Source of the DNA: a virus
Virus record (IMG/VR): IMGVR_UViG_3300028735_000012
Location: 1 to 53,831 of that record
Direction: 5' to 3' (one strand)
DNA: 53,831 nucleotides
A program made the position numbers and the translations under genes. Positions within the stretch are counted from its first letter, which is position 1; each line of letters starts with the position of its first letter. Shown here piece after piece: positions 1-53,831 of the stretch. The notes under the pieces are model-generated. The model was not told the DNA's origin. It did no database searches and was given only the letters and a program-made list of their open reading frames with translations.

Positions 1-2052
1 GCTGGAACTTTGAATCACGTCAGCGATGGGGTGTGGGAATACGTTCCCACCCAGGGTGAGACCGATTGTGCGATGTTAGGCCTGATTCTCAGTGCCAGCA
101 ATGCCTATGCGGTTGCTTTGACCGTCCCTACCACTCGCTTGCCGTTGCAAACGTCAGGAGTGCTGCCCGACGCAGCTGCTGACAGTGCAGGTGGTTTGCC
201 AGTGTTAGACAGCAACAACACTATTGCCGCCAACGTCACTCGGTTTGGTGGTACGGCGGGCATCTTCAGTGGAGGTCGGCCCGAAGTAAACACGACCCAT
301 TGGGGAGGCACGGCCACGACCAGTGCCAACGTGCGGGCGAATGTGGTACAGATTGACGGACAAACAGCTAATGCCAGCGCCGCTGTGACGTTCCCCGCAA
401 ACATTGGTACGTCTACTCTCGATGCTGCGGGAGTATGGGGGCATACGACTCGTACTCTCACCTCAGGAGCGGCACCCAGCGTAGCCGACATTTGGAGTCA
501 TTCCTCGCGGACGCTGACGGGTAATGTGGATGCCAACATCGTCCAGATTGCCGGACAAACGGCAAATGCCAGCAGTGCCGTAACCTTTCCTGCGAGCATT
601 GGTACGTCTACTCTGGATGCTTCGGGAGTTTGGAGTCATTCCAGCCGCACTCTCACTTCTGGGACGGCTCCGAGTGTAGCAGACATTTGGAGTCACACGA
701 CACGAACACTCACCGACACCGTGGATGCCAACGTTGTTCAGATCGCGGGTCAGACGGCTAACGCCAATGGGGCAGTGACATTTCCTGCAAACGTGGGCAC
801 ATCTACTCTAGACGCTGCTGGAGTATGGGGCCATGCAAGCCGTACCTTAACGGGCAGCGTTGATGCCAATGTCATCCAGATTGCCGGGCAAACAGCAAAT
901 GCTAGTAGTGCGGTGACGTTTCCTGCAACCATCGGCACATCGACCCTCGATGCCTCTGGCGTTTGGGGCCACTCCACACGAACCCTTACGTCGGGAGCTG
1001 CACCCAGCGTTTCGGACATTTGGAGTCATTCGAGTCGCACGTTGACAGGTAACGTGAACGCCAACGTAGTGCAGATCGCTGGACAAACAGCAAATGCTAG
1101 CAATGCGGTGACGTTTCCCGCGAACATCGGTACATCCACTTTGGACGCTCCAGGAGTATGGAACCACACCAGCCGTACTCTCACTTCAGGGGCCGCTCCA
1201 AGCGTGGCAGACATTTGGAGTCATTCGAGTCGCACCCTGACTTCAGGGGCCGCTCCCAGTGTAGCAGATATTTGGTCGCACACGAGCCGCACTTTGACAA
1301 GCACCGTCAATGCCAACGTCATCCAGATTGCTGGACAAGCCGCGAATGCTAGTGCAGCCGTCACTTTCCCCGCAAGCATCGGTACATCCACACTCGATGC
1401 TGCTGAAGTGTGGAGTCACACAACACGCACGATCACAGGGGGCACGCTAACCAATAGTCCGCCCACTGTTGCCCAAATTGTAGCGGGAGTTTGGGACGCT
1501 ACTGCCGCTTCTTACACAAGCAGCGGATCGACCGGTGAAAAGCTGCATCAGCTGGACACGCATACAACAACCATCAAAGCCAAGACAGATCAATTGACAT
1601 TTACATTAGGGCGTGTGGATGCCAACGCGACGGCGGTCATTCAAGGGGCCGACGTTACGCTAATCGTCAATGGCACTACTCAGGGCGTCATTGCTGGTCT
1701 GGGTTCGGCGAGGATTACGATACGTTCCCCCCTATCGCCTCGCGGACAGCAACTTTTCATTACGCCGGGCGACGACTACTACGTTTCGGATCGGGCTGTT
1801 CCCGAGTGGGAGGAAGACGGTGCGGGCTGGCCGGTACTAACGGGGGCGACCGTCACACTGGTGGTCAACGGAGGATCGTTGCTCATCCCGGCCACAATCG
1901 TGGTAGCAACCGGTAGCAACAAAAAAGTGCGGATCGAGATGAGCCGCACGGTATCGGCACAAATCCACGAGGCACCATACGAACTAGTCGCTACACTTGC
2001 AGATACAGGACGCAAATTCACCTTGGCCAAAGGTATGGTTGTGCTTGAGTAG
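1..2052 (+). CDS. Repetitive phage tail fibre or baseplate-appendage protein, 5' end cut off
   Basis: The frame is open from base 1, so the gene almost certainly starts upstream; a TTG at 10 is a poor start because the text there reads as the middle of a domain. The body is about six tandem copies of a roughly 65-residue unit containing GTSTLDAxGVW, SVADIWSHSSRTLT and QIAGQTANA segments, typical of phage fibre shafts built from beta-rich repeats. The C-terminal 190 residues are non-repetitive (VTLIVNGTTQGVI, TVTLVVNGGSLL) and may be a tip or attachment domain. A hairpin follows the stop, and lysis-like genes come next. The exact role (fibre or baseplate spike) cannot be fixed from sequence. 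Confidence 0.75.
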   Translation, partial: AGTLNHVSDGVWEYVPTQGETDCAMLGLILSASNAYAVALTVPTTRLPLQTSGVLPDAAADSAGGLPVLDSNNTIAANVTRFGGTAGIFSGGRPEVNTTHWGGTATTSANVRANVVQIDGQTANASAAVTFPANIGTSTLDAAGVWGHTTRTLTSGAAPSVADIWSHSSRTLTGNVDANIVQIAGQTANASSAVTFPASIGTSTLDASGVWSHSSRTLTSGTAPSVADIWSHTTRTLTDTVDANVVQIAGQTANANGAVTFPANVGTSTLDAAGVWGHASRTLTGSVDANVIQIAGQTANASSAVTFPATIGTSTLDASGVWGHSTRTLTSGAAPSVSDIWSHSSRTLTGNVNANVVQIAGQTANASNAVTFPANIGTSTLDAPGVWNHTSRTLTSGAAPSVADIWSHSSRTLTSGAAPSVADIWSHTSRTLTSTVNANVIQIAGQAANASAAVTFPASIGTSTLDAAEVWSHTTRTITGGTLTNSPPTVAQIVAGVWDATAASYTSSGSTGEKLHQLDTHTTTIKAKTDQLTFTLGRVDANATAVIQGADVTLIVNGTTQGVIAGLGSARITIRSPLSPRGQQLFITPGDDYYVSDRAVPEWEEDGAGWPVLTGATVTLVVNGGSLLIPATIVVATGSNKKVRIEMSRTVSAQIHEAPYELVATLADTGRKFTLAKGMVVLE
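334..1437 (+). repeat. Tandem coding repeats in the fibre gene
   Basis: Six degenerate copies of a unit close to 195 bp (65 codons). The DNA is conserved as well as the protein, for example the recurring string coding for QIAGQTANAS. Such repeats allow length change by recombination and also tend to break short-read assemblies. Confidence 0.8.
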
Positions 2053-2056
2053 TGTA

Positions 2057-2096
2057 GATTCCCCATAGATTGCCGCATGGCAATTTATGGGGAATC
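2057..2096 (+). promoter_or_regulatory. Hairpin between fibre gene and next gene, holding its ribosome site
   Basis: GATTCCCCATA pairs with TATGGGGAATC, and inside it TTGCC pairs with GGCAA around a GCA loop. There is no T tract, so it is not a clear terminator. The GGGGAA that would serve as Shine-Dalgarno for the ATG at 2101 lies in the 3' arm, so the stem could limit translation or act as a processing or stability element. Confidence 0.6.
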
Positions 2097-2100
2097 AAGC

Positions 2101-2364
2101 ATGTCTGAAAATAAAGACGTAGGTCAATTGATGAAACCCATAACGGTTAAAATTGACGCCAATGAGGCGCTTGACCGTTTGGAGAGAATCATCGCTAACC
2201 GGTCTATTGTCATCAAGGTAGATGCCGAAGCGACGCTTGTAAAACTGGAAGGTAAGGCTTTGCAGGTGGCTTTCTGGGGTGGCGTGGCCACTGGAGCGGT
2301 GGGCACAACGCTTGTTGTGATGTTGTTATGTGTCGTGTTTCTGTCATGGGGGAAAAAGCAATGA
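2101..2364 (+). CDS. Small membrane protein with soluble N-terminal part
   Basis: An 87-residue protein. I chose the ATG at 2101 (MSENKDVGQ) because GGGGAA lies seven bases upstream; an earlier in-frame ATG at 2077 sits in the loop of the hairpin. The first 60 residues are polar with two similar segments (VKIDANEALDRLE and IKVDAEATLVKLE), followed by one strong transmembrane helix (GAVGTTLVVMLLCVVFL) and a short basic tail. It overlaps the next gene by ATGA, so the two are probably translationally coupled. Position after the fibre and before holin-like genes suggests an envelope or lysis accessory. No family recognised. Confidence 0.7.
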   Translation: MSENKDVGQLMKPITVKIDANEALDRLERIIANRSIVIKVDAEATLVKLEGKALQVAFWGGVATGAVGTTLVVMLLCVVFLSWGKKQ

Positions 2365-2591
2365 ATGAATTGATCAAGCAAATCTGGGAATCCAAGGAAG
2401 TGCGCAGCGCATTCATCGCTGTTGTGGGCATGGTGGCTGCATACCTGCTTGTGCTGTTTGGTTTTGTGCCGGATAAGGCTGCTGCCGGTGCCATGGGGGC
2501 AGCTTTCGCTTCTTGGGCATTCAACGTCTTGCGTTTACGTCTGTTTCCTTCTTCGCCGGTGGAGGTGCCCGATGAAGAAACCAAAGAGTGA
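2361..2591 (+). CDS. Holin candidate
   Basis: A 76-residue protein starting at the ATG that overlaps the previous stop; GGGGGAAAAA is the ribosome site. A hydrophobic hairpin occupies residues about 14-50 (AFIAVVGMVAAYLLVLFGF, then a VPDK turn and an alanine-rich second segment), with a charged C-terminus ending EETKE. Small size, one or two membrane helices, charged tail and position in the cassette after the tail genes fit a holin, but holins have no diagnostic motif. It overlaps the following peptidase gene by 20 bases. Confidence 0.5.
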   Translation: MNELIKQIWESKEVRSAFIAVVGMVAAYLLVLFGFVPDKAAAGAMGAAFASWAFNVLRLRLFPSSPVEVPDEETKE

Positions 2592-3264
2592 TGGTTTTGG
2601 GCCGTGGCTGATTCTGTGCGGCCTAAGTGTGCTTGTTCTGTGGGCGTTGGCTTGGAAGCCCAGGGCTTCGTCGGTCGTCTACGGCGACACGGTAGGCGCG
2701 TACGTCTCTGGCCCTGTATCTCGTGATGGCGTGCGGGCACGCTGTGCCATCCCTGCCCAGTGGCATCAGAAAAACGCGGGCGGGAGCGATGGGGCGGGGC
2801 TGTGTGTGTTTGCTTCGATGCGACACACCGGGCTGATGCAGGGCGATCCAGTTTTTGCGGGCCTGTTTCATTACATGCGCAATTTCCCAGGTGGTAGCTA
2901 CCCATCCAAGACTAAACAAATGATCGAGCGTTACGCCCGCGAAAAGGGCCTACCCGTGCCGCACTACATTCAGGCCGAACGCACGGATTGGGGGCTTATC
3001 CAACGGGCGGCCCAGGCGGGACGGGTGCCAGCCGTGACCTACTCGATTTCACCTACCGGGCGATATCGCGGCCAGCGAATCGCACACATGGTTTCACTGG
3101 TTCATTGCGATGGCGAACGAGTGGCCATCTTGGACAACAACTACATCGGCGAGAATGCTTATGAGTGGATGACTTTAGAGGAAGGTCGTCGTGCGGGCAT
3201 TCTCGATTGGGTGATCGTGCTAATCACTCCGGGTGTCCCCCCGGCCCCTTTTAATGGAGATTGA
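2572..3264 (+). CDS. Membrane-anchored papain-like (C39-like) cysteine peptidase
   Basis: A 230-residue protein with a GGAGGTG ribosome site. Residues 11-27 form a signal anchor. The exported part has the Cys, His, Asp/Asn layout of papain-fold peptidases: Cys78 in GLCVFASM at the start of a helix, His172 in AHMVSLVH and Asp188-Asn189 in VAILDNNY, the last two on strands, as in C39 and bacteriocin-processing enzymes. In this cassette it could act as a peptidoglycan cross-link peptidase (lysin) or process an envelope target. No separate glycosidase or amidase is visible nearby. Fold call moderate, role speculative. Confidence 0.6.
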   Translation: MKKPKSDGFGPWLILCGLSVLVLWALAWKPRASSVVYGDTVGAYVSGPVSRDGVRARCAIPAQWHQKNAGGSDGAGLCVFASMRHTGLMQGDPVFAGLFHYMRNFPGGSYPSKTKQMIERYAREKGLPVPHYIQAERTDWGLIQRAAQAGRVPAVTYSISPTGRYRGQRIAHMVSLVHCDGERVAILDNNYIGENAYEWMTLEEGRRAGILDWVIVLITPGVPPAPFNGD

Positions 3265-3266
3265 TT

Positions 3267-3932
3267 ATGCTTGAACTGTTAAACCTAAAAACATTGTTGA
3301 AATTGACCTTGGCGATTTTGCTTTGTGTGGCGGGCTGGCTTGCACTGCCTGATGTCGAAGAAAATTTGCCCACAGGGGTGGATGCTTCTAAACTCTCGCC
3401 TGAGCCACGCTACTCGATTGACGGGAAAGAGACAACCCGCGAAGCTGTAGATGCGGTCTTGCTCGCCAATTATGTCCCTGATGATTCGGGCAAGATTCGC
3501 TTGGTGTTGATTGGCGATGAGGCTGCACGTCGCAAGGTGCTGGATGATTTTACTAAGCCGCGGCTTAAAGCGTTAAGCGACAAACTGGTGATCAACGCCT
3601 ACCCTGACGATCACCCACTCGTCAAGCAAGCAGGATTTGTCACTTCAGGGGATGTGGATATTTATGTGATGCGGGCCGATGGTAAGGTGCTAGGTCGCAA
3701 CCATGACGGGAAATATCACGGGCCGGAGTGGCTGGCCTGTGCAATTGAGCAAAAGCCCTACGATCCTAGCAAGGATCCAGACCTGACGCCCAAACCGGGG
3801 CCGAGGCCCAACCCGGACGGGCCGTCGCCATTGCTGCCTAGCTTGCCAGACCTGCAACAGGTGCCGTGGTTTTATTGGGTGGTGGGAGCCATCCTGATCT
3901 ATCTCGTGTTTTTACGCAAGGGGGCCAAATAA
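3267..3932 (+). CDS. Membrane protein with thioredoxin-like middle and proline-rich stalk
   Basis: A 221-residue protein. The ATG at 3267 has GGAGA six bases away and is preferred to the TTG at 3261. An N-terminal signal anchor (LTLAILLCVAGWLAL) is followed by a soluble region that ends with an alternation typical of thioredoxin-like folds (VDIYVMRADGKVLGRNHDG), though no CxxC is present. A proline-rich linker then leads to a C-terminal membrane helix (WVVGAILIYLVFL) and a basic end. The two membrane segments and the linker suggest a protein spanning or bracing the envelope. Function unknown. Confidence 0.65.
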   Translation: MLELLNLKTLLKLTLAILLCVAGWLALPDVEENLPTGVDASKLSPEPRYSIDGKETTREAVDAVLLANYVPDDSGKIRLVLIGDEAARRKVLDDFTKPRLKALSDKLVINAYPDDHPLVKQAGFVTSGDVDIYVMRADGKVLGRNHDGKYHGPEWLACAIEQKPYDPSKDPDLTPKPGPRPNPDGPSPLLPSLPDLQQVPWFYWVVGAILIYLVFLRKGAK

Positions 3933-4387
3933 TGCTCGCTTTGGTCCTAATTTTGGCGGGCCAGTGGGGGGTAGCGGGGTGCGCGTCCGGTCGGACGATT
4001 TACACACCTCCGGCTTATGCTCCTCAACCTGCTCCTACTACTCTCCCGGCTCCGGCGGTTGAATCGCCCCGTGTGATTGATCAGCCGCCGGTCGATGTCG
4101 AGAAGCTCAAAGCGGAACTGCGACTTGAACTGCGAGCGTATGCCCGTGAGTGGCTAGAGAAAAAGCTCGCTGAGCAACAACAGTCTAGCAATGCTGAACA
4201 AATTACTATGCTGCACATGCCGCGTGAGATGCCTGACGAGGAGCTTGATGCCATACCGGTGATGCCTTCGATCACGCCACAACCCGCGACAAAGATTGCA
4301 CCGCCCATACCACTTTTGCCCTACGTTCTGTTCGCCTGTGCAGCTATCATGCTGCTGTTGGATTTAAAAAGGAGTGAACATGCCTGA
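3932..4387 (+). CDS. Lipoprotein-like protein with coiled coil and C-terminal membrane helix
   Basis: A 151-residue protein starting at the ATG overlapping the previous stop (TAATG). The N-terminus is hydrophobic and ends in a possible lipobox (VAGC), followed by a proline-rich stretch, a charged helical segment with coiled-coil character (VEKLKAELRLELRAYAREW) and a C-terminal membrane helix (LLPYVLFACAAIMLLL). This layout recalls envelope-spanning spanin-type proteins, but the gene order does not match classic Rz/Rz1 and the call is only suggestive. It ends inside the start of the next gene. Confidence 0.6.
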   Translation: MLALVLILAGQWGVAGCASGRTIYTPPAYAPQPAPTTLPAPAVESPRVIDQPPVDVEKLKAELRLELRAYAREWLEKKLAEQQQSSNAEQITMLHMPREMPDEELDAIPVMPSITPQPATKIAPPIPLLPYVLFACAAIMLLLDLKRSEHA

Positions 4388-4706
4388 TTTATTGACCCAT
4401 GTTTTGTTGGCTGTAGGCGGCACGGTATTGGCTTTGCGCCTTGTGCCCCAATTGCAAGACTTACTGCTGGACAAACGATCACCGTCTCAACCGGCAGATC
4501 CAGCAGTGCCGATTAACCCTGTGCCTCCGACGGTCCCTAATGTGCCGCTGCCGGACAAATTGGCTCAACGGCCCGGAGTCCGGCTGTTGCTCAATGCGCT
4601 TGTGACGGTGGCCGCCTTGACGCCCAACAAGCTGGACGACGTTGCGGTCGAGTGGGCTAAGCGATTGCTCCAGATGGCTGAGCTACCTAAGCAGGGGCCT
4701 GAGTGA
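4380..4706 (+). CDS. Small protein with N-terminal membrane helix and proline linker
   Basis: A 108-residue protein; the ATG at 4380 has GGAG close upstream and lies within the end of the previous gene. One N-terminal hydrophobic helix (LLTHVLLAVGGTVLALRLV) is followed by a proline-rich spacer (PINPVPPTVPNVPLP) and an amphipathic C-terminal region. It is part of the 2.1-5.1 kb run of short overlapping membrane and secreted genes. No family recognised. Confidence 0.6.
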   Translation: MPDLLTHVLLAVGGTVLALRLVPQLQDLLLDKRSPSQPADPAVPINPVPPTVPNVPLPDKLAQRPGVRLLLNALVTVAALTPNKLDDVAVEWAKRLLQMAELPKQGPE

Positions 4707-5080
4707 TGCGACTACTCGTCTTACTTGCTTTTGTGGCAGGCTTGCTTATTGCGGCCCCGCTGCCACGTCCGAAACCTCGACCGCCGCTTACTGGCACTAC
4801 TTGGGTGATGGTGCATGGCAGCAGCACTTACTGGGCACGCTTTCATGCTGACGGTCGCTACATGGCCGGCAATTGCAACAGTAAGCGGCCTCTGTGGGCA
4901 GGCACCTGGCGGATGGACGGTGACACATTAGTAGTGAAAGAGCAAATGGCCGACGTGTTTGGCCAGCCGTTGCCTGATGCATGGATCTTGCACTGGACTG
5001 CTGAGGTCGAACCGGGAGCGTGGCAGGGCACTTACTACGATTCGAGTGGCAGGACAGGTATATTTCGATTGCAGAAATGA
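4706..5080 (+). CDS. Secreted small protein of lipocalin-like appearance
   Basis: A 124-residue protein starting at the ATG that overlaps the previous TGA. A signal peptide (MRLLVLLAFVAGLLIAAPL) is followed by a basic proline stretch. The remainder has a beta-strand pattern (TTWVMVHGSSTYWARFHADGRY, WAGTWRMDGDTLVVKEQ, WQGTYYDSSGRTGIFRLQK) that resembles small antiparallel-barrel domains common in planctomycete secreted proteins. It is the last gene before a good terminator. The role is unknown; secretion into the envelope is inferred from the signal peptide. Confidence 0.6.
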   Translation: MRLLVLLAFVAGLLIAAPLPRPKPRPPLTGTTWVMVHGSSTYWARFHADGRYMAGNCNSKRPLWAGTWRMDGDTLVVKEQMADVFGQPLPDAWILHWTAEVEPGAWQGTYYDSSGRTGIFRLQK

Positions 5081-5083
5081 CGA

Positions 5084-5117
5084 ACGCCGCCCCGATACGG
5101 AGCGGCGTCAGTTTTTG
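5084..5117 (+). terminator. Rho-independent terminator after the lysis/envelope cassette
   Basis: ACGCCGC pairs with GCGGCGT around a CCCGATACGGA loop and is followed by a T tract within four bases. It begins just after the stop at 5080. Confidence 0.8.
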
Positions 5118-5148
5118 TCAAGCCAACGGGGCGAACGCTGGCTGAATG

Positions 5149-5382
5149 TCATTCACACTGGCAATCGGAATGTGGGTAGGTCTGCCGACCGCACTCTGAG
5201 CAGGTCGAGACCCGATCGTCGCACACGGTGGTGCTGAGCAGGCTGCGGACGCCCACGCCTTGGTAGCGGCCATAGACCTTCGTGCAGCCGCAGGTGTGTT
5301 TCACGACCATCTGGCCGTCACTGGTGACGATTCTTTCGGTCGGAGTGTTACAGGTGGGCAGAAAGCCGAGTTTCGTAGCCAT
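5149..5382 (-). CDS. Small zinc-ribbon-like protein on the minus strand
   Basis: A 77-residue protein, one of three convincing minus-strand genes. AAGGAG lies eight bases before the ATG and a strong promoter lies upstream (5435-5463). Cysteines and histidines are paired as in zinc ribbons (HTCGC in the middle; STCSECG and HSDCQCE at the C-terminus). It points away from the plus-strand phosphoesterase gene. Small phage zinc proteins of this sort often modify host transcription or bind nucleic acid, but no specific family is recognised. Confidence 0.65.
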   Translation of the reverse strand: MATKLGFLPTCNTPTERIVTSDGQMVVKHTCGCTKVYGRYQGVGVRSLLSTTVCDDRVSTCSECGRQTYPHSDCQCE

Positions 5383-5434
5383 TGTTAATTCTCCTTTTCA
5401 GGTTCGAGTTAGAGGTTTTGCTCTCGACACTTTT

Positions 5435-5463
5435 ATAGTAATCGCGTGTCGGCTAGTTGTCAA
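5435..5463 (-). promoter_or_regulatory. Sigma-70-type promoter for the minus-strand zinc-ribbon gene
   Basis: Read on the minus strand: TTGACA (5458-5463), a 17-base spacer and TACTAT (5435-5440). A dyad, TTGTC-AAGC-GACAA (5457-5470), overlaps the -35 box and could be an operator. Confidence 0.7.
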
Positions 5464-5622
5464 GCGACAACACCATTTTTTTGATTTTTTCGAGATCGCT
5501 TTTAGTCATTCTCGCTCGAATCGGCGTCCCGCTAGTTTCCTTTTGGGGGCATGGTTTTGGCTAATTCGTACATGTTCTGTGGAGATGTAGAACCACTCCA
5601 TATAATCTGTGGATAACTAGAT

Positions 5623-6429
5623 ATGTCTACGTCAGCAAAAAAGAAAAAGCGAGCCACCAATAACCTGACATGTCCTGATCCGCTGACGGCAAAATATACA
5701 ACTCACGATATTGACGCATGCGGTAGATGGCTGATCCTATCTGATTTGCACATTCCCTATCATGATCGACGTGCCATCGAGATTGCTGTTGATGCAGCTG
5801 CCAAACGCCGAGTAGACGGAATCCTACTCAACGGCGACGTGTTAGACAGTCATGAAATCAGTGAGCATGACAAAGATCCGAAAGCACTTAGATACGTTGA
5901 AGAAATAGAAATCACCTTGCAATTTCTTCGTTGGTTGCGTAAGCGATTTCCGCGTGCGCATATCATTTTTAAAGAAGGCAATCATGAAGAAAGATTGATT
6001 CGATACGTTATAAAAAATGCCCCTGCGATCTTTGGATTGGAAGGTCTTTCAGTGCCTGATCTGCTCCATTGTGGCAAGCTGGGGATTGATTGGGTTGGCG
6101 ACCGGCGGGTTATTCGTCTTGGGCGACTAAACGTGATTCATGGACACGAATATCGCGGTGGGATTAGCACGCCGGTAAACCCGGCACGAGGGTTGTACCT
6201 CAAAGCCCGGTCTGTCGTTATGTGTGGCCATTGGCATCGGACCAGCGAGCATCATGAGCGGGACATTCGCGGTCGATCAGAGGCCGCCTGGAGTGTTGGC
6301 TGTTTGTGCCAGTTAACACCAAGATACTGCCCGCTGAACAATTGGAATTTGGGCTTTGCCTTTGTGCAAATAACAAAAGATAGCTTTGAGGTGGAAAATA
6401 AAAGAGTTCTTGAAGGAAAGATTGTATAA
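5623..6429 (+). CDS. Calcineurin-like metallophosphoesterase
   Basis: A 268-residue protein. All metal-binding motifs are present in order: Asp41-x-His43 (SDLHIP), Gly71-Asp72 (NGDVLD), GNHEER at 119-124, HGHEY at 173-177 and GHWHR at 202-206. The family hydrolyses phosphomono- or diesters with two metal ions. Phage members of this type may trim nucleotides or nucleic acid ends, and the substrate cannot be told here. The ATG has only a weak ribosome site (GGAT). A TATAAT at 5601-5606 just upstream lacks a good -35 box, so expression may be early and regulated. It is preceded by a 240-base divergent intergenic region. Confidence 0.85.
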   Translation: MSTSAKKKKRATNNLTCPDPLTAKYTTHDIDACGRWLILSDLHIPYHDRRAIEIAVDAAAKRRVDGILLNGDVLDSHEISEHDKDPKALRYVEEIEITLQFLRWLRKRFPRAHIIFKEGNHEERLIRYVIKNAPAIFGLEGLSVPDLLHCGKLGIDWVGDRRVIRLGRLNVIHGHEYRGGISTPVNPARGLYLKARSVVMCGHWHRTSEHHERDIRGRSEAAWSVGCLCQLTPRYCPLNNWNLGFAFVQITKDSFEVENKRVLEGKIV

Positions 6430-6735
6430 ATTTGTATTGATGTATTGCTTAGATCTCAGCAATCACGGAATGCGGACTGTCGCGTCTGGCCGCAAGTTGG
6501 ATTGGCGCATCCAGTGCTAAGGTGATTAGACGACGCAGATCCGACACCAGCATCGCCACAATGCTCACATTGGCGGCCATCATGCCCTCGAACCAGCCTA
6601 GGCCGTTGGCACGACTACAATCCCTTCATTTGCTCGAAAAAAAATCGCAAAATTTTTTTGAGAGCTGGTGTCCATTCCGCCTTAAGTGTATATGCTACAA
6701 GCATTTACAAAAAGAAAGAAATTTTCCATAAGGGG
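6430..6735. other. Intergenic region with AT-rich hairpin and a possible gene remnant
   Basis: No convincing gene. On the minus strand 6449-6583 an open frame (MMAANVSIVAMLVSDLRRL...) could be the tail end of a lost gene; the plus strand is also open (6522-6731) but protein-unlike. At about 6636-6663 CTCGAAAAAAA pairs with TTTTTTTGAG, a possible weak bidirectional terminator. The region ends in a strong promoter. Confidence 0.4.
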
Positions 6736-6764
6736 TTGACGGATGACAATAGCGAGTCTACAAT
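6736..6764 (+). promoter_or_regulatory. Strong sigma-70-type promoter (early genes)
   Basis: TTGACG (6736-6741), a 17-base spacer and TACAAT (6759-6764). It would start transcription about 40 bases before the gene at 6808. A related string TTGACG-N3-GACAAT appears near 11187 without a good -10 box. Confidence 0.8.
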
Positions 6765-6807
6765 GATGGTGTCGAGAGAAAAACCTAACCCAAACCCGGA
6801 GAAAGAG

Positions 6808-7101
6808 ATGAAACTGAAACCAGCCCCGAAAAATTCGTTCACGGTTCTTGCCGTCGCCGCCTTTGGAGACATTATTGCTGTAGCCGCCGACTGGCGGCAA
6901 GCCAACTGCCAAGTCTTTGCCTACGGTGCGGACGGCTGGCAAGCCACCGCCTTTCAAGTGGCGGACTTCCGCCACAGCGCGCACCAAGCGCTTGCCCATG
7001 AAATTCGGGAATACATCGCGGCACCGGAAGGCGTTTCTCCCGATGAGGTCTCTGAAGAGACGATTGATGGCGTGATTTCCCGCGCCGAATGGGTGGTTTA
7101 A
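6808..7101 (+). CDS. Small early phage protein, unknown
   Basis: A 97-residue protein. I set the start at the ATG at 6808 (MKLKPAPKN) because GGAGAAAGAG precedes it and the promoter at 6736-6764 makes earlier starts unlikely. The sequence mixes strands (FTVLAVAAFGDIIAVAADW, CQVFAYGADGWQATAF) with an acidic helical C-terminus, suggesting a compact globular protein. It is the first of a series of small genes, each separated by a GC-rich hairpin. No family recognised. Confidence 0.7.
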   Translation: MKLKPAPKNSFTVLAVAAFGDIIAVAADWRQANCQVFAYGADGWQATAFQVADFRHSAHQALAHEIREYIAAPEGVSPDEVSEETIDGVISRAEWVV

Positions 7102-7127
7102 ACGACTACCCTAAACGCAGACCCACG

Positions 7128-7223
7128 GAGCAGGACATATGCCCTGCTCTGGTAATGCGGCGGCCCGGTGGGTAGCCCGGGCGCAGACAGTCACCGCATT
7201 CCGGACCCGGCCGGTTGCCGGGT
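7128..7223 (+). promoter_or_regulatory. Cluster of three GC-rich hairpins before a ribosome site
   Basis: Hairpin 1: GAGCAGG (7128-7134) with CCTGCTC (7143-7149). Hairpin 2: AATGCGG (7154-7160) with CCGCATT (7194-7200), enclosing GCCCGG (7163-7168) with CCGGGC (7177-7182). Hairpin 3: ACCCGG (7205-7210) with CCGGGT (7218-7223), immediately followed by AAGGAGG. No T tract follows. The inner stem of hairpin 2 is nearly the same as the hairpin at 7412-7440. Confidence 0.6.
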
Positions 7224-7237
7224 AAGGAGGAAGAGCG

Positions 7238-7407
7238 ATGGATTATTCGGCAGAAAACGCATTATTAAGGCCGCTGGCATTGGTCGTATCGGCAAAGATA
7301 TCGTCCTAGTTGGGTCTAAAAATGAGTACACGGGATATGCCTTCCATGTCGGGAAGCATCCGTTAATTCAGTATATTCAATCAATGGAAGTAACGTATGA
7401 CTGGTGA
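7238..7407 (+). pseudogene. Small gene with apparent frameshift
   Basis: AAGGAGG (7224-7230) points to the ATG at 7238, but that frame closes after 23 residues (MDYSAENALLRPLAL...). The protein-like sequence continues in the next frame to a stop at 7405-7407 (RIIKAAGIGRIGKDIVLVGS, then a segment ending MEVTYDW), which lacks its own start near the ribosome site; only a distant GTG at 7168, inside the hairpins, would serve. Either the gene carries a one-base indel (real or from sequencing), or translation shifts frame. Function unknown. Confidence 0.4.
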
Positions 7408-7411
7408 CGAG

Positions 7412-7440
7412 GGGTGCCCGGATGTGTAGCCCGGGCACCC
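7412..7440 (+). promoter_or_regulatory. GC-rich hairpin upstream of the gene at 7460
   Basis: GGGTGCCCGG (7412-7421) pairs perfectly with CCGGGCACCC (7431-7440). The ribosome site AAAGGAG follows seven bases later. No T tract. Similar in core to the hairpin inside 7154-7200. Confidence 0.65.
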
Positions 7441-7459
7441 TATGTAAAGGAGAAGAAAA

Positions 7460-7999
7460 ATGGCGAACGATATGTCGTACTTAATCGCCCGACGACGGGC
7501 GGAAGATGTCGCCCTTCAAGCCAGCAGTGAGGATGCATGGCGGCTCCGTGCCGAGCTGGAAGCCGGCGCGGACAACGAGATGACGGTCTTCGTGACCGGG
7601 GGGCACTACCTCACCCTCCCGGCGGTCGAAGGGGATGCCCGAGGGTTGCGGCGCGCGATAGCGCCGCAGTGCGACCATGACACCATCGACGCCCTTGTTG
7701 GGGAGCGTCAGGAGGTTGTTGAGCCATCGGCGGACACACCGCTGGTGATCGAGTTCTCGCATGGAAGCAGCGGCCTAGGCGTCGATGTCCTAGGCCAAAC
7801 CGGCCTGCTGCGCCGGGCATCACTGGGTCGCCCCCCTCAAGTAGAGGGGGAGGCTCTGGTGGCCGAACTGTTGGCACTTGCCAAACAGTTTCGGACGGAC
7901 GACCACTTCTCGAAGGGCAAGGATGCTGTTGTGCTGCTATCCTCGTACAGCCGATCTGGTGACTTCGTTGGGTCGCGCCGGCTCGGAGTGATCCGGTGA
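7460..7999 (+). CDS. Hypothetical early phage protein
   Basis: A 179-residue protein with a good ribosome site (AAAGGAGAAG). The N-terminus is helical and charged (MSYLIARRRAEDVALQ), a strand pair follows (EMTVFVTGGHYLTLPAV), and the C-terminal third contains a hydrophobic strand flanked by polar residues (DAVVLLSSYSRSGDF). There is no membrane segment or signal peptide. It lies between two hairpins in the early gene series. No family recognised, and its acid-rich composition says little about function. Confidence 0.65.
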   Translation: MANDMSYLIARRRAEDVALQASSEDAWRLRAELEAGADNEMTVFVTGGHYLTLPAVEGDARGLRRAIAPQCDHDTIDALVGERQEVVEPSADTPLVIEFSHGSSGLGVDVLGQTGLLRRASLGRPPQVEGEALVAELLALAKQFRTDDHFSKGKDAVVLLSSYSRSGDFVGSRRLGVIR

Positions 8000-8004
8000 T
8001 CCTG

Positions 8005-8023
8005 GCCCCGGCAGTGCCGGGGC
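8005..8023 (+). promoter_or_regulatory. GC-rich hairpin upstream of the gene at 8053
   Basis: GCCCCGG (8005-8011) pairs with CCGGGGC (8017-8023) around CAGTG. It is again placed between a stop codon and the next ribosome site, with no T tract. Confidence 0.6.
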
Positions 8024-8052
8024 ATAATCTGATCCTTTTGAGGGGTGCAACT

Positions 8053-8259
8053 ATGAGTTACGAGGTTTGTAGAGTCAATATGTATCGTATCACCTGCCAG
8101 GCCAACTGGCCTGCCAGCGACCGGGGATGTAGTTGCAGCGGCCCCCGGGCCTTCACCCCAGAAAAAGCCGCCGTCCTAGCCCTAGAAAAGGGCTGGGATT
8201 TGATCGCCGGGCGGTGGGTTTGCCCAGCCCACTTAGAAGCAATTGAAGAGACGGAATAG
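8053..8259 (+). CDS. Small cysteine-containing phage protein
   Basis: A 68-residue protein; the ATG at 8053 follows GAGGGGTG. It has cysteines at 6, 15, 25 and 27 and a C-terminal W-VCPAHL motif. This arrangement (CxC in the middle, WxxAGRWVCPxH near the end) is common among small phage proteins that probably bind one zinc ion. The middle (FTPEKAAVLALEKGWDL) is a helix. Unknown function; a nucleic-acid or protein-binding adaptor is the usual guess for such proteins. Confidence 0.65.
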   Translation: MSYEVCRVNMYRITCQANWPASDRGCSCSGPRAFTPEKAAVLALEKGWDLIAGRWVCPAHLEAIEETE

Positions 8260-8313
8260 ACTTTTACCTAAAGGAGATTGTTATAGGAAAACCGTCCAAG
8301 AGGAAGCGAAGCG

Positions 8314-9231
8314 ATGAACCTAATCCTGCCCTTGCTCCAGGATGGATTGTCGTACCAGTTGGCGTTGGGTATCCAGGCTGACTGGTACGAAGATGCTAAC
8401 TTGCCCTTAGCAGCAATGGCCTTGCGTTCGCAGGGCCGCGTCGCTGCCAAGTGGGGCCACAATCTCGCTCTTACTCCCCAAGGGGTCGTAGCGGCTTGGG
8501 GCGATAATGGTTTCTTCCAATGCCACGTCCCTAGCGGCCTACTCGCTGTAGCCATTTCTGCTGGCTACAGCCACTCTTTAGCTATCACCCCGGATAGCCA
8601 GGTCGCAGCCTGGGGTGATAACGACTATAACTACAATATCCCCAATGGCTTGCGTGCTGTCGCAATCGCTGCGGGCTATAGCCACTCCCTAGCAATCACT
8701 CCCGAAGCCCAAGTAGTAGCTTGGGGCGATAACGGACATCAACAATGCGACGTGCCTAGCCGCTTGCGCGCCGTTGCCGTCGCTGCGGGCTATAGTCACT
8801 CCCTGGCTCTTACTTCTCAAGGCGAAGTGGTAGCCTGGGGCAGCAATCCGTATAGCCAATACGGCATGCCCCGCAACTTGCGGGCTGTTGCCGTCGCTGT
8901 GGGTTGTAGCCACAATCTCGCAATCACCCCAGAGGCCCAAGTGGTAGCCTGGGGTGATAATGAACACGACCAATGTGAAGTGCCCGACGGCCTGCGGGCT
9001 GTCGCTATCGCTGCGGGCTACAGTCACTCCCTCGCCCTCACCCCGGAGGGAGAAGTAGTAGCCTGGGGCGATAATCGACGCCAACAATGCGCCGTGCCCC
9101 GTGGCCTACGGGCTATCGCTATTGCTGCTGGCTGGCGGCATTCTCTGGCTCTTACGCCAAAAGGTAGAGTAGTAATTTGGGGCGACGAAGAGTATTGCCA
9201 GCATCCTATACCTTCATTTGGGAATGCGTGA
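8314..9231 (+). CDS. RCC1-type beta-propeller protein, copy 1
   Basis: A 305-residue protein; GAGGAAGCG is the ribosome site. A leader of about 45 residues (LPLLQDGLSYQLALGIQADW, then LPLAAMALRSQGR) resembles the short repeat-companion segments found before repeats in planctomycete proteins. It is followed by about seven repeats of 38 residues with the core AAGYSHSLAITPEAQVVAWG and a QCxVPxGLRAVA link, the hallmark of RCC1 propellers (HSLALT, VxAWGxN). Such propellers bind proteins or DNA. No signal peptide, so it probably acts in the cytoplasm. It is coupled to the next copy by TGATG overlap and clearly arose by tandem duplication. Confidence 0.85.
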   Translation: MNLILPLLQDGLSYQLALGIQADWYEDANLPLAAMALRSQGRVAAKWGHNLALTPQGVVAAWGDNGFFQCHVPSGLLAVAISAGYSHSLAITPDSQVAAWGDNDYNYNIPNGLRAVAIAAGYSHSLAITPEAQVVAWGDNGHQQCDVPSRLRAVAVAAGYSHSLALTSQGEVVAWGSNPYSQYGMPRNLRAVAVAVGCSHNLAITPEAQVVAWGDNEHDQCEVPDGLRAVAIAAGYSHSLALTPEGEVVAWGDNRRQQCAVPRGLRAIAIAAGWRHSLALTPKGRVVIWGDEEYCQHPIPSFGNA

Positions 9232-10001
9232 TGCACTTGATTCTACCGCTACTCCAGGATGGCCTCTCGTACCAGACGGCACTGGCCATCCAAGCCGACT
9301 GGTACGACGATAACGACCTGCCTCTAGCCGCAGCGGCCTTGCGGTCGCAGGGGCGCATCGCTACCATGTGGTCACACTCTCTCGCCCTTACTCCAGAGGG
9401 CGAAGTCGTCGCCTGGGGGAATAATAACAATAACCAGTGCGACGTACCTAGCCGCTTGCGCGCCGTCGCTATCGCCGCAGGTGGCCACCACTCCTTGGCT
9501 CTCACTCGCGAGGGGCGGGTAGCAGCTTGGGGCTCCGACTACCAACGCCAATGTCAGGTGCCCGACGGCCTGCGCGCTGTCGCTATCGCTGCTGGTGCCC
9601 GCCATTCTCTGGCTCTGACTCGCGAGGGCCGCGTAGTAGCCTGGGGATGGGGCCACGAACACCAATGTCGGGTGCCCGACGGCCTGCGCGTCGCCGCAAT
9701 CGCCACAAAATATAGCAACTGCCTCGCCATCACCCCAAAGGGGCGGGTGGTGATCTGGAGAAACAATAACCGGTGCCAAGTCGTCCCCAGCCTAAGGGCT
9801 GTCGCCATCGCAGCAGGGTATAACCACACACTCGCTCTTACCCCGGAAGGCAGGGTAGTGGTCTGGGGCGACAATACATACCGTCAGCGCCAGGTGCCCG
9901 ACGGCCTGCGAGCCGTCGCTATCGCCGCAGGTTGGCGACACTCCTCAGCACTCACCCCAGAAGGACACGTCATTATTTGGGGACCAGGTCTTACAACATG
10001 A
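9231..10001 (+). CDS. RCC1-type beta-propeller protein, copy 2
   Basis: A 256-residue protein starting at the ATG overlapping the stop of copy 1. The leader (MHLILPLLQDGLSYQTALAI) aligns with that of copy 1 and fixes the start. Five to six RCC1-like repeats follow, with cores such as AAGGHHSLALTREGRVAAWG. One repeat is shortened (VIWRNNNRCQVVPSLRAVA), so the propeller may have fewer blades or a degenerate one. The family scaffold gives no enzyme activity; ligand binding is inferred. Repeats vary most on the residues after WG(D/S)N, where the loop surface would lie. Confidence 0.83.
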   Translation: MHLILPLLQDGLSYQTALAIQADWYDDNDLPLAAAALRSQGRIATMWSHSLALTPEGEVVAWGNNNNNQCDVPSRLRAVAIAAGGHHSLALTREGRVAAWGSDYQRQCQVPDGLRAVAIAAGARHSLALTREGRVVAWGWGHEHQCRVPDGLRVAAIATKYSNCLAITPKGRVVIWRNNNRCQVVPSLRAVAIAAGYNHTLALTPEGRVVVWGDNTYRQRQVPDGLRAVAIAAGWRHSSALTPEGHVIIWGPGLTT

Positions 10002-10033
10002 CGTTACATCAACATGAGAGGCATAATGTAATA

Positions 10034-10957
10034 ATGCAATTAGTTTTAGATATTTTAAAAGATGATATTCCCTATCATTTAGCCTTAGCCATTCAGGCTG
10101 ATTGGTATGAAGATGAGGGCTATCCTCTAGCTGCTGCCGCTCTGCGTTTGCAAGGACGCATTGTAGCAGGGTGGGACTACTCGCTAGGTCTTACCGACAG
10201 GCGTTATGTGGTCAGCTGGAGATACAGCGACCAGCAATACTGCAACGTGCCGATTGGTATGCGAGCTATTGCCGTCGCTGCCGGCAGTCGCCACTTTTTG
10301 GCTTTGACTCGCAGGGGACGGGTTGTCGCCTGGAGCTGTAATGATTTGCGGCGATGCGATGTTTTGGCAGGGTTGCGAGCTATTGCCATCGCTGCAGGAT
10401 GGCGGCATTCTCTTGCTTTAACAGCCAGCAACGAAGTGGTCGCTTGGGGCGACAACAAATTCAGGCAATGTGAAGTGCCTGCCGGGCTTCGTGCCGTCGC
10501 TATCACTTCGGGCTGGGGGCACTCTCTTGCTCTAACCAAAGAGGGCCAAGTAGTAGCTTGGGGCTACAATGACTATCGCCAATGCAAGGTGCCGGCTGGC
10601 TTGCGGGCTGTAGCTATTGCTGCTGGCGGCTACCATTCGTTGGCCTTGACGCCAAAAGGCGAGGTCGTTGCCTGGGGCGACAATGAATTTCGGCAATGCT
10701 GTGTACCTGCTGGTCTGCGTGCTATTGCTATTGCCGCTTCTAGGTGTTACTCTCTAGCCCTCACCGCTGAGGGAAATGTGGTGGCCTGGGGCGACAATGG
10801 CTATTACCAGTGTCGAGTCCCTGAAGGTTTGCGTGCCGTGGCTATTAGTGCGGGCTGGTATCACTCTCTAGCCCTAACCCTAACCCTCAGGGGCGAAATA
10901 ATAGCATGGGGTTCTTATGGCCGCCGCAATGCACCCATACGGCTGCACGAAACATAG
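10034..10957 (+). CDS. RCC1-type beta-propeller protein, copy 3
   Basis: A 307-residue protein. I chose the ATG at 10034 because MQLVLDILKDDIPYHLALAI aligns with the leaders of copies 1 and 2; an ATG at 9998 would also couple to the previous stop. Seven RCC1-like repeats follow, with two early degenerate blades (YVVSWRYSDQQYC, RVVAWSCNDLRRC). The 5' end is noticeably richer in A and T than copies 1 and 2, so it may have diverged longer or come from another source. It ends 24 bases before an HTH gene. Confidence 0.83.
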   Translation: MQLVLDILKDDIPYHLALAIQADWYEDEGYPLAAAALRLQGRIVAGWDYSLGLTDRRYVVSWRYSDQQYCNVPIGMRAIAVAAGSRHFLALTRRGRVVAWSCNDLRRCDVLAGLRAIAIAAGWRHSLALTASNEVVAWGDNKFRQCEVPAGLRAVAITSGWGHSLALTKEGQVVAWGYNDYRQCKVPAGLRAVAIAAGGYHSLALTPKGEVVAWGDNEFRQCCVPAGLRAIAIAASRCYSLALTAEGNVVAWGDNGYYQCRVPEGLRAVAISAGWYHSLALTLTLRGEIIAWGSYGRRNAPIRLHET

Positions 10958-10981
10958 TTGGCTTTGTAAAAGGAGTATTAT

Positions 10982-11215
10982 ATGCCTGAAGATATTTTGG
11001 CTGATTTAATCGATACTCATGTATGCGTTCGCGACGCTGCTGCCATATTAGGGGTGTCGCGTCAGAGAGTTGTGGTGCTTTGCCAGCGGGGCAAGCTGCC
11101 GGGTGCGCAGCTCATGTATGGCCGCTGGTTGATTCCGCGTGCAGCAATAGCAGCACAAAAAAAACTAAAAAACCCAAAAAACCACTTGACGAACGACAAT
11201 ATCAAGGGACAGTAG
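10982..11215 (+). CDS. Small HTH (excisionase/MerR-like) DNA-binding protein
   Basis: A 77-residue protein with a strong ribosome site (AAAGGAG). Residues about 12-50 form a winged-helix motif of the helix-turn-helix-17 type: VRDAAAILGVSRQRVVVLCQ, then GKLPGAQLMYGRWLIPRAAI, that is, a short HTH followed by the R-W-(L/I)-I-P wing. The basic tail ends KKLKNPKN. Such proteins are excisionases or small transcription regulators. No integrase gene is near, so a regulator of early genes is more likely. Confidence 0.75.
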   Translation: MPEDILADLIDTHVCVRDAAAILGVSRQRVVVLCQRGKLPGAQLMYGRWLIPRAAIAAQKKLKNPKNHLTNDNIKGQ

Positions 11216-11301
11216 AGAGTCAAGTATGAAAATGTCATCGGTGAGTGGCTGATGGTGTCAGCCGTAGGTTGTGCTTTACAACAAAGGATTGAGACTTGCT
11301 C

Positions 11302-11544
11302 ATGAAAAAAATTAAGCGATGTATTGATTGCGGTCGCCCATACAGCACTCCTCGCAAGTGGATTTGCGGGCAGTGCAAATCCGAGAGGCGGCGACTGCGT
11401 GAGCTGCACGGATATGACGGCGATCCAAGATACACAGCCATCAAGGCCGCTCGTGTTGCGGCCTACGCTCGCAGAGTAGAACGGGGAGTTCCGCTCTTTG
11501 AACCACCACTAACGCGAAAGGAGATCTATGAGTCTGCTGAGTAA
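11302..11544 (+). CDS. Small zinc-finger protein
   Basis: An 80-residue basic protein with a four-cysteine finger: CIDCG and CGQC separated by about 13 residues, then an arginine-rich helix (KSERRRLRELHGY). It probably binds nucleic acid. The ATG at 11302 is 13 bases after AAAGGA; the TTG at 11296 is at the ideal spacing and could be the true start. A small hairpin (GGCTGA with TCAGCC, 11247-11263) lies upstream. The 3' end overlaps the ATPase gene by 17 bases, so expression is coupled with the recombination genes. Confidence 0.65.
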   Translation: MKKIKRCIDCGRPYSTPRKWICGQCKSERRRLRELHGYDGDPRYTAIKAARVAAYARRVERGVPLFEPPLTRKEIYESAE

Positions 11545-13345
11545 AGTACAGCGTGGCCGTGTCGCAAGACCGCCTCGATTACTGATTTACGGTATTCCGG
11601 GTATTGGAAAGGCCCAGCCACTGACGGCAAAGGTTCTTACCCCCACAGGTTTTGTGGAGTTGGGGCAACTCCGCGTCGGCGATCTGGTCATCGGTTCCAA
11701 CGGACGTCCTTGCTCGGTCCTGGGCGTTTATCCCCAGGGAACCAAGGAAGTCTTTCGCGTCACGTTCCGCGACGGCTCGTCCACGGAGTGTTGCGATGAT
11801 CACCTGTGGTTTACCACTACAAAAGGCGAGCGAGATCACGGTTTGCGCGGTGCGGTGAGGGCATTGAGGGACATTCGAAAATCGCTTCGGTACGGGACGC
11901 ATTTCAACCATGCCGTGCCCCGCGTCCGGCCAGTGGAGTTCGAGACCAAGTCGCTGCCCGTCGATCCGTGGCTACTCGGGATGTACCTGGGGGATGGACA
12001 CACCGGCACCAGCACCATCATCACCAATCCCGAAGCCGACATCCAGGATCGCGTTCGTGCAGCGGTGGCGGTCGATGGCGACCGTGTCCGCCTCTACGAC
12101 CGGATGCACATGCGGCTGGTCTCAGCCGACCGAACGGGGACGGAGTTCAAAGCCGCACTCGTCCAGCTGGGCTTAGCCGACGCAATGGCCGAGAGTAAGT
12201 TTGTGCCGCCGATATACCTGCTCGGTTCGGTGTCGCAGCGATTGGAACTGTTGCGTGGCTTAATCGACAGCGACGGGTACGTCGTGTACCCCGGTTCAGT
12301 GGAGTATTGCACCGTCAGTCCTCAGTTGGCCCGAGACTTTTGCTTCCTCGTCCGGTCTCTGGGCGGATCGGCACGAGTGACAACGAGACGCGGTTCGTAC
12401 ACTAAGAATGGCGTGAGGCATAATTGCCAACTCGTCTACCGAATTTACGCATCCTTCCCGCCGGAGATCACGCCAGTTTCGTCCGAGAAGCATCTAGCGA
12501 AGTGGGGCGTGGCAGAGTGGCGAATCCTTCACACCATTCGGGACGTAGAGTACGTTGGGCGCAAAGAGTGTCAGTGCATCCGCATCGACGCACTCGATTC
12601 GCTCTATGTCACAGATGATTTTATTTTGACTCACAACAGCACCATTGGATCACAAGCCCCCAGTCCGATTTTTATTCCAACCGAAGACGGCCTTGACATG
12701 ATCGACGCGGCCAAGTTTCCGCTAGCCACCAGTTTTGACGACGTGCTAGCTGCGCTCACGGAACTCCGCCTACAGCCGCACGACTTCGAGACGGTTGTCA
12801 TCGATTCACTAGATTGGCTGGAGCGGCTGATCTGGGACCGCGTATGCCAAGAGTTCAACGTGAAGAACATTGAGAAGGCGGACGGGGGGTATGCTCGGGG
12901 CTACATGCACGCCCTAACGTATTGGCGTGAGGTCATTGACCTGCTCGACCTACTGCGTAATCAACGAGAGATGGTCGTGCTGCTGATCGCTCACGCCAAG
13001 GTCGAAAAGTTTGAGGATCCCGAAGCTCCGCCCTATGATCGCTACTCGCCGCGATTGCACAAGCACGCGGCCTCGCTTGTAACCGAGTGGTGCGATGCGG
13101 TGCTGTTTGCCACGCGGAAGTTTCGCACGGCTAGCGAGGATGCCGGCTTTGGTCGCAAGCGGACCATTGCCCATGCCATTGGCAAGGATGGTGGGGATCG
13201 GATCCTTCGTACTGTCGGCGGACCGAGTTGTGTCGCCAAGAACCGATACTGCCTGACCGAGGAGCTGCCTTTGTCCTGGGCAGCATTCATCTCTGCTTTA
13301 TCTGCTACTGCTGGTCATACGAAAAAAGGGGGTGGTGATGATTAA
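11528..13345 (+). CDS. RecA-like (Sak4/AAA_24-type) ATPase interrupted by an intein
   Basis: A 605-residue precursor. The extein halves join as a Walker A motif: GIPGIGK (22-28) and then Ser371-Thr372 after the intein. Walker B is VVIDSLD (423-429). The mature 263-residue ATPase resembles phage Sak4-type single-strand annealing or recombinase proteins. The DUF669 gene two genes downstream is the usual partner of such ATPases, likely as a single-strand-binding protein. Splicing must occur for ATP binding because the insertion splits the P-loop. It overlaps genes on both sides. The ribosome site is AAAGGAG. It probably acts in phage DNA recombination and replication. Confidence 0.85.
   Translation: MSLLSKVQRGRVARPPRLLIYGIPGIGKAQPLTAKVLTPTGFVELGQLRVGDLVIGSNGRPCSVLGVYPQGTKEVFRVTFRDGSSTECCDDHLWFTTTKGERDHGLRGAVRALRDIRKSLRYGTHFNHAVPRVRPVEFETKSLPVDPWLLGMYLGDGHTGTSTIITNPEADIQDRVRAAVAVDGDRVRLYDRMHMRLVSADRTGTEFKAALVQLGLADAMAESKFVPPIYLLGSVSQRLELLRGLIDSDGYVVYPGSVEYCTVSPQLARDFCFLVRSLGGSARVTTRRGSYTKNGVRHNCQLVYRIYASFPPEITPVSSEKHLAKWGVAEWRILHTIRDVEYVGRKECQCIRIDALDSLYVTDDFILTHNSTIGSQAPSPIFIPTEDGLDMIDAAKFPLATSFDDVLAALTELRLQPHDFETVVIDSLDWLERLIWDRVCQEFNVKNIEKADGGYARGYMHALTYWREVIDLLDLLRNQREMVVLLIAHAKVEKFEDPEAPPYDRYSPRLHKHAASLVTEWCDAVLFATRKFRTASEDAGFGRKRTIAHAIGKDGGDRILRTVGGPSCVAKNRYCLTEELPLSWAAFISALSATAGHTKKGGGDD
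11612..12637 (+). other. Class 3-like intein with LAGLIDADG homing endonuclease
   Basis: Codons 29-370 (342 residues). The first residue is Ala29 instead of Cys or Ser. Block B has DHLW (His92, Trp94), block F has CQCIRID (Cys350), and block G has Thr368-His369-Asn370 before the extein Ser371. Trp, Cys and Thr at these places match the WCT triplet that marks class 3 inteins, in which the block F cysteine starts splicing. Two LAGLIDADG motifs, WLLGMYLGDG (148-157) and LLRGLIDSDG (241-250), suggest an active homing nuclease. Confidence 0.85.
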
Positions 13346-13661
13346 GGTGAGTATTCGTGCCGAGAATTGGGCTGTCTCGGCTACGGTACATGACGAAAAG
13401 GTTTATAACCCGTTTGCTGGTCTCAACAGTGACGCGGTCGTAGCCCAAGCTATTGAAGTCGCTTTAGAGCATGCTGTATACAGTTTGTGCGACCCTTTAT
13501 ACGTTTTGGCTCGCGTCGTGGTGAACATCGATGAAAGAGAAAACGGCTCTCTGCGAGCAGCTGCCCTGAAATTTTGGGAAGCCGCTGAAGAGTATATCCT
13601 AGCTGCTGAACAAAAACGCCTAACCAACCACCCTAACCTAAAGGAGACCGAGCATGGCTGA
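13338..13661 (+). CDS. Hypothetical protein in the recombination operon
   Basis: A 107-residue protein; the ATG at 13338 follows AAAAAAGGGGGTGGTG and overlaps the ATPase gene by eight bases. The N-terminal half has a strand pattern (VSIRAENWAVSATVHDEKVY) and the C-terminal half is helical and charged (LRAAALKFWEAAEEYILAAE). Its end overlaps the DUF669 gene. The tight packing between the ATPase and DUF669 suggests a role in the same DNA-processing complex, but no family is recognised. Confidence 0.65.
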   Translation: MIKVSIRAENWAVSATVHDEKVYNPFAGLNSDAVVAQAIEVALEHAVYSLCDPLYVLARVVVNIDERENGSLRAAALKFWEAAEEYILAAEQKRLTNHPNLKETEHG

Positions 13662-14124
13662 TTTGCGTGGATTTGACGCCAACCAAGTGGAACAATCGGG
13701 CGGCTTTGAACCGATCCCGGCGGGCAAGTATGTGGCCGTCATCACCGAATCGGAAATGAAGCCGAACAAGGCGGGCACGGGCAGCTATCTGCAACTAACC
13801 TTTGAGATCATCGAGGGCGACTACAAGGGCCGCTATCTGTGGTCGCGGCTCAATCTTGACAACCCGAACTCGACGGCAGTGCAGATCGCCAGAATGGAGT
13901 TGGCGGCCATCTGCCGAGCTGTCGGTGTGCTGACGCCCAAGGATTCGGTCGAGTTGCACAACCTGCCGCTGGTGGTTCATGTCCGCTGCAAAAAGCGGCA
14001 GGACACCGGCGAGATCAGCAATGAGATCAAAGGCTACTCGTCTAGGACCGCTCTGACCGAGGACGCCAAGACAGCCACCCCGTCGGCTACCGGCAAACCA
14101 ACTACGCCACCGTGGAAGCGTTAA
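13654..14124 (+). CDS. DUF669-family phage protein (probable single-strand DNA binding)
   Basis: A 156-residue protein with an ideal ribosome site (AAAGGAGACC). The pattern FEPIPAGKYVAVITESEMKP, then GxGxYLQLTFEIIEGDYKGR and ARMELAAICRAVGV is the DUF669 signature, a family that follows Sak4-like ATPases in many phages and is thought to be an OB-fold-like DNA-binding partner. The C-terminus is a low-complexity tail (TATPSATGKPTTPP) ending in basic residues, unlike the acidic tails of cellular SSBs. Confidence 0.8.
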   Translation: MADLRGFDANQVEQSGGFEPIPAGKYVAVITESEMKPNKAGTGSYLQLTFEIIEGDYKGRYLWSRLNLDNPNSTAVQIARMELAAICRAVGVLTPKDSVELHNLPLVVHVRCKKRQDTGEISNEIKGYSSRTALTEDAKTATPSATGKPTTPPWKR

Positions 14125-14166
14125 TGAAAACGTTAATGAGAGTTAACTACAAAAGGAGAACATGAC

Positions 14167-14799
14167 ATGGCGACAAAAGAAAAGGCTACGTCAGCTACGG
14201 CTATTGGCCCCGAAGTGAGCAACGGTGCTGCCGAGACAATTGCGTTGTCTCTGCCGTATCGGGTCGAGGTGGTCATTCGGGGGGAGGCCGACATCCTGTT
14301 CCATCGCTGGAACTGCGAAGCGGTCGAGGCCAAGGCCAAGGCCGCCAAGGGGTCAGCGGCCAAGAAGCAGGACGACGTAGAGTCCTACGTCTATCGCAAC
14401 GACAAGAGCGAACTATGCCTGCCGGGCGAATACTTGCGGCAGGCAGTGATCGGAGCCGCCAAGTTTCGCCAGGATCCACGCAGTCCTCGCAAGTCGGCCC
14501 AAGACCTGGTCAAAGCGGCGGTGGTCAATCTGACGCCGCTAGCTAGTCTAGGCGTCACTGAGTGGGACTACGAACATCGCTGCCGAGTGCAAGTGCAGCG
14601 TAACGGCGTGACGCGGGTGAGGCCAGCGATGCGGGCTGGCTGGCAGGCAACATTCGTGTTTCTGGTCAACTTGCCTGAGTATGTGTCGCGGGAGATGCTA
14701 CTGGGGCTGTTGACGGATGCTGGCCGATTGATCGGCGTAGGCGACTTCCGTCCGACGTATGGGCGGTTCCAAGTCGCATCGTTTAAGGTATGCGACTAA
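14167..14799 (+). CDS. Conserved phage protein of the recombination region
   Basis: A 210-residue protein; the ribosome site is AAAGGAG. The pattern (VVIRGEADILFHRWN near residue 40; LCLPGEYLRQAVIGAAKF; VQVQRNGVTRVRPAMRAGW; GRLIGVGDFRPTYGRFQV at the C-terminus) matches a family I recall from phages and mobile elements next to DUF669 and RusA genes. The GxGDFRPxxGRF ending and the strand-helix alternation faintly recall RAMP-like folds, but that is a guess. It is the last gene before the pentamer array. Confidence 0.65.
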   Translation: MATKEKATSATAIGPEVSNGAAETIALSLPYRVEVVIRGEADILFHRWNCEAVEAKAKAAKGSAAKKQDDVESYVYRNDKSELCLPGEYLRQAVIGAAKFRQDPRSPRKSAQDLVKAAVVNLTPLASLGVTEWDYEHRCRVQVQRNGVTRVRPAMRAGWQATFVFLVNLPEYVSREMLLGLLTDAGRLIGVGDFRPTYGRFQVASFKVCD

Positions 14800-14955
14800 T
14801 AGTGGCTTGACGGGGCCAAGCGTGGCCAGGCTAGGCGGGGCGGGGCTTGGTGCGGCGCGGCCAGGTTGGACCGGGCTGGGTCCGGCCCGGCTTGGTTCGG
14901 CATGGTATGGCAGGGCAAGGCGTGGCGCGGCTACGCTCTGCGGGCATGGATGCTC

Positions 14956-15003
14956 GCCCTATCCCCATCGACCAGCAGATGTGCTGGTTTGTGGGAATGG
15001 GGC
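14956..15003 (+). repeat. Hairpin H0 in the pentamer array
   Basis: CCAGCA (14972-14977) and TGCTGG (14982-14987) pair around GATG; GCCCTATCCCCAT (14956-14968) pairs imperfectly with GTGGGAATGGGGC (14991-15003). It differs in sequence from H1-H4. Confidence 0.6.
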
Positions 15004-15316
15004 AAGGTTTTGCTGGGTCCGGCGCGGCGTGGCGGGGCCAGGTGCGGCTCGGTCGGACTTGGCGCGGCGTGGCGGGGTGAGGCCCGGTGGGGCCCGGTGG
15101 GGCGAGGAGGGGCTGGGTCCGGCGTGGCACGGCGTGGCGGGGCGTGGCTCGGCGTGGCGCGGTCGGGCTTGGCGTGGCGTGGCGGAGCCAGGTTTGGCGT
15201 GGCGGGGCAGGGCCGGGCACGGCAGGGCACGGCCGGGTGGGGCGAGGCTCGGCCGGGCTTGGCAGGGTATGGCAGGGCACGGCCCGGCATAACTAAGCTA
15301 AGCCACCTTGACCATG

Positions 15317-15366
15317 CCCGGTCAAGGTAAGGCGAGATAAGGATAGCTCGCTTTACCTCGACCGGG
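15317..15366 (+). repeat. Hairpin H1 of the H1-H4 family
   Basis: Twenty-base arms (15317-15336 and 15347-15366) with 18 of 20 positions paired and loop ATAAGGATAG. An alternative perfect stem, CCTTGACC with GGTCAAGG (15305-15326), uses part of the left arm. Confidence 0.8.
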
Positions 15367-15485
15367 CGAGGCCGGACCTGGTGGGGCTGGGTCGGGCGAG
15401 GCCCGGCACGGCAGGGCATGGCGTGGCCGGGTCGGGCCTGGTGCGGCGCGGCGCGGCGAGGCAGGGCCGGGCTATTTTTATCGCC

Positions 15486-15535
15486 CCCGGTCAAGGTAAG
15501 GTGAGCTGTCTTCGTCTCACTTTACCTCGACCGGG
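15486..15535 (-). repeat. Hairpin H2, inverted copy
   Basis: Twenty-base arms (15486-15505 and 15516-15535). The inner stem is GTGAG/CTCAC where the others have GCGAG/CTCGC, a paired change. The loop CTGTCTTCGT read on the other strand is ACGAAGACAG, similar to the H4 loop, so this copy is reversed. Confidence 0.8.
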
Positions 15536-15694
15536 CAGGGCGTGGCCAGGCTAGACGGGGCGAGGCCTGGCTGGGCGCGGTCTGGCTGGGCGTGATGGTG
15601 TTCGGCAGAGCTGGATGTGGCTAGGCATGGTATGGCTAGGTTGGGCACGGCATGGCGCGATATGGGCTGGCTCGGCGGAGCCACCTTGACCATA

Positions 15695-15744
15695 CCCGGT
15701 CGAGGTAAGGCGAGATAAGGATAGCTCGCCTTACCTCGACTGGG
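15695..15744 (+). repeat. Hairpin H3 of the H1-H4 family
   Basis: Arms 15695-15714 and 15725-15744, loop ATAAGGATAG identical to H1. The left flank (GCCACCTTGACCAT) is shared with H1, so the two copies are the closest pair. Confidence 0.8.
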
Positions 15745-15918
15745 CGCGGCGGGGCAGGGCGTGGCCAGGCTAGACGGGGCAAGGCCAGGCATGGCGTGGC
15801 GTGGTCCGGTGAGGTCCGACATGGCCGGGTGGGGCTTGGCGTGTCGCGGTGAGGCTTGGCAAGGTGAGGCTTGGCCGGGCTTGGTGTGGCTAGGCGTGGC
15901 CCGGCTACTTTTACCGCC

Positions 15919-15968
15919 CCAGGTCGAAGTAAGGCGAGACAAAGATAGCTCGCTTTACTTCGGCCTGG
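15919..15968 (+). repeat. Hairpin H4 of the H1-H4 family
   Basis: Arms 15919-15938 and 15949-15968, loop ACAAAGATAG. The middle of the stem is GAAGTAA with TTACTTC where H3 has GAGGTAA with TTACCTC, a compensated change, and CCAGG pairs with CCTGG at the base. Confidence 0.8.
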
Positions 15969-16201
15969 TCCGGCGGGGTCGGGCTTGGCGGGCCTGGGCG
16001 GGGCGAGGTCCGGCGAGGTCCGGGCGGAGCATGGCAGGGCCGGGCCGGGCGCGGTTCGGCGCGGCAGGGTGTGGCTTGGCGTGGCGAGGCCAGGCATGGT
16101 TTGGCGAGGTCAGGCGCGGCATGGCGAGGCTAGGCTTGGCCTGGCTTGGCGGGGCTGGGCCAGGTCCGGCAAGGCTGGTTATGGCTTGGCTTGGTTTTTC
16201 G

Positions 16202-16230
16202 CGTGCCTGGTTCGATGTGAACCAGGCACG
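16202..16230 (+). promoter_or_regulatory. Perfect 12-bp hairpin at the array end, before rusA
   Basis: CGTGCCTGGTTC (16202-16213) pairs perfectly with GAACCAGGCACG (16219-16230) around GATGT. There is no T tract. It lies 27 bases before the rusA start and marks the end of the pentamer array. Confidence 0.75.
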
Positions 16231-16257
16231 TCTTACCTGCACAATCAAGGATGCTTC

Positions 16258-16644
16258 ATGGAAGTTGAGCTGCCATTTCCGCCGAGCATAAACCATCTTT
16301 GGCGAAGAATCGGCCATCGCACGCTAATGAGCCGAGAGGAGCGACGATTTCGGCGTCAGGTCGTAGCAATCCTAGCAGCAATGCAAATTCGTCTGCTCGT
16401 CGGCAATCTGGCCGTGCAAGTGGCAGTGCATCCGCCGGATCACCAACGACGCGATCTCGACAATGTGCTGAAGGCCCTGCTCGATGCACTCGAACATGGC
16501 GGAGCGTACACGGATGATGCCCAAATCGTAGAAATTCATATTCAAAAATGTGCAACGGCAGCACCGGCGGGCAAGGTGCGTGTCGTGCTGCAACAAGTTG
16601 GGAGTAATCCAGATGAAAATACAGGGTTGGATAGCAACAAATAA
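16258..16644 (+). CDS. rusA: RusA-family Holliday junction resolvase
   Basis: A 128-residue protein; the ATG at 16258 with AAGGA upstream is chosen because frames further upstream are only array sequence. Family marks are PFPPSINHLWR at the N-terminus, RRDLDNVLKALLDAL (65-77) and GGAYTDDAQIVEI (81-93), containing the acidic residues Asp66, Asp68 and Asp86/87 that bind metal in RusA. The enzyme cuts four-way junctions made during phage recombination and replication. The lysine following the family's aspartates is present in VLKALLD. It overlaps the next gene by 32 bases. Confidence 0.88.
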   Translation: MEVELPFPPSINHLWRRIGHRTLMSREERRFRRQVVAILAAMQIRLLVGNLAVQVAVHPPDHQRRDLDNVLKALLDALEHGGAYTDDAQIVEIHIQKCATAAPAGKVRVVLQQVGSNPDENTGLDSNK

Positions 16645-16825
16645 ACAAGGCTTAATCTTGGGTAGCTTTCATGAGAATCAAGAGGGGGCTATTGCTGCTG
16701 CTCGACAGATACTGCGCCTGACAGGCGGCCCGTCACTTGTGGCTGGCTTTCGCCTAATTCAGGCTACGCTGACCGTTCAAGACATGGATGACACCGCCCT
16801 GGGCCAAGAAGCGGAGGCAAAGTAA
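16613..16825 (+). CDS. Small hypothetical protein between rusA and helicase
   Basis: A 70-residue protein starting inside the rusA 3' end, with GGGAG nine bases before the ATG. Strands (KIQGWIATNKQGLILGSF) are followed by a helix (EGAIAAARQILRLTG) and another strand (SLVAGFRLIQATLTV). The stop overlaps the helicase start (TAATG), so it is co-translated with the replication proteins. No family recognised. Confidence 0.6.
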   Translation: MKIQGWIATNKQGLILGSFHENQEGAIAAARQILRLTGGPSLVAGFRLIQATLTVQDMDDTALGQEAEAK

Positions 16826-18630
16826 TGGAGCTGCGACCGTACCAGCAGGCAGCGGTCGAAGCGGTGTATGACCATCTACGGACGCGGGACGACAATCCGT
16901 GCGTGGTCATTCCGACTGCCGGTGGCAAGACACCGGTCATGGCAACCATCTGCAAAGATGCAGTCGGGCAATGGGGTGGCCGCGTCCTGATCTTAGCCCA
17001 TGTCAAAGAGCTGCTAGAGCAGACAGCAGACAAGCTGCGGGCCATTTGCCCAGAGGTCAGCTACGGTGTCTATTCGGCGGGCCTCAAGCGGCGCGATACA
17101 GACTATCCCGTCATCGTAGCTGGCATTCAGTCGGTCTATCAGCGGGCCTGTGAATTTGACCCGTTTGACTTGGTGATCGTGGATGAAGCGCATCTTATCC
17201 CGCCGGACGGAGATGGCATGTACCAGCAATTCTTGGCCGAGGCCCGGGTCGTCAATCCCAACCTGCGGGTCATTGGCTTCACGGCGACGCCATACAGGCT
17301 AAAGTCGGGGCCTATCTGCACGCCGGACGGCATCCTCAACCACATTTGCTACGAAGTTGGGGTGCGGGAGTTGATTGTCCAGGGCTACTTGTGCCCGCTT
17401 GTCACCAAAGCGGGCAAGGCACGGGCCGACACTAGCGGCCTGCACGTCCGGGCGGGTGAATTCGTAGCCGATGAAGTTGAAGAGCTGATGGACGACAATT
17501 GGCTCGTTGAAGCCGCTTGTGCTGAGATTGTCGAACATACCCATGATCGCAAGGCGGTTCTGATCTTTGCTTCGGGCATACGGCACGGCCAGCACGTCGT
17601 GCAAGTGCTGAAAGAACGGCACGGCATCGAGTGCGGCTTTGTCAGCGGGGAATCGTCAGACGACGAACGAAGCCGATTGATTTCTCGGTTCCGCGATCAG
17701 GAATGGATACGCCAACTCCAAATTGACTTTGGTGCAACCGCCGCCCCCAAGCCGCTGAAGTATCTAGCCAACGTCAATGTGTTGACGACCGGCTTCGATG
17801 CGCCAAATGTCGATTGTGTGGTCTTGCTTCGGCCCACGATGTCGCCGGGCCTCTACTACCAGATGGTTGGTCGAGGATTTCGACTGCATCCAGCCAAGCA
17901 AAACTGCCTGGTCCTTGACTTTGGCGGCAACGTGTTGCGACATGGACCGGTAGATCTGATCAAGGTCAAAACTGCCAGTCGCGGCGACACCAAAAGCAAA
18001 GAATCACCGGCCAAGGAATGCCCGGAATGCCAGTCCATCATTGCTGCCGGCTATGCACGCTGTCCCAATTGTGGCTACGAGTTTCCGTCGTCTGAGCGCA
18101 GCAAGCACGAAGCAAAGGCTAGCAGTGTCGGCATATTGTCGGGCCAGGTGACAATTGAAAAGTATACTGTGCGAGACGTGTCTTACAGCGTCCATAAGAA
18201 GCGTGGTTCGCCGGAGGACGCCCCAAGGTCAATGCGGGTCAATTACCGGGTCGGCTGGCACGAATACAAGTCAGAGTGGATCTGCTTTGAGCATACAGGC
18301 TTTGCGCGGCAAAAAGCGGTCGCTTGGTGGAGCAAGCGGTCGCATGAACCGGTGCCTGCAACAGCTGCCGAAGCCGTCGCGATTGCTAATGCTGGCGGGC
18401 TGGCCTCGACGCTTTCGATCACCGTGCGATCGGTAAGCGGCGAGGAGTACGACCAAATTATTGACTATGAACTCGGACCAATTCCAGAGTTTCTCGGTCT
18501 GGATGAGGTCCACGATACTAGCAACACCGGACTGCTAGACGACGACGCAATCAGTTTTCCGTACGGCTACAACGCGGCTGATGCCACAGAAAGCGTGGCT
18601 GATACCACAGAAGATGATATTCCGTGGTAA
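16825..18630 (+). CDS. SF2 DEAD/DEAH-box DNA helicase with zinc ribbon
   Basis: A 601-residue protein. Superfamily 2 motifs in order: Q-motif-like ELRPYQQAAV, Walker A PTAGGKT (30-36), DEAH (120-123), TATP (153-156), ASGIRHGQHV, TTGFDAPNVD (321-330) and QMVGRGFR (346-353). A four-cysteine zinc ribbon lies at Cys399, 402, 413 and 416, followed by a C-terminal domain of about 180 residues ending in an acidic tail. This is the usual phage replication helicase of the RAD25/SSL2-like type that unwinds DNA at origins or forks. It lies right after rusA and before the prim-pol protein. Confidence 0.88.
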   Translation: MELRPYQQAAVEAVYDHLRTRDDNPCVVIPTAGGKTPVMATICKDAVGQWGGRVLILAHVKELLEQTADKLRAICPEVSYGVYSAGLKRRDTDYPVIVAGIQSVYQRACEFDPFDLVIVDEAHLIPPDGDGMYQQFLAEARVVNPNLRVIGFTATPYRLKSGPICTPDGILNHICYEVGVRELIVQGYLCPLVTKAGKARADTSGLHVRAGEFVADEVEELMDDNWLVEAACAEIVEHTHDRKAVLIFASGIRHGQHVVQVLKERHGIECGFVSGESSDDERSRLISRFRDQEWIRQLQIDFGATAAPKPLKYLANVNVLTTGFDAPNVDCVVLLRPTMSPGLYYQMVGRGFRLHPAKQNCLVLDFGGNVLRHGPVDLIKVKTASRGDTKSKESPAKECPECQSIIAAGYARCPNCGYEFPSSERSKHEAKASSVGILSGQVTIEKYTVRDVSYSVHKKRGSPEDAPRSMRVNYRVGWHEYKSEWICFEHTGFARQKAVAWWSKRSHEPVPATAAEAVAIANAGGLASTLSITVRSVSGEEYDQIIDYELGPIPEFLGLDEVHDTSNTGLLDDDAISFPYGYNAADATESVADTTEDDIPW

Positions 18631-18657
18631 TTTCGCACGATCTGGAGAGACTAACAA

Positions 18658-20985
18658 ATGAATAACAATGCAAATGAACTCGGCAAGATTGCCAAAGCTC
18701 TTCTTCGTGCGGGTCTAAGTGTGCTTCCTGCCAAGCGAGAGGGGGACGCTAAGCGTGTAGCTTTGTCCGTTTGGAAACCGTACCAAGAGCGTCTGCCGAC
18801 TAGTGCCGAAGTGCGTGGCTGGTTTGCCAATCGCCACCAGTCGCTATGCCTTGTATGCGGTGCAGTGTCCGGCAATCTGGAGATGATTGATTTTGACCTC
18901 AGCGCCGAGATGTTCGAGCCATGGTGCAGCTTGGTGCGCGAAATGGCCCCAGACCTGCTTGAGCGGCTGGCAATCGAGACTACGCCTTCTGGGGGCAAGC
19001 ACGTCATTTATCGCTGCAATTCGCCTGTCTGTGGCAATCTCAAGCTTGCTCAACGAAAGCTAATTACGCCAAATGCGGACGCAGTTACGATTGCCGGCAA
19101 AACTTTTTTGCCAAGAAAGGACGCTCAAGGAAACTGGTCGATCCTATTGACATTCATTGAAACTCGTGGCGAGGGGGGCATTTTTTTGTGCTGGCCATCT
19201 GAAGGGTACAGCATCGTTCAAGGCAGTCTTACTGAGCTGCCGGTCATTACTGCTGAAGAGCGAGAGATACTGTTGTCGGCGGCATGGTCGCTGAACGAAC
19301 ATCATGCCGATCCCGAACCTGAACCAGTGCCTGCTGCGCCAACATATGGTCTTCGCCCTGGTGACGATTACGCCCAACGCGGGGATGTCCGAGACGTGTT
19401 GCTCAAGCACGGCTGGGTGCTTGTCAAGTCTGGTGAGAATGAATACTGGCGCAGGCCCGGTCGAGATGTTGGATGGTCGGCTACACTGCGAGATCGGGTC
19501 TTTTACGTCTTTAGCTCCAATGCTGCACCCTTTGAGCCGGGCAAAGCTTACGGCCCGTTTGCAGTGTACACATACCTGGAACACAACGGAGACTTTGTCG
19601 CAGCGGCCCGGGCGCTTAGCTCTGAAGGTTACGGCGGCACGCCGGCGATTGTGTCGATTGGAGACCGCGAAGATCCGGCTACGCCCGCTATGGTGGATCC
19701 TGGGCCAACACCTGTTGAAATGTTGCGTGTACCAGGTTTTATCAGCGAATTGATGGATCACACGCTAGCTGTTGCACCATACCCGAATCCGGTCATGGCA
19801 TTTGCTGGAGCGCTAGCATTGCAGGCATTTCTTGCTGGTCGCAAGGTACGCGATTCCGGCAATAATCGCACCAATATCTACCTACTTGGCCTAGCTCACT
19901 CCAGCTCAGGAAAAAACGAACCGCGCAAAGTCAATGCAGAAATCCTCTATCAAGTGGGCCTTTCTGAATGTTTGGGAGGACAATTTGCGTCCGGTGAAGG
20001 CATTCAAGATGCTCTCTTTCAGACACCCAGCATGCTGTTTCAAACAGATGAAATTGACTCGATACTACAATCGATCAACAAGGCTAAAGATGCTCGACAT
20101 GAAGCGATCATGAGTACGCTGCTGACGATGTATTCGTCAGCAAACAGTGTGTTTTCGATGCGTCGCAAAGCGGGCAAAGAATCACCGGGAGCGATTGATC
20201 AGCCATGTTTAGTGATCTTTGGTACAGCAGTCCCAAATCACTATTACCAAGCTCTTAGCGAACGCATGCTGACCAACGGCTTTTTCGCGCGAATGGTCGT
20301 CTTAGAGTCTGGGCCGCGATCACCTGGGCAAGAGCCGAGCGTTGATCCGCCACCACAAAGAGTCTTGGGTACGGCCAAATGGTGGGCCAACTATCGACCC
20401 GGTACAGGCAATCTGGAGCAATTTCACCCAGTGCCGGCTGTGGTCGAATATACCGACGAAGCTAAGCAACTGCTAATCGAGACGCGTTTGGCCGCAGATG
20501 CCGAATACGCCAAAGCGGAAGCCAAGAACGATCCGGTTGGTACAACTGTCTGGGGACGAGTCAGCGAACAAACTCGTAAACTATCGCTGCTGTACGCTGT
20601 TAGTGAAAATCACCAGTCGCCACGCATTAGCCTAGCCGCTGTGCAATGGGCATCGGCCTTTATGATGCACCAAACAAAGCGCATGCTCTTTATGGCGACC
20701 GGTCACGTTGCAGAAAACCCATTTCATGCCGAATGTCTCAAAGCGTTGGGGAAATTACGCAACGCCCCCAACGGCCAACTTTCGCACAGCGTGCTACTAA
20801 AACGCATGAAAATGGATGCCAAAAGCTTCTGCACCCTCATGGATACGTTAGTGCAGCAAGGGGACGTGGAAATCATAACGGAGCCTACGCCCGGTCGCAC
20901 CATGCGAGCATATCGCATTGTCGGTTCAGTAGCCCAAGAAGTGAAACAGAAAAGCGAAACAAGCAGCGAAAGAGAAAAAAGCTAA
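18658..20985 (+). CDS. Primase-polymerase / DUF3987 helicase-like replication protein
   Basis: A 775-residue protein with ribosome site GGAGAGA. The N-terminal about 230 residues look like a bifunctional prim-pol domain: MIDFDLSAE (catalytic acids, 76-84) and ETTPSGGKHVIYR (107-119). The middle and C-terminal parts resemble DUF3987, a helicase-like domain often fused to prim-pol, with a P-loop-like AHSSSGKN near 412-420 and QTDEID near 462-467. Together with the SF2 helicase it forms the replication core. The last codons overlap a short A/T-rich hairpin. Confidence 0.8.
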   Translation: MNNNANELGKIAKALLRAGLSVLPAKREGDAKRVALSVWKPYQERLPTSAEVRGWFANRHQSLCLVCGAVSGNLEMIDFDLSAEMFEPWCSLVREMAPDLLERLAIETTPSGGKHVIYRCNSPVCGNLKLAQRKLITPNADAVTIAGKTFLPRKDAQGNWSILLTFIETRGEGGIFLCWPSEGYSIVQGSLTELPVITAEEREILLSAAWSLNEHHADPEPEPVPAAPTYGLRPGDDYAQRGDVRDVLLKHGWVLVKSGENEYWRRPGRDVGWSATLRDRVFYVFSSNAAPFEPGKAYGPFAVYTYLEHNGDFVAAARALSSEGYGGTPAIVSIGDREDPATPAMVDPGPTPVEMLRVPGFISELMDHTLAVAPYPNPVMAFAGALALQAFLAGRKVRDSGNNRTNIYLLGLAHSSSGKNEPRKVNAEILYQVGLSECLGGQFASGEGIQDALFQTPSMLFQTDEIDSILQSINKAKDARHEAIMSTLLTMYSSANSVFSMRRKAGKESPGAIDQPCLVIFGTAVPNHYYQALSERMLTNGFFARMVVLESGPRSPGQEPSVDPPPQRVLGTAKWWANYRPGTGNLEQFHPVPAVVEYTDEAKQLLIETRLAADAEYAKAEAKNDPVGTTVWGRVSEQTRKLSLLYAVSENHQSPRISLAAVQWASAFMMHQTKRMLFMATGHVAENPFHAECLKALGKLRNAPNGQLSHSVLLKRMKMDAKSFCTLMDTLVQQGDVEIITEPTPGRTMRAYRIVGSVAQEVKQKSETSSEREKS

Positions 20986-20995
20986 TCGAGCTTTT
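20977..20995 (+). terminator. Weak terminator-like hairpin
   Basis: AAAAGCT (20977-20983) pairs with AGCTTTT (20989-20995) across the stop codon of the prim-pol gene, followed by a pyrimidine-rich tract. GC content of the stem is low, so strength is doubtful. Confidence 0.35.
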
Positions 20996-21000
20996 GCCTC

Positions 21001-21300
21001 TTCTTTCTTTTCCTTCCCCCCTCCTTCTCTCTGGTGGAGTGAAGAAAGTTTGTCGTCGTAAGTATAAGAAATATAATAAATTATCTCTCTCTCTCTCTCT
21101 TCTTTCTCTCTTTCTCTCTACTTCTCTCTCTCTATTTTTTTTTATTTTTATTTTTGTGTGTGTGTATATAAGAGAGGTGAGGGTGAAAGAGAGAAAGAAG
21201 ATACTCCGGCACCGTAGATTGCTGTCTGGATAGGATTGCGCAGGACATTTTTTGTGACCGACGTAACGGATTTGTCATAGATTCTGCACTAGAGGATTTA
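21001..21300. repeat. Gene-free simple-sequence tract, (CT)n with inverted purine arm
   Basis: About 300 bases without a gene. It holds a polypyrimidine run of CT and TTTC units (21082-21133), T and TG runs, then a purine run. CTTCTTTCTCTCTTTC (21099-21114) is perfectly complementary to 21185-21200, giving a long imperfect hairpin. Such composition is unlike the rest of the window. It may separate replication and regulatory units. The open frame across it is not protein-like. Confidence 0.8.
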
Positions 21301-21302
21301 TT

Positions 21303-21848
21303 ATGAAAAATGTACTTACGACTGGGCAGGTGGCTCGTATGCTAAACACTTCTCCAAGGACAGTGACTAAGTGGGTCGATTCTGGGCAACTGAAAGGCTA
21401 TCGACTGCCTCTCTCCCCAGACCGACGCATTCCTCGTGCATCGCTGCTGGAATTTATCCGGCAGCACAATATCCCTATTCCGCCCGAGCTAGGCTTGCCG
21501 ATCCTGCTAGTGGTGGGCGACCCAGACATGGCTGAGCAATTGCAACGGCAGCTAGTAGGCTGGAAGGTCGAAGCGGCAGACTCCGTATGGACCGCTGCCA
21601 CAATCGCCACTAAAGCCGGCGGACAGCTACGCGGGGCCGTTGTAAGCGGCCAAATAGGCCGCCTTGAAGCAAGAGAGATCGCCCAAGCCCTAGCAGATCA
21701 AATCCGCCTGCGAATCGTGCTATGCGCGGAAGACGACGACGGCTCGATCTGGACGAGCGACGCTGCACTCATGCGCATGCAGTATCCTGTAAGACCTGAC
21801 GCTATCTCGCGGGCCATCCTTTCGGGCATGACGGGGGGATCAAAATGA
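21303..21848 (+). CDS. HTH regulator with receiver-like second domain
   Basis: A 181-residue protein; AGAGGA eight bases before the ATG. Residues 4-50 form a MerR/excisionase-type HTH (LTTGQVARMLNTSPRTVTKW, then SGQLKGYRLPLSPDRRIPRA). The C-terminal part (LPILLVVGDPDMAEQLQRQL, then DSVWTAATIA, LRGAVVSG, LRIVLCAED) has the alpha-beta rhythm of a response-regulator receiver, with Asp73 or Asp75 rather than a clean phosphoacceptor. Proteins with this HTH followed by a receiver-like fold are familiar to me from planctomycetes. It probably regulates transcription here. Its stop overlaps a truncated frame that runs into the CRISPR repeats. Confidence 0.75.
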   Translation: MKNVLTTGQVARMLNTSPRTVTKWVDSGQLKGYRLPLSPDRRIPRASLLEFIRQHNIPIPPELGLPILLVVGDPDMAEQLQRQLVGWKVEAADSVWTAATIATKAGGQLRGAVVSGQIGRLEAREIAQALADQIRLRIVLCAEDDDGSIWTSDAALMRMQYPVRPDAISRAILSGMTGGSK

Positions 21849-22030
21849 AACTAAACCGCCAGCAGATGGAAGAACTTTTTACCCAACATCAAGGCTTCAA
21901 TGCGGCCACGGTGAGACACCGTGGAGATACAAAGGACCGGTGGGTGGACAGGGTGCAGGGCTTCCAGCTTCAATGCGGCCACGGTGAGACACCGTGGAGA
22001 TACGACCGGTGCCTACCGATTGCTGCATGA
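21845..22030 (+). pseudogene. Short frame running into the mini-CRISPR array, likely a gene stump
   Basis: An ATGA overlap with the previous gene and the sequence MKLNRQQMEELFTQHQ look like a real coupled gene start. After 16 codons the frame enters the first CRISPR repeat, and all further residues come from repeats and spacer. The likely story is that the array was inserted into, or replaced most of, a downstream gene. It is unlikely to encode a functional protein. Confidence 0.4.
21894..22003 (+). CRISPR. Phage-borne mini-CRISPR array: two repeats, one spacer
   Basis: Two identical 37-nt repeats (21894-21930 and 21967-22003) flank one 36-nt spacer (21931-21966). The repeat begins GCTTCAATG, ends GGAGATAC and contains a perfect 8-bp stem, CCACGGTG-AGA-CACCGTGG, as in repeats processed by Cas6-like enzymes. 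The spacer matches 46262-46297 of the tape measure gene at 29 of 36 bases. No adaptation genes or Cas6 are present in the window. Type IV-like effector genes lie 5.6 kb downstream. The plus strand is the likely transcribed one, as the repeat end resembles known 5' handles. Confidence 0.85.
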
Positions 22031-22206
22031 GCAATGGCTACTACGCGACAAATAATTGTTGCCACCCTTTTTTAAGGAGGCAAGTATCACAAAACATCCT
22101 ATGAAATTTTATTGATGACACTTTAACAATCCAAACAGTTGAAGATTTTTTCGCAGTAGTTTGTGTCGTGTTTTTGCTTGGAGGCGTGAAAGTTTAGCAA
22201 AGATTG
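22031..22206. other. Gene-free region after the mini-array
   Basis: No gene seen. An orphan AAGGAGG at about 22073-22079 is followed only by a four-codon frame (ATG at 22101), which suggests loss of a gene. AT content rises toward the promoter at 22207. Confidence 0.5.
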
Positions 22207-22235
22207 TTGACTGGAATAAATGTTTTACGAATAAT
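22207..22235 (+). promoter_or_regulatory. Sigma-70-type promoter for the sigma-factor gene
   Basis: TTGACT (22207-22212), a 17-base spacer and AATAAT (22230-22235). Transcription would start about 35 bases before the ATG at 22278. Confidence 0.75.
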
Positions 22236-22277
22236 TGATTAACGGGCCTAAGCGGAACTCAACCCCTCCAGAAAGCC

Positions 22278-23231
22278 ATGCCCGCTGAAACGCAGCCACT
22301 GCTTCCTTTCTCCGACTGGACCGCTTTGAAAGCGGACAACTGGTCGGCCAAAGCAAATACGCCACCTACGAGAAAATCTCGCCCTTCGACTGATTCTGCT
22401 TGTTCTAGCGAGCCGACACAACAGCTCATCACCTTCACAAGCGGTTCCCGTCTCACCGAAGAGCAGCAGCGTCTAGTTGAGGCCAACCTTGGCCTAGTCT
22501 ACAATCTTGTCGGGAAATTTAGGTTTCCGCAGGCGTATCACGACGATGCCGTCAGTGATGCCATGTTGGCATTGGTCCATGCGGCACGCGGGTTCAAGGC
22601 AGACAGAATTGGCAAATTTTCTGCATTTGCGTATCTTTGCATTGAAAGAAGGCTCAAATCTTTGTATAATCGCATTTTGAAGTTAGAGTCGCGGCGTGCT
22701 TCTGACGTGACGCAACGCGACGAGTGGGACGACGAGTGGACTGAGAACGGCCAAGCTCTGCATGAGCCAGCGATCAACGATGCGCCTTACGTTCCGGTGT
22801 TGGACGATCCCCAAGGAACCCGACGGCCTATGTCGAAGCAATGCCGAGCATTTGGCGACCTAGCCCCTGTGGTGTGGTCGCTACGCTCAAGGCATCGCCG
22901 CGTGCTTTGTGCGGCTTATGTGCGTAGCACTCGCGTGCAGGCATCGCTCACCGAATTAGCTTGCACGCTACGTTGCACGCGGCAAGAAGCTCGTGAGCGA
23001 CTGCAAGAGGCTCTTGCGGCTCTGCGTCGCCGACTGCTACGCGAATGGGGTGACACGCCACCTCGGCCTTGGAGCGTAGCTGACGATGACGCCCTGCGGC
23101 CTCTGCTTGCCCTCACAGGTATGCGTCGCCAACTGGTCCTCATGCTGCTTGCCCAACGCTGGCAGCGATCCTACCGCGAAGTCAAAGCGCGGGCAAACTA
23201 CCTGCAACAGGAGGCTGACAATGGGACGTAA
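22278..23231 (+). CDS. Phage sigma-70-family RNA polymerase sigma factor
   Basis: A 317-residue protein. Residues 62-132 form sigma region 2: LVEANLGLVYNLVGKF, DDAVSDAMLALVHAARGF and KFSAFAYLCIERRLKSLYNR. A charged linker follows. A possible region 4-like helix set comes at 205-250 (SLTELACTLRCTRQEARERL), ending in an arginine-rich helix. The protein could redirect host polymerase to phage late promoters. It has its own good promoter but only a weak ribosome site before the ATG. The C-terminal 60 residues extend beyond usual small sigma factors. Confidence 0.8.
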   Translation: MPAETQPLLPFSDWTALKADNWSAKANTPPTRKSRPSTDSACSSEPTQQLITFTSGSRLTEEQQRLVEANLGLVYNLVGKFRFPQAYHDDAVSDAMLALVHAARGFKADRIGKFSAFAYLCIERRLKSLYNRILKLESRRASDVTQRDEWDDEWTENGQALHEPAINDAPYVPVLDDPQGTRRPMSKQCRAFGDLAPVVWSLRSRHRRVLCAAYVRSTRVQASLTELACTLRCTRQEARERLQEALAALRRRLLREWGDTPPRPWSVADDDALRPLLALTGMRRQLVLMLLAQRWQRSYREVKARANYLQQEADNGT

Positions 23232-23625
23232 GAAAAAAGCGTCGCCCGAACTGCCTGAAAACATGGCAGAATTTCTGGCCGCTTTCGGCAACAAACGCAA
23301 AGAAAGAAAGTATCGCAACGCTCCCGTTGAGGTAGACGGGCGACGCTTTGCTTCCAAAGCAGAAGCTCGACGCTACGGGCAGCTAAAGCTACTTCTCAAT
23401 GCAGGCAAGATTCGTCTGTTGGAAATGCAAGTGCCATACACGCTTACCGTCAATGAGCAGGTAATCTGCAAATACGTAGCCGACTTTGTGTACGAAGAGT
23501 GGGACGGCTCAGCTTGGGTAAGCGTGGTCGAGGACGTAAAAGGAATGCGCACCAAAGAGTACATACTCAAGCGTAAGCTAATGTTGGCTATTTATGGTAT
23601 TGCTATTCGAGAGGTGCAAGCATGA
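23221..23625 (+). CDS. DUF1064 phage endonuclease-like protein
   Basis: A 134-residue protein. The ATG at 23221 with CAGGAGGC upstream is chosen; it overlaps the sigma gene by 11 bases. The family pattern is clear: RFASKAEARRYGQLKLL, LEMQVPYTL, CKYVADFVYEEW, VVEDVKGMRTKEYILKRKLM. The acidic residues and Lys in ADFVYEE...EDVKG form a PD-(D/E)xK-like nuclease site (Asp in ADF, Glu-Asp-Val-Lys). Members are often placed among replication or packaging genes and may resolve or nick DNA. Confidence 0.85.
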   Translation: MGRKKKASPELPENMAEFLAAFGNKRKERKYRNAPVEVDGRRFASKAEARRYGQLKLLLNAGKIRLLEMQVPYTLTVNEQVICKYVADFVYEEWDGSAWVSVVEDVKGMRTKEYILKRKLMLAIYGIAIREVQA

Positions 23626-23831
23626 CGAACAAAGAAGCAACAGAAACGCTGGCAGATATTCACCGAGCAATCCAGGGGCAAGATCTGCTATTGGGCTCTG
23701 CGTTAGCCCGCGAAGTGCTTGCTCTCAGGCGCGAACGTGACGCGTTGCTCAAGGACATTGCAGAGAAGGACAAAGCTTGCGACAAAAGTTCAAAAATGCT
23801 TGCTTGTTCGGCATATGCAACGATAGACTAA
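23622..23831 (+). CDS. Small helical protein
   Basis: A 69-residue protein coupled to the DUF1064 gene by ATGA. It is almost wholly helical with a likely coiled coil (SALAREVLALRRERDALLKD, then IAEKDKACDKSSKM). No family recognised. It ends before a structured intergenic RNA (23859-23926). Confidence 0.6.
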   Translation: MTNKEATETLADIHRAIQGQDLLLGSALAREVLALRRERDALLKDIAEKDKACDKSSKMLACSAYATID

Positions 23832-23858
23832 AACATCCTGCTGCACCGTTCGGCAGGC

Positions 23859-23926
23859 GGTGTCGTGGCTGGGGCATTCTCCCCCCGCAGAAGTGTAACG
23901 TCCGGGCAGATCGGACGTGCGACACC
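23859..23926 (+). ncRNA. Possible three-way-junction RNA element in the leader of the next genes
   Basis: Three stems nest: outer GGTGTCG (23859-23865) with CGACACC (23920-23926); hairpin GGGG (23871-23874) with CCCC (23881-23884); hairpin ACGTCCG (23898-23904) with CGGACGT (23912-23918). It lies between a stop codon and the ribosome site of the gene at 23950. This is a candidate cis-regulatory RNA; no known riboswitch class recognised. Confidence 0.45.
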
Positions 23927-23949
23927 GAGGCAAACATGGGAGTGACGCA

Positions 23950-24123
23950 ATGGAGTTTTTGGGATTCGTGCTGGCTACACTGCTACAACTCTGCGGTATT
24001 GTGGCCTTGAGTATTGTCTTGATGTTGCTTCTAGGTATTGCCGCCTGTGTGCCGCTGGTAGTGCTGACAATGGTGGTCGCAATGGTTGCCAAAATGCGAC
24101 AAGACAAGGAGGGGCAAGAATGA
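23950..24123 (+). CDS. Small membrane protein
   Basis: A 57-residue protein with GGGAG before the ATG at 23950. Two hydrophobic stretches (LGFVLATLLQLCGIVALSIV and LLLGIAACVPLVVLTMVVAM) fill most of it, ending in a charged tail (KMRQDKEGQE). It overlaps the next gene by ATGA. Its location in the nucleotide-metabolism region, away from the lysis genes, gives no hint of role. It could be an antiholin or an inner-membrane anchor; unknown. Confidence 0.6.
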   Translation: MEFLGFVLATLLQLCGIVALSIVLMLLLGIAACVPLVVLTMVVAMVAKMRQDKEGQE

Positions 24124-24422
24124 GCTATGCCGACATCTATAAACGTCTGCAAAAGCATGCACATGGCTTTTCCTTGCGCAGCAACGTAGCGGCTGAGTTT
24201 GTGGCCGCCTGCGAAAATGCCGGACTCGAACCGCCACACATGGACGTTCCAAATATATTCTCTTTTTGCTTGGCCGATGGACGGCATGTTTCAGTGTTGG
24301 CCCAATCGCATGGCTTGATGTTGTGTGTAGATGGCTACGAGCCACAGCAGGGCCTCACGGCGGTCCAAGTGGTAGACATGCTTCAGCATGGGCCGCACGC
24401 CGAACGAAAGGCGGTGTGCTAG
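24120..24422 (+). CDS. Hypothetical protein upstream of methyltransferase
   Basis: A 100-residue protein coupled by ATGA overlap with the membrane protein gene and ending in the GTG start of the methyltransferase gene. The N-terminal half is helical (YADIYKRLQKHAHGF, VAAEFVAACENAG); the C-terminal half is mixed strand and helix (HVSVLAQSHGLMLCVDGY, LTAVQVVDMLQHG). No family recognised. Tight overlap with the methyltransferase suggests a linked role. Confidence 0.6.
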   Translation: MSYADIYKRLQKHAHGFSLRSNVAAEFVAACENAGLEPPHMDVPNIFSFCLADGRHVSVLAQSHGLMLCVDGYEPQQGLTAVQVVDMLQHGPHAERKAVC

Positions 24423-25132
24423 TGAGTAATGCGTACACCCTGTACCTCGGCGATTGCTTCGACATGCTGCGGACCATGCCCGACGCTTCGGTAAATGCAG
24501 TCATTACCGACCCGCCATATGGCGATCTCACTCACGCCGGAGCCAGAACACGCAAAAATGGCGTGCAAAAGCTAGTGCGTTTTAATGGTTTGACAACAGA
24601 CAAGTTTTTGCATGTTTGCGCAGAACTCGTGCGTGTGTCGCGCCGATGGGTGATTTTGTTTTGTGACTGGCAGCATGCGGCTGCCGCTGAGCAAGCTGGA
24701 CTGCCCGTTGTGCGACTGGGCGTTTGGATTAAGACGAATGCTGCACCACAATTCACGGGCGATCGCCCCGGTGTTGGCTGGGAAGCCGTGCTAATCCTGC
24801 ATCGCCCCGGGCGCAAACGTTGGAATGGCGGCGGTTATCCCGCTGTCTGGCAATCCAAATGCGCCCGAGGCAATCACCCCACAGAAAAACCAGTGCCCTT
24901 GCTGCGCGAATGGGTCCAGCTGTTCACGGATCCAGATGAAGTTGTGTTCGATCCGTTTGCGGGTAGCGGTAGCACCGGAGTAGCCACCTTGTCGGTTGGG
25001 CGTCGATTTGTCGGCTGTGAAATCGACCCCAACTATCACGCTATTGCCTTGCGACGATTGGCCGAGGTACAGTGCGAAGCCGGATTGTTCCGTCGATCAC
25101 AGTTGTTGTCGTTTGAAGTCCCCAGATCGTAA
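24422..25132 (+). CDS. DNA N6/N4 methyltransferase, beta-class layout
   Basis: A 236-residue protein starting at GTG (24422), which overlaps the previous stop; the N-terminus YTLYLGDCFDMLRTMPDASV is typical of these enzymes. The catalytic motif DPPYGD is at 30-35, followed by NHPTEKP (151-157) and the SAM-binding motif FDPFAGSGS (176-184). Motif IV before motif I defines the beta class. It likely methylates adenine or cytosine N4 in phage DNA, protecting against restriction or marking replication. No matching restriction gene is present, so it is an orphan enzyme. Confidence 0.88.
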   Translation: MSNAYTLYLGDCFDMLRTMPDASVNAVITDPPYGDLTHAGARTRKNGVQKLVRFNGLTTDKFLHVCAELVRVSRRWVILFCDWQHAAAAEQAGLPVVRLGVWIKTNAAPQFTGDRPGVGWEAVLILHRPGRKRWNGGGYPAVWQSKCARGNHPTEKPVPLLREWVQLFTDPDEVVFDPFAGSGSTGVATLSVGRRFVGCEIDPNYHAIALRRLAEVQCEAGLFRRSQLLSFEVPRS

Positions 25133-25160
25133 CTTTGCTTTGTTTCGCTAAGGAGAATAT

Positions 25161-25742
25161 ATGTTAAACCTTAAAAACCAAGCGGAACGCTCTATCCCTT
25201 ACGGCGTGCTGCCTGACTGGGCTATTCGTGAATATGTGAGGATCACACCGTTCGCTGAATGCCAAAAACGCCCTGGCATCATTTCCTACGGCCTAGGACA
25301 CTATGGTTACGATTTTCGGCTGGGCACGCGATTTAAGCGATACAGCATGGCCGAAGGACTACCGGTCGATCCCAAGAATGCCGCCAGCGAGTTTGAAGAA
25401 TTCGAGACACCTAGCCCTTTTGCTCTGCATCCCGGAGAGTTTGTTCTCGGCGAGCTGATAGAGCATATCGAAATGCCCGACGACGTGATCGGCATCGCGA
25501 TGGGTAAATCAACATATGCACGATGTGGCATTATTGCAAATGTGACACCTCTAGAGCCTGGTTGGAAGGGCATTCTCACCATCGAATTGAGCAACACGAG
25601 CAAACGTCCCGTCCTGCTCTATCCCGACGAAGGCATCCTTCAGATTGTGTTCTTGCGCGGCCAGCGCCCCGACGTGACGTACGCAACCAAAGGCGGAAAG
25701 TATCAGGATCAGCAAGGCGTCACAGTAGCAAGGGTGGATTGA
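25161..25742 (+). CDS. dcd: dCTP deaminase
   Basis: A 193-residue protein with ribosome site AAGGAG. It shows the Dcd signature GKSTYARCGI (115-124), NVTPLEPGWKGILTIELSN (127-145) with catalytic Glu142, and the late GILQIVFLRG. The enzyme turns dCTP to dUTP, feeding dTMP synthesis by ThyX, which lies convergently just downstream. Together they would raise thymidylate for phage DNA. Length is normal for the family. A bidirectional hairpin separates it from thyX. Confidence 0.92.
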   Translation: MLNLKNQAERSIPYGVLPDWAIREYVRITPFAECQKRPGIISYGLGHYGYDFRLGTRFKRYSMAEGLPVDPKNAASEFEEFETPSPFALHPGEFVLGELIEHIEMPDDVIGIAMGKSTYARCGIIANVTPLEPGWKGILTIELSNTSKRPVLLYPDEGILQIVFLRGQRPDVTYATKGGKYQDQQGVTVARVD

Positions 25743-25768
25743 TCCGCACCTGATCGGCACTGATGACC

Positions 25769-25802
25769 TGAACTATCCCGTGTTTTTGCATGGGATAGTT
25801 CA
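25769..25802. terminator. Bidirectional hairpin between dcd and thyX
   Basis: TGAACTATCCC pairs with GGGATAGTTCA, extended by GTG/CAT with one mismatch, around TTTTTG. It overlaps the thyX stop codon. The stem suits both convergent genes, but T tracts are short. Confidence 0.6.
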
Positions 25803-26543
25803 TGGTGCCCCCCAAGAAGAAGATAACGTTTCATCTGTTTGAACTTGAATGTCTTCAAACAAATTAGGCGATTCTGATACTAATGTTTTGTAGATGTGAA
25901 TAGCTAGACGCCGAATCTCCGGATCAGCCTGTTTGCTGCCACGCAACAACAAAAAGTGTCGCCATGCTCGTGCATTGGCCGTAACGAACAGCTTGGTCTC
26001 TGTAGCATTGGGCAAAACGCTTCGAGCAGCTTGCCTTACCGTCTTGATAGATCCTGCCTCAAGTTGGCTTTGAATCATATGTGTCAATTGCACATAGGAA
26101 TCATGAGCATATTGCATTGCTTTGCGCCAGATGCTGAATAGACTTGCATCAGCAGCTATGATCTCCGGCACAACGTACTCTGGGGAGGATTCATCCACAT
26201 ATCTTTGCGAAAGCTGAGAAAAACTCATGTGTCTGTGACGTACAAATTCATGCGACAGACTGCGCGAGATGCCTGTAATTAGCAGACTAAATACAGCATG
26301 CTCTAGCACGCTGCCATGACGAGCTTCAAGAATGTGTTGGATGTAGGATTTGTTTCCTCCTGGTCTAGGCCGAGCGTAGCTCATATAGCAAACCCGGCCA
26401 GCTGTCTCAACTAGCACCTCAGAGCCTACAGAACTGTCAGACTCCCAAGAGACGCCGTGGTCGCTCAGAAAACGATCCAGCTCATCGCTGGATACTGTCT
26501 GATGCCCGACTAGGTACACTTGGGGAGCAGTAATAATGCGCAT
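25800..26543 (-). CDS. thyX: Flavin-dependent thymidylate synthase ThyX
   Basis: A 247-residue protein on the minus strand with GGAG nine bases before the ATG. It has the ThyX signature RHRxxSxxxxSxR (Arg102-His103-Arg104, Ser107, Ser112, Arg114) and the preceding EHAVFSLLITGISRSLSHEF. The enzyme makes dTMP from dUMP using FAD, NADPH and methylene-folate. Together with dCTP deaminase it completes a route from dCTP to dTMP after dUTP hydrolysis, though no dUTPase is seen in the window. Minus-strand placement separates its control from the dcd operon. Confidence 0.93.
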   Translation of the reverse strand: MRIITAPQVYLVGHQTVSSDELDRFLSDHGVSWESDSSVGSEVLVETAGRVCYMSYARPRPGGNKSYIQHILEARHGSVLEHAVFSLLITGISRSLSHEFVRHRHMSFSQLSQRYVDESSPEYVVPEIIAADASLFSIWRKAMQYAHDSYVQLTHMIQSQLEAGSIKTVRQAARSVLPNATETKLFVTANARAWRHFLLLRGSKQADPEIRRLAIHIYKTLVSESPNLFEDIQVQTDETLSSSWGAP

Positions 26544-26600
26544 GCTTTAAGCTCCAAATAGGATGTGAGAAAAAAACAAGTGATACGCTTTGTGAACCAG

Positions 26601-26819
26601 TTAGGCGTCAGCAAGGCTTGGCTTTTTTCTCGCGGCGATGGCATCCTCTAAGAGGATCTTTGCCATCTGGGTGACTGTCCGCCTCTCCTGACGTGCCAAT
26701 TCCTCAATGGCGGTTCTCGCCTCTAGTGCGAGGCGAATGGTGATAGCCTTGCCGCGCTGGCCCTGGCAGACGAGAGGCCGACCCCGCTTTTTGGGTTTGT
26801 CGCTCATGCTTTCTAGCAT
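26601..26819 (-). CDS. Ribbon-helix-helix transcription regulator
   Basis: A 72-residue protein. AAGGGG seven bases before the ATG at 26819 sets the start. The first 20 residues are basic, with KKRGRPL resembling an AT-hook. A strand (KAITIRL) and two helices (LEARTAIEELARQERR; VTQMAKILLEDAIAARK) make an Arc/CopG-type RHH domain that would bind DNA as a dimer. A palindrome, CAGAAATAATTTCTG, lies in the divergent region upstream and could be its operator, controlling both this gene and the plus-strand promoter. Confidence 0.75.
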   Translation of the reverse strand: MLESMSDKPKKRGRPLVCQGQRGKAITIRLALEARTAIEELARQERRTVTQMAKILLEDAIAARKKPSLADA

Positions 26820-26867
26820 ATCAGTTCCCCTTTATTACTTCTGCCTCTATTATACAGCAGCAGATCA

Positions 26868-26882
26868 CAGAAATAATTTCTG
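26868..26882. promoter_or_regulatory. Palindromic operator candidate
   Basis: CAGAAAT-A-ATTTCTG, a perfect 7-bp dyad, sits between the RHH gene start (26819, minus) and the -35 box at 26893 (plus). RHH repressors bind such short dyads, so autoregulation and control of the divergent genes are plausible. Confidence 0.5.
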
Positions 26883-26892
26883 CAATTTTTTG

Positions 26893-26921
26893 TTGACAAT
26901 GCTTGCAAGAATTATTACAAT
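26893..26921 (+). promoter_or_regulatory. Strong consensus sigma-70 promoter
   Basis: TTGACA (26893-26898), a 17-base spacer and TACAAT (26916-26921). This is the best promoter in the window and drives the two small genes at 26962 and 27201, which end in a terminator. Confidence 0.85.
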
Positions 26922-26961
26922 AAAGATGCCGAGCGGATGTTTTCCAAGGAGTGCTACCATC

Positions 26962-27204
26962 ATGGCTAAAAATACTGGCTTGCCGGTCGTAGGTGTCAAG
27001 GCGGCAGACCTGGCCATCGGCATGAAGGTCGAATGGCTTTACGAGACCCGCAAGGGCTGGGGCTATCGTTACTGGGTGCCCGCCGAAGTCTTGAAGGTAT
27101 GCCGTTCTCGCATTCGCATCGCTGCTTGCCTTGCTGCGGGCGGCAGCAAAATCATCAATGTGAAGCCAGAAAGTTTGCGTTTTCCCAAGGAGGCAAACAA
27201 ATGA
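26962..27204 (+). CDS. Small basic phage protein
   Basis: An 80-residue protein; AAGGAG ten bases before the ATG. A strong promoter lies 41 bases upstream. The sequence is basic with aromatic clusters (MKVEWLYETRKGWGYRYWVP) and a beta-rich barrel-like pattern (AEVLKVCRSRIRIAACL, KIINVKPESLRFP), which looks like a small SH3-like or Tudor-like barrel of the sort that binds nucleic acid. Early expression is likely. It overlaps the next gene by ATGA. Confidence 0.65.
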   Translation: MAKNTGLPVVGVKAADLAIGMKVEWLYETRKGWGYRYWVPAEVLKVCRSRIRIAACLAAGGSKIINVKPESLRFPKEANK

Positions 27205-27440
27205 CCATCACTACGCGTTCCAAAAAAGAATCACTTGAAGCAGTCCTCTCCCGCATTGCGGGATTCCCCGTCGAGATTACCGTGCGGGGAATGCTGGACT
27301 TTACATTATCCGCCGACGGCCATCAAGATTTCAGCAAGTGCCTTCAGTGGCTTGACATCACGGGCCGGGTAGCAAGCCACGAAACGATTTACGATTCCGA
27401 GTGCAATCTCACTTGTTGCTACATCACTTTCACCGAATAA
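27201..27440 (+). CDS. Small hypothetical protein, second gene of the early pair
   Basis: A 79-residue protein with AAGGAGG before the ATG that overlaps the previous stop. It begins with a charged helix (RSKKESLEAVLSRIAG) and continues with strands (PVEITVRGMLDFTLSA and ECNLTCCYITFTE). A terminator follows at once, so this gene and the preceding one form a two-gene transcript under the RHH-region promoter. No family recognised. Confidence 0.65.
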   Translation: MTITTRSKKESLEAVLSRIAGFPVEITVRGMLDFTLSADGHQDFSKCLQWLDITGRVASHETIYDSECNLTCCYITFTE

Positions 27441-27444
27441 CAAT

Positions 27445-27474
27445 AACGCCCGCCGGAATCTCGGCGGGCGTTTT
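27445..27474 (+). terminator. Strong Rho-independent terminator
   Basis: AACGCCCGCCG (27445-27455) pairs perfectly with CGGCGGGCGTT (27462-27472), followed by TTTTC and more T. It insulates the type IV-like operon that starts at 27576 from the early genes. Confidence 0.9.
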
Positions 27475-27575
27475 CATTTTTGTCGATCATCTCAACGATT
27501 ACTTCAGTAATAATAGCGTAGACAGTCGACAGGGCACCTGTTATGCTGGTGTCCTATGACAATAAGGAGACACCT

Positions 27576-28301
27576 GTGATCCGATCGGCCCCGGAGTTGC
27601 TGGCCCGCGCAATGGGTGTATCCTGTGCCGGGCCGCAACGCTGTTATTTGTGTGGTGCCCCATGCGGCATGACACACACACGCGAAAAGTTTATACGCGA
27701 TACGTTTACCGGCGGCGCGACCGTGGCCTATCCCGCCTCGCGTTTTATCTGCGAAGGCTGCGTGCTTTGTCTGCGTGAATCCTGCGAGGTGCCACAATGC
27801 GACGGCACCAACAGGCATATCAATAAAGGAGCAATGCGAATGTGTTCGTGGCTGCTCACAGCTACGAGTGCCACGGCAGCGACCAAGGCGCACACCTCTT
27901 GGATTCGCGAGATGGCCCTGGCAGAACATGCTGCGCCATGGTGCCTGTCCATTGCCATCAGCGGTCAAAAGCACCTACTGTATCGAGGCGTGGTCAATTA
28001 CGATGCCGGCCCGGTGCGTGCTGTGACGCTAGAGGGCGAGCGAATAGACTATTACGTTCAGGATCTGCGCGACATGCTGGCTACAGCCACGGCTATTGTG
28101 GCAGCATGCGGTAAGCCATCCCTGGAAGATGGGCCGACTCCAGCAACGGTGATTCGGATGTTGGAATACTTGCCCCGATCAGGTGAAAAAATTGTCCAGC
28201 GGTGGCAAGCATATCTACAAAGCCAAGCTTCACAGTGGAGCTTGGCCTGTTTTCTTTCCCCTGCAAAAAAGGAGGCATCGCGTGTCGTATCCCCCGAGTG
28301 A
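27576..28301 (+). CDS. csf1: Csf1-like type IV CRISPR large-subunit (Cas8-like) zinc protein
   Basis: A 241-residue protein. AAGGAG six bases before GTG 27576 fixes the start, although an ATG at 27543 is also in frame. The opening APELLARAMG followed by CYLCG matches Csf1. Two CxxC pairs (Cys23/26 and Cys59/62) form the zinc finger, separated by the FIRDTFTGG and PASRFIC segments typical of the family. In type IV complexes Csf1 takes the place of the large subunit near the 5' end of the guide. It is first in an overlapping set with Cas11-like, Csf2 and Csf3 genes; no Csf4 (DinG) helicase follows, which points to the IV-B kind. Confidence 0.78.
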   Translation: MIRSAPELLARAMGVSCAGPQRCYLCGAPCGMTHTREKFIRDTFTGGATVAYPASRFICEGCVLCLRESCEVPQCDGTNRHINKGAMRMCSWLLTATSATAATKAHTSWIREMALAEHAAPWCLSIAISGQKHLLYRGVVNYDAGPVRAVTLEGERIDYYVQDLRDMLATATAIVAACGKPSLEDGPTPATVIRMLEYLPRSGEKIVQRWQAYLQSQASQWSLACFLSPAKKEASRVVSPE

Positions 28302-28761
28302 CAATGCAAAGCATAGGCTTAGTTGCGAGGATTTTCGGCGCAAGCTCGCCGACCACATTGACACGCAGCGAGTGGTGGAAAGTGTTGGTGAATGCATGAG
28401 TGTGCGTGAGGCATGCCACCGCTGGCTTGCCCTCCTGGCCAAACACTATGGCACTAGCGAAGACCGAACCCAGATGTGGGCACACATCCACAAAGCAGTT
28501 TCAGTAGCCCTAACCCGCGTGCAAGATGCCGATTTGGAACGATTTGCTACGCTGTGTCTAGAAGGCATCCACGCCGACCCAGTGCGAGTGGCCGCATGCG
28601 AAGCGATTAATCAAATGCTCACCACGGAGTTTAGCTCCGATCACCGCGATGCCGCTTGGCGAAACGCCATCATCTCCCGACTTCGCACCCATCTGACGAC
28701 CGATCTGTCCCATGCCCGGCAACGCTGGGCCAAAATCAAGGAAGGGGGCGTAGAGGCATGA
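28282..28761 (+). CDS. Cas11-like small subunit of the type IV complex
   Basis: A 159-residue protein starting at GTG 28282 with AAGGAGG seven bases upstream, overlapping csf1 by 20 bases and csf2 by ATGA. The protein is nearly all helical (FRRKLADHIDTQRVVESVGE, ACHRWLALLAKHYG, DAAWRNAIISRLRTHLTTDL), as expected for Cas11 small subunits, which stack along the belly of the effector. Sequence conservation among Cas11 proteins is low, so the call rests mainly on fold type, size and position between csf1 and csf2, the order seen in IV-B loci. Confidence 0.6.
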   Translation: MSYPPSDNAKHRLSCEDFRRKLADHIDTQRVVESVGECMSVREACHRWLALLAKHYGTSEDRTQMWAHIHKAVSVALTRVQDADLERFATLCLEGIHADPVRVAACEAINQMLTTEFSSDHRDAAWRNAIISRLRTHLTTDLSHARQRWAKIKEGGVEA

Positions 28762-29777
28762 GTCAGACTTATCACGTCCGCATCCTGCATGAGGCGATTA
28801 CACCAATCGCCCACATGCGTGGCAACGAAGGCAACGTCAGCGTCATCAACCGACAAGAGGTCATGACCCCAGCTGGACTGGTCAAGATGCCTGTCTTGTC
28901 AGGCAATGCTTTGCGGCATCGAATGATTCGCGAGCCGCTGGCGGAACATCTTGTCGAAGCATGGGGACTCTCAGGGCGCGTGACCTGGGAATGTCTCAAT
29001 TTCCTTTATCACGGTGGCAATCTCACCGGCTCAACAGGCCGCGAGGACACCCAGCGGATCGCGAAATTGTGCCGATTGATCCCATTTGTGCGGCTGTTGG
29101 GCGGCACACTGCCCGATCAGATTCTCTGTGGCTCAGTCTCGGTGAGCGACGGCTTGCTTGTGTGCCGGGAGTTTGCACCAGCCATTCGTGCCCTGTTCCC
29201 GGCGTCGTCAGGTTGGGAAGTGCCCGACGGGCTACGCTGCGGCGAAGACTATCTCGGTCAATACCAGCACACAAGGGGTGACGCAGCTAAAACGCATCCG
29301 CTCCGGGGGCCGAAGGAGCAGGGGGTGGACAGCGACACCAACTTGATGATTTTCTCAGGCGAAACAGTGGTTCGGGGTGCCTTGTTCGCACAGCGAATTT
29401 CGCTGCGCAGTGTGTCAGATCTGGAACTTGGGGCCATGCTATTTGCTCTGCGACAATGGCAGGCGTCAGGAGGCACTGTGGGCGGCCAGTCGTCGCGGGG
29501 CAAAGGCTACCTGCAATCGGCTTGGCATGTAGAGCAAGCCTATGCAGACCATCCTGCCCCGGTGGATGAGGACGCTCCAGTAGCAGCGTATCTGAACCAT
29601 GTAGCCGCATTCAAGGACGAGGGCGTGGCGTTCTTGCTAAGCATTTACGGTGAACCGGGAGCTAAGCCCGCTAAGCCAGTCAAAGAAAACAAGCGTAAGG
29701 CTAAGTCGGCTAAAGAAGTTACACTCGAAGAGCAAGTCGCTACGGAAGGACCAGACAAGTCTGGAGAGGACACATGA
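28758..29777 (+). CDS. csf2: Csf2-like type IV Cas7 backbone protein
   Basis: A 339-residue protein. The RAMP/Cas7 pattern is clear: an early strand (YHVRILHEAITPIAHM), RQEVMTPAGLVKMPVLSGNALRHRM split around residues 32-56, where SGNALR is the classic Cas7 segment, LLGGTLPDQILCGSVSV (113-129), and a glycine-rich loop GGTVGGQSSRGKG (238-250). Cas7 subunits polymerise along the guide RNA. The C-terminal 60 residues are a charged, lysine-rich tail (KPVKENKRKAKSAK) not needed by the fold and possibly RNA-binding. It is coupled to genes on both sides by ATGA overlaps. Confidence 0.82.
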   Translation: MSQTYHVRILHEAITPIAHMRGNEGNVSVINRQEVMTPAGLVKMPVLSGNALRHRMIREPLAEHLVEAWGLSGRVTWECLNFLYHGGNLTGSTGREDTQRIAKLCRLIPFVRLLGGTLPDQILCGSVSVSDGLLVCREFAPAIRALFPASSGWEVPDGLRCGEDYLGQYQHTRGDAAKTHPLRGPKEQGVDSDTNLMIFSGETVVRGALFAQRISLRSVSDLELGAMLFALRQWQASGGTVGGQSSRGKGYLQSAWHVEQAYADHPAPVDEDAPVAAYLNHVAAFKDEGVAFLLSIYGEPGAKPAKPVKENKRKAKSAKEVTLEEQVATEGPDKSGEDT

Positions 29778-30562
29778 GCATGGAGCCGTTGCGAGTATGC
29801 GCCCATTTGGCCACACCCATCCTTGCTAATCCGCCTAAGCTGGACGCTCTGCTGGAACTGCGCCTGAGTATGCGTATGAAGGAGGAAGCGTACAACATCG
29901 AACGGCCAGGTCGAGAAATTCCCTGGCCGCGATCAGACGAATTGTTGGCGGATTACCTTGCTCGGACGCAAGGCGTATTGCCAGACAAAAAGGCAGTTGC
30001 TTTGTGGGAGCATGCTCGCGATGGTTCTGCGTTCCCTTTGCCTCTAGGTTGGGAGCGAATCGGTCCCTGGCGTTTGCCACGAGTGAGCAATCCTATCTTG
30101 ATCAGCATTGAAGCCGACACGGTTCGCTATGTCGCCAAGCGAATCGGCACTCAGCGGGTCGAGCAAGTGCATCCGGTGGCAAGGGGTGTACTCAACACTA
30201 CGGGAGGTTGGACCAAAAGCTATCGCCTGCCCATGCGCCAGCGAGCAGCACGAGCAGTGGTGTGGTTTGCGTTCGGCCACGGTAGTGCGATCCGTAAGGA
30301 ATTACAGCGCATCGAAGCCTTGGGTAAAAAAACTTCGATCGGTGGCGGGGTAGTTGCCAAGTGGGAAGTTACACCTATCGACCAAGATTACTCTTGGACA
30401 GCCTACAATCTCGAACAAAATGCCCGCGTGCTAATGCGGACGCTCCCCGTGGAAGCACTGGCCACACTGGGTGATTGCATTGGTTGGAAGCGATCTTTTG
30501 GGGCTTGCGTTGCACCCTATTGGCATCCGGATCGATATACCGAAATCATCGAGCCATGTTGA
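29774..30562 (+). CDS. csf3: Csf3-like type IV Cas5 protein
   Basis: A 262-residue protein; the start overlaps the csf2 stop (ATGA) and GGAGAGG precedes it. The N-terminal PLRVCAHLATPI strand with PPKLDALLE, and the glycine loop LGKKTSIGGGVVAKWEV (183-199), match Csf3/Cas5 proteins of type IV systems, which cap the guide at its 5' end together with Csf1. The C-terminus ends with WKRSFGACVAPYW-HPDRYTEI, a usual Csf3 ending. No Cas6 gene follows, so guide processing would need another enzyme or none. Confidence 0.82.
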   Translation: MSMEPLRVCAHLATPILANPPKLDALLELRLSMRMKEEAYNIERPGREIPWPRSDELLADYLARTQGVLPDKKAVALWEHARDGSAFPLPLGWERIGPWRLPRVSNPILISIEADTVRYVAKRIGTQRVEQVHPVARGVLNTTGGWTKSYRLPMRQRAARAVVWFAFGHGSAIRKELQRIEALGKKTSIGGGVVAKWEVTPIDQDYSWTAYNLEQNARVLMRTLPVEALATLGDCIGWKRSFGACVAPYWHPDRYTEIIEPC

Positions 30563-31434
30563 TCCGAATCGGGTATTCGGCGGTCGAAAAAAAGGCAATT
30601 GTGGACGCCTACATTGCGTCTCGTGATGTTTCCACAATTGTTTTGCTCACGCCAAGACTGTTCGATCCCCAATGGGCGAACGCTGACCGAGTGGAATATG
30701 CCGAAATTATTCAATATCGTCACTACTATCGACTGTTGCGAGAGATTGATCAAAGCACACTAGTTGTGATTAACGAATGCTTGCGCACGCAAAACAGGCA
30801 CGACTTGACGTATAACTGTATTCAAAATTTTTTGTTGCAAACAAAACACGTTATTGTTTTTCAGACTTTGCCACTTATTGATCAGTTTGATGATTTTATG
30901 ATTTTGCTTGACTGGGCAACGCGAAGCAAATACAAGCGACAATCGTTTACCGCCAGCATGCTCAACGAAGTAGATTTGCAATGCAAAGCACTGCCAATTG
31001 CGTTTGAACCTATGGTTGTCCCGACCGATGACAGCCTTAAGAATCGCTACGAACAAGTGAAAGAAAGACTTTTTTCTAATCTAGGGACTAAAGATCCGCA
31101 TACTTTGCCTCGCAATTTATATTTGGTAGGCGGCAAGGCGAAACAAGCTCAAGTCCAGCTGTCTCAATGGTATCTGGGCAGAAACAATCGATTCAAATTA
31201 AAAAATCTCCAAACTTACAGCGCTTTGGCGCTGCCGCACGCGCCGTATGTCATCTTTGAGCTGCCCCATCGTTTTATCGACATGGCAGACGCGATTACCC
31301 TTTCCGGCCAAACACGGTTTACTGTTTTGCTGGCCGATCTCAAAGTGGATCATTGGTATTTCAAACGCTATCAACAATGGGCGGAAAGGATTGCCAATGC
31401 TTTCGCAACGTTATACGGGCGAAACGGTTCTTGA
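30556..31434 (+). CDS. Unknown protein between csf3 and the PAPS-reductase genes
   Basis: A 292-residue protein starting at ATG 30556, overlapping csf3 by seven bases and the next gene by 38 bases. The first half has Rossmann-like alternation (LIRIGYSAVEKKAIVDAYIA, TIVLLTPRLF, LVVINECLR, HVIVFQTLPLIDQFDDFMIL). This suggests a nucleotide- or nucleic-acid-processing fold without an obvious P-loop. From here to about 33.7 kb the DNA is richer in A and T than the csf genes. The strict overlap with IbrA-like and IbrB-like genes suggests it belongs to their module. No family recognised. Confidence 0.65.
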   Translation: MLIRIGYSAVEKKAIVDAYIASRDVSTIVLLTPRLFDPQWANADRVEYAEIIQYRHYYRLLREIDQSTLVVINECLRTQNRHDLTYNCIQNFLLQTKHVIVFQTLPLIDQFDDFMILLDWATRSKYKRQSFTASMLNEVDLQCKALPIAFEPMVVPTDDSLKNRYEQVKERLFSNLGTKDPHTLPRNLYLVGGKAKQAQVQLSQWYLGRNNRFKLKNLQTYSALALPHAPYVIFELPHRFIDMADAITLSGQTRFTVLLADLKVDHWYFKRYQQWAERIANAFATLYGRNGS

Positions 31435-32524
31435 GGCGACCAAAAGACGTATTGCCTTTATCTTTGACAATACCTCTGAAGTGATTTGTTCGATCTCTGG
31501 AGGCAAAGATAGCACTGCACTGTGCCATCTTGCTTTGGAAGAGGCAAAGCGAAGAGGCCGCAAGTTGGGGTTATTTTTTCTCGACGAAGAAGCCATGTAT
31601 CAATCCAGCGTAGACATGGCAGATTATTTGATGTCTCTGTATCCTGAAAATGTAAATCGCTTTTGGTTGCAGATTCCTTTTTGCTTAACTAACGCAACCA
31701 GTCTTTCCGAGGGGCAGTTGATTTGCTGGGAACCAGGAAAGCACAAAGAATGGATGCGAACAAAGCGCACCGACAGTATCCATTATCGCATGTGGGATGA
31801 AGCCAGCCAGACTGTCCGAGACAAGCGTAAAGGATTCGGTTTTTACGATGTGATTGACAATTTTGAGCGATGTTTTGTTGGGGCAGTCTTTCTTGTTGGT
31901 CTACGAGCTTCGGGCGAGTCGCCCAATCGGTGGAGAGCCGTAACCAAAAATCCAGTAACCATCGGTGGGCGGCGTATTTTTTGGGCAACCCAAAAAGGAG
32001 CAAATGTTGCAGCATATCCTATTTTTGATTGGAATTATCATGATGTTTGGCGATACATCTATGATGCAAAAATAAAATATTCTCGCATTTATGATCTTAT
32101 GTTTAAAAAAGGCTATCCTATCAACGAAATGCGAGTTTCTAGTTTAATTCACGAAAAAAGTTTTAAGGCACTATGTGATTTGCCGGAGTTTGAACCAAAG
32201 ACTTATGCACGCTTGCTCAAACGTGTAAAAGGTATTGCTTTAGCTCAAGAACAAGGCAAAAGCAACAAACTTTTTCGTGCAAGAAAGCTGCCGAAAAACT
32301 TCAAGACTTGGCGTTCGTATCGTGATTTTTTGCTGTCTACTCATCCAGACACGTCCAAAGTAGAGATCTTTCGGGCAAGATTTTCGCGTCAACTGGACAA
32401 CGAATTTGTGGCTCGTCAGCAGTGTCGTCAGTTGCTTCTCAATGATTACGAAAACAATCTGCCGATTGAAAACAAGCCCGATCCCAGAGACGAGTGGATT
32501 GCCTATTATCGTGAGGTGCTATGA
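31397..32524 (+). CDS. IbrA-like PAPS-reductase-family (DUF3440-type) PP-loop protein
   Basis: A 375-residue protein; AAAGGA seven bases before the ATG at 31397. The PP-loop SGGKDST (34-40) is at the N-terminus, in EVICSISGGKDSTALCHLA. The RASGESPNRW segment and the C-terminal extension (YPINEMRVSSLIHEK, LPKNFKTWRSYRDFLL) match IbrA-type enzymes, large PAPS-reductase relatives that usually occur with an IbrB ParB-like partner, as here. PP-loop enzymes activate a substrate with ATP; PAPS-reductase relatives handle sulfur transfer, so DNA or RNA thiolation is possible. Confidence 0.82.
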   Translation: MLSQRYTGETVLEATKRRIAFIFDNTSEVICSISGGKDSTALCHLALEEAKRRGRKLGLFFLDEEAMYQSSVDMADYLMSLYPENVNRFWLQIPFCLTNATSLSEGQLICWEPGKHKEWMRTKRTDSIHYRMWDEASQTVRDKRKGFGFYDVIDNFERCFVGAVFLVGLRASGESPNRWRAVTKNPVTIGGRRIFWATQKGANVAAYPIFDWNYHDVWRYIYDAKIKYSRIYDLMFKKGYPINEMRVSSLIHEKSFKALCDLPEFEPKTYARLLKRVKGIALAQEQGKSNKLFRARKLPKNFKTWRSYRDFLLSTHPDTSKVEIFRARFSRQLDNEFVARQQCRQLLLNDYENNLPIENKPDPRDEWIAYYREVL

Positions 32525-33036
32525 TGGCAGAGATACGCTTTCCTTGTCTTTCAGTTCGTATGGTGCCACGCGAGAAAGTGATTGCTAACAACTACAATCC
32601 TAATTCGGTGTCACCAGACAAATTGCACCTGCTTCGCCAATCGATTGTAGATAACGGATTTTGCTTTCCTATTGTTGTGATCTACGACGCCGACCGAGAT
32701 TGCTACGTCATCATTGACGGCTTCCATCGCCGCTTGATGTGTGAGCCGGAATGGCTGGATTTGCCCGAAGTTCCTGTGGTGGTTCTTGAGCATGATCTCA
32801 CGCGCCGAATGGCTGCCACGGTGCAATTCAACAAAGCTCGCGGCCACCATCAGGTAGACCTCGATGCGGAAATTGTGCGTTCCCTGATTGAGCAGGGGCT
32901 GACAGACAAAGAAGTAGCCGAGCGGCTGGGAATGGATCTGGACACAGTGCATCGCTACAAGCAAATCACGGGCGTTGCCGCCTTGTTTGCTCGCGCAGAA
33001 TACTCTATGGCCTGGGAGATGGAGGAGTCGGAATGA
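32521..33036 (+). CDS. IbrB-like ParB/sulfiredoxin-fold protein
   Basis: A 171-residue protein coupled to the IbrA-like gene by ATGA. The ParB N-terminal pattern is present: NNYNPNSVSPDKLHLLRQSI, then FPIVVIYDADRDCYVIIDGF and GFHRR (67-71), the ATP/CTP-binding motif. A C-terminal HTH (LTDKEVAERLGMDLDTVHRY) follows. IbrB proteins pair with IbrA in several mobile elements. ParB-like plus PAPS-reductase-like genes also recall DndB and DndC of DNA phosphorothioation, which is a parallel and not proof. Probably binds DNA as part of the module. Confidence 0.8.
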   Translation: MMAEIRFPCLSVRMVPREKVIANNYNPNSVSPDKLHLLRQSIVDNGFCFPIVVIYDADRDCYVIIDGFHRRLMCEPEWLDLPEVPVVVLEHDLTRRMAATVQFNKARGHHQVDLDAEIVRSLIEQGLTDKEVAERLGMDLDTVHRYKQITGVAALFARAEYSMAWEMEESE

Positions 33037-33683
33037 AATGGGACTACGGCGGCGCGCACGAGCGGCATGACATGAATGGCATCATTGAGCTGCCTAACAA
33101 CTCGCTAGTCCAGGTATTCGATTGGACAACCGGCCCACTGCCTGACTTTATGCGACAAGCAGACACAGTATTTGTTGACCCGCCGTGGAATGCAGGCAAT
33201 GTGCGGACCTTTTACACTAAGGCAGATCTTGCTTCTGGCCGTGTAGACTTCAGGCATTTTCTTGGGCTTCTCTGGGAAAGAATTTTGGAGATCTCTCCAC
33301 AATATCTATTTTTGGAAATGGGTAAAGAGCATCTTGGCGAAATTCTTGTTGAAGCCAAACGCAGATGGAAATATGTTACATTTTACAATTCAACGTACTA
33401 TCATAAAAAACAAAATATTTGCTATGTGATCCATGCAACGAATGACTACGCCAACCGACGATACAAGTGTTTAGAAGGAATGGACGAGCAGCGTATCATT
33501 GAATGGATTTGTCGTCATCATTCATACCAGTGTATTGACGATATTTGCATGGGACAGGGTCTTGTAGGCTGGAATGCTTATCTGGCCGGCAAGCGATTTG
33601 TCGGTACAGAACTCAATCGCAAGCGACTAGCGGTGTTAGTTGAATGCGTCCGTAACCATTACCGTGAAAACGGGTTGCAATGA
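33033..33683 (+). CDS. DNA-methyltransferase-like protein with DPPW motif
   Basis: A 216-residue protein with GGAGGAG before the ATG that overlaps the previous stop. The motif TVFVDPPWNAGNVRTF (DPPW at 49-52) is an adenine-N6 methyltransferase catalytic motif, and DICMGQGLVGWNAYLAGKRF (170-189) stands where the SAM-binding motif of beta-class enzymes falls. The glycine pattern is weaker than usual, so activity is not certain. Located between IbrB-like and CysH-like genes, it supports the idea that the cassette modifies DNA. Confidence 0.72.
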   Translation: MKWDYGGAHERHDMNGIIELPNNSLVQVFDWTTGPLPDFMRQADTVFVDPPWNAGNVRTFYTKADLASGRVDFRHFLGLLWERILEISPQYLFLEMGKEHLGEILVEAKRRWKYVTFYNSTYYHKKQNICYVIHATNDYANRRYKCLEGMDEQRIIEWICRHHSYQCIDDICMGQGLVGWNAYLAGKRFVGTELNRKRLAVLVECVRNHYRENGLQ

Positions 33684-34417
33684 TAGTGCTAAGTATTCGC
33701 CATCGGCCAGAGGATTTGGCTTTGTGGCAAGAGTACAAAGAGGCTGACGTTTTGGCTTGCAAGCATCGACTGCTACGCCTAGAGCAAGAAGCTATTGCGG
33801 CCATTCGAGCGTTTGTCCAAAATGGCAAAGCTTACTGTGGGGTATCTTGGGGTAAAGATAGCGTTGCGGTGGCGTATTTGTGCCATCTTGCCGATGTACA
33901 GGCGCCACTGATCCATTTTCGGCCAACCAATCACAATCCTGATTGCGATGCTGTGCGTGACATTTACTTGCGCCAATGGCCAAGCGAATATCATGAAGTG
34001 TATGTAAACTATTCTGACCTGCATTCCAGAAGATTGCCGCATCAGACGCTTGATCAATTGACTGATGAGCGATGGTATGCGGCAATTCGAGAAGTAAATC
34101 GTCACTATGGCGAACGCCACATTTTGGGTATTCGGGCGGATGAGTCGGCAGGACGACGCATTCGCTGTCTGCGATGGGGAGTTAGTAGCCCTAACGGTTG
34201 TGCGCCCATTGCGTTCTGGTCTTGTGCAGATGTGTTTGCTTATTTGTGTTGGCGAAATTTGCCCATCCACCCCGCTTACGCTATGCTGGGTGGCGGACGC
34301 TGGCCACGGGAGAAACTGAGAGTAGCTGAGATTGGCGACACACACGGCACCGGCGGCGGTCGCCGTCAATGGGAAGAGGAATACTATCCCGACGTGTTGC
34401 GACGAATCGAAGCCTGA
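33680..34417 (+). CDS. CysH-like PAPS-reductase-family protein
   Basis: A 245-residue protein coupled by ATGA. The PP-loop is VSWGKDS (55-61) in AYCGVSWGKDSVAVAYLCHL, followed by HFRPTNHNPDCDAVRDIYL and RHILGIRADESAGRRIR, the usual PAPS-reductase/adenylyl-binding pattern. CysH-like proteins are the ancillary genes most often reported beside type IV-B CRISPR loci, so this gene may belong with csf1-csf3 as well as with the IbrA-like module. It lacks the C-terminal catalytic cysteine motif (ECGLH) of true sulfate-assimilation CysH. Confidence 0.8.
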   Translation: MIVLSIRHRPEDLALWQEYKEADVLACKHRLLRLEQEAIAAIRAFVQNGKAYCGVSWGKDSVAVAYLCHLADVQAPLIHFRPTNHNPDCDAVRDIYLRQWPSEYHEVYVNYSDLHSRRLPHQTLDQLTDERWYAAIREVNRHYGERHILGIRADESAGRRIRCLRWGVSSPNGCAPIAFWSCADVFAYLCWRNLPIHPAYAMLGGGRWPREKLRVAEIGDTHGTGGGRRQWEEEYYPDVLRRIEA

Positions 34418-34467
34418 CACAGAGCAAAGCGAAACATTGCACCCCCCAACATAACAGACGCATCAAC

Positions 34468-34477
34468 GTAGTTTCTC
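34468..34477 (+). promoter_or_regulatory. Late-region motif GTAGTTTYCT, site 1
   Basis: GTAGTTTCTC, 27 bases before the terS start. First of six related sites in the structural region. It also forms a weak stem with GGGAGAATAC downstream. Confidence 0.45.
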
Positions 34478-34494
34478 TTTAAGGGAGAATACGT

Positions 34495-34944
34495 ATGGGA
34501 CGCAAAACCAAACTGAACGAAGAGAAAATCAAAGAGCTGTGTGCGGCGCTGCCGACAGCTTTATACGTCGAAACCGCCGCCAACATGGTGGGTATCCCGC
34601 ATCGGACCTTGCGTCACTGGCTAAAACGCGGTCGCGAAGCGCGAGCCAAAGCCGAACGGGATCACACTCCCATTCCCAAGAGCGAGCAAATTTACGCTTC
34701 GCTCGCAGAAGAGATACGCAAGGCGGTAGCCTCTTCGCAGATCCATGCTTTGCGTTGTGTCCACGAAGCGGCCACGGCGGGCCAATGGCAAGCAGCGGCT
34801 TGGCTCTTGGAGCGGCGATTTCCTAACCTCTTTGGCCGCGACCGTGGCGAAGTGCGAGCACTCAAAAAGCGTATCGAGGAGCTGGAAGCACAACTCGCCG
34901 CCGCCAGCCCGTCGCCCGTGGTGCAAGCCGTCAAAGGGCATTAG
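34495..34944 (+). CDS. Terminase small subunit
   Basis: A 149-residue protein with AAGGGAG before the ATG. The N-terminus is a DNA-binding HTH (KIKELCAALPTALYVETAAN, then VGIPHRTLRHWLKRGREARA), as in TerS proteins that recognise the packaging start. The middle is helical (EEIRKAVASSQIHALRCVHE) and the C-terminus a coiled coil (RALKKRIEELEAQLAAA), suited to ring assembly. It lies three bases upstream of the large subunit gene and just after the recurring late motif. Confidence 0.82.
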   Translation: MGRKTKLNEEKIKELCAALPTALYVETAANMVGIPHRTLRHWLKRGREARAKAERDHTPIPKSEQIYASLAEEIRKAVASSQIHALRCVHEAATAGQWQAAAWLLERRFPNLFGRDRGEVRALKKRIEELEAQLAAASPSPVVQAVKGH

Positions 34945-34947
34945 GCA

Positions 34948-36396
34948 ATGTCGCGCAAGCGTGCTTGGTACGAACCGCAAGCGCCGGGGTCAACTCTCCG
35001 GCGCTTGCGCCGTCGTGTTGATCGATTGGAAGCCAAGGCACGCCAAGAGCCGATCCGCGAAGTGCCTCCCCTGGATCAATGGCTTGACCAAGTAAGCCCT
35101 GAGTATCGCTGGGACTGGCCACATCTGGTCTATCTCCGCGAACGGCTTCTTGCCCTGCACCGGGGCGACATTCATAGGCTGGCCATCTTTATGCCGCCCA
35201 GACACATGAAAACGTCCCTATCTACTCAGCGGTTTCCGATCTGGTGTCTGGAACAAGATTTACGCTTTCGCATTATTCTTGGAGCGTACAACCAAACGTA
35301 TGCTGAAGAAATGTCGGGCGAGATGCGCAAAATCGCTCGCAGACGGTTTGCGCTCGCCAGAGATAAGCAGGCAGTGAAATCGTGGAAAACGGTCCACGGC
35401 GGTGGTGTGCGTGCTTGCGGAGTCGGCTCTCCGCCAACCGGGCAAGGGGCCAATTTGCTGGTGATTGACGACCCGATCAAAAGCAGCGAAGAGGCCGAAA
35501 GCCCGACTCTGCGCGAGAAAGTCTGGGCGTGGTATTCAAAGGATCTGCTGACCCGCGTTGAGCCGGGCGGTCGTATCCTGCTTATCCTGACTCGCTGGCA
35601 CACGGACGACTTGGCCGGACGTATCCTCAACAGCGAAGATGCCCCTAATTGGACCGTAGTACGGCTGCCCGCAATCGCCGAAGAGAACGACCCCCTGGGC
35701 CGTGCTCCGGGCGAAGCATTGTGTCCTGAACGATACCCCCTCGAGACGCTGGAGTCTCGGCGTCGCGACATGGGCGACTATGCGTTCCAATCCCTCTATC
35801 AACAAAATCCCACACCGCGTTTGGGCAATTTGTTCAAACTCGCTTGGTTCAATCAGTTCACGCGAACTATCCCTGCCGGATCAGCCTTTGTGCGGTATTG
35901 GGATAAAGCGGGCACAGCGGGCGGCGGTTGCTACACGGCAGGTGTACTCATGGCTCGCGACAAAGATAAACATTTCTATATCGTTGACGTGCGCCGTAAG
36001 CAATTGGATGCGGCTGAGCGTGAGGCATGGATTCTCTCGACCGCGCATGAGGACAAACAAAAGTGGGGCCGCGTCGAGATCGGTATTGAGCGTGAAGGCG
36101 GATCCGGCGGTAAGGAATCAGCGAGGGCTACTATTCGCATGCTCGCCGGCTTTCCCTGTTTTGAAGATTGTCCCACAGGCAGCAAAGAGGCACGGGCTGA
36201 ACCGCTAGCCTCTCAGTTTGGCGGCGGTAATGTGTGGTTTTACGCACCAGATGGCGTAGCACCGCCGTGGTATTCCATGTTTCGTGATGAGGCCCTTGCA
36301 TTCCCGCGTGGCAAATATTTAGACATGGTTGATGGTGCTAGTGGCGCTTTTGCACGGCTTAATATGGGCAATCAAAGCCCACGGATCTTGCTGTAG
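34948..36396 (+). CDS. Terminase large subunit (packaging ATPase/nuclease)
   Basis: A 482-residue protein. The ATPase has the adapted Walker A MPPRHMKTS (82-90) and Walker B LLVIDDPIKS (170-179), typical of TerL proteins with a PPRHxKT signature. The nuclease domain opens with FVRYWDKAG near residue 314, the RNase H-like acidic site, and contains IGIEREGGSGGK. Length is normal. TerL cuts concatemeric DNA and pumps it into the prohead. Preceded by TerS and followed by the portal, this marks the start of the late operon. Confidence 0.93.
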   Translation: MSRKRAWYEPQAPGSTLRRLRRRVDRLEAKARQEPIREVPPLDQWLDQVSPEYRWDWPHLVYLRERLLALHRGDIHRLAIFMPPRHMKTSLSTQRFPIWCLEQDLRFRIILGAYNQTYAEEMSGEMRKIARRRFALARDKQAVKSWKTVHGGGVRACGVGSPPTGQGANLLVIDDPIKSSEEAESPTLREKVWAWYSKDLLTRVEPGGRILLILTRWHTDDLAGRILNSEDAPNWTVVRLPAIAEENDPLGRAPGEALCPERYPLETLESRRRDMGDYAFQSLYQQNPTPRLGNLFKLAWFNQFTRTIPAGSAFVRYWDKAGTAGGGCYTAGVLMARDKDKHFYIVDVRRKQLDAAEREAWILSTAHEDKQKWGRVEIGIEREGGSGGKESARATIRMLAGFPCFEDCPTGSKEARAEPLASQFGGGNVWFYAPDGVAPPWYSMFRDEALAFPRGKYLDMVDGASGAFARLNMGNQSPRILL

Positions 36397-36402
36397 TCGT
36401 GA

Positions 36403-36412
36403 GTAGTTTTCT
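36403..36412 (+). promoter_or_regulatory. Late-region motif, site 2
   Basis: GTAGTTTTCT lies 26 bases before the portal start. GTGAG and CTCAC flanking it can pair as a small hairpin. Confidence 0.45.
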
Positions 36413-36428
36413 CACAAGGGGACTACCC

Positions 36429-37817
36429 ATGAAGCTATCTGCTATCGACCGTTGGCTCCTTTGGGGTGCCGACACGCTCCTGGGGCTGACTACCTTTGCG
36501 GCCAAGGCAATCGCTGGGCGAGGCGAACGTACCCTAGCAAGCCTATGGCCGTCGGGTATCGGCTATCCCGGCGGTTGGTCAAGTAATCGACTAGAGCAAG
36601 CACGACACTATCGACACTGGGTGTATGTCGGCGTGCGAGCAATCGCCAACGAAGTTGCGCGGGCCAAACCCCAGGTGTGTTTCCAACTATCGCCAGACGC
36701 GCAAAAGCAAGGCACAAACAAGCACTATTACACTGCCAACGCTGATTGGTCCCCACGATACAGCAACGCCTACACGCGATACTTCTACCAAAAGGCGCTC
36801 AACAATCAGCAGCAAGGGATGATGCTAGAGCCGGCTGCGCCGGATCACCCACTGGTACGCCTGCTAGCCAATCCCAACGGCCCAGACACAGGCTTTGATT
36901 TTTATTACGAATTGATTATGTTTTTATGCCTCACAGGTAACGGCTTTGTGTGGGTAGTGCCCAACGGGCTAGGATTGCCTGCGGAGCTTTGGGTGATCCC
37001 TTCGCACTGGGTGGTTCCGATTGCGGGTGACGATGGTTTGATTGCCCAGTATGCTGTGCGTCCTTTTGGTACAGGGGGCGGTCGAGGACAATTGCTAATT
37101 CCTGCCGAAGAAATTCTGCACGTTAAGGAGAAAAACCCGCTTAACAAAATTGACGGCATGTCACCTTTGCAAGCGGGTGCAGAATGGATCGACACTACGG
37201 AAAGTGTCACACGCAGTCAATGGGTACATTTTAAGGAAGGTGCATGGCCCGGGGTGCATATTAAAGTGCCCGGCGACCCTACAGACGAAGAGTTGGACCG
37301 AATTTATGCTCGCTTTATTTCCCGTTTTTCAGGCGAGCTAAATCACGGCAAGCCAATTGTTACGTCTCATGGGGCTGAGGTAAAGCGGCTCACGCATACG
37401 CCAATGGAAATGAATTACATCAATTCAGCGGCAGAACTTCGCGACTGCACGCTTGCCCTGCTAGGTGTGCCCAAAGGTGTCGTAGGGCTAGAGCCGGGTG
37501 GCGACAATATCTCCGCGTATGCTCCGCTACGGCAGTTTTGCCGCTTTACTATTTCGCCCATTCTGATGCGGTTGGGGGCAACTTTCACCGAAAAGCTAGG
37601 GACACGGTATCCTGGCAAGCCTATTGTTTGGTATGCCGATCCCACACCCGACGATCCGGCCCAGCTCAACGCCGACATTTCTACCGATTTTGCGTGCGGC
37701 GCCATTGACGCCGACGAAATTCGTGCCCTGCGTGGTCGGCCCCCTCGCAACTATGGCAACAACAACAGCAGAAGCCGTGTTGCCCGCCGCGATAGAGGGT
37801 TTGCTGCTGGAGAGTAG
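36429..37817 (+). CDS. HK97-type portal protein
   Basis: A 462-residue protein. The ATG at 36429 (MKLSAIDRW) with AAGGGG upstream is preferred to the GTG at 36399. HK97-like portal marks are the N-terminal HYRHWVYVGVRAIANEVARA, GNGFVWVVPNG, AELWVIPSHWVVPI, EEILHVKEKNP and the C-terminal PDDPAQLNADIST. The portal forms the dodecamer at one vertex through which DNA passes. It ends in a low-complexity NYGNNNSRSR tail. The stop codon overlaps the next copy of the late motif. Confidence 0.9.
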   Translation: MKLSAIDRWLLWGADTLLGLTTFAAKAIAGRGERTLASLWPSGIGYPGGWSSNRLEQARHYRHWVYVGVRAIANEVARAKPQVCFQLSPDAQKQGTNKHYYTANADWSPRYSNAYTRYFYQKALNNQQQGMMLEPAAPDHPLVRLLANPNGPDTGFDFYYELIMFLCLTGNGFVWVVPNGLGLPAELWVIPSHWVVPIAGDDGLIAQYAVRPFGTGGGRGQLLIPAEEILHVKEKNPLNKIDGMSPLQAGAEWIDTTESVTRSQWVHFKEGAWPGVHIKVPGDPTDEELDRIYARFISRFSGELNHGKPIVTSHGAEVKRLTHTPMEMNYINSAAELRDCTLALLGVPKGVVGLEPGGDNISAYAPLRQFCRFTISPILMRLGATFTEKLGTRYPGKPIVWYADPTPDDPAQLNADISTDFACGAIDADEIRALRGRPPRNYGNNNSRSRVARRDRGFAAGE

Positions 37818-37823
37818 TTTCCC
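37814..37823 (+). promoter_or_regulatory. Late-region motif, site 3
   Basis: GTAGTTTCCC, 27 bases before the protease start; its TAG is the portal stop codon. Confidence 0.35.
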
Positions 37824-37840
37824 GAAAGAGGGGGTTCAGC

Positions 37841-39637
37841 ATGCAACTCATGAAACGAATTCGATCCCGAGCAAAGCAGGCAGGATTTGATGCTTGGTCA
37901 CGCAAGCATTCTGTAGCGATGCCGATTCCTGGCCGGCCCGGAACGCTGGCGTTCAAGGATGAATCGAGCAAGGGAGAAACCAACGACGCGGCTATGACCG
38001 CCAAATTTGTAATTTCGTCGGTAAATGCTGATCGGCACGGAGATATTGTTCGGCCAGAAGGGTGCAAAGAGACGCTCAAGACTTATCTAGAAAATCCAGT
38101 AGTGCTGCTCAACCACCAGCATCAAGGCAAACCAATCGCTACAGCACGTCAGCCAGACGGACAGGTTGCTCTGGAAATTACGCCCACACAGATCTTAAGC
38201 GTGGCGCATTTCTCCAACGCGAGCGACGAATCGCGGCAGGTGTACGCTCTTGTGAAAGAAGGGATTCTCTGCGGTGCGTCCATTGGCTTTCGAGCAAGGC
38301 TTGCTCGTCGTTTGCATGATCCCTACGCCGACAGCGAAGGCGATCTGTCATACGACATGATCAATTTTGAAGAAAATCAGTATGGATTAGAGTTTCTCAA
38401 ATGGGAACTTCTGGAATGGTCTATTGTAGGCGTTCCAGCTAATCCTGACGCGCTAGTGATTCAAACAGCTAACGATATTTTGAGCAAAGGTATGTTTGAT
38501 TCTCGCCCTTTAGCTTCGCGTGTTCGGTCTGTTTTGCAACCGCTGGCGCGACCGCGTCAGCTTTGGGAGACTTACATGACTAAATCCCTCAGCGCGCCCC
38601 TTGCGGGCACCCCAAAAACCTGGAAGCAGTTCGTCAAGGAACTCGAAGAAGGCGAAGCCCAAAAGGCTGTGCAGGCCCTGCTTGTGCCCAAAGACACTTA
38701 CCCCGAAGTCGCTGACGCAGCAGCCAAAGTGGACGAGCTGGGCCTCGATTCCAGCGATGTAGACGAGTACACCATTGAGGATACGTCCTACTGGGCGTTT
38801 ATCCAATTCGAGCCGGACCTTTGCTTGGCCGAGAGCGTTGAGCATGAAACGCTCGAAGGCGGCATGATTGCTGTGACTTGCGCTAAGGCTGAGGAAGACC
38901 AAGAAGAGAATAAAGGCTCTCGCGTTGCCAGTCGCAAGGAAGATGGCTCCGAATCTGAAGACGAAAGCAAGTCTATCAAGCGCAAGAGCGGCGCTTGTGG
39001 CACAAGTGTTTGTGCGTGCAAGAAACGCACAAAGACAAAGGATGCTGATGCGACGAGTCAGGATAACGACACAGACGACAAGCCCGTAGTGCCTGGCGTG
39101 GCTCTCGCCAAGGCAATTGCACATGTCCTCAACAAGCTAATGCCGCATCAAGAAAACCCCAAGGTCAAGGCGGCTTGCGTGAAGACGGTGAAAATTTGGA
39201 AGGGCGTCTGCGACACTGAGTATCCCGACGAAACCTTTGCTTGGCCTGAAGATGAATTGGCCGACGAGTTGAACGATGACGACGCTGAGGACGATGACGA
39301 AGAAACCAAAGATGACGACACAAACGACGAAGACGAAGAAAAGTCCAAGTCGCTCTTGTCGTGGCGAAAGATGAGCAAAAAGCGGCGGGCTGTATGCCGT
39401 GATGCCACCGACTGGATGGAAGAGCATGCAAAAGAACCCAACCTGACGCGGGCACAAAAAGCCGCGTGCAAGTATCATCACGCGGCTCTCAGCGCAATGT
39501 TGGCCGAGATGGAAGATACGCCTGATGAGGATGGAGGCGAGTTTGAGGCTCTGCTTGCCGAAGCGTTGGTTCCGATGGCTGAAAGCACCAAAAAAATGCA
39601 AGAGTCCTTTGCACGCCTGACAGGAGTTCGCGTGTAG
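37841..39637 (+). CDS. HK97-family prohead protease (S78) with long acidic scaffold-like extension
   Basis: A 598-residue protein with GAGGGGG upstream. The first 240 residues are an S78 protease: FVISSVNADRHGDIV, catalytic His92 in LLNHQHQGKP and Ser147 in CGASIGF, then LLEWSIVGVPANPDAL. The remaining 350 residues are unusual in length and strongly acidic (DDDAEDDDEETKDDDTNDED), with a cysteine-rich stretch (GACGTSVCACKK) and charged helices. The extension may serve as internal scaffold for head assembly, removed by the protease itself. The major capsid gene follows. Confidence 0.86.
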   Translation: MQLMKRIRSRAKQAGFDAWSRKHSVAMPIPGRPGTLAFKDESSKGETNDAAMTAKFVISSVNADRHGDIVRPEGCKETLKTYLENPVVLLNHQHQGKPIATARQPDGQVALEITPTQILSVAHFSNASDESRQVYALVKEGILCGASIGFRARLARRLHDPYADSEGDLSYDMINFEENQYGLEFLKWELLEWSIVGVPANPDALVIQTANDILSKGMFDSRPLASRVRSVLQPLARPRQLWETYMTKSLSAPLAGTPKTWKQFVKELEEGEAQKAVQALLVPKDTYPEVADAAAKVDELGLDSSDVDEYTIEDTSYWAFIQFEPDLCLAESVEHETLEGGMIAVTCAKAEEDQEENKGSRVASRKEDGSESEDESKSIKRKSGACGTSVCACKKRTKTKDADATSQDNDTDDKPVVPGVALAKAIAHVLNKLMPHQENPKVKAACVKTVKIWKGVCDTEYPDETFAWPEDELADELNDDDAEDDDEETKDDDTNDEDEEKSKSLLSWRKMSKKRRAVCRDATDWMEEHAKEPNLTRAQKAACKYHHAALSAMLAEMEDTPDEDGGEFEALLAEALVPMAESTKKMQESFARLTGVRV

Positions 39638-39650
39638 TAGGATCGCGAAT

Positions 39651-39685
39651 GTAGTTTCTTAGTATACCCTGCTGGCGCGGCCAGC
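39651..39685 (+). promoter_or_regulatory. Late-region motif (site 4) and hairpin before the capsid gene
   Basis: GTAGTTTCTTA at 39651-39661 is followed by GCTGGC (39671-39676) pairing with GCCAGC (39680-39685) around GCG. The motif lies 60 bases from the start, further than at other sites because of the inserted hairpin. The highly expressed capsid gene may have its own transcript end here. Confidence 0.45.
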
Positions 39686-39710
39686 ATCACCAACTGTGGG
39701 AGTGGATTAT

Positions 39711-41006
39711 ATGAGCAAGACAAACAGTACGCCGCCCAGCGCCGCGATTGACTATCTCAAGACGCTCGGCGAAGAGATGAAAAAGCTAAACATCCGTCTA
39801 GAAAAGGCGGCTCTTCCGGCGAGCAAGGCAACCAGCACGCTCAGTGGCAAGAGTGTCGCCGGAGTGAGCGGGCAGGAACTCAACAAGGGGTTCAGCGTCG
39901 AGGGCAATACGGTCATCGCCCCGGACGGCTCTCGCATGCCGCTGACCAAAAGCAAGGCTATCGGTTGGGGCGAGTACCTGAAAGATCTGCACCGGGCTTG
40001 CTCGGCTCCGTTGTCGGACGAGAGCCAAAAGCTGATGGAAAAGCACGGCAGCGTTTTTGCTAAGGATCTGTCAGCCCAGGGGGGTTCGACCGGTGGCTAC
40101 ACGATCCCGCCGCAGTTTGTGGCAACGCTGCTTTCGGTTGCGGCAGAATACGCGCACATCCGGCCCCTGGCGACCATCATGCCGATGGCCTCTAAGACGC
40201 TTCAAGTTCCTGCACTGGACTTAACTTTTGGTCAAAACGGTCGCTCTCCCTTTTTGGGTGGCGTGCAAGCGGCATGGACTGAAGAAGTTGCCGAAAAGGC
40301 CGAGAGTGAACCGGCTTTCAAGCAAGTAGACATGGAAGCGCATGAACTGACGCTGATTTGTAATACCAGTAACGTGCTGGTACAAGATTCGGCTCTAACG
40401 CTTGACGCGGTATTGACTAGTCTATTTGGTATGGCTATTGCCTGGTACGAAGACTTTGCGTTTCTGCGGGGTGACGGTGTTGGCAAACCGCAAGGCATGC
40501 TGGGTTCTCCCTGTGCTGTGGGTGTCAATCGTGGCACGGCGACGACTTTCCGGCTTGTGGACGTGGCCAACATGTGGTCGCGACTCTTGGCACCAAGCAT
40601 GAGCCGCGCGGTCTGGATCGTCAGCCAGAGCGTGATTCCGCAACTGATTCAACTCCAAGGTGCCAACGGTGATGTGGTGTTCATCCCGAACTATGGTGGC
40701 GCGGCTCCCGGCCAGGGCGGTATCACAATGGCTATGCCCGGCACTCTGTTGGGCCGACCGGTGATCGTGACTGAGAAACTTCCGCCCTTGGGCACTCCGG
40801 GCGACGTGATGCTGGTTGATCCAACCATGTACCTGATCGGCGACCGCATGGAAATGGCTCTGGAGGCTAGTCCACACGCTCGCTTTACTCGCAATCAGAC
40901 GGTGTGGCGTGCAATTAAGCGCGTAGACGGCCAGCCTTGGATGACGGCTCCGGCCACGCTGGCTGACGGCGTAACCACAGTTAGCCCGTTTATCTTCCTG
41001 AACTAA
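39711..41006 (+). CDS. HK97-fold major capsid protein
   Basis: A 431-residue protein; the ATG at 39711 follows GGGAGTGG. About 130 N-terminal residues form a helical delta-like domain (AIDYLKTLGEEMKKLNIRLE) probably removed in maturation. The capsid fold follows: TGGYTIPPQFVATLLSVA, ARPLATIMPM-like IRPLATIMP, WTEEVAEKAESEPAF, EDFAFLRGDGVGKPQGML (E-loop to P-domain), GRPVIVTEKLPPLGTPGDV and AIKRVDGQPWM. These patterns are typical of phage capsid proteins of the HK97 family. Position after the S78 protease agrees. Confidence 0.93.
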   Translation: MSKTNSTPPSAAIDYLKTLGEEMKKLNIRLEKAALPASKATSTLSGKSVAGVSGQELNKGFSVEGNTVIAPDGSRMPLTKSKAIGWGEYLKDLHRACSAPLSDESQKLMEKHGSVFAKDLSAQGGSTGGYTIPPQFVATLLSVAAEYAHIRPLATIMPMASKTLQVPALDLTFGQNGRSPFLGGVQAAWTEEVAEKAESEPAFKQVDMEAHELTLICNTSNVLVQDSALTLDAVLTSLFGMAIAWYEDFAFLRGDGVGKPQGMLGSPCAVGVNRGTATTFRLVDVANMWSRLLAPSMSRAVWIVSQSVIPQLIQLQGANGDVVFIPNYGGAAPGQGGITMAMPGTLLGRPVIVTEKLPPLGTPGDVMLVDPTMYLIGDRMEMALEASPHARFTRNQTVWRAIKRVDGQPWMTAPATLADGVTTVSPFIFLN

Positions 41007-41091
41007 ACATCCGCCCGATTCCTGCTTGTGCTTGAAGCAAATAGCAATCAAACATGAGCAGGTTTCACTAACCAACCAGAGGAATTGAGAC

Positions 41092-41523
41092 ATGAGCAGT
41101 AGTTGGCCTAGCGAAAAGATCGGGTTGGTAGCAAAGCTCGCCCCGGTCAATGGCAACAATGCGGCGACACCGACGACTGTATTCCACGCCCGTCATTTTC
41201 ATGAATATATGGCGATTCTGCAAGTGGGCGTGATTGATCAAGCGGTCGATTTTAAGCTCCAGTGTAGCGATGCCCAGAACGGCACCTACACGGACATTCC
41301 CGGCAAAGCAATCACCCAAATTCCTGCTACGGGCGATGGCACGGAGCGGGTGATCGACCTTCTCACGGAAGAGATCCCTGTTGGTCGGCCTTGGATTCGT
41401 GCATTAGTGACAGTAGGCAACGGCACTTCGTCGCTGGTAAGCGTGATCGTGCTGGGCGTGCGTCCGCGTGTTGGTCCGGCCAGCGACAACGACATGGCGA
41501 CTGTGGGCCAGATTGTCCGCTAA
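41092..41523 (+). CDS. Virion protein next to the capsid gene (decoration or connector)
   Basis: A 143-residue protein with AGAGGAATTG before the ATG. The pattern VGVIDQAVDFKLQCSDAQNG, TYTDIPGKAITQI and RPWIRALVTVGNGTSSLVSV occurs in a family I recall directly after capsid genes in many siphoviruses, with a beta-sandwich look. A head-surface decoration role is plausible, but not shown. A terminator-like hairpin follows the stop. Confidence 0.65.
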   Translation: MSSSWPSEKIGLVAKLAPVNGNNAATPTTVFHARHFHEYMAILQVGVIDQAVDFKLQCSDAQNGTYTDIPGKAITQIPATGDGTERVIDLLTEEIPVGRPWIRALVTVGNGTSSLVSVIVLGVRPRVGPASDNDMATVGQIVR

Positions 41524-41534
41524 TTTTTTAGGCT

Positions 41535-41575
41535 CACCCGGCCTGCCAACTTTGGGGCCGGGTGGGTTGGCCCTT
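41535..41575 (+). terminator. Terminator after the capsid operon segment
   Basis: CACCCGGCC (41535-41543) pairs with GGCCGGGTG (41556-41564), with TTGGCCCTTTT downstream. T content after the stem is modest, so it may only attenuate transcription into the neck genes. Confidence 0.6.
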
Positions 41576-41603
41576 TTGCACAGTTTCACAGCGAGCAAAG
41601 ATT

Positions 41604-41927
41604 ATGGCAAAAACCAAGCGTGAACAAGCAAATGATGATCCAGTTGCTTACCTCAAAGCGGCGGGATGGCGGCAGCTGAGTATCGAGGAGCGTCCAAGCA
41701 TTGGCCGCTGCTGGATTCAGCCGCCTCAAGAGCAAAACGCACAAGCGTTTCGTGAGATTGAGCTACCGCCGCTGAAACGAGGCGGTCGTCCGCGTATCGT
41801 CCGGCAGCACATTGTGCAACCGCAAGGGACGTGGTACTTCACGTTGGAAGAGGCCGTTGCGGCACAGTTACAGGCAGATGCTCTTGCGGCTCAGCGGCTG
41901 GCAGCCAAAAGCAATACGCCTGAATAA
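41604..41927 (+). CDS. Hypothetical neck-region protein
   Basis: A 107-residue protein; the ATG at 41604 has only a weak ribosome site (GAGCAAAG). It contains a basic loop (KRGGRPRIVRQHIV) and a C-terminal helix rich in alanine (EEAVAAQLQADALAAQRLAA). Placed between capsid and connector genes, it may be a short head-completion or capsid-linked protein. No family recognised. Confidence 0.6.
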   Translation: MAKTKREQANDDPVAYLKAAGWRQLSIEERPSIGRCWIQPPQEQNAQAFREIELPPLKRGGRPRIVRQHIVQPQGTWYFTLEEAVAAQLQADALAAQRLAAKSNTPE

Positions 41928-41953
41928 TCTATGACCGCTTACGGGAAAAATCT

Positions 41954-42670
41954 ATGACTTTGGCCACGGTCGAGCGATTGCAGGTCAGTCTTGGAGTTTC
42001 TGACTCCAAGGTAGCTGCACTAGATCTCGCCGTGGCAGCAGCCAACCGAGCTGTACTCACTTTTTGCAAGCGGGAGTTTGTACGCACGACGCGAACGGCG
42101 TATCTTTCCGGCACCAATCGTCCAGAGTTGCTTTTGCCTCAGCGGCCTGTGATTGCAATTACTGGCCTGTGGCTGGATTCGAAAGGCTACTACGGCAAGG
42201 GGCCGAACGCTTTCTCGGCCAACACGCAACTTACCGAGGGCGTGCATTATGTGCTGCGCTACGATGACCCTTCGGGAGCAATGCGATCGCTTTCGGGAAT
42301 TGTCGAGCGATTAGGCGGCACGATGGCAGGTGTAGGTTCGCATTCGTGGTGGCCTTCGACAACGGCGGGTGCAGGGGGTGATCTGGCTTTTGCTGCTAGG
42401 CCCGGTTGGCCCGCCGGACGAGGCAACATCAAGGTCACTTACGAATCAGGCTACGACCCGATTCCAGACGACCTCATCAGTGCAGCTGAGCAGATTGCCG
42501 TGTGGATCTATCGCACATTACCTAATGGCGGCATGCCGATGCAAGCTGAGTCCTACGAAGAGTATTCATATACGCAGGCGGTCAACATGCTCAATTCGGG
42601 CGAGCCGATTCTTGGTAGTGCCCGGCAGATTTTGCTGCGCTACCGCGAAGTGCAAGTGTTTGCAGGTTAA
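41954..42670 (+). CDS. Head-tail connector (gp6-like adaptor)
   Basis: A 238-residue protein. The N-terminal helices (ATVERLQVSLGVSDSKVAAL, DLAVAAANRAVLTFCKREFV) and the later GRGNIKVTYESGYDPIPDDL and AEQIAVWIYRT match gp6-like adaptor proteins, which dock under the portal. The insert at residues 60-150 is larger than in the smallest members. It follows the usual order capsid, decoration, adaptor. The ribosome site is GGGAAAAA. Confidence 0.78.
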   Translation: MTLATVERLQVSLGVSDSKVAALDLAVAAANRAVLTFCKREFVRTTRTAYLSGTNRPELLLPQRPVIAITGLWLDSKGYYGKGPNAFSANTQLTEGVHYVLRYDDPSGAMRSLSGIVERLGGTMAGVGSHSWWPSTTAGAGGDLAFAARPGWPAGRGNIKVTYESGYDPIPDDLISAAEQIAVWIYRTLPNGGMPMQAESYEEYSYTQAVNMLNSGEPILGSARQILLRYREVQVFAG

Positions 42671-42708
42671 CCCATTCTTCGCCCACTGTCCCTTGGGGAG
42701 GCATTGAC

Positions 42709-43044
42709 GTGGAAATTCAATCCAGCTTGCAAGCAAGCCAGCCAACACAAGCCATTCTTGTGTTCACCTGCAACAATTCTGAATTTGGCGATATGACCTA
42801 TGACGAAAAACGGGATATCGTGCGTGAGGAGTTGGGACGAGTGTTTCCACATTTGCCGGTGGCTGTAATGCCACCAGGTGTGAGCTTGAAATTTGTCGAT
42901 AGCGTGAGCGGCGAGGACGCTACCCAGGAACGATGCAAAGCGGCGTTGGGAAGCCCGGAAGACGACGAGTTAGACGATTTGGAAGATGATGATTACGACG
43001 ACGAGGACGATTACGAAAAGGGCAGGGTGCCTCATGCTGGATGA
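42709..43044 (+). CDS. Hypothetical neck protein with acidic tail
   Basis: A 111-residue protein starting at GTG with TTGGGGAGG upstream. The N-terminal 80 residues form a compact domain (AILVFTCNNSEFGDMTYDEK, LKFVDSVSGED). The C-terminus is a nearly pure acidic stretch (DDELDDLEDDDYDDEDDY). It overlaps the next gene. Role unknown; the acidic tail could mimic DNA or keep the protein soluble during head assembly. Confidence 0.6.
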   Translation: MEIQSSLQASQPTQAILVFTCNNSEFGDMTYDEKRDIVREELGRVFPHLPVAVMPPGVSLKFVDSVSGEDATQERCKAALGSPEDDELDDLEDDDYDDEDDYEKGRVPHAG

Positions 43045-43429
43045 TGATCGTCTGCGTGATGTCTGGGAACGAGTGTTACCCCGTCCTGAACCAATCACCT
43101 TTTTTTCGCGGCGTTCAGGCAGCAACCAAAACCTGTTTCACGAGTACCAAATTCCGCGTGCTAAACGCAAGCGTCTCAACGAAGAGCAGATTGCCAACCT
43201 CAAAGGCGCGTACCTAGCTAGTCGTTATCGCGTTTGGCAAATCTGGTTGGAGAGCTTGCAAGCGGCCACGGCAGTCAGTGGGGCACCCTTGCCTGTGCCG
43301 GAACCTAAGGTCAATGATCTATTCCGTGATCGCGATGGCATCGAATGGATTGTTGAAGACGTAATTATCAAGCTTCAAGCCAACGAATCGCCACAAGTGC
43401 GCAACTATCTCTGCATCCGCAAGATTTGA
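43034..43429 (+). CDS. Probable head-closure (stopper) protein
   Basis: A 131-residue protein; the ATG at 43034 lies inside the preceding acidic tail gene. The pattern KVNDLFRDRDGIEWIVEDVI near the C-terminus resembles head-closure proteins, which carry an xVxDxDGxxWxV strand, and position after the adaptor fits. The N-terminus has a basic stretch (PRAKRKRLNEEQIANLKGAY). Confidence is moderate because these small neck proteins vary greatly. Confidence 0.5.
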   Translation: MLDDDRLRDVWERVLPRPEPITFFSRRSGSNQNLFHEYQIPRAKRKRLNEEQIANLKGAYLASRYRVWQIWLESLQAATAVSGAPLPVPEPKVNDLFRDRDGIEWIVEDVIIKLQANESPQVRNYLCIRKI

Positions 43430-43437
43430 GAATATTT

Positions 43438-43923
43438 ATGGATTCGATGAATCTATGCTTGGATGTTCTGACTACGCTTTGCTCGGGGCTGATGCTCGAA
43501 GTGGGGCCTGTGGATCCGTTTACCGGACGGGCTGAGAGCGTGACGGTGCAGCGGCGCAAGCTTCCCGGTGTCGGCGAGCGGCTGGATACGGTGCCGCTGT
43601 TGGCCATCTGTCCTGATGAGAGGCAACCTGAGCGAGTGCCATGGGATAGCAGGCCCAGCATGAAGCGCACTTGCGTGATCACGCTGGGGTTGGTGGCCAA
43701 GGGCAATCGCGACCCGATCACGGCCCAAGAACAGTATCCAGTGATCCTCAGCAAAATTGCCAACCTGGTTGCGCATCCGCGCACCCTGCGGGGGCTGATT
43801 CCTGGCTATTTGATGGGCCGCATGCGGGAAGAGACCAACTTCAACCGCGCAGCCTACGCCGAAGGCTACGATTATCTGATTCTCAAGGTGGAACTTGAAA
43901 TCATCGAAGCGTTGACGCTTTAG
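43438..43923 (+). CDS. Probable tail-completion or tail-terminator protein
   Basis: A 161-residue protein. The ATG at 43438 (MDSMNLCL) or the TTG at 43426 could start it; the ribosome site is weak either way. The layout, an N-terminal helix, strands (GPVDPFTGRAESVTVQRRKL), and a C-terminal helix and strand set (YAEGYDYLILKVELEIIEAL), is like small tail-terminator proteins that sit between neck and tube. The position between head-closure and tail genes supports this. No motif is decisive. Confidence 0.5.
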   Translation: MDSMNLCLDVLTTLCSGLMLEVGPVDPFTGRAESVTVQRRKLPGVGERLDTVPLLAICPDERQPERVPWDSRPSMKRTCVITLGLVAKGNRDPITAQEQYPVILSKIANLVAHPRTLRGLIPGYLMGRMREETNFNRAAYAEGYDYLILKVELEIIEALTL

Positions 43924-43926
43924 AGA

Positions 43927-43937
43927 GTAGTTTCTTA
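43927..43937 (+). promoter_or_regulatory. Late-region motif, site 5
   Basis: GTAGTTTCTTA, 29 bases before the start at 43956. Identical to site 4 over 11 bases. Confidence 0.45.
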
Positions 43938-43955
43938 GCAAAGGGGGAACCAGAC

Positions 43956-44516
43956 ATGGCACCGCTTAATGGATTTACACTTGACGCTCGGTTGTCGATC
44001 ACCGGAAATGCTGTCATCAATGGCCAGGGCACGGGTGCTGGGGTAAGCATTCCGGCAACACGCAAACCTATCAATTTTTCGCTGGATTCGTTGCTGTCGC
44101 AAGCGATTGCAAACAATGCTGCGGGCGGCGGCAACCAATTTTACGCCGACATTGTGGATGTCACTGCTGGTGGAACGGCCACGCTCGACCTGCAATCGTT
44201 CACGGACTATTTAGGCCGTTCGGGTGGCGTTTTTGCACGCATCAAGAAGATTGGCTTTTGTCTGCTGCCCGCAAATAAGGGCGGCACGGCGGCTAGCCAA
44301 ATCACGATTGGTGACAGTGGCACCAACGGCAACACCCTGTTTACTGGGGCCAAGGCTCACACACTGATCCTGACCAATGGTCGTGTGATTTGGTGCGATG
44401 ATGTTTCGGCAAGCGGAATTACCGTAAATGCCTCAAATAAAGACGTACTCATCACCAACAACGACAATGCAGTCGCGGCTAAAGTGTTGGTGATCATTGC
44501 AGGCGGGGAATCGTAG
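43956..44516 (+). CDS. Phage virion protein, conserved beta-rich type
   Basis: A 186-residue protein with AAGGGGG upstream. The pattern NQFYADIVDVTAGGTATLDL, FARIKKIGFCLLP, THxLxLTNGRVIWCDD-like and SNKDVLITNNDNAVAAKVLV matches a family of virion proteins I know from siphoviruses (NQADxxxADxRTLA, FARVK). They are beta-rich and probably exposed on the head or tail, but their exact place is unknown. It is preceded by a copy of the late motif. Confidence 0.6.
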   Translation: MAPLNGFTLDARLSITGNAVINGQGTGAGVSIPATRKPINFSLDSLLSQAIANNAAGGGNQFYADIVDVTAGGTATLDLQSFTDYLGRSGGVFARIKKIGFCLLPANKGGTAASQITIGDSGTNGNTLFTGAKAHTLILTNGRVIWCDDVSASGITVNASNKDVLITNNDNAVAAKVLVIIAGGES

Positions 44517-44565
44517 CCCCTCTTGGATTTTTCTTTTGACACTATCTCCATGAGGAGTAGCGATC

Positions 44566-45021
44566 ATGGCACAATTAGCTGGATTCAACGCACAAGTGGA
44601 TATTGACGGTATTCCCTACACCGTAAGCGAATATCGAATCGATGACGAGACGCCGGCGTTGGAAACAACCAACTCTGAGGCGGTGCGTGGCGATGGTAGC
44701 GTGGACCCGGTGGGGGCCGGATATGCTACCAACACGTCCGGCGTGTCTCAGGCCAAAGTGATGCTTAAAACGGCAACATTTGATGATACGAACGATATTT
44801 TTGCTGCACCACTTAGCATTGCGTCAGCAAATGTAGTGGCAGTGTTAATTTACCCTGACGGTCGCGCGGCGGGATTGCCTCACTCTTTCCCGATGTTGCG
44901 GCTGACCAAAGTAACGCCCGAAGGTCAGTCTAACGGCCTACAGCCGATCACGATTGAGGGCGTGACGGATGGCAGCTATTTCTTGCGCAATCAGGATGGT
45001 GTGGGCCGACTTTCGCGGTAA
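44566..45021 (+). CDS. Probable major tail tube protein
   Basis: A 151-residue protein with GAGGAG upstream. The sequence opens AGFNAQVDIDGIPYTVSEYR, with strands throughout (KVMLKTATFDDTNDIF, FPMLRLTKVTPEGQSNGLQP), as in tail-tube subunits made of a beta-sandwich and one helix. Position before the chaperone and tape-measure genes is where the tube gene is expected. The upstream virion gene is the other candidate. Confidence 0.65.
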   Translation: MAQLAGFNAQVDIDGIPYTVSEYRIDDETPALETTNSEAVRGDGSVDPVGAGYATNTSGVSQAKVMLKTATFDDTNDIFAAPLSIASANVVAVLIYPDGRAAGLPHSFPMLRLTKVTPEGQSNGLQPITIEGVTDGSYFLRNQDGVGRLSR

Positions 45022-45061
45022 GGTCAGCCGGTAACACCCCAACTTGAGACGAGGAGTAGCC

Positions 45062-45520
45062 GTGGAACAGCCGATGGAATTCGAGTTTGAGGGGCGCATT
45101 TACAAAATCGGGCGGCGGACGTTCGAGGTGGAGGATCTCTTTCGGCGTTGGCTGGAGCGCAACGCCTTGCTGGCCCTGCAACGGCATGCTGACGCCATAA
45201 ACCCGGTCCAGTACCAACAGCAGATGGACAATTGGGTACGCGACTGTGCCGCTGAGATTTACGACTTCGAGGGCTACCACTCGATGATTGCCCAAACCAG
45301 CCGCACGGGACAAAAGGAGCTTGCCTATCTCACGTTGGGTGCGTTTAACCGCGAGGCCCCGGTGCGTCGTGACGTGATCGAGCGACTGGTGGCCAATCCG
45401 GCCAAGTGGGCTGAATTTTGTGCCATTCAGCGGGCCGTGAATGCGGACCCAAACTCGTCAGCCCCCGAGACACCAAAAACGGAAGCGGGGGCAAGCGAGA
45501 GCAGCAACGTCAACGTTTAA
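45062..45520 (+). CDS. Tail assembly chaperone, first frame
   Basis: A 152-residue protein starting at GTG with GAGGAG upstream; an ATG at 45074 is also possible. It is mostly helical (FEVEDLFRRWLERNALLALQ, WAEFCAIQRAVNADP) with a variable serine-rich end (TEAGASESSNVNV). Genes between tube and tape measure usually encode tail chaperones, commonly with a frameshifted longer form. The second frame (45526) follows in the -1 frame, and both frames overlap from 45418 to 45520. Confidence 0.62.
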   Translation: MEQPMEFEFEGRIYKIGRRTFEVEDLFRRWLERNALLALQRHADAINPVQYQQQMDNWVRDCAAEIYDFEGYHSMIAQTSRTGQKELAYLTLGAFNREAPVRRDVIERLVANPAKWAEFCAIQRAVNADPNSSAPETPKTEAGASESSNVNV

Positions 45521-45525
45521 GACGC

Positions 45526-45969
45526 ATGAAAAAATCTAGCCTCATGGCAATGCTCGAGGACGCCGGCTATCGCATGCACGAGCAAGGACAATTGACACGT
45601 TACTATGTTATTAACGTACTCATGCACAAGCGAAGCAGGGAAGGACAACTGCTAGTGGAGTATCACGAGCCGCCTGAAAAGGTGATGACACACGCCGAAG
45701 AGTTGGCTAGCCTGTTTCGCAAACGAGGCTATCGCGAGTGGCGGATTCCCCAGTTGGTGCAAGAGCAGCTTGCCCGTGAGGCAGAGGCTGAAGCCAAACG
45801 CAAAGCCGAGAAGTTCAAAAAACGCGAGGCGATGCGCAAGAAGCAACGGGGAGATGCGCAGGTGGAAGCGGAAGCAACGGCTCAGGCGATTGCGGAGCTA
45901 GAAGCACATGGCCGATCTCAGACAATTCGCAAGCAACGCGGCGGAGGCCCTGGAGCGACTGCGCAGTAG
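45526..45969 (+). CDS. Tail assembly chaperone, second frame or separate helical protein
   Basis: A 147-residue protein with a weak ribosome site at ATG 45526. The frame is open upstream through the end of the first chaperone gene, so it may be reached by a -1 ribosomal frameshift. It has a short alpha-beta start (LEDAGYRMHEQGQLTRYYVI) and then a long coiled coil rich in Lys, Glu and Ala (EAEAKRKAEKFKKREAMRKK). It overlaps the tape-measure start by 62 bases, another hint of coupling. Confidence 0.6.
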   Translation: MKKSSLMAMLEDAGYRMHEQGQLTRYYVINVLMHKRSREGQLLVEYHEPPEKVMTHAEELASLFRKRGYREWRIPQLVQEQLAREAEAEAKRKAEKFKKREAMRKKQRGDAQVEAEATAQAIAELEAHGRSQTIRKQRGGGPGATAQ

Positions 45970-47875
45970 TGCAGATCTCGCTTCGCTAGGCTTGACTGCC
46001 GCCTTTGAGCGATTGACCCAACGCCTGCAACCGCTTCTCACACAATTGGGGACAGGAAGCGTCTCTGGTGCCCAGACTGCGGCATCGAGATCTGGGGCAA
46101 AGGCCGATAACTTAGCCGCGTCGCTGCCGTTGGTGCTAATCAATCCGCCCGGTGGCGGTGCGGTCTCACCTCCACCACCGCCACCGGGTTCGAGGACGCC
46201 CAGCATCAATACACCATCACTTGCGGATCTTTCACCTGCCACCGTGACTACACCGACGGTCAAGGGGCCGGCTGGGGGACAGGGTGCAGGGTTTCCTTTG
46301 CCTCTCCCGGTTCGCATTGTGTCGATGGATGCCAAAGCGTCGGCGCAGATGGCCGTGCTGGCGTTGCCCGGCCAGGTGGCGACCGTGGCAGCCCAGCAGC
46401 AAAGGCAGGCGGGCGGCGGGGGTGGCATTACGCAATTCGCGCAGAATGCCGGTGCGCAAGGTGCAAGCCTGTTTGCACAACTTAGAGACGCTATGACCGG
46501 CTTTGCGTCATCTGCTGATCCATTTATCAGCTGGCCAACATACAAGGCAAGTGTGGAAGGGCTAAGCATCAGCATTGGGCAGATGTTTACACCTGCCCTG
46601 AATGAAGCTTCTCGATACATCCAGCAAGTAACGGCATATATTGATGGTCTGGATGCGACAACCAAAAGCTACGCGGCCCGCGTGGTGATTACGGGTGTGA
46701 GTGTGCTGGCCGGAGTGGCGGCTTTGTACAAACTTGGTCAAGCTTTTTACGCCGTTGCCGTGGCGGCACGAGCGGCTACGGTGGCCATGATTTCCAACCC
46801 TGTGACGGCGATTATTGCGGCCACGGCGGCGGTGGCGGGCTTGGCGGCGGCTTGGTATCTGGCGTCCAACAACGCCAATAGTGCCGCTACGGCGGCGGGC
46901 AAAGTGGCGGGGGTAATTGCAGGATTGCGTGATGCCGGCAGTGCTGAACCGCAAGTCACAGATTTGCGAAAGGTTTCTCCCGAAACGCGAAAGCTCATCG
47001 AGTCAGCTTCGCAGAAAAAATCCCCGACTATTTTGGGGCAAGCCCGAGAAGCACTAGATAAAGAAGCAGAAGAAGCAAAGCAAGCGTTTGAAAAAGCAGA
47101 CGCCGTTTACAAGGCGACACAATCGCAACGTGACACCGCCTATGCTTTTGACGCTGCGATTAGCAAGGCATTTGCGGAAAATGTACGAGAAGCGTCTCGC
47201 ACGATTAGCTTGTTTAACGCATATCCAAGCCTCAGAGAGGGGGAAATTCCTAAAGGTGTTCAGCTTACTCCATTTCAACAAGCTGTTTTGCGTGAACGCC
47301 CTAAGACAATGGAGCAGGTGCGACGGGTTGTAGGCGCAGAAGCCGACGCCAGAATGTCAAGCACCCTAGTGCAGGAAGCGGCTAAATTGCCCGACGCGAT
47401 CAGAGATCGTGTCGTGCAGGAGTTTCGCAGTGACATCCCATCAACGTATTTTACTCAAGGCTATACGTCTGCACCTCTGGGAGTGTTAAAACAAAAACGT
47501 CCTGAACTGTTAGATGCTCGCAATCTAAGTTTTCCGATTAATCCTGCCGGCAGTGTGATGGTTGACTACGGCATTTCTCGCACACTGACACAAGCACGTG
47601 AGCGATTGGACGCCATTTCACGATTGCAAAATGCCGTAGGGGGTGGTGGCACCACAGGTGGCCCGATGCAAGCGTTAGGCAGTCTACCTGCACCGGTGAT
47701 TTCCAGCAGTGAAGCGTTAGCCGATCGGCTTCAAATTGCTGCTCTCAAAGGTGACGATTTGCAAGCGGCTAACATGGCTAAGCAGTTACAAGCTCTGGAG
47801 CAATCCAATGTGCTTTTGAAAGAAGTAAAAGACGCGATTCGTGATCTTCGCATCTTACCACAGTGGATGTATTAG
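45908..47875 (+). CDS. Tape measure protein
   Basis: A 655-residue protein with GGAG upstream of the ATG at 45908. It is helical over most of its length, with a proline- and glycine-rich linker (residues 80-130) and hydrophobic stretches near 258-325 (SVLAGVAALYKLGQAFYAVA, TAIIAATAAVAGLAAAWYLA), as in tape measures that may insert in the host membrane. Its length fits a tail of roughly 100 nm by the usual 0.15 nm per residue. Residues 119-130 are the site matching the mini-CRISPR spacer. Confidence 0.88.
   Translation: MADLRQFASNAAEALERLRSSADLASLGLTAAFERLTQRLQPLLTQLGTGSVSGAQTAASRSGAKADNLAASLPLVLINPPGGGAVSPPPPPPGSRTPSINTPSLADLSPATVTTPTVKGPAGGQGAGFPLPLPVRIVSMDAKASAQMAVLALPGQVATVAAQQQRQAGGGGGITQFAQNAGAQGASLFAQLRDAMTGFASSADPFISWPTYKASVEGLSISIGQMFTPALNEASRYIQQVTAYIDGLDATTKSYAARVVITGVSVLAGVAALYKLGQAFYAVAVAARAATVAMISNPVTAIIAATAAVAGLAAAWYLASNNANSAATAAGKVAGVIAGLRDAGSAEPQVTDLRKVSPETRKLIESASQKKSPTILGQAREALDKEAEEAKQAFEKADAVYKATQSQRDTAYAFDAAISKAFAENVREASRTISLFNAYPSLREGEIPKGVQLTPFQQAVLRERPKTMEQVRRVVGAEADARMSSTLVQEAAKLPDAIRDRVVQEFRSDIPSTYFTQGYTSAPLGVLKQKRPELLDARNLSFPINPAGSVMVDYGISRTLTQARERLDAISRLQNAVGGGGTTGGPMQALGSLPAPVISSSEALADRLQIAALKGDDLQAANMAKQLQALEQSNVLLKEVKDAIRDLRILPQWMY
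46262..46297 (+). other. Protospacer-like site matching the mini-CRISPR spacer
   Basis: Thirty-six bases in the tape-measure gene match the spacer at 29 positions; spacer positions 16-30 are identical (GGACAGGGTGCAGGG). Mismatches fall at spacer positions 3, 6, 11, 12, 15, 31 and 36. In frame, the spacer reads KGPVGGQGAGLP and this gene KGPAGGQGAGFP. The three bases 5' of the site are GTC. Confidence 0.85.
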
Positions 47876-47883
47876 GAGATGCT

Positions 47884-48975
47884 ATGCCTAACACGCATGT
47901 GGATAACGTTGCTGATCGCATTTCTTTTTCCTGGCTTACACCTGACGTAGGCGGCCCGGATCTGCAATTGGCCAACAATGGCTCTCGCCTGACTGCACCG
48001 GCGTTGGTGGATTATGACTATCTTAATGTGTTTGTTCGGCAAATGATTGGCTTCCCTGAGATTGAAACGGTTTTTCCCAATGGGCAACCTGCAAGGTATA
48101 TCCAACGCAACATTCCTTACGTTTGGCCAGATTTGCTTGACAACGATGCCAAGCCATTCCTCTTTTGCCAAAGCGTGCAGCGAGTCGAGGGGGTCGGTCC
48201 AATCGGCAACTATCCACTCACGGGATCGCCACGCTATCGATGGGCCAAAGTCTGGCTTACCTTTGCCAGCGTACCTTACGGTATCCTGCATGATGCGGAT
48301 CCACGACTGTACCGCGACTACAATAGCAACGATCCCGGAGGTACACCTTACTGGGACACAGCCACGTCGCAGAACCTAGCTCCTGACGAAAGCACGCTTG
48401 CACGCTATGTCGCCACCGGGGGCGACCCGTTCGACCGGGCCATTAGCATTCCCACGGGCCTCATGCGCATGGTGCATGACCCGGGCGATTTAGTTGCGGC
48501 CAATGGCGGCGTGCGTGCCCAAAATGTCAACGAGCCGGGGCCGTACATTGCTGAAGCAATGGGCATGATCGAACCAGGCTGGGATCGCGTTTATACGCAT
48601 CATCATGTGCCTGAAGTGCCTGTGCGGACTATCCTCGCTGCCATGGGCACCGTTAACGAATTTGAATTTGATGGTTTTCCGGCAGGGACGCTTCTTTGTT
48701 TAGCTCCCAAAGTTCGGCCATTTAATTCCGCCCTTGGCACACTGATTTTTGACATTGACTATCGTTTTCGCTACGTCGCCAAGATTCGCCGACGTGATCA
48801 AGTCAATGTGGGACACAATTTTTTTCTGCGGCGTGTAATTCGTGGTACGACTTCAGCACCTCAGCCGGACATTGATTATCGGCAGATTACATTGACTGGC
48901 TTAGCAAACGGGCGTCCCACATATGCACCTTTTGATTTTCGCAAGCTGTTTCGTCCTGATCCACCAATTCCGTAA
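47884..48975 (+). CDS. Tail-tip or distal tail protein
   Basis: A 363-residue protein; TTAGGAG before the ATG at 47884. Residues are beta-rich with many aromatic and proline residues (YRWAKVWLTFASVPYGIL, DRVYTHHHVPEVPVRTILAA, IDYRFRYVAKIRRRDQ), typical of baseplate-hub or minor-tail proteins. A repeated pair of histidines (THHHVPEV) could bind metal. Position directly after the tape measure is that of distal-tail proteins. No family assigned. Confidence 0.65.
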   Translation: MPNTHVDNVADRISFSWLTPDVGGPDLQLANNGSRLTAPALVDYDYLNVFVRQMIGFPEIETVFPNGQPARYIQRNIPYVWPDLLDNDAKPFLFCQSVQRVEGVGPIGNYPLTGSPRYRWAKVWLTFASVPYGILHDADPRLYRDYNSNDPGGTPYWDTATSQNLAPDESTLARYVATGGDPFDRAISIPTGLMRMVHDPGDLVAANGGVRAQNVNEPGPYIAEAMGMIEPGWDRVYTHHHVPEVPVRTILAAMGTVNEFEFDGFPAGTLLCLAPKVRPFNSALGTLIFDIDYRFRYVAKIRRRDQVNVGHNFFLRRVIRGTTSAPQPDIDYRQITLTGLANGRPTYAPFDFRKLFRPDPPIP

Positions 48976-48992
48976 GCGCGCGAGGATGGTTG

Positions 48993-51092
48993 ATGCGTTG
49001 GTCGAACTGGAACCCAGATAATCACGCTGCCGCTGTAGGCGTACCGTTTGCGTTGAACGACGGCTTGGTCGAGGCGGGGCATGGCCGAGCGGGGCAACTG
49101 GCCTTGCTGCCGCCCACGGGGGACATTCACGGTCGGCTCACGGCAGAGTTGGGGGATGGCTACTACACCTGGGAAGCGGTGGTCTTCAACACGGACACTC
49201 AGGAATGGGAGCGTTCGTCGTTTTTGACCCAGGGCGATGAGCGGCTTGTAGCGGTAGAGGCCAATCGGACTATTGGCTTGCCGGCAGGTAGAGAAGGGGT
49301 GATTGTTCGACTGCGGCCTAATGATGTAGTTGGATTGCAAGCGGGGTGGCTGTTTCATCTTGCGGACAAGGTGCGAGTGGGCCGAGTGATTTTGCCGGAT
49401 CCGGATGAAGATGGTGCGTACTTGGTGGGCTTGCTCGAACTACGGCGAGCTGTGTTGGGCAGCGGCTCAGGCAGTGGCAGCGGATCGGGTAGTGGTAGCG
49501 GTGGCAATTCTGTTGGTCCACTGACTTGGCGGACAATCGGCGTGGCACGGTTCCTGCCAATTGCAGGCGAGGCGCTCACAGTGGGAAAAAGGTATCACGG
49601 ATTCCCAGCCAATATCCGCTCACGAGACGGTAGGTCCGTATATACGACCGATTCCTGTTGTGAACTTTCTCCCCCGATTTCTAGCGGAAGCGGAAGCGGA
49701 AGCGGGAGCGGGAACATCAATATTTCAGGTCGGTATCCATGCGACTGCTATTTTGAAACAGAATCTCCTTTTTATGTCACACTGTCTGGTTTTACTGGAC
49801 AATATGGCAAATATGCCAATACATGCCTACGCTTGGAAAAGTTCGGGCTTGATCCAACTCTTCAACAATCTCTTTATTGCATGTGGCGAACCGAATGCTT
49901 TATTCCACTAAACCCCGATGATCAATTCTCGGGTTTTACACAAATGCATATTTTGGCAGAACTTAATAATTGGCCTGATCCAAGTGCGCCTGTGATTTCT
50001 AGGATATATAATCTTTACATTCGTTTGTATATAAGAGACTTATCATTTGCATCATTTACAATGATGCCCATTACGATTGCCGATGCAGTTTTTGAGAAGA
50101 TAGAGAGGATAGACAATACAACCGTGGCAAATTGCGACAACATTCAATTGAATTTTGTTGATAGCTTTGCATCCGAATGGTTCATTTGGAGGCCGGATTT
50201 AATCAGGGGGGGGGCTTTGTCCTTAAACCTGGTGCGTAATCCATGCGTTCCTTGTCTTGGCCTCTCAAGCAGCGTGCCTCCTGGGTGTCTTACCACTACT
50301 TGCTACGAAGTCACTTTCCCCGACGAGGGCGGCGTCTGCTCGAACTTTGCTGGCCTGCGAAAACTGGTCTGGCTGCGCGACAATCTGTGGTACGATCCTA
50401 CGCTCGCCGACCCTGACATCGGACCCAACTACATCGGACTGGAAATTCAGGCCGACGGCACGGCCTATCTGTACGTCTACCGCAGCCAGATGCCAAGTCC
50501 TTTTGCAGTGGCTTGGCTACTTGATCCATTTGATTGCGATACAGGCGGCACCGGAGTAGAGATTTTTGGCGAAGGCTCGTGTCTCTTGGACCTTACGCCA
50601 GTGGTCAGTGTTACTACCTGTCCTTCGGGAGGCCCAGGCTCTGGGTCTGGCTCCGGCAGTGGAAGTGGCTCTGGTGGCGGCTCTGGCAGCGGCTCTGGCA
50701 GTGGGGCTGGCAGTGGGGCTGGCAGTGGTTCAGGCAGTTCAGGCGGTTCAGGCGGTGGCGGTGGCTCAGGTGGCGGTTCAGGCAGCCAAAACTACTGCTT
50801 CCCCGCCACGTCACTGGGATCCTGCGGCACCTTCGATGCAGCGACATTGCTGCCTGCCGGCCACAATACATGGTACGCTAGCAACGGAGTGCAAGACATT
50901 ACCCTCGTGGTCACAGGCGGCACAGCAACGCTGGAAATCTTTGACGGTTTTGCACAAGCACAATACAACTGCGCGGCGTGGAATCCAGCTACAGGCGGCA
51001 CGTTTACCTTTGCCAGCACCGGCGAACCTTCTTGCAATTACCCTGGCACGATTACGATTACGCCGGCCCCCTGTGTGGAGGAGGGATCCTAA
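48993..51092 (+). CDS. Large tail protein with Gly-Ser linkers, fibre-like
   Basis: A 699-residue protein; GAGGATGG before the ATG at 48993. Three parts are separated by Gly-Ser-rich linkers near residues 155-173 and 230-246, with a longer one near 549-598 that includes SGSGSGSGSGS runs. The C-terminal 100 residues carry a small beta domain (DAATLLPAGHNTWYASNGVQ, TLVVTGGTATLEIFDGFA) like carbohydrate-binding lectin domains. Cysteine-rich inserts (CEVTF, CDTGGTG, CLLDL) are present. The linkers give mobility, suggesting a receptor-binding tail fibre. A run of nine G bases is near 50207. Confidence 0.68.
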   Translation: MRWSNWNPDNHAAAVGVPFALNDGLVEAGHGRAGQLALLPPTGDIHGRLTAELGDGYYTWEAVVFNTDTQEWERSSFLTQGDERLVAVEANRTIGLPAGREGVIVRLRPNDVVGLQAGWLFHLADKVRVGRVILPDPDEDGAYLVGLLELRRAVLGSGSGSGSGSGSGSGGNSVGPLTWRTIGVARFLPIAGEALTVGKRYHGFPANIRSRDGRSVYTTDSCCELSPPISSGSGSGSGSGNINISGRYPCDCYFETESPFYVTLSGFTGQYGKYANTCLRLEKFGLDPTLQQSLYCMWRTECFIPLNPDDQFSGFTQMHILAELNNWPDPSAPVISRIYNLYIRLYIRDLSFASFTMMPITIADAVFEKIERIDNTTVANCDNIQLNFVDSFASEWFIWRPDLIRGGALSLNLVRNPCVPCLGLSSSVPPGCLTTTCYEVTFPDEGGVCSNFAGLRKLVWLRDNLWYDPTLADPDIGPNYIGLEIQADGTAYLYVYRSQMPSPFAVAWLLDPFDCDTGGTGVEIFGEGSCLLDLTPVVSVTTCPSGGPGSGSGSGSGSGSGGGSGSGSGSGAGSGAGSGSGSSGGSGGGGGSGGGSGSQNYCFPATSLGSCGTFDAATLLPAGHNTWYASNGVQDITLVVTGGTATLEIFDGFAQAQYNCAAWNPATGGTFTFASTGEPSCNYPGTITITPAPCVEEGS

Positions 51093-51095
51093 GTC

Positions 51096-52412
51096 ATGCC
51101 CTGCGGTCATGCAGTTCCGTCGCCACGTTGTTCCGAATGTCGAGCTAAGCTGCCTTTGCCCGCCGCATCGCTGCCCACAGCCATGCGTCCACCTGCCGCC
51201 GCAAACACAACTGCGACCTCAATCGCAAACACAGCTGAGCGGCTGGAACGTCTGGAACGCTTCGCACCGTGTGTGCATCGCGGTGCAGCTACTGGCGAAA
51301 CGTCACGATGTCTAGACGGCTGTGGCAACACTCTGTATCCACTGTACGCTTGTAGCCTGCATAGAGTTTGCTCGGGACTGGTCCGCACCGAAGCGGGCCG
51401 CTCGTGTTTGCGGTGCAGTGATCGCACAACGCAAAGGGTAAATCGAGAAATTGTGCCGGGCCTAATAGACCCAATCCAAGCCAAAGAGTTGCAACCTGCA
51501 CCTCCAGCATGGCCCTTGCGTACTGAAGTGCGACAAGAGCATATCGCGGCTCTTCAATTTGTGCGCGAACAAGCCGCCAAGGTGAAGCTGGAGCATGCAC
51601 GGGGCGAAGGAGTGCTTCTCGTAGGCGGTGGTCGCTATGGTCCCATGGCTGCGTTGTCGGCCCACTTGCTGCGTGAAACAGGCTGTACACTTCCTGTTCA
51701 GATTTGGCACCGGGGCGGTCAAGAGGAACCGTTTGATCCCGCTTGGGTCGCGGACCTAAAAGACGTGAAAATCGTGGATGCCTCACAAGTAGTGACCGCG
51801 TTGCCGGAAAGCCAACGGCCCCGGATTTTGCGCGGCTGGGAACACAAGACGTTCGCAATGCTTCATTGTGGCTGGAAACGTATCTTATACTTAGATGCTG
51901 ATGCGTATTGTGTACGCAACCCAGAACCATTGTTTAATTTGCTGGCTGAAGATCCTTTTGTTTACTGGATCGATTTGGCCAACACAGCAAGCAATGTGGA
52001 TCCTTATGCGTTCGGGCTGGATCCCCAAGCGGTAGCCGAAGTGCCCCCCGTGCAAGGCGGGCAATTGTTGGTAGATTTGCGAGCGTTTAGTCGCGAGTTT
52101 GTGATTGCTCATTGGCTGAACCAGCACAGTGACTATGCCTACTACGACGGCAAGTATGGTGGTCGCAAGTATGCTTTTGGGGATCAGGATCAATGGCGTG
52201 TCACGTTGGCCGCCACGCAAAGGCGCTATCGCACGTTGGGCAATGCCCGCTGTGTCAGCGGCATTTTCGAGTGTCGCTGGGAAGGCACGTCGTGGATAGT
52301 GCATCGTTGTCAAGCTAAGTTTTGGCCGGGCCAGCCTTTGCCGACGCGACACGAGCATCTACCGCTGGAGCAGCAGGTGTTTGAGACATGGCAGCGAATC
52401 GTCAGCCGGTAG
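51096..52412 (+). CDS. Glycosyltransferase-like protein fused to a cysteine-rich domain
   Basis: A 438-residue protein with GGAGGAGGG before the ATG. The N-terminal 130 residues are cysteine-rich (CGHAVPSPRCSECR, CLDGCGNTLYPLYACSLHRV, SCLRC), like a zinc module. The C-terminal domain has a GT-A fold: EGVLLVGGGRYGPMAALSAH, KTFAMLHCGWKRILYLDADA with the DxD motif DADAY (about 267-271), and GGQLLVDLRAF. It resembles GT8 or mannosyltransferase-type enzymes that use nucleotide sugars and a metal. In the tail region it could glycosylate a fibre or alter host surface sugars. Confidence 0.75.
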   Translation: MPCGHAVPSPRCSECRAKLPLPAASLPTAMRPPAAANTTATSIANTAERLERLERFAPCVHRGAATGETSRCLDGCGNTLYPLYACSLHRVCSGLVRTEAGRSCLRCSDRTTQRVNREIVPGLIDPIQAKELQPAPPAWPLRTEVRQEHIAALQFVREQAAKVKLEHARGEGVLLVGGGRYGPMAALSAHLLRETGCTLPVQIWHRGGQEEPFDPAWVADLKDVKIVDASQVVTALPESQRPRILRGWEHKTFAMLHCGWKRILYLDADAYCVRNPEPLFNLLAEDPFVYWIDLANTASNVDPYAFGLDPQAVAEVPPVQGGQLLVDLRAFSREFVIAHWLNQHSDYAYYDGKYGGRKYAFGDQDQWRVTLAATQRRYRTLGNARCVSGIFECRWEGTSWIVHRCQAKFWPGQPLPTRHEHLPLEQQVFETWQRIVSR

Positions 52413-52420
52413 TTTTCTAA
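52409..52420 (+). promoter_or_regulatory. Late-region motif, site 6
   Basis: GTAGTTTTCTAA, 33 bases before the start at 52442; its TAG is the stop codon of the glycosyltransferase gene. Confidence 0.4.
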
Positions 52421-52441
52421 TAAACACCAAGGGGCAAATTC

Positions 52442-53116
52442 ATGGTCACATTGTATCGAGATGCGTTTGTTGGTGAAATTACTGCTTGGGCCAAAGAGAT
52501 TGACCTGCCACACCGGCTGACACAGGTATTGAACAATCCGCAGACGCTGCCGGAGCTTGCTAAACTCGCACGAGTAGGCTTAGCGTTTATCGAGGAAGAT
52601 CGCATTCAATTTTACGATGCTGAGAAAGTGTTGCAGTTAAGTGAGATGGCGTGCCAAGCAGGACTCATCAACGCGCAGGAAAAAGAACAGCTATTAGACT
52701 TGATTCGTTTTGACCCCGAACAAGAGCGGCTAGCGGGCCTAGCCGAACAATGGCTGGCACGCATCGAAGAAGTCGAAAACTACGAACTAAATCTACGGAC
52801 GCTGGAAGCTCGGCTGGAACAGCTACGGCAAAAACACCCGCAAGGCTGGCCCAAGGAACTCGAGGCTTGGCGACAGCGCACGCTACCGGAAGTGTATGCC
52901 GATTTGACCTTGAGCGACGAGCAAGTCCAGTTGTTAGTCGAGTTGTTAGAACTCGATCAATTGCAACGGCAGCGGCGTTCGACGTTGGGAGAGCTGACCA
53001 AGGCCCGGGAGTATCGGGACCATCTCGCCAATCAGCTACCACAATCTCAGCGAGACGAGCTGTACCAAGAAGCACTGAAGCGGCGTCAACTGCGGAAAGT
53101 GAGTACGGAATCATGA
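52442..53116 (+). CDS. Helical protein of the tail-fibre region
   Basis: A 224-residue protein with AAGGGG upstream. It is rich in Glu, Leu, Gln and Arg and strongly coiled-coil (EVENYELNLRTLEARLEQLR, QVQLLVELLELDQLQRQRRS, ELYQEALKRRQLRKVS), with a small N-terminal globular part (LYRDAFVGEITAWAKEIDLP). It overlaps the truncated repeat gene by ATGA, so the two are probably made together. It may be a fibre-attachment or chaperone protein; no family recognised. Confidence 0.6.
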   Translation: MVTLYRDAFVGEITAWAKEIDLPHRLTQVLNNPQTLPELAKLARVGLAFIEEDRIQFYDAEKVLQLSEMACQAGLINAQEKEQLLDLIRFDPEQERLAGLAEQWLARIEEVENYELNLRTLEARLEQLRQKHPQGWPKELEAWRQRTLPEVYADLTLSDEQVQLLVELLELDQLQRQRRSTLGELTKAREYRDHLANQLPQSQRDELYQEALKRRQLRKVSTES

Positions 53117-53831
53117 GTGACGTTGCTGTTGCGCACGCGGGTTCTCCCTACGTTACGGTATATCCGTGGAGTACTACTGGCTTTGGTACGAAGTATGCCA
53201 ATCCCACGACCCTACCGACGGGATCGGGCTACGGTGTGTCCTTCTCTCCGAACGGTGATATCCTTACCGTGGCGCACGTGACTTCTCCCTTTGTCTCGGT
53301 GTATCCGTGGGATAGTAGTGGTTTTGGTACGAAGTACAGCAATCCCACAACTCTACCGACGGGTACGGGTCGCTTGGCGGTGTTTCCCCCCAACGGGGAT
53401 GCGATTGTGGTGGGGCATGAGACTTCTCCCTTCGTCACAGCCTATCCGTGGAGTAGTAGTGGCTTTGGCACGAAGTATACGAACCCTACGACGTTACCGA
53501 CGGGTACAGGCACGAGTGTAGCCTTCTCTCCGGGTGGCGACGTGGTGGCCTTGTCGCACGCGAATTCTCCCTTCATCACGGTGTATCCGTGGAGTAGTAG
53601 TACCGGCTTTGGTACCAAATACACCAATCCCACGACGCTGCCGACGGGGAACGGTCGTGGCGTAGCCTTTTCTCCTGCCAGCGACGTGATCGCGGTGGCC
53701 CATGCAACTTCTCCCTTCCTCACGGTGTATCGGTGGAATAGTGGTAGTGGTTTTGGCACCAAATATGCCAATCCCTCCACGTTGCCAGCGAGTACAGGCA
53801 CGTGGGTAGCTTTTTCTCCTGCTGGCAATGC
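53113..53831 (+). CDS. Repeat beta-propeller-like virion protein, 3' end cut off
   Basis: At least 239 residues, starting at the ATG overlapping the previous stop and running off the window. Repeats of about 47 residues have the cores VTVYPWSSSGFGTKYxNPTT, LPTGTG and VAFSPxGD(V/A)(V/I)AVAH; the SPxGD element is like WD40 and related propeller blades. Such proteins occur near tail-fibre genes of metagenomic phages and may bind host surfaces. The DNA repeats are very similar, which could explain why the sequence stops here. Confidence 0.75.
   Translation, partial: MSDVAVAHAGSPYVTVYPWSTTGFGTKYANPTTLPTGSGYGVSFSPNGDILTVAHVTSPFVSVYPWDSSGFGTKYSNPTTLPTGTGRLAVFPPNGDAIVVGHETSPFVTAYPWSSSGFGTKYTNPTTLPTGTGTSVAFSPGGDVVALSHANSPFITVYPWSSSTGFGTKYTNPTTLPTGNGRGVAFSPASDVIAVAHATSPFLTVYRWNSGSGFGTKYANPSTLPASTGTWVAFSPAGN

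Follow-up and report, generated by a model that had tools for sequence, protein, structure and literature searches.

The window analysed here, the 53,831 nt (positions 1 to 53,831) of IMG/VR virus record IMGVR_UViG_3300028735_000012, contains a CRISPR mini-array that consists of one spacer and two repeats of the type I-G family, with no cas genes found in the phage. The spacer matches a stretch of the phage's own probable tape-measure gene. We consider it probable that the mini-array lends one guide to the type I-G Cascade of the host, and that a related phage is excluded in this way. The phage array is most likely a fresh example of a mechanism that has already been described in other viruses, here with a type I-G repeat.

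The array and its repeat family

Family searches find terL/terminase, portal, protease, capsid and tail genes in the window. The mini-array lies at positions 21894-22003 on the minus strand and has two identical 37-nt repeats with a spacing of 73 nt. The leader-distal repeat (21894-21930; GTATCTCCACGGTGTCTCACCGTGGCCGCATTGAAGC in crRNA orientation) is a perfect copy of the one that is leader-proximal in that orientation (21967-22003). Between them is the spacer (21931-21966; AAAGGACCGGTGGGTGGACAGGGTGCAGGGCTTCCA, guide sense TGGAAGCCCTGCACCCTGTCCACCCACCGGTCCTTT), which is 36 nt long, compared with mostly 35-38 nt for the host I-G spacers. The phage therefore has the arrangement by which such arrays are recognised, that is, one or two spacers between CRISPR repeats in a viral genome. 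When its reverse complement is folded, the repeat forms a hairpin of 8 bp, with 4 nt and then the 8-nt handle ATTGAAGC after it.

No cas genes were detected among the large phage ORFs scanned, on a contig that may be incomplete. Cas4g/Cas1g was not found in the phage, nor was any I-G gene for adaptation or processing. Csb2 was also not found in the phage, which is a weaker negative because the control set gave no signal as well.

Under strict matching, IMG/VR yielded no hit to the repeat, and the exact stem with the exact loop length is absent from the 84,980 species genomes of GTDB. However, a relaxed pattern, TTCAATGNGGCCRCGG-loop-CCGYGGA, occurs in bacteria and archaea, on at least 116 genome contigs from Planctomycetota, Acidobacteria, Proteobacteria, Nitrospira and others. 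Among the matches listed, many of these contigs have arrays that repeat every 70-75 nt, all nine of the nine leader-side ORFs of 550-610 aa that were tested are Cas4g/Cas1g, and Csb2 (Cas5-Cas6), Csb1/Cas7g and Cas3g also adjoin the host arrays. These neighbours therefore tie the phage repeat family to type I-G (formerly I-U). An RNA-targeting type III system was considered and rejected, because the cas genes next to the host arrays are of type I-G. Where G[A/G]GG stands in the repeats of most hosts, that of the phage reads GCGG, and it carries one extra base; the GCGG variant is also present in IMG/VR contig L127.

Three features of the host systems give the orientation of the array. Among the matches listed, 14 of 40 host arrays have a degenerate terminal repeat, which is the mark of a leader-distal end, at the GCTTCAAT end, and none of 43 has one at the opposite end. 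The host Cas4g/Cas1g genes are on the side opposite the GCTTCAAT end and read towards the array. Finally, the cut by Csb2 falls 4 nt past the hairpin, with a handle of 8 nt remaining (PMC9638904), and the phage repeat fits this geometry of hairpin, 4 nt and 8-nt handle only when it is read as the reverse complement. Because the three agree, the guide TGGAAGCCCTGCACCCTGTCCACCCACCGGTCCTTT reads as antisense to the tape-measure mRNA. The sequence-only reading had given the guide the same sense as the mRNA, and this is now reversed. For type I systems, which target DNA, the sense of a guide makes little difference.

The spacer and the tape-measure gene

The protospacer-like site resident in the phage genome is at 46262-46297 on the minus strand, inside a plus-strand ORF of 655 aa (45908-47875) that is a probable tape-measure gene. 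This assignment is weak; tape-measure PHROGs (28, 2276, 167 and 1533) are the sole family matches of the ORF, and all of them are at 1e-5 or weaker (best E value, 1.1e-5). The site begins at codon position 1 and covers codons 119-130, in a Gly/Pro-rich stretch. Spacer and site are identical at 29 of 36 positions and are in the same frame, in which the spacer encodes KGPVGGQGAGLP and the site KGPAGGQGAGFP; of the seven base differences, four leave the amino acid unchanged. The sequence-only reading had reported both the match and its coding character. The first is borne out by the alignment, the shuffles and BLASTN, and the second by translation of the two stretches.

A chance match is excluded. 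None of 400 dinucleotide shuffles of the spacer reached 29/36, the best being 26/36, and the second-best site for the spacer in the window has 22/36. The number of sites with at least 29/36 that would be expected by chance is 1.3e-6 (analytic), and BLASTN gives 37.4 bits with an E value of 6.7e-6. No better match to the spacer was found in 9.6 Gb of sequence, where the best scores were 35 bits among plasmids (PLSDB, 7.3 Gb) and 33 bits among phages (INPHARED, 2.3 Gb).

Third codon positions hold five of the seven differences (simple binomial P = 0.045), a lean that looks real but modest and is suggestive only. We infer that the source of the spacer was a related phage. The earlier proposal, that it came from the tape-measure gene of such a phage, agrees with the homology beyond chance and with the third-position lean, but no such phage was found in IMG/VR, INPHARED or PLSDB. 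The check proposed at that time, a perfect match in a related phage, gave none in IMG/VR and none better in INPHARED or PLSDB. Likewise, neither the codon variants of the spacer nor a 20-nt core has an exact counterpart in IMG/VR, and a search for tape-measure relatives as the spacer source found none. In the opposite direction, a comparison of 1,527 host I-G spacers with the window gave partial matches only, whose size is roughly what that number of tests would give; the best (21/22, in a repetitive stretch) was from host locus L096.

The best match anywhere sits in the same genome, as would be expected if the host Cas4/1-Cas2 had taken the spacer from an ancestor of this very phage, with escape changes arising later in the resident gene. 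Escape mutations would also lean silent. However, seven changes over 36 nt (19%) exceed what escape through the PAM or the seed would need, and five of them, at positions 22-34, are far from the PAM side and resemble divergence between lineages. A self-derived spacer is therefore rather improbable.

Counted from the PAM side in crRNA orientation, the mismatches are at positions 1, 6, 22, 25, 26, 31 and 34. The positions 3 and 6 named before had been counted from the wrong end. The type I-G PAM is TTN (PMC9638904), and the resident site, read in the guide sense, has CAA in front of it, not TTN. Because of this CAA and of mismatches 1 and 6 among the seven, we predict that the carrier's own site is not cut. 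The suggestion that mismatches may spare the resident copy stands insofar as the site looks protected, but the reason is better put as the missing TTN together with mismatches 1 and 6. The same two features would show how self-attack is avoided by a carrier that retains a homologous gene. A possible cost is primed adaptation against the carrier, which is discussed in PMC7099407. The tape measure predicted for a competitor reads KGPVGGQGAGLP and then has an NAA codon (for Lys, Glu or Gln).

Expression of the array and the small ORF around it

In the function that we favour, minus-strand transcription of the mini-array would yield an RNA that the host Csb2 (Cas5-Cas6) would process into one crRNA. 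This crRNA is predicted to begin AUUGAAGC-UGGAAGCCC, with AUUGAAGC as the handle, and would load the host type I-G Cascade. Cascade with the phage guide would then destroy the DNA of a relative that has a matching tape-measure gene and a TTN PAM, and the carrier's tape-measure gene, with its seven differences and CAA instead of TTN, would be spared. We infer both the transcription of the array and the exclusion of competitors. Such a function would add a type I-G-repeat case to the use of host CRISPR by one phage against another, with the spacer aimed at a structural gene common to close relatives.

Several observations count against this function. The array follows a plus-strand gene, and read-through from it would give the non-functional strand. 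Furthermore, there is no leader motif, no strong minus-strand promoter was found, no phage in the databases searched matches better and the exact repeat is in no host genome searched. The modest third-position lean and the weak tape-measure assignment also count against it.

The leader comparison was made with host arrays. Among the matches listed, the motif CGCTCGCAAA is present at 8/10 or better in 26 of 42 host leaders, on the Cas4g/Cas1g side of the array and nearly always 52-55 nt from the first repeat, which agrees with the orientation given above. On the trailer side it is present in 8 of 40, with both strands tried and with no fixed distance. The I-G leaders, which come from many phyla (host loci L005-L120), often have TTGCGAG nearer the repeat besides CGCTCGCAAA. 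In the phage, the place expected for a leader is an A+T-rich intergenic stretch (22004-22277; 59% A+T, compared with 45% for the window). Its flank does not have CGCTCGCAAA at 52-55 nt, and the best resemblance is 6/10 at 64 nt. Because the leader motif is missing, we do not claim the phage locus as a complete I-G array. No minus-strand promoter of the sigma-70 type passes a scan of 22004-22277. A weak terminator-like stem with a T-run after it is present on the plus strand at 22045-22062, where one was found and 0.8 would be expected by chance.

The missing leader motif and minus-strand promoter, as well as the overlap of the array with an ORF, would also fit a piece of a host array that was gained by recombination and that is now unexpressed, functionless and decaying. 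This we think very unlikely, since the two repeats have stayed identical along all 37 nt and the spacer matches a homologue of the carrier's gene, which would be unexpected for a random host spacer.

The gene directly upstream of the array (21303-21848, plus strand) encodes an HTH_17/excisionase-like regulator (Pfam HTH_17, E value 1.3e-11; PHROG excisionase, E value 7e-7). An ORF of 61 aa (21845-22030, plus strand) starts at an ATGA overlap with this gene and runs through the array; PHROG, Pfam and further searches found no homologue of it. With a single repeat the ORF would have 45 aa, in the frame MKLNRQQMEELFTQHQGFNAATVRHRGDTTGAYRLLHEQWLLRDK and with a stop at 22052, whereas a version with no repeat would not read in this manner. 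Codon usage does not separate the one-repeat frame from the array frame.

The one-repeat frame is a weak basis for another view of how the spacer was gained, to which we give little credence. It supposes that a lone type I-G repeat lay in a small phage gene and that the host Cas4/1-Cas2, without a leader, inserted a fragment of a rival's tape-measure gene and duplicated the repeat. If true, solitary phage repeats would be landing sites for gaining spacers against competitors. The open one-repeat frame also raised the idea of an off-target insertion into ordinary coding sequence, which was rejected as the main reading; the repeat is clearly of a real CRISPR family, and codon usage is indecisive.

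Comparison with other viral arrays

Mini-arrays that target relatives and not the carrier have been described for archaeal viruses and phages, according to the accounts in PMC6858448 and PMC7099407. The phage and prophage mini-arrays of Faure et al. (2019), as these two papers present them, likewise have a single spacer, no cas genes and no leader. In that presentation their spacers fit a related virus and not the carrier, whereas here the relative was not found in IMG/VR, INPHARED or PLSDB. A further difference from the mini-arrays so presented is that the repeat here is of the type I-G family and that no exact host repeat match was found. For leaderless phage mini-arrays, PMC6858448 suggests, in the account that we draw on, that spacers are gained by recombination with host arrays; this could explain the missing leader motif here, but not the missing promoter. 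No description of type I-G phage mini-arrays was found in the literature searched, the coverage of which is partial and is not evidence of absence.

The mini-arrays of SPV1 and SPV2, viruses of Sulfolobales (Medvedeva et al. 2019, PMC6858448), also have one or two spacers and no cas genes. The SPV carriers owe their protection to point mutations where the spacer matches, and the resident site in the phage is likewise mismatched. However, the SPV arrays are intergenic and have host-like leaders and promoters, whereas the phage array has no leader motif and is inside a small ORF. In addition, the SPV arrays were confirmed in virions by PCR. With the host type I-G arrays, the phage array has the repeat family, the hairpin, the handle and the spacer length in common; it is without their cas operons, their greater array length and the CGCTCGCAAA leader motif that 26 of 42 of them have.

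RNA anti-CRISPRs (Racrs) and solitary repeat units (PMC10651486) are another likeness, since these too are mimics of CRISPR repeats in phages without cas genes. Because solitary repeat units in phages can act as Racrs, the phage repeats might be a Racr-like decoy that ties up the host Csb2/Cas7g, with the identity of the spacer irrelevant. The leaderless context of the array would agree with this, as would the single I-G-like repeats in several IMG/VR phages. However, a Racr has a solitary repeat, whereas the phage array has two perfect repeats and a spacer of canonical length that appears meaningful. A decoy would also predict a spacer unrelated to phage genes, and the match of this spacer to phage sequence is not due to chance. 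We thus think a decoy unlikely.

The relaxed repeat is present in 20 IMG/VR contigs. Five of them (L122, L124, L126, L134 and L140) form a single lineage, in which an array with one spacer sits between terL and portal (at about 1283-1617 in L126). Contig L125, which is related to this lineage, has at the same site (about 4290-4500) near-identical repeats and flanks and a different spacer. It looks as if spacers turn over while their site in the phage stays fixed, which the near-identical repeats and different spacers make testable. One-spacer arrays are also present in L128, L130, which carries a tape-measure gene, and L139, which has terminase and portal genes, and short arrays are present in L127 and L132. 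The recurrence of the one-spacer architecture in the L126 lineage, L125, L130 and L139 counts in favour of the mini-array function proposed here, as do the published mini-arrays that spare their carrier. The contigs L121, L123, L129, L131, L133, L135, L136, L137 and L138 have a single I-G-like repeat with no second copy seen nearby; in L129 it is cut by the contig end. These single-repeat contigs may hold solitary repeat units or RNA anti-CRISPRs.

Some other features of the window were also observed. A twister ribozyme of type P5 is at 7116-7180 on the plus strand (39.1 bits, above the Rfam gathering score). The plus-strand ORF at 11528-13345 has an N-terminus like that of a terminase, primase or helicase loader, a middle part like a LAGLIDADG/homing endonuclease and a Sak4/AAA_24 C-terminus, and it probably contains an intein. 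Diverged tandem repeats of 114 nt at 8641-10809 (plus strand) encode tail/beta-propeller-like proteins, and further repeat arrays are at 53123-53798 (141 nt) and 337-1439.
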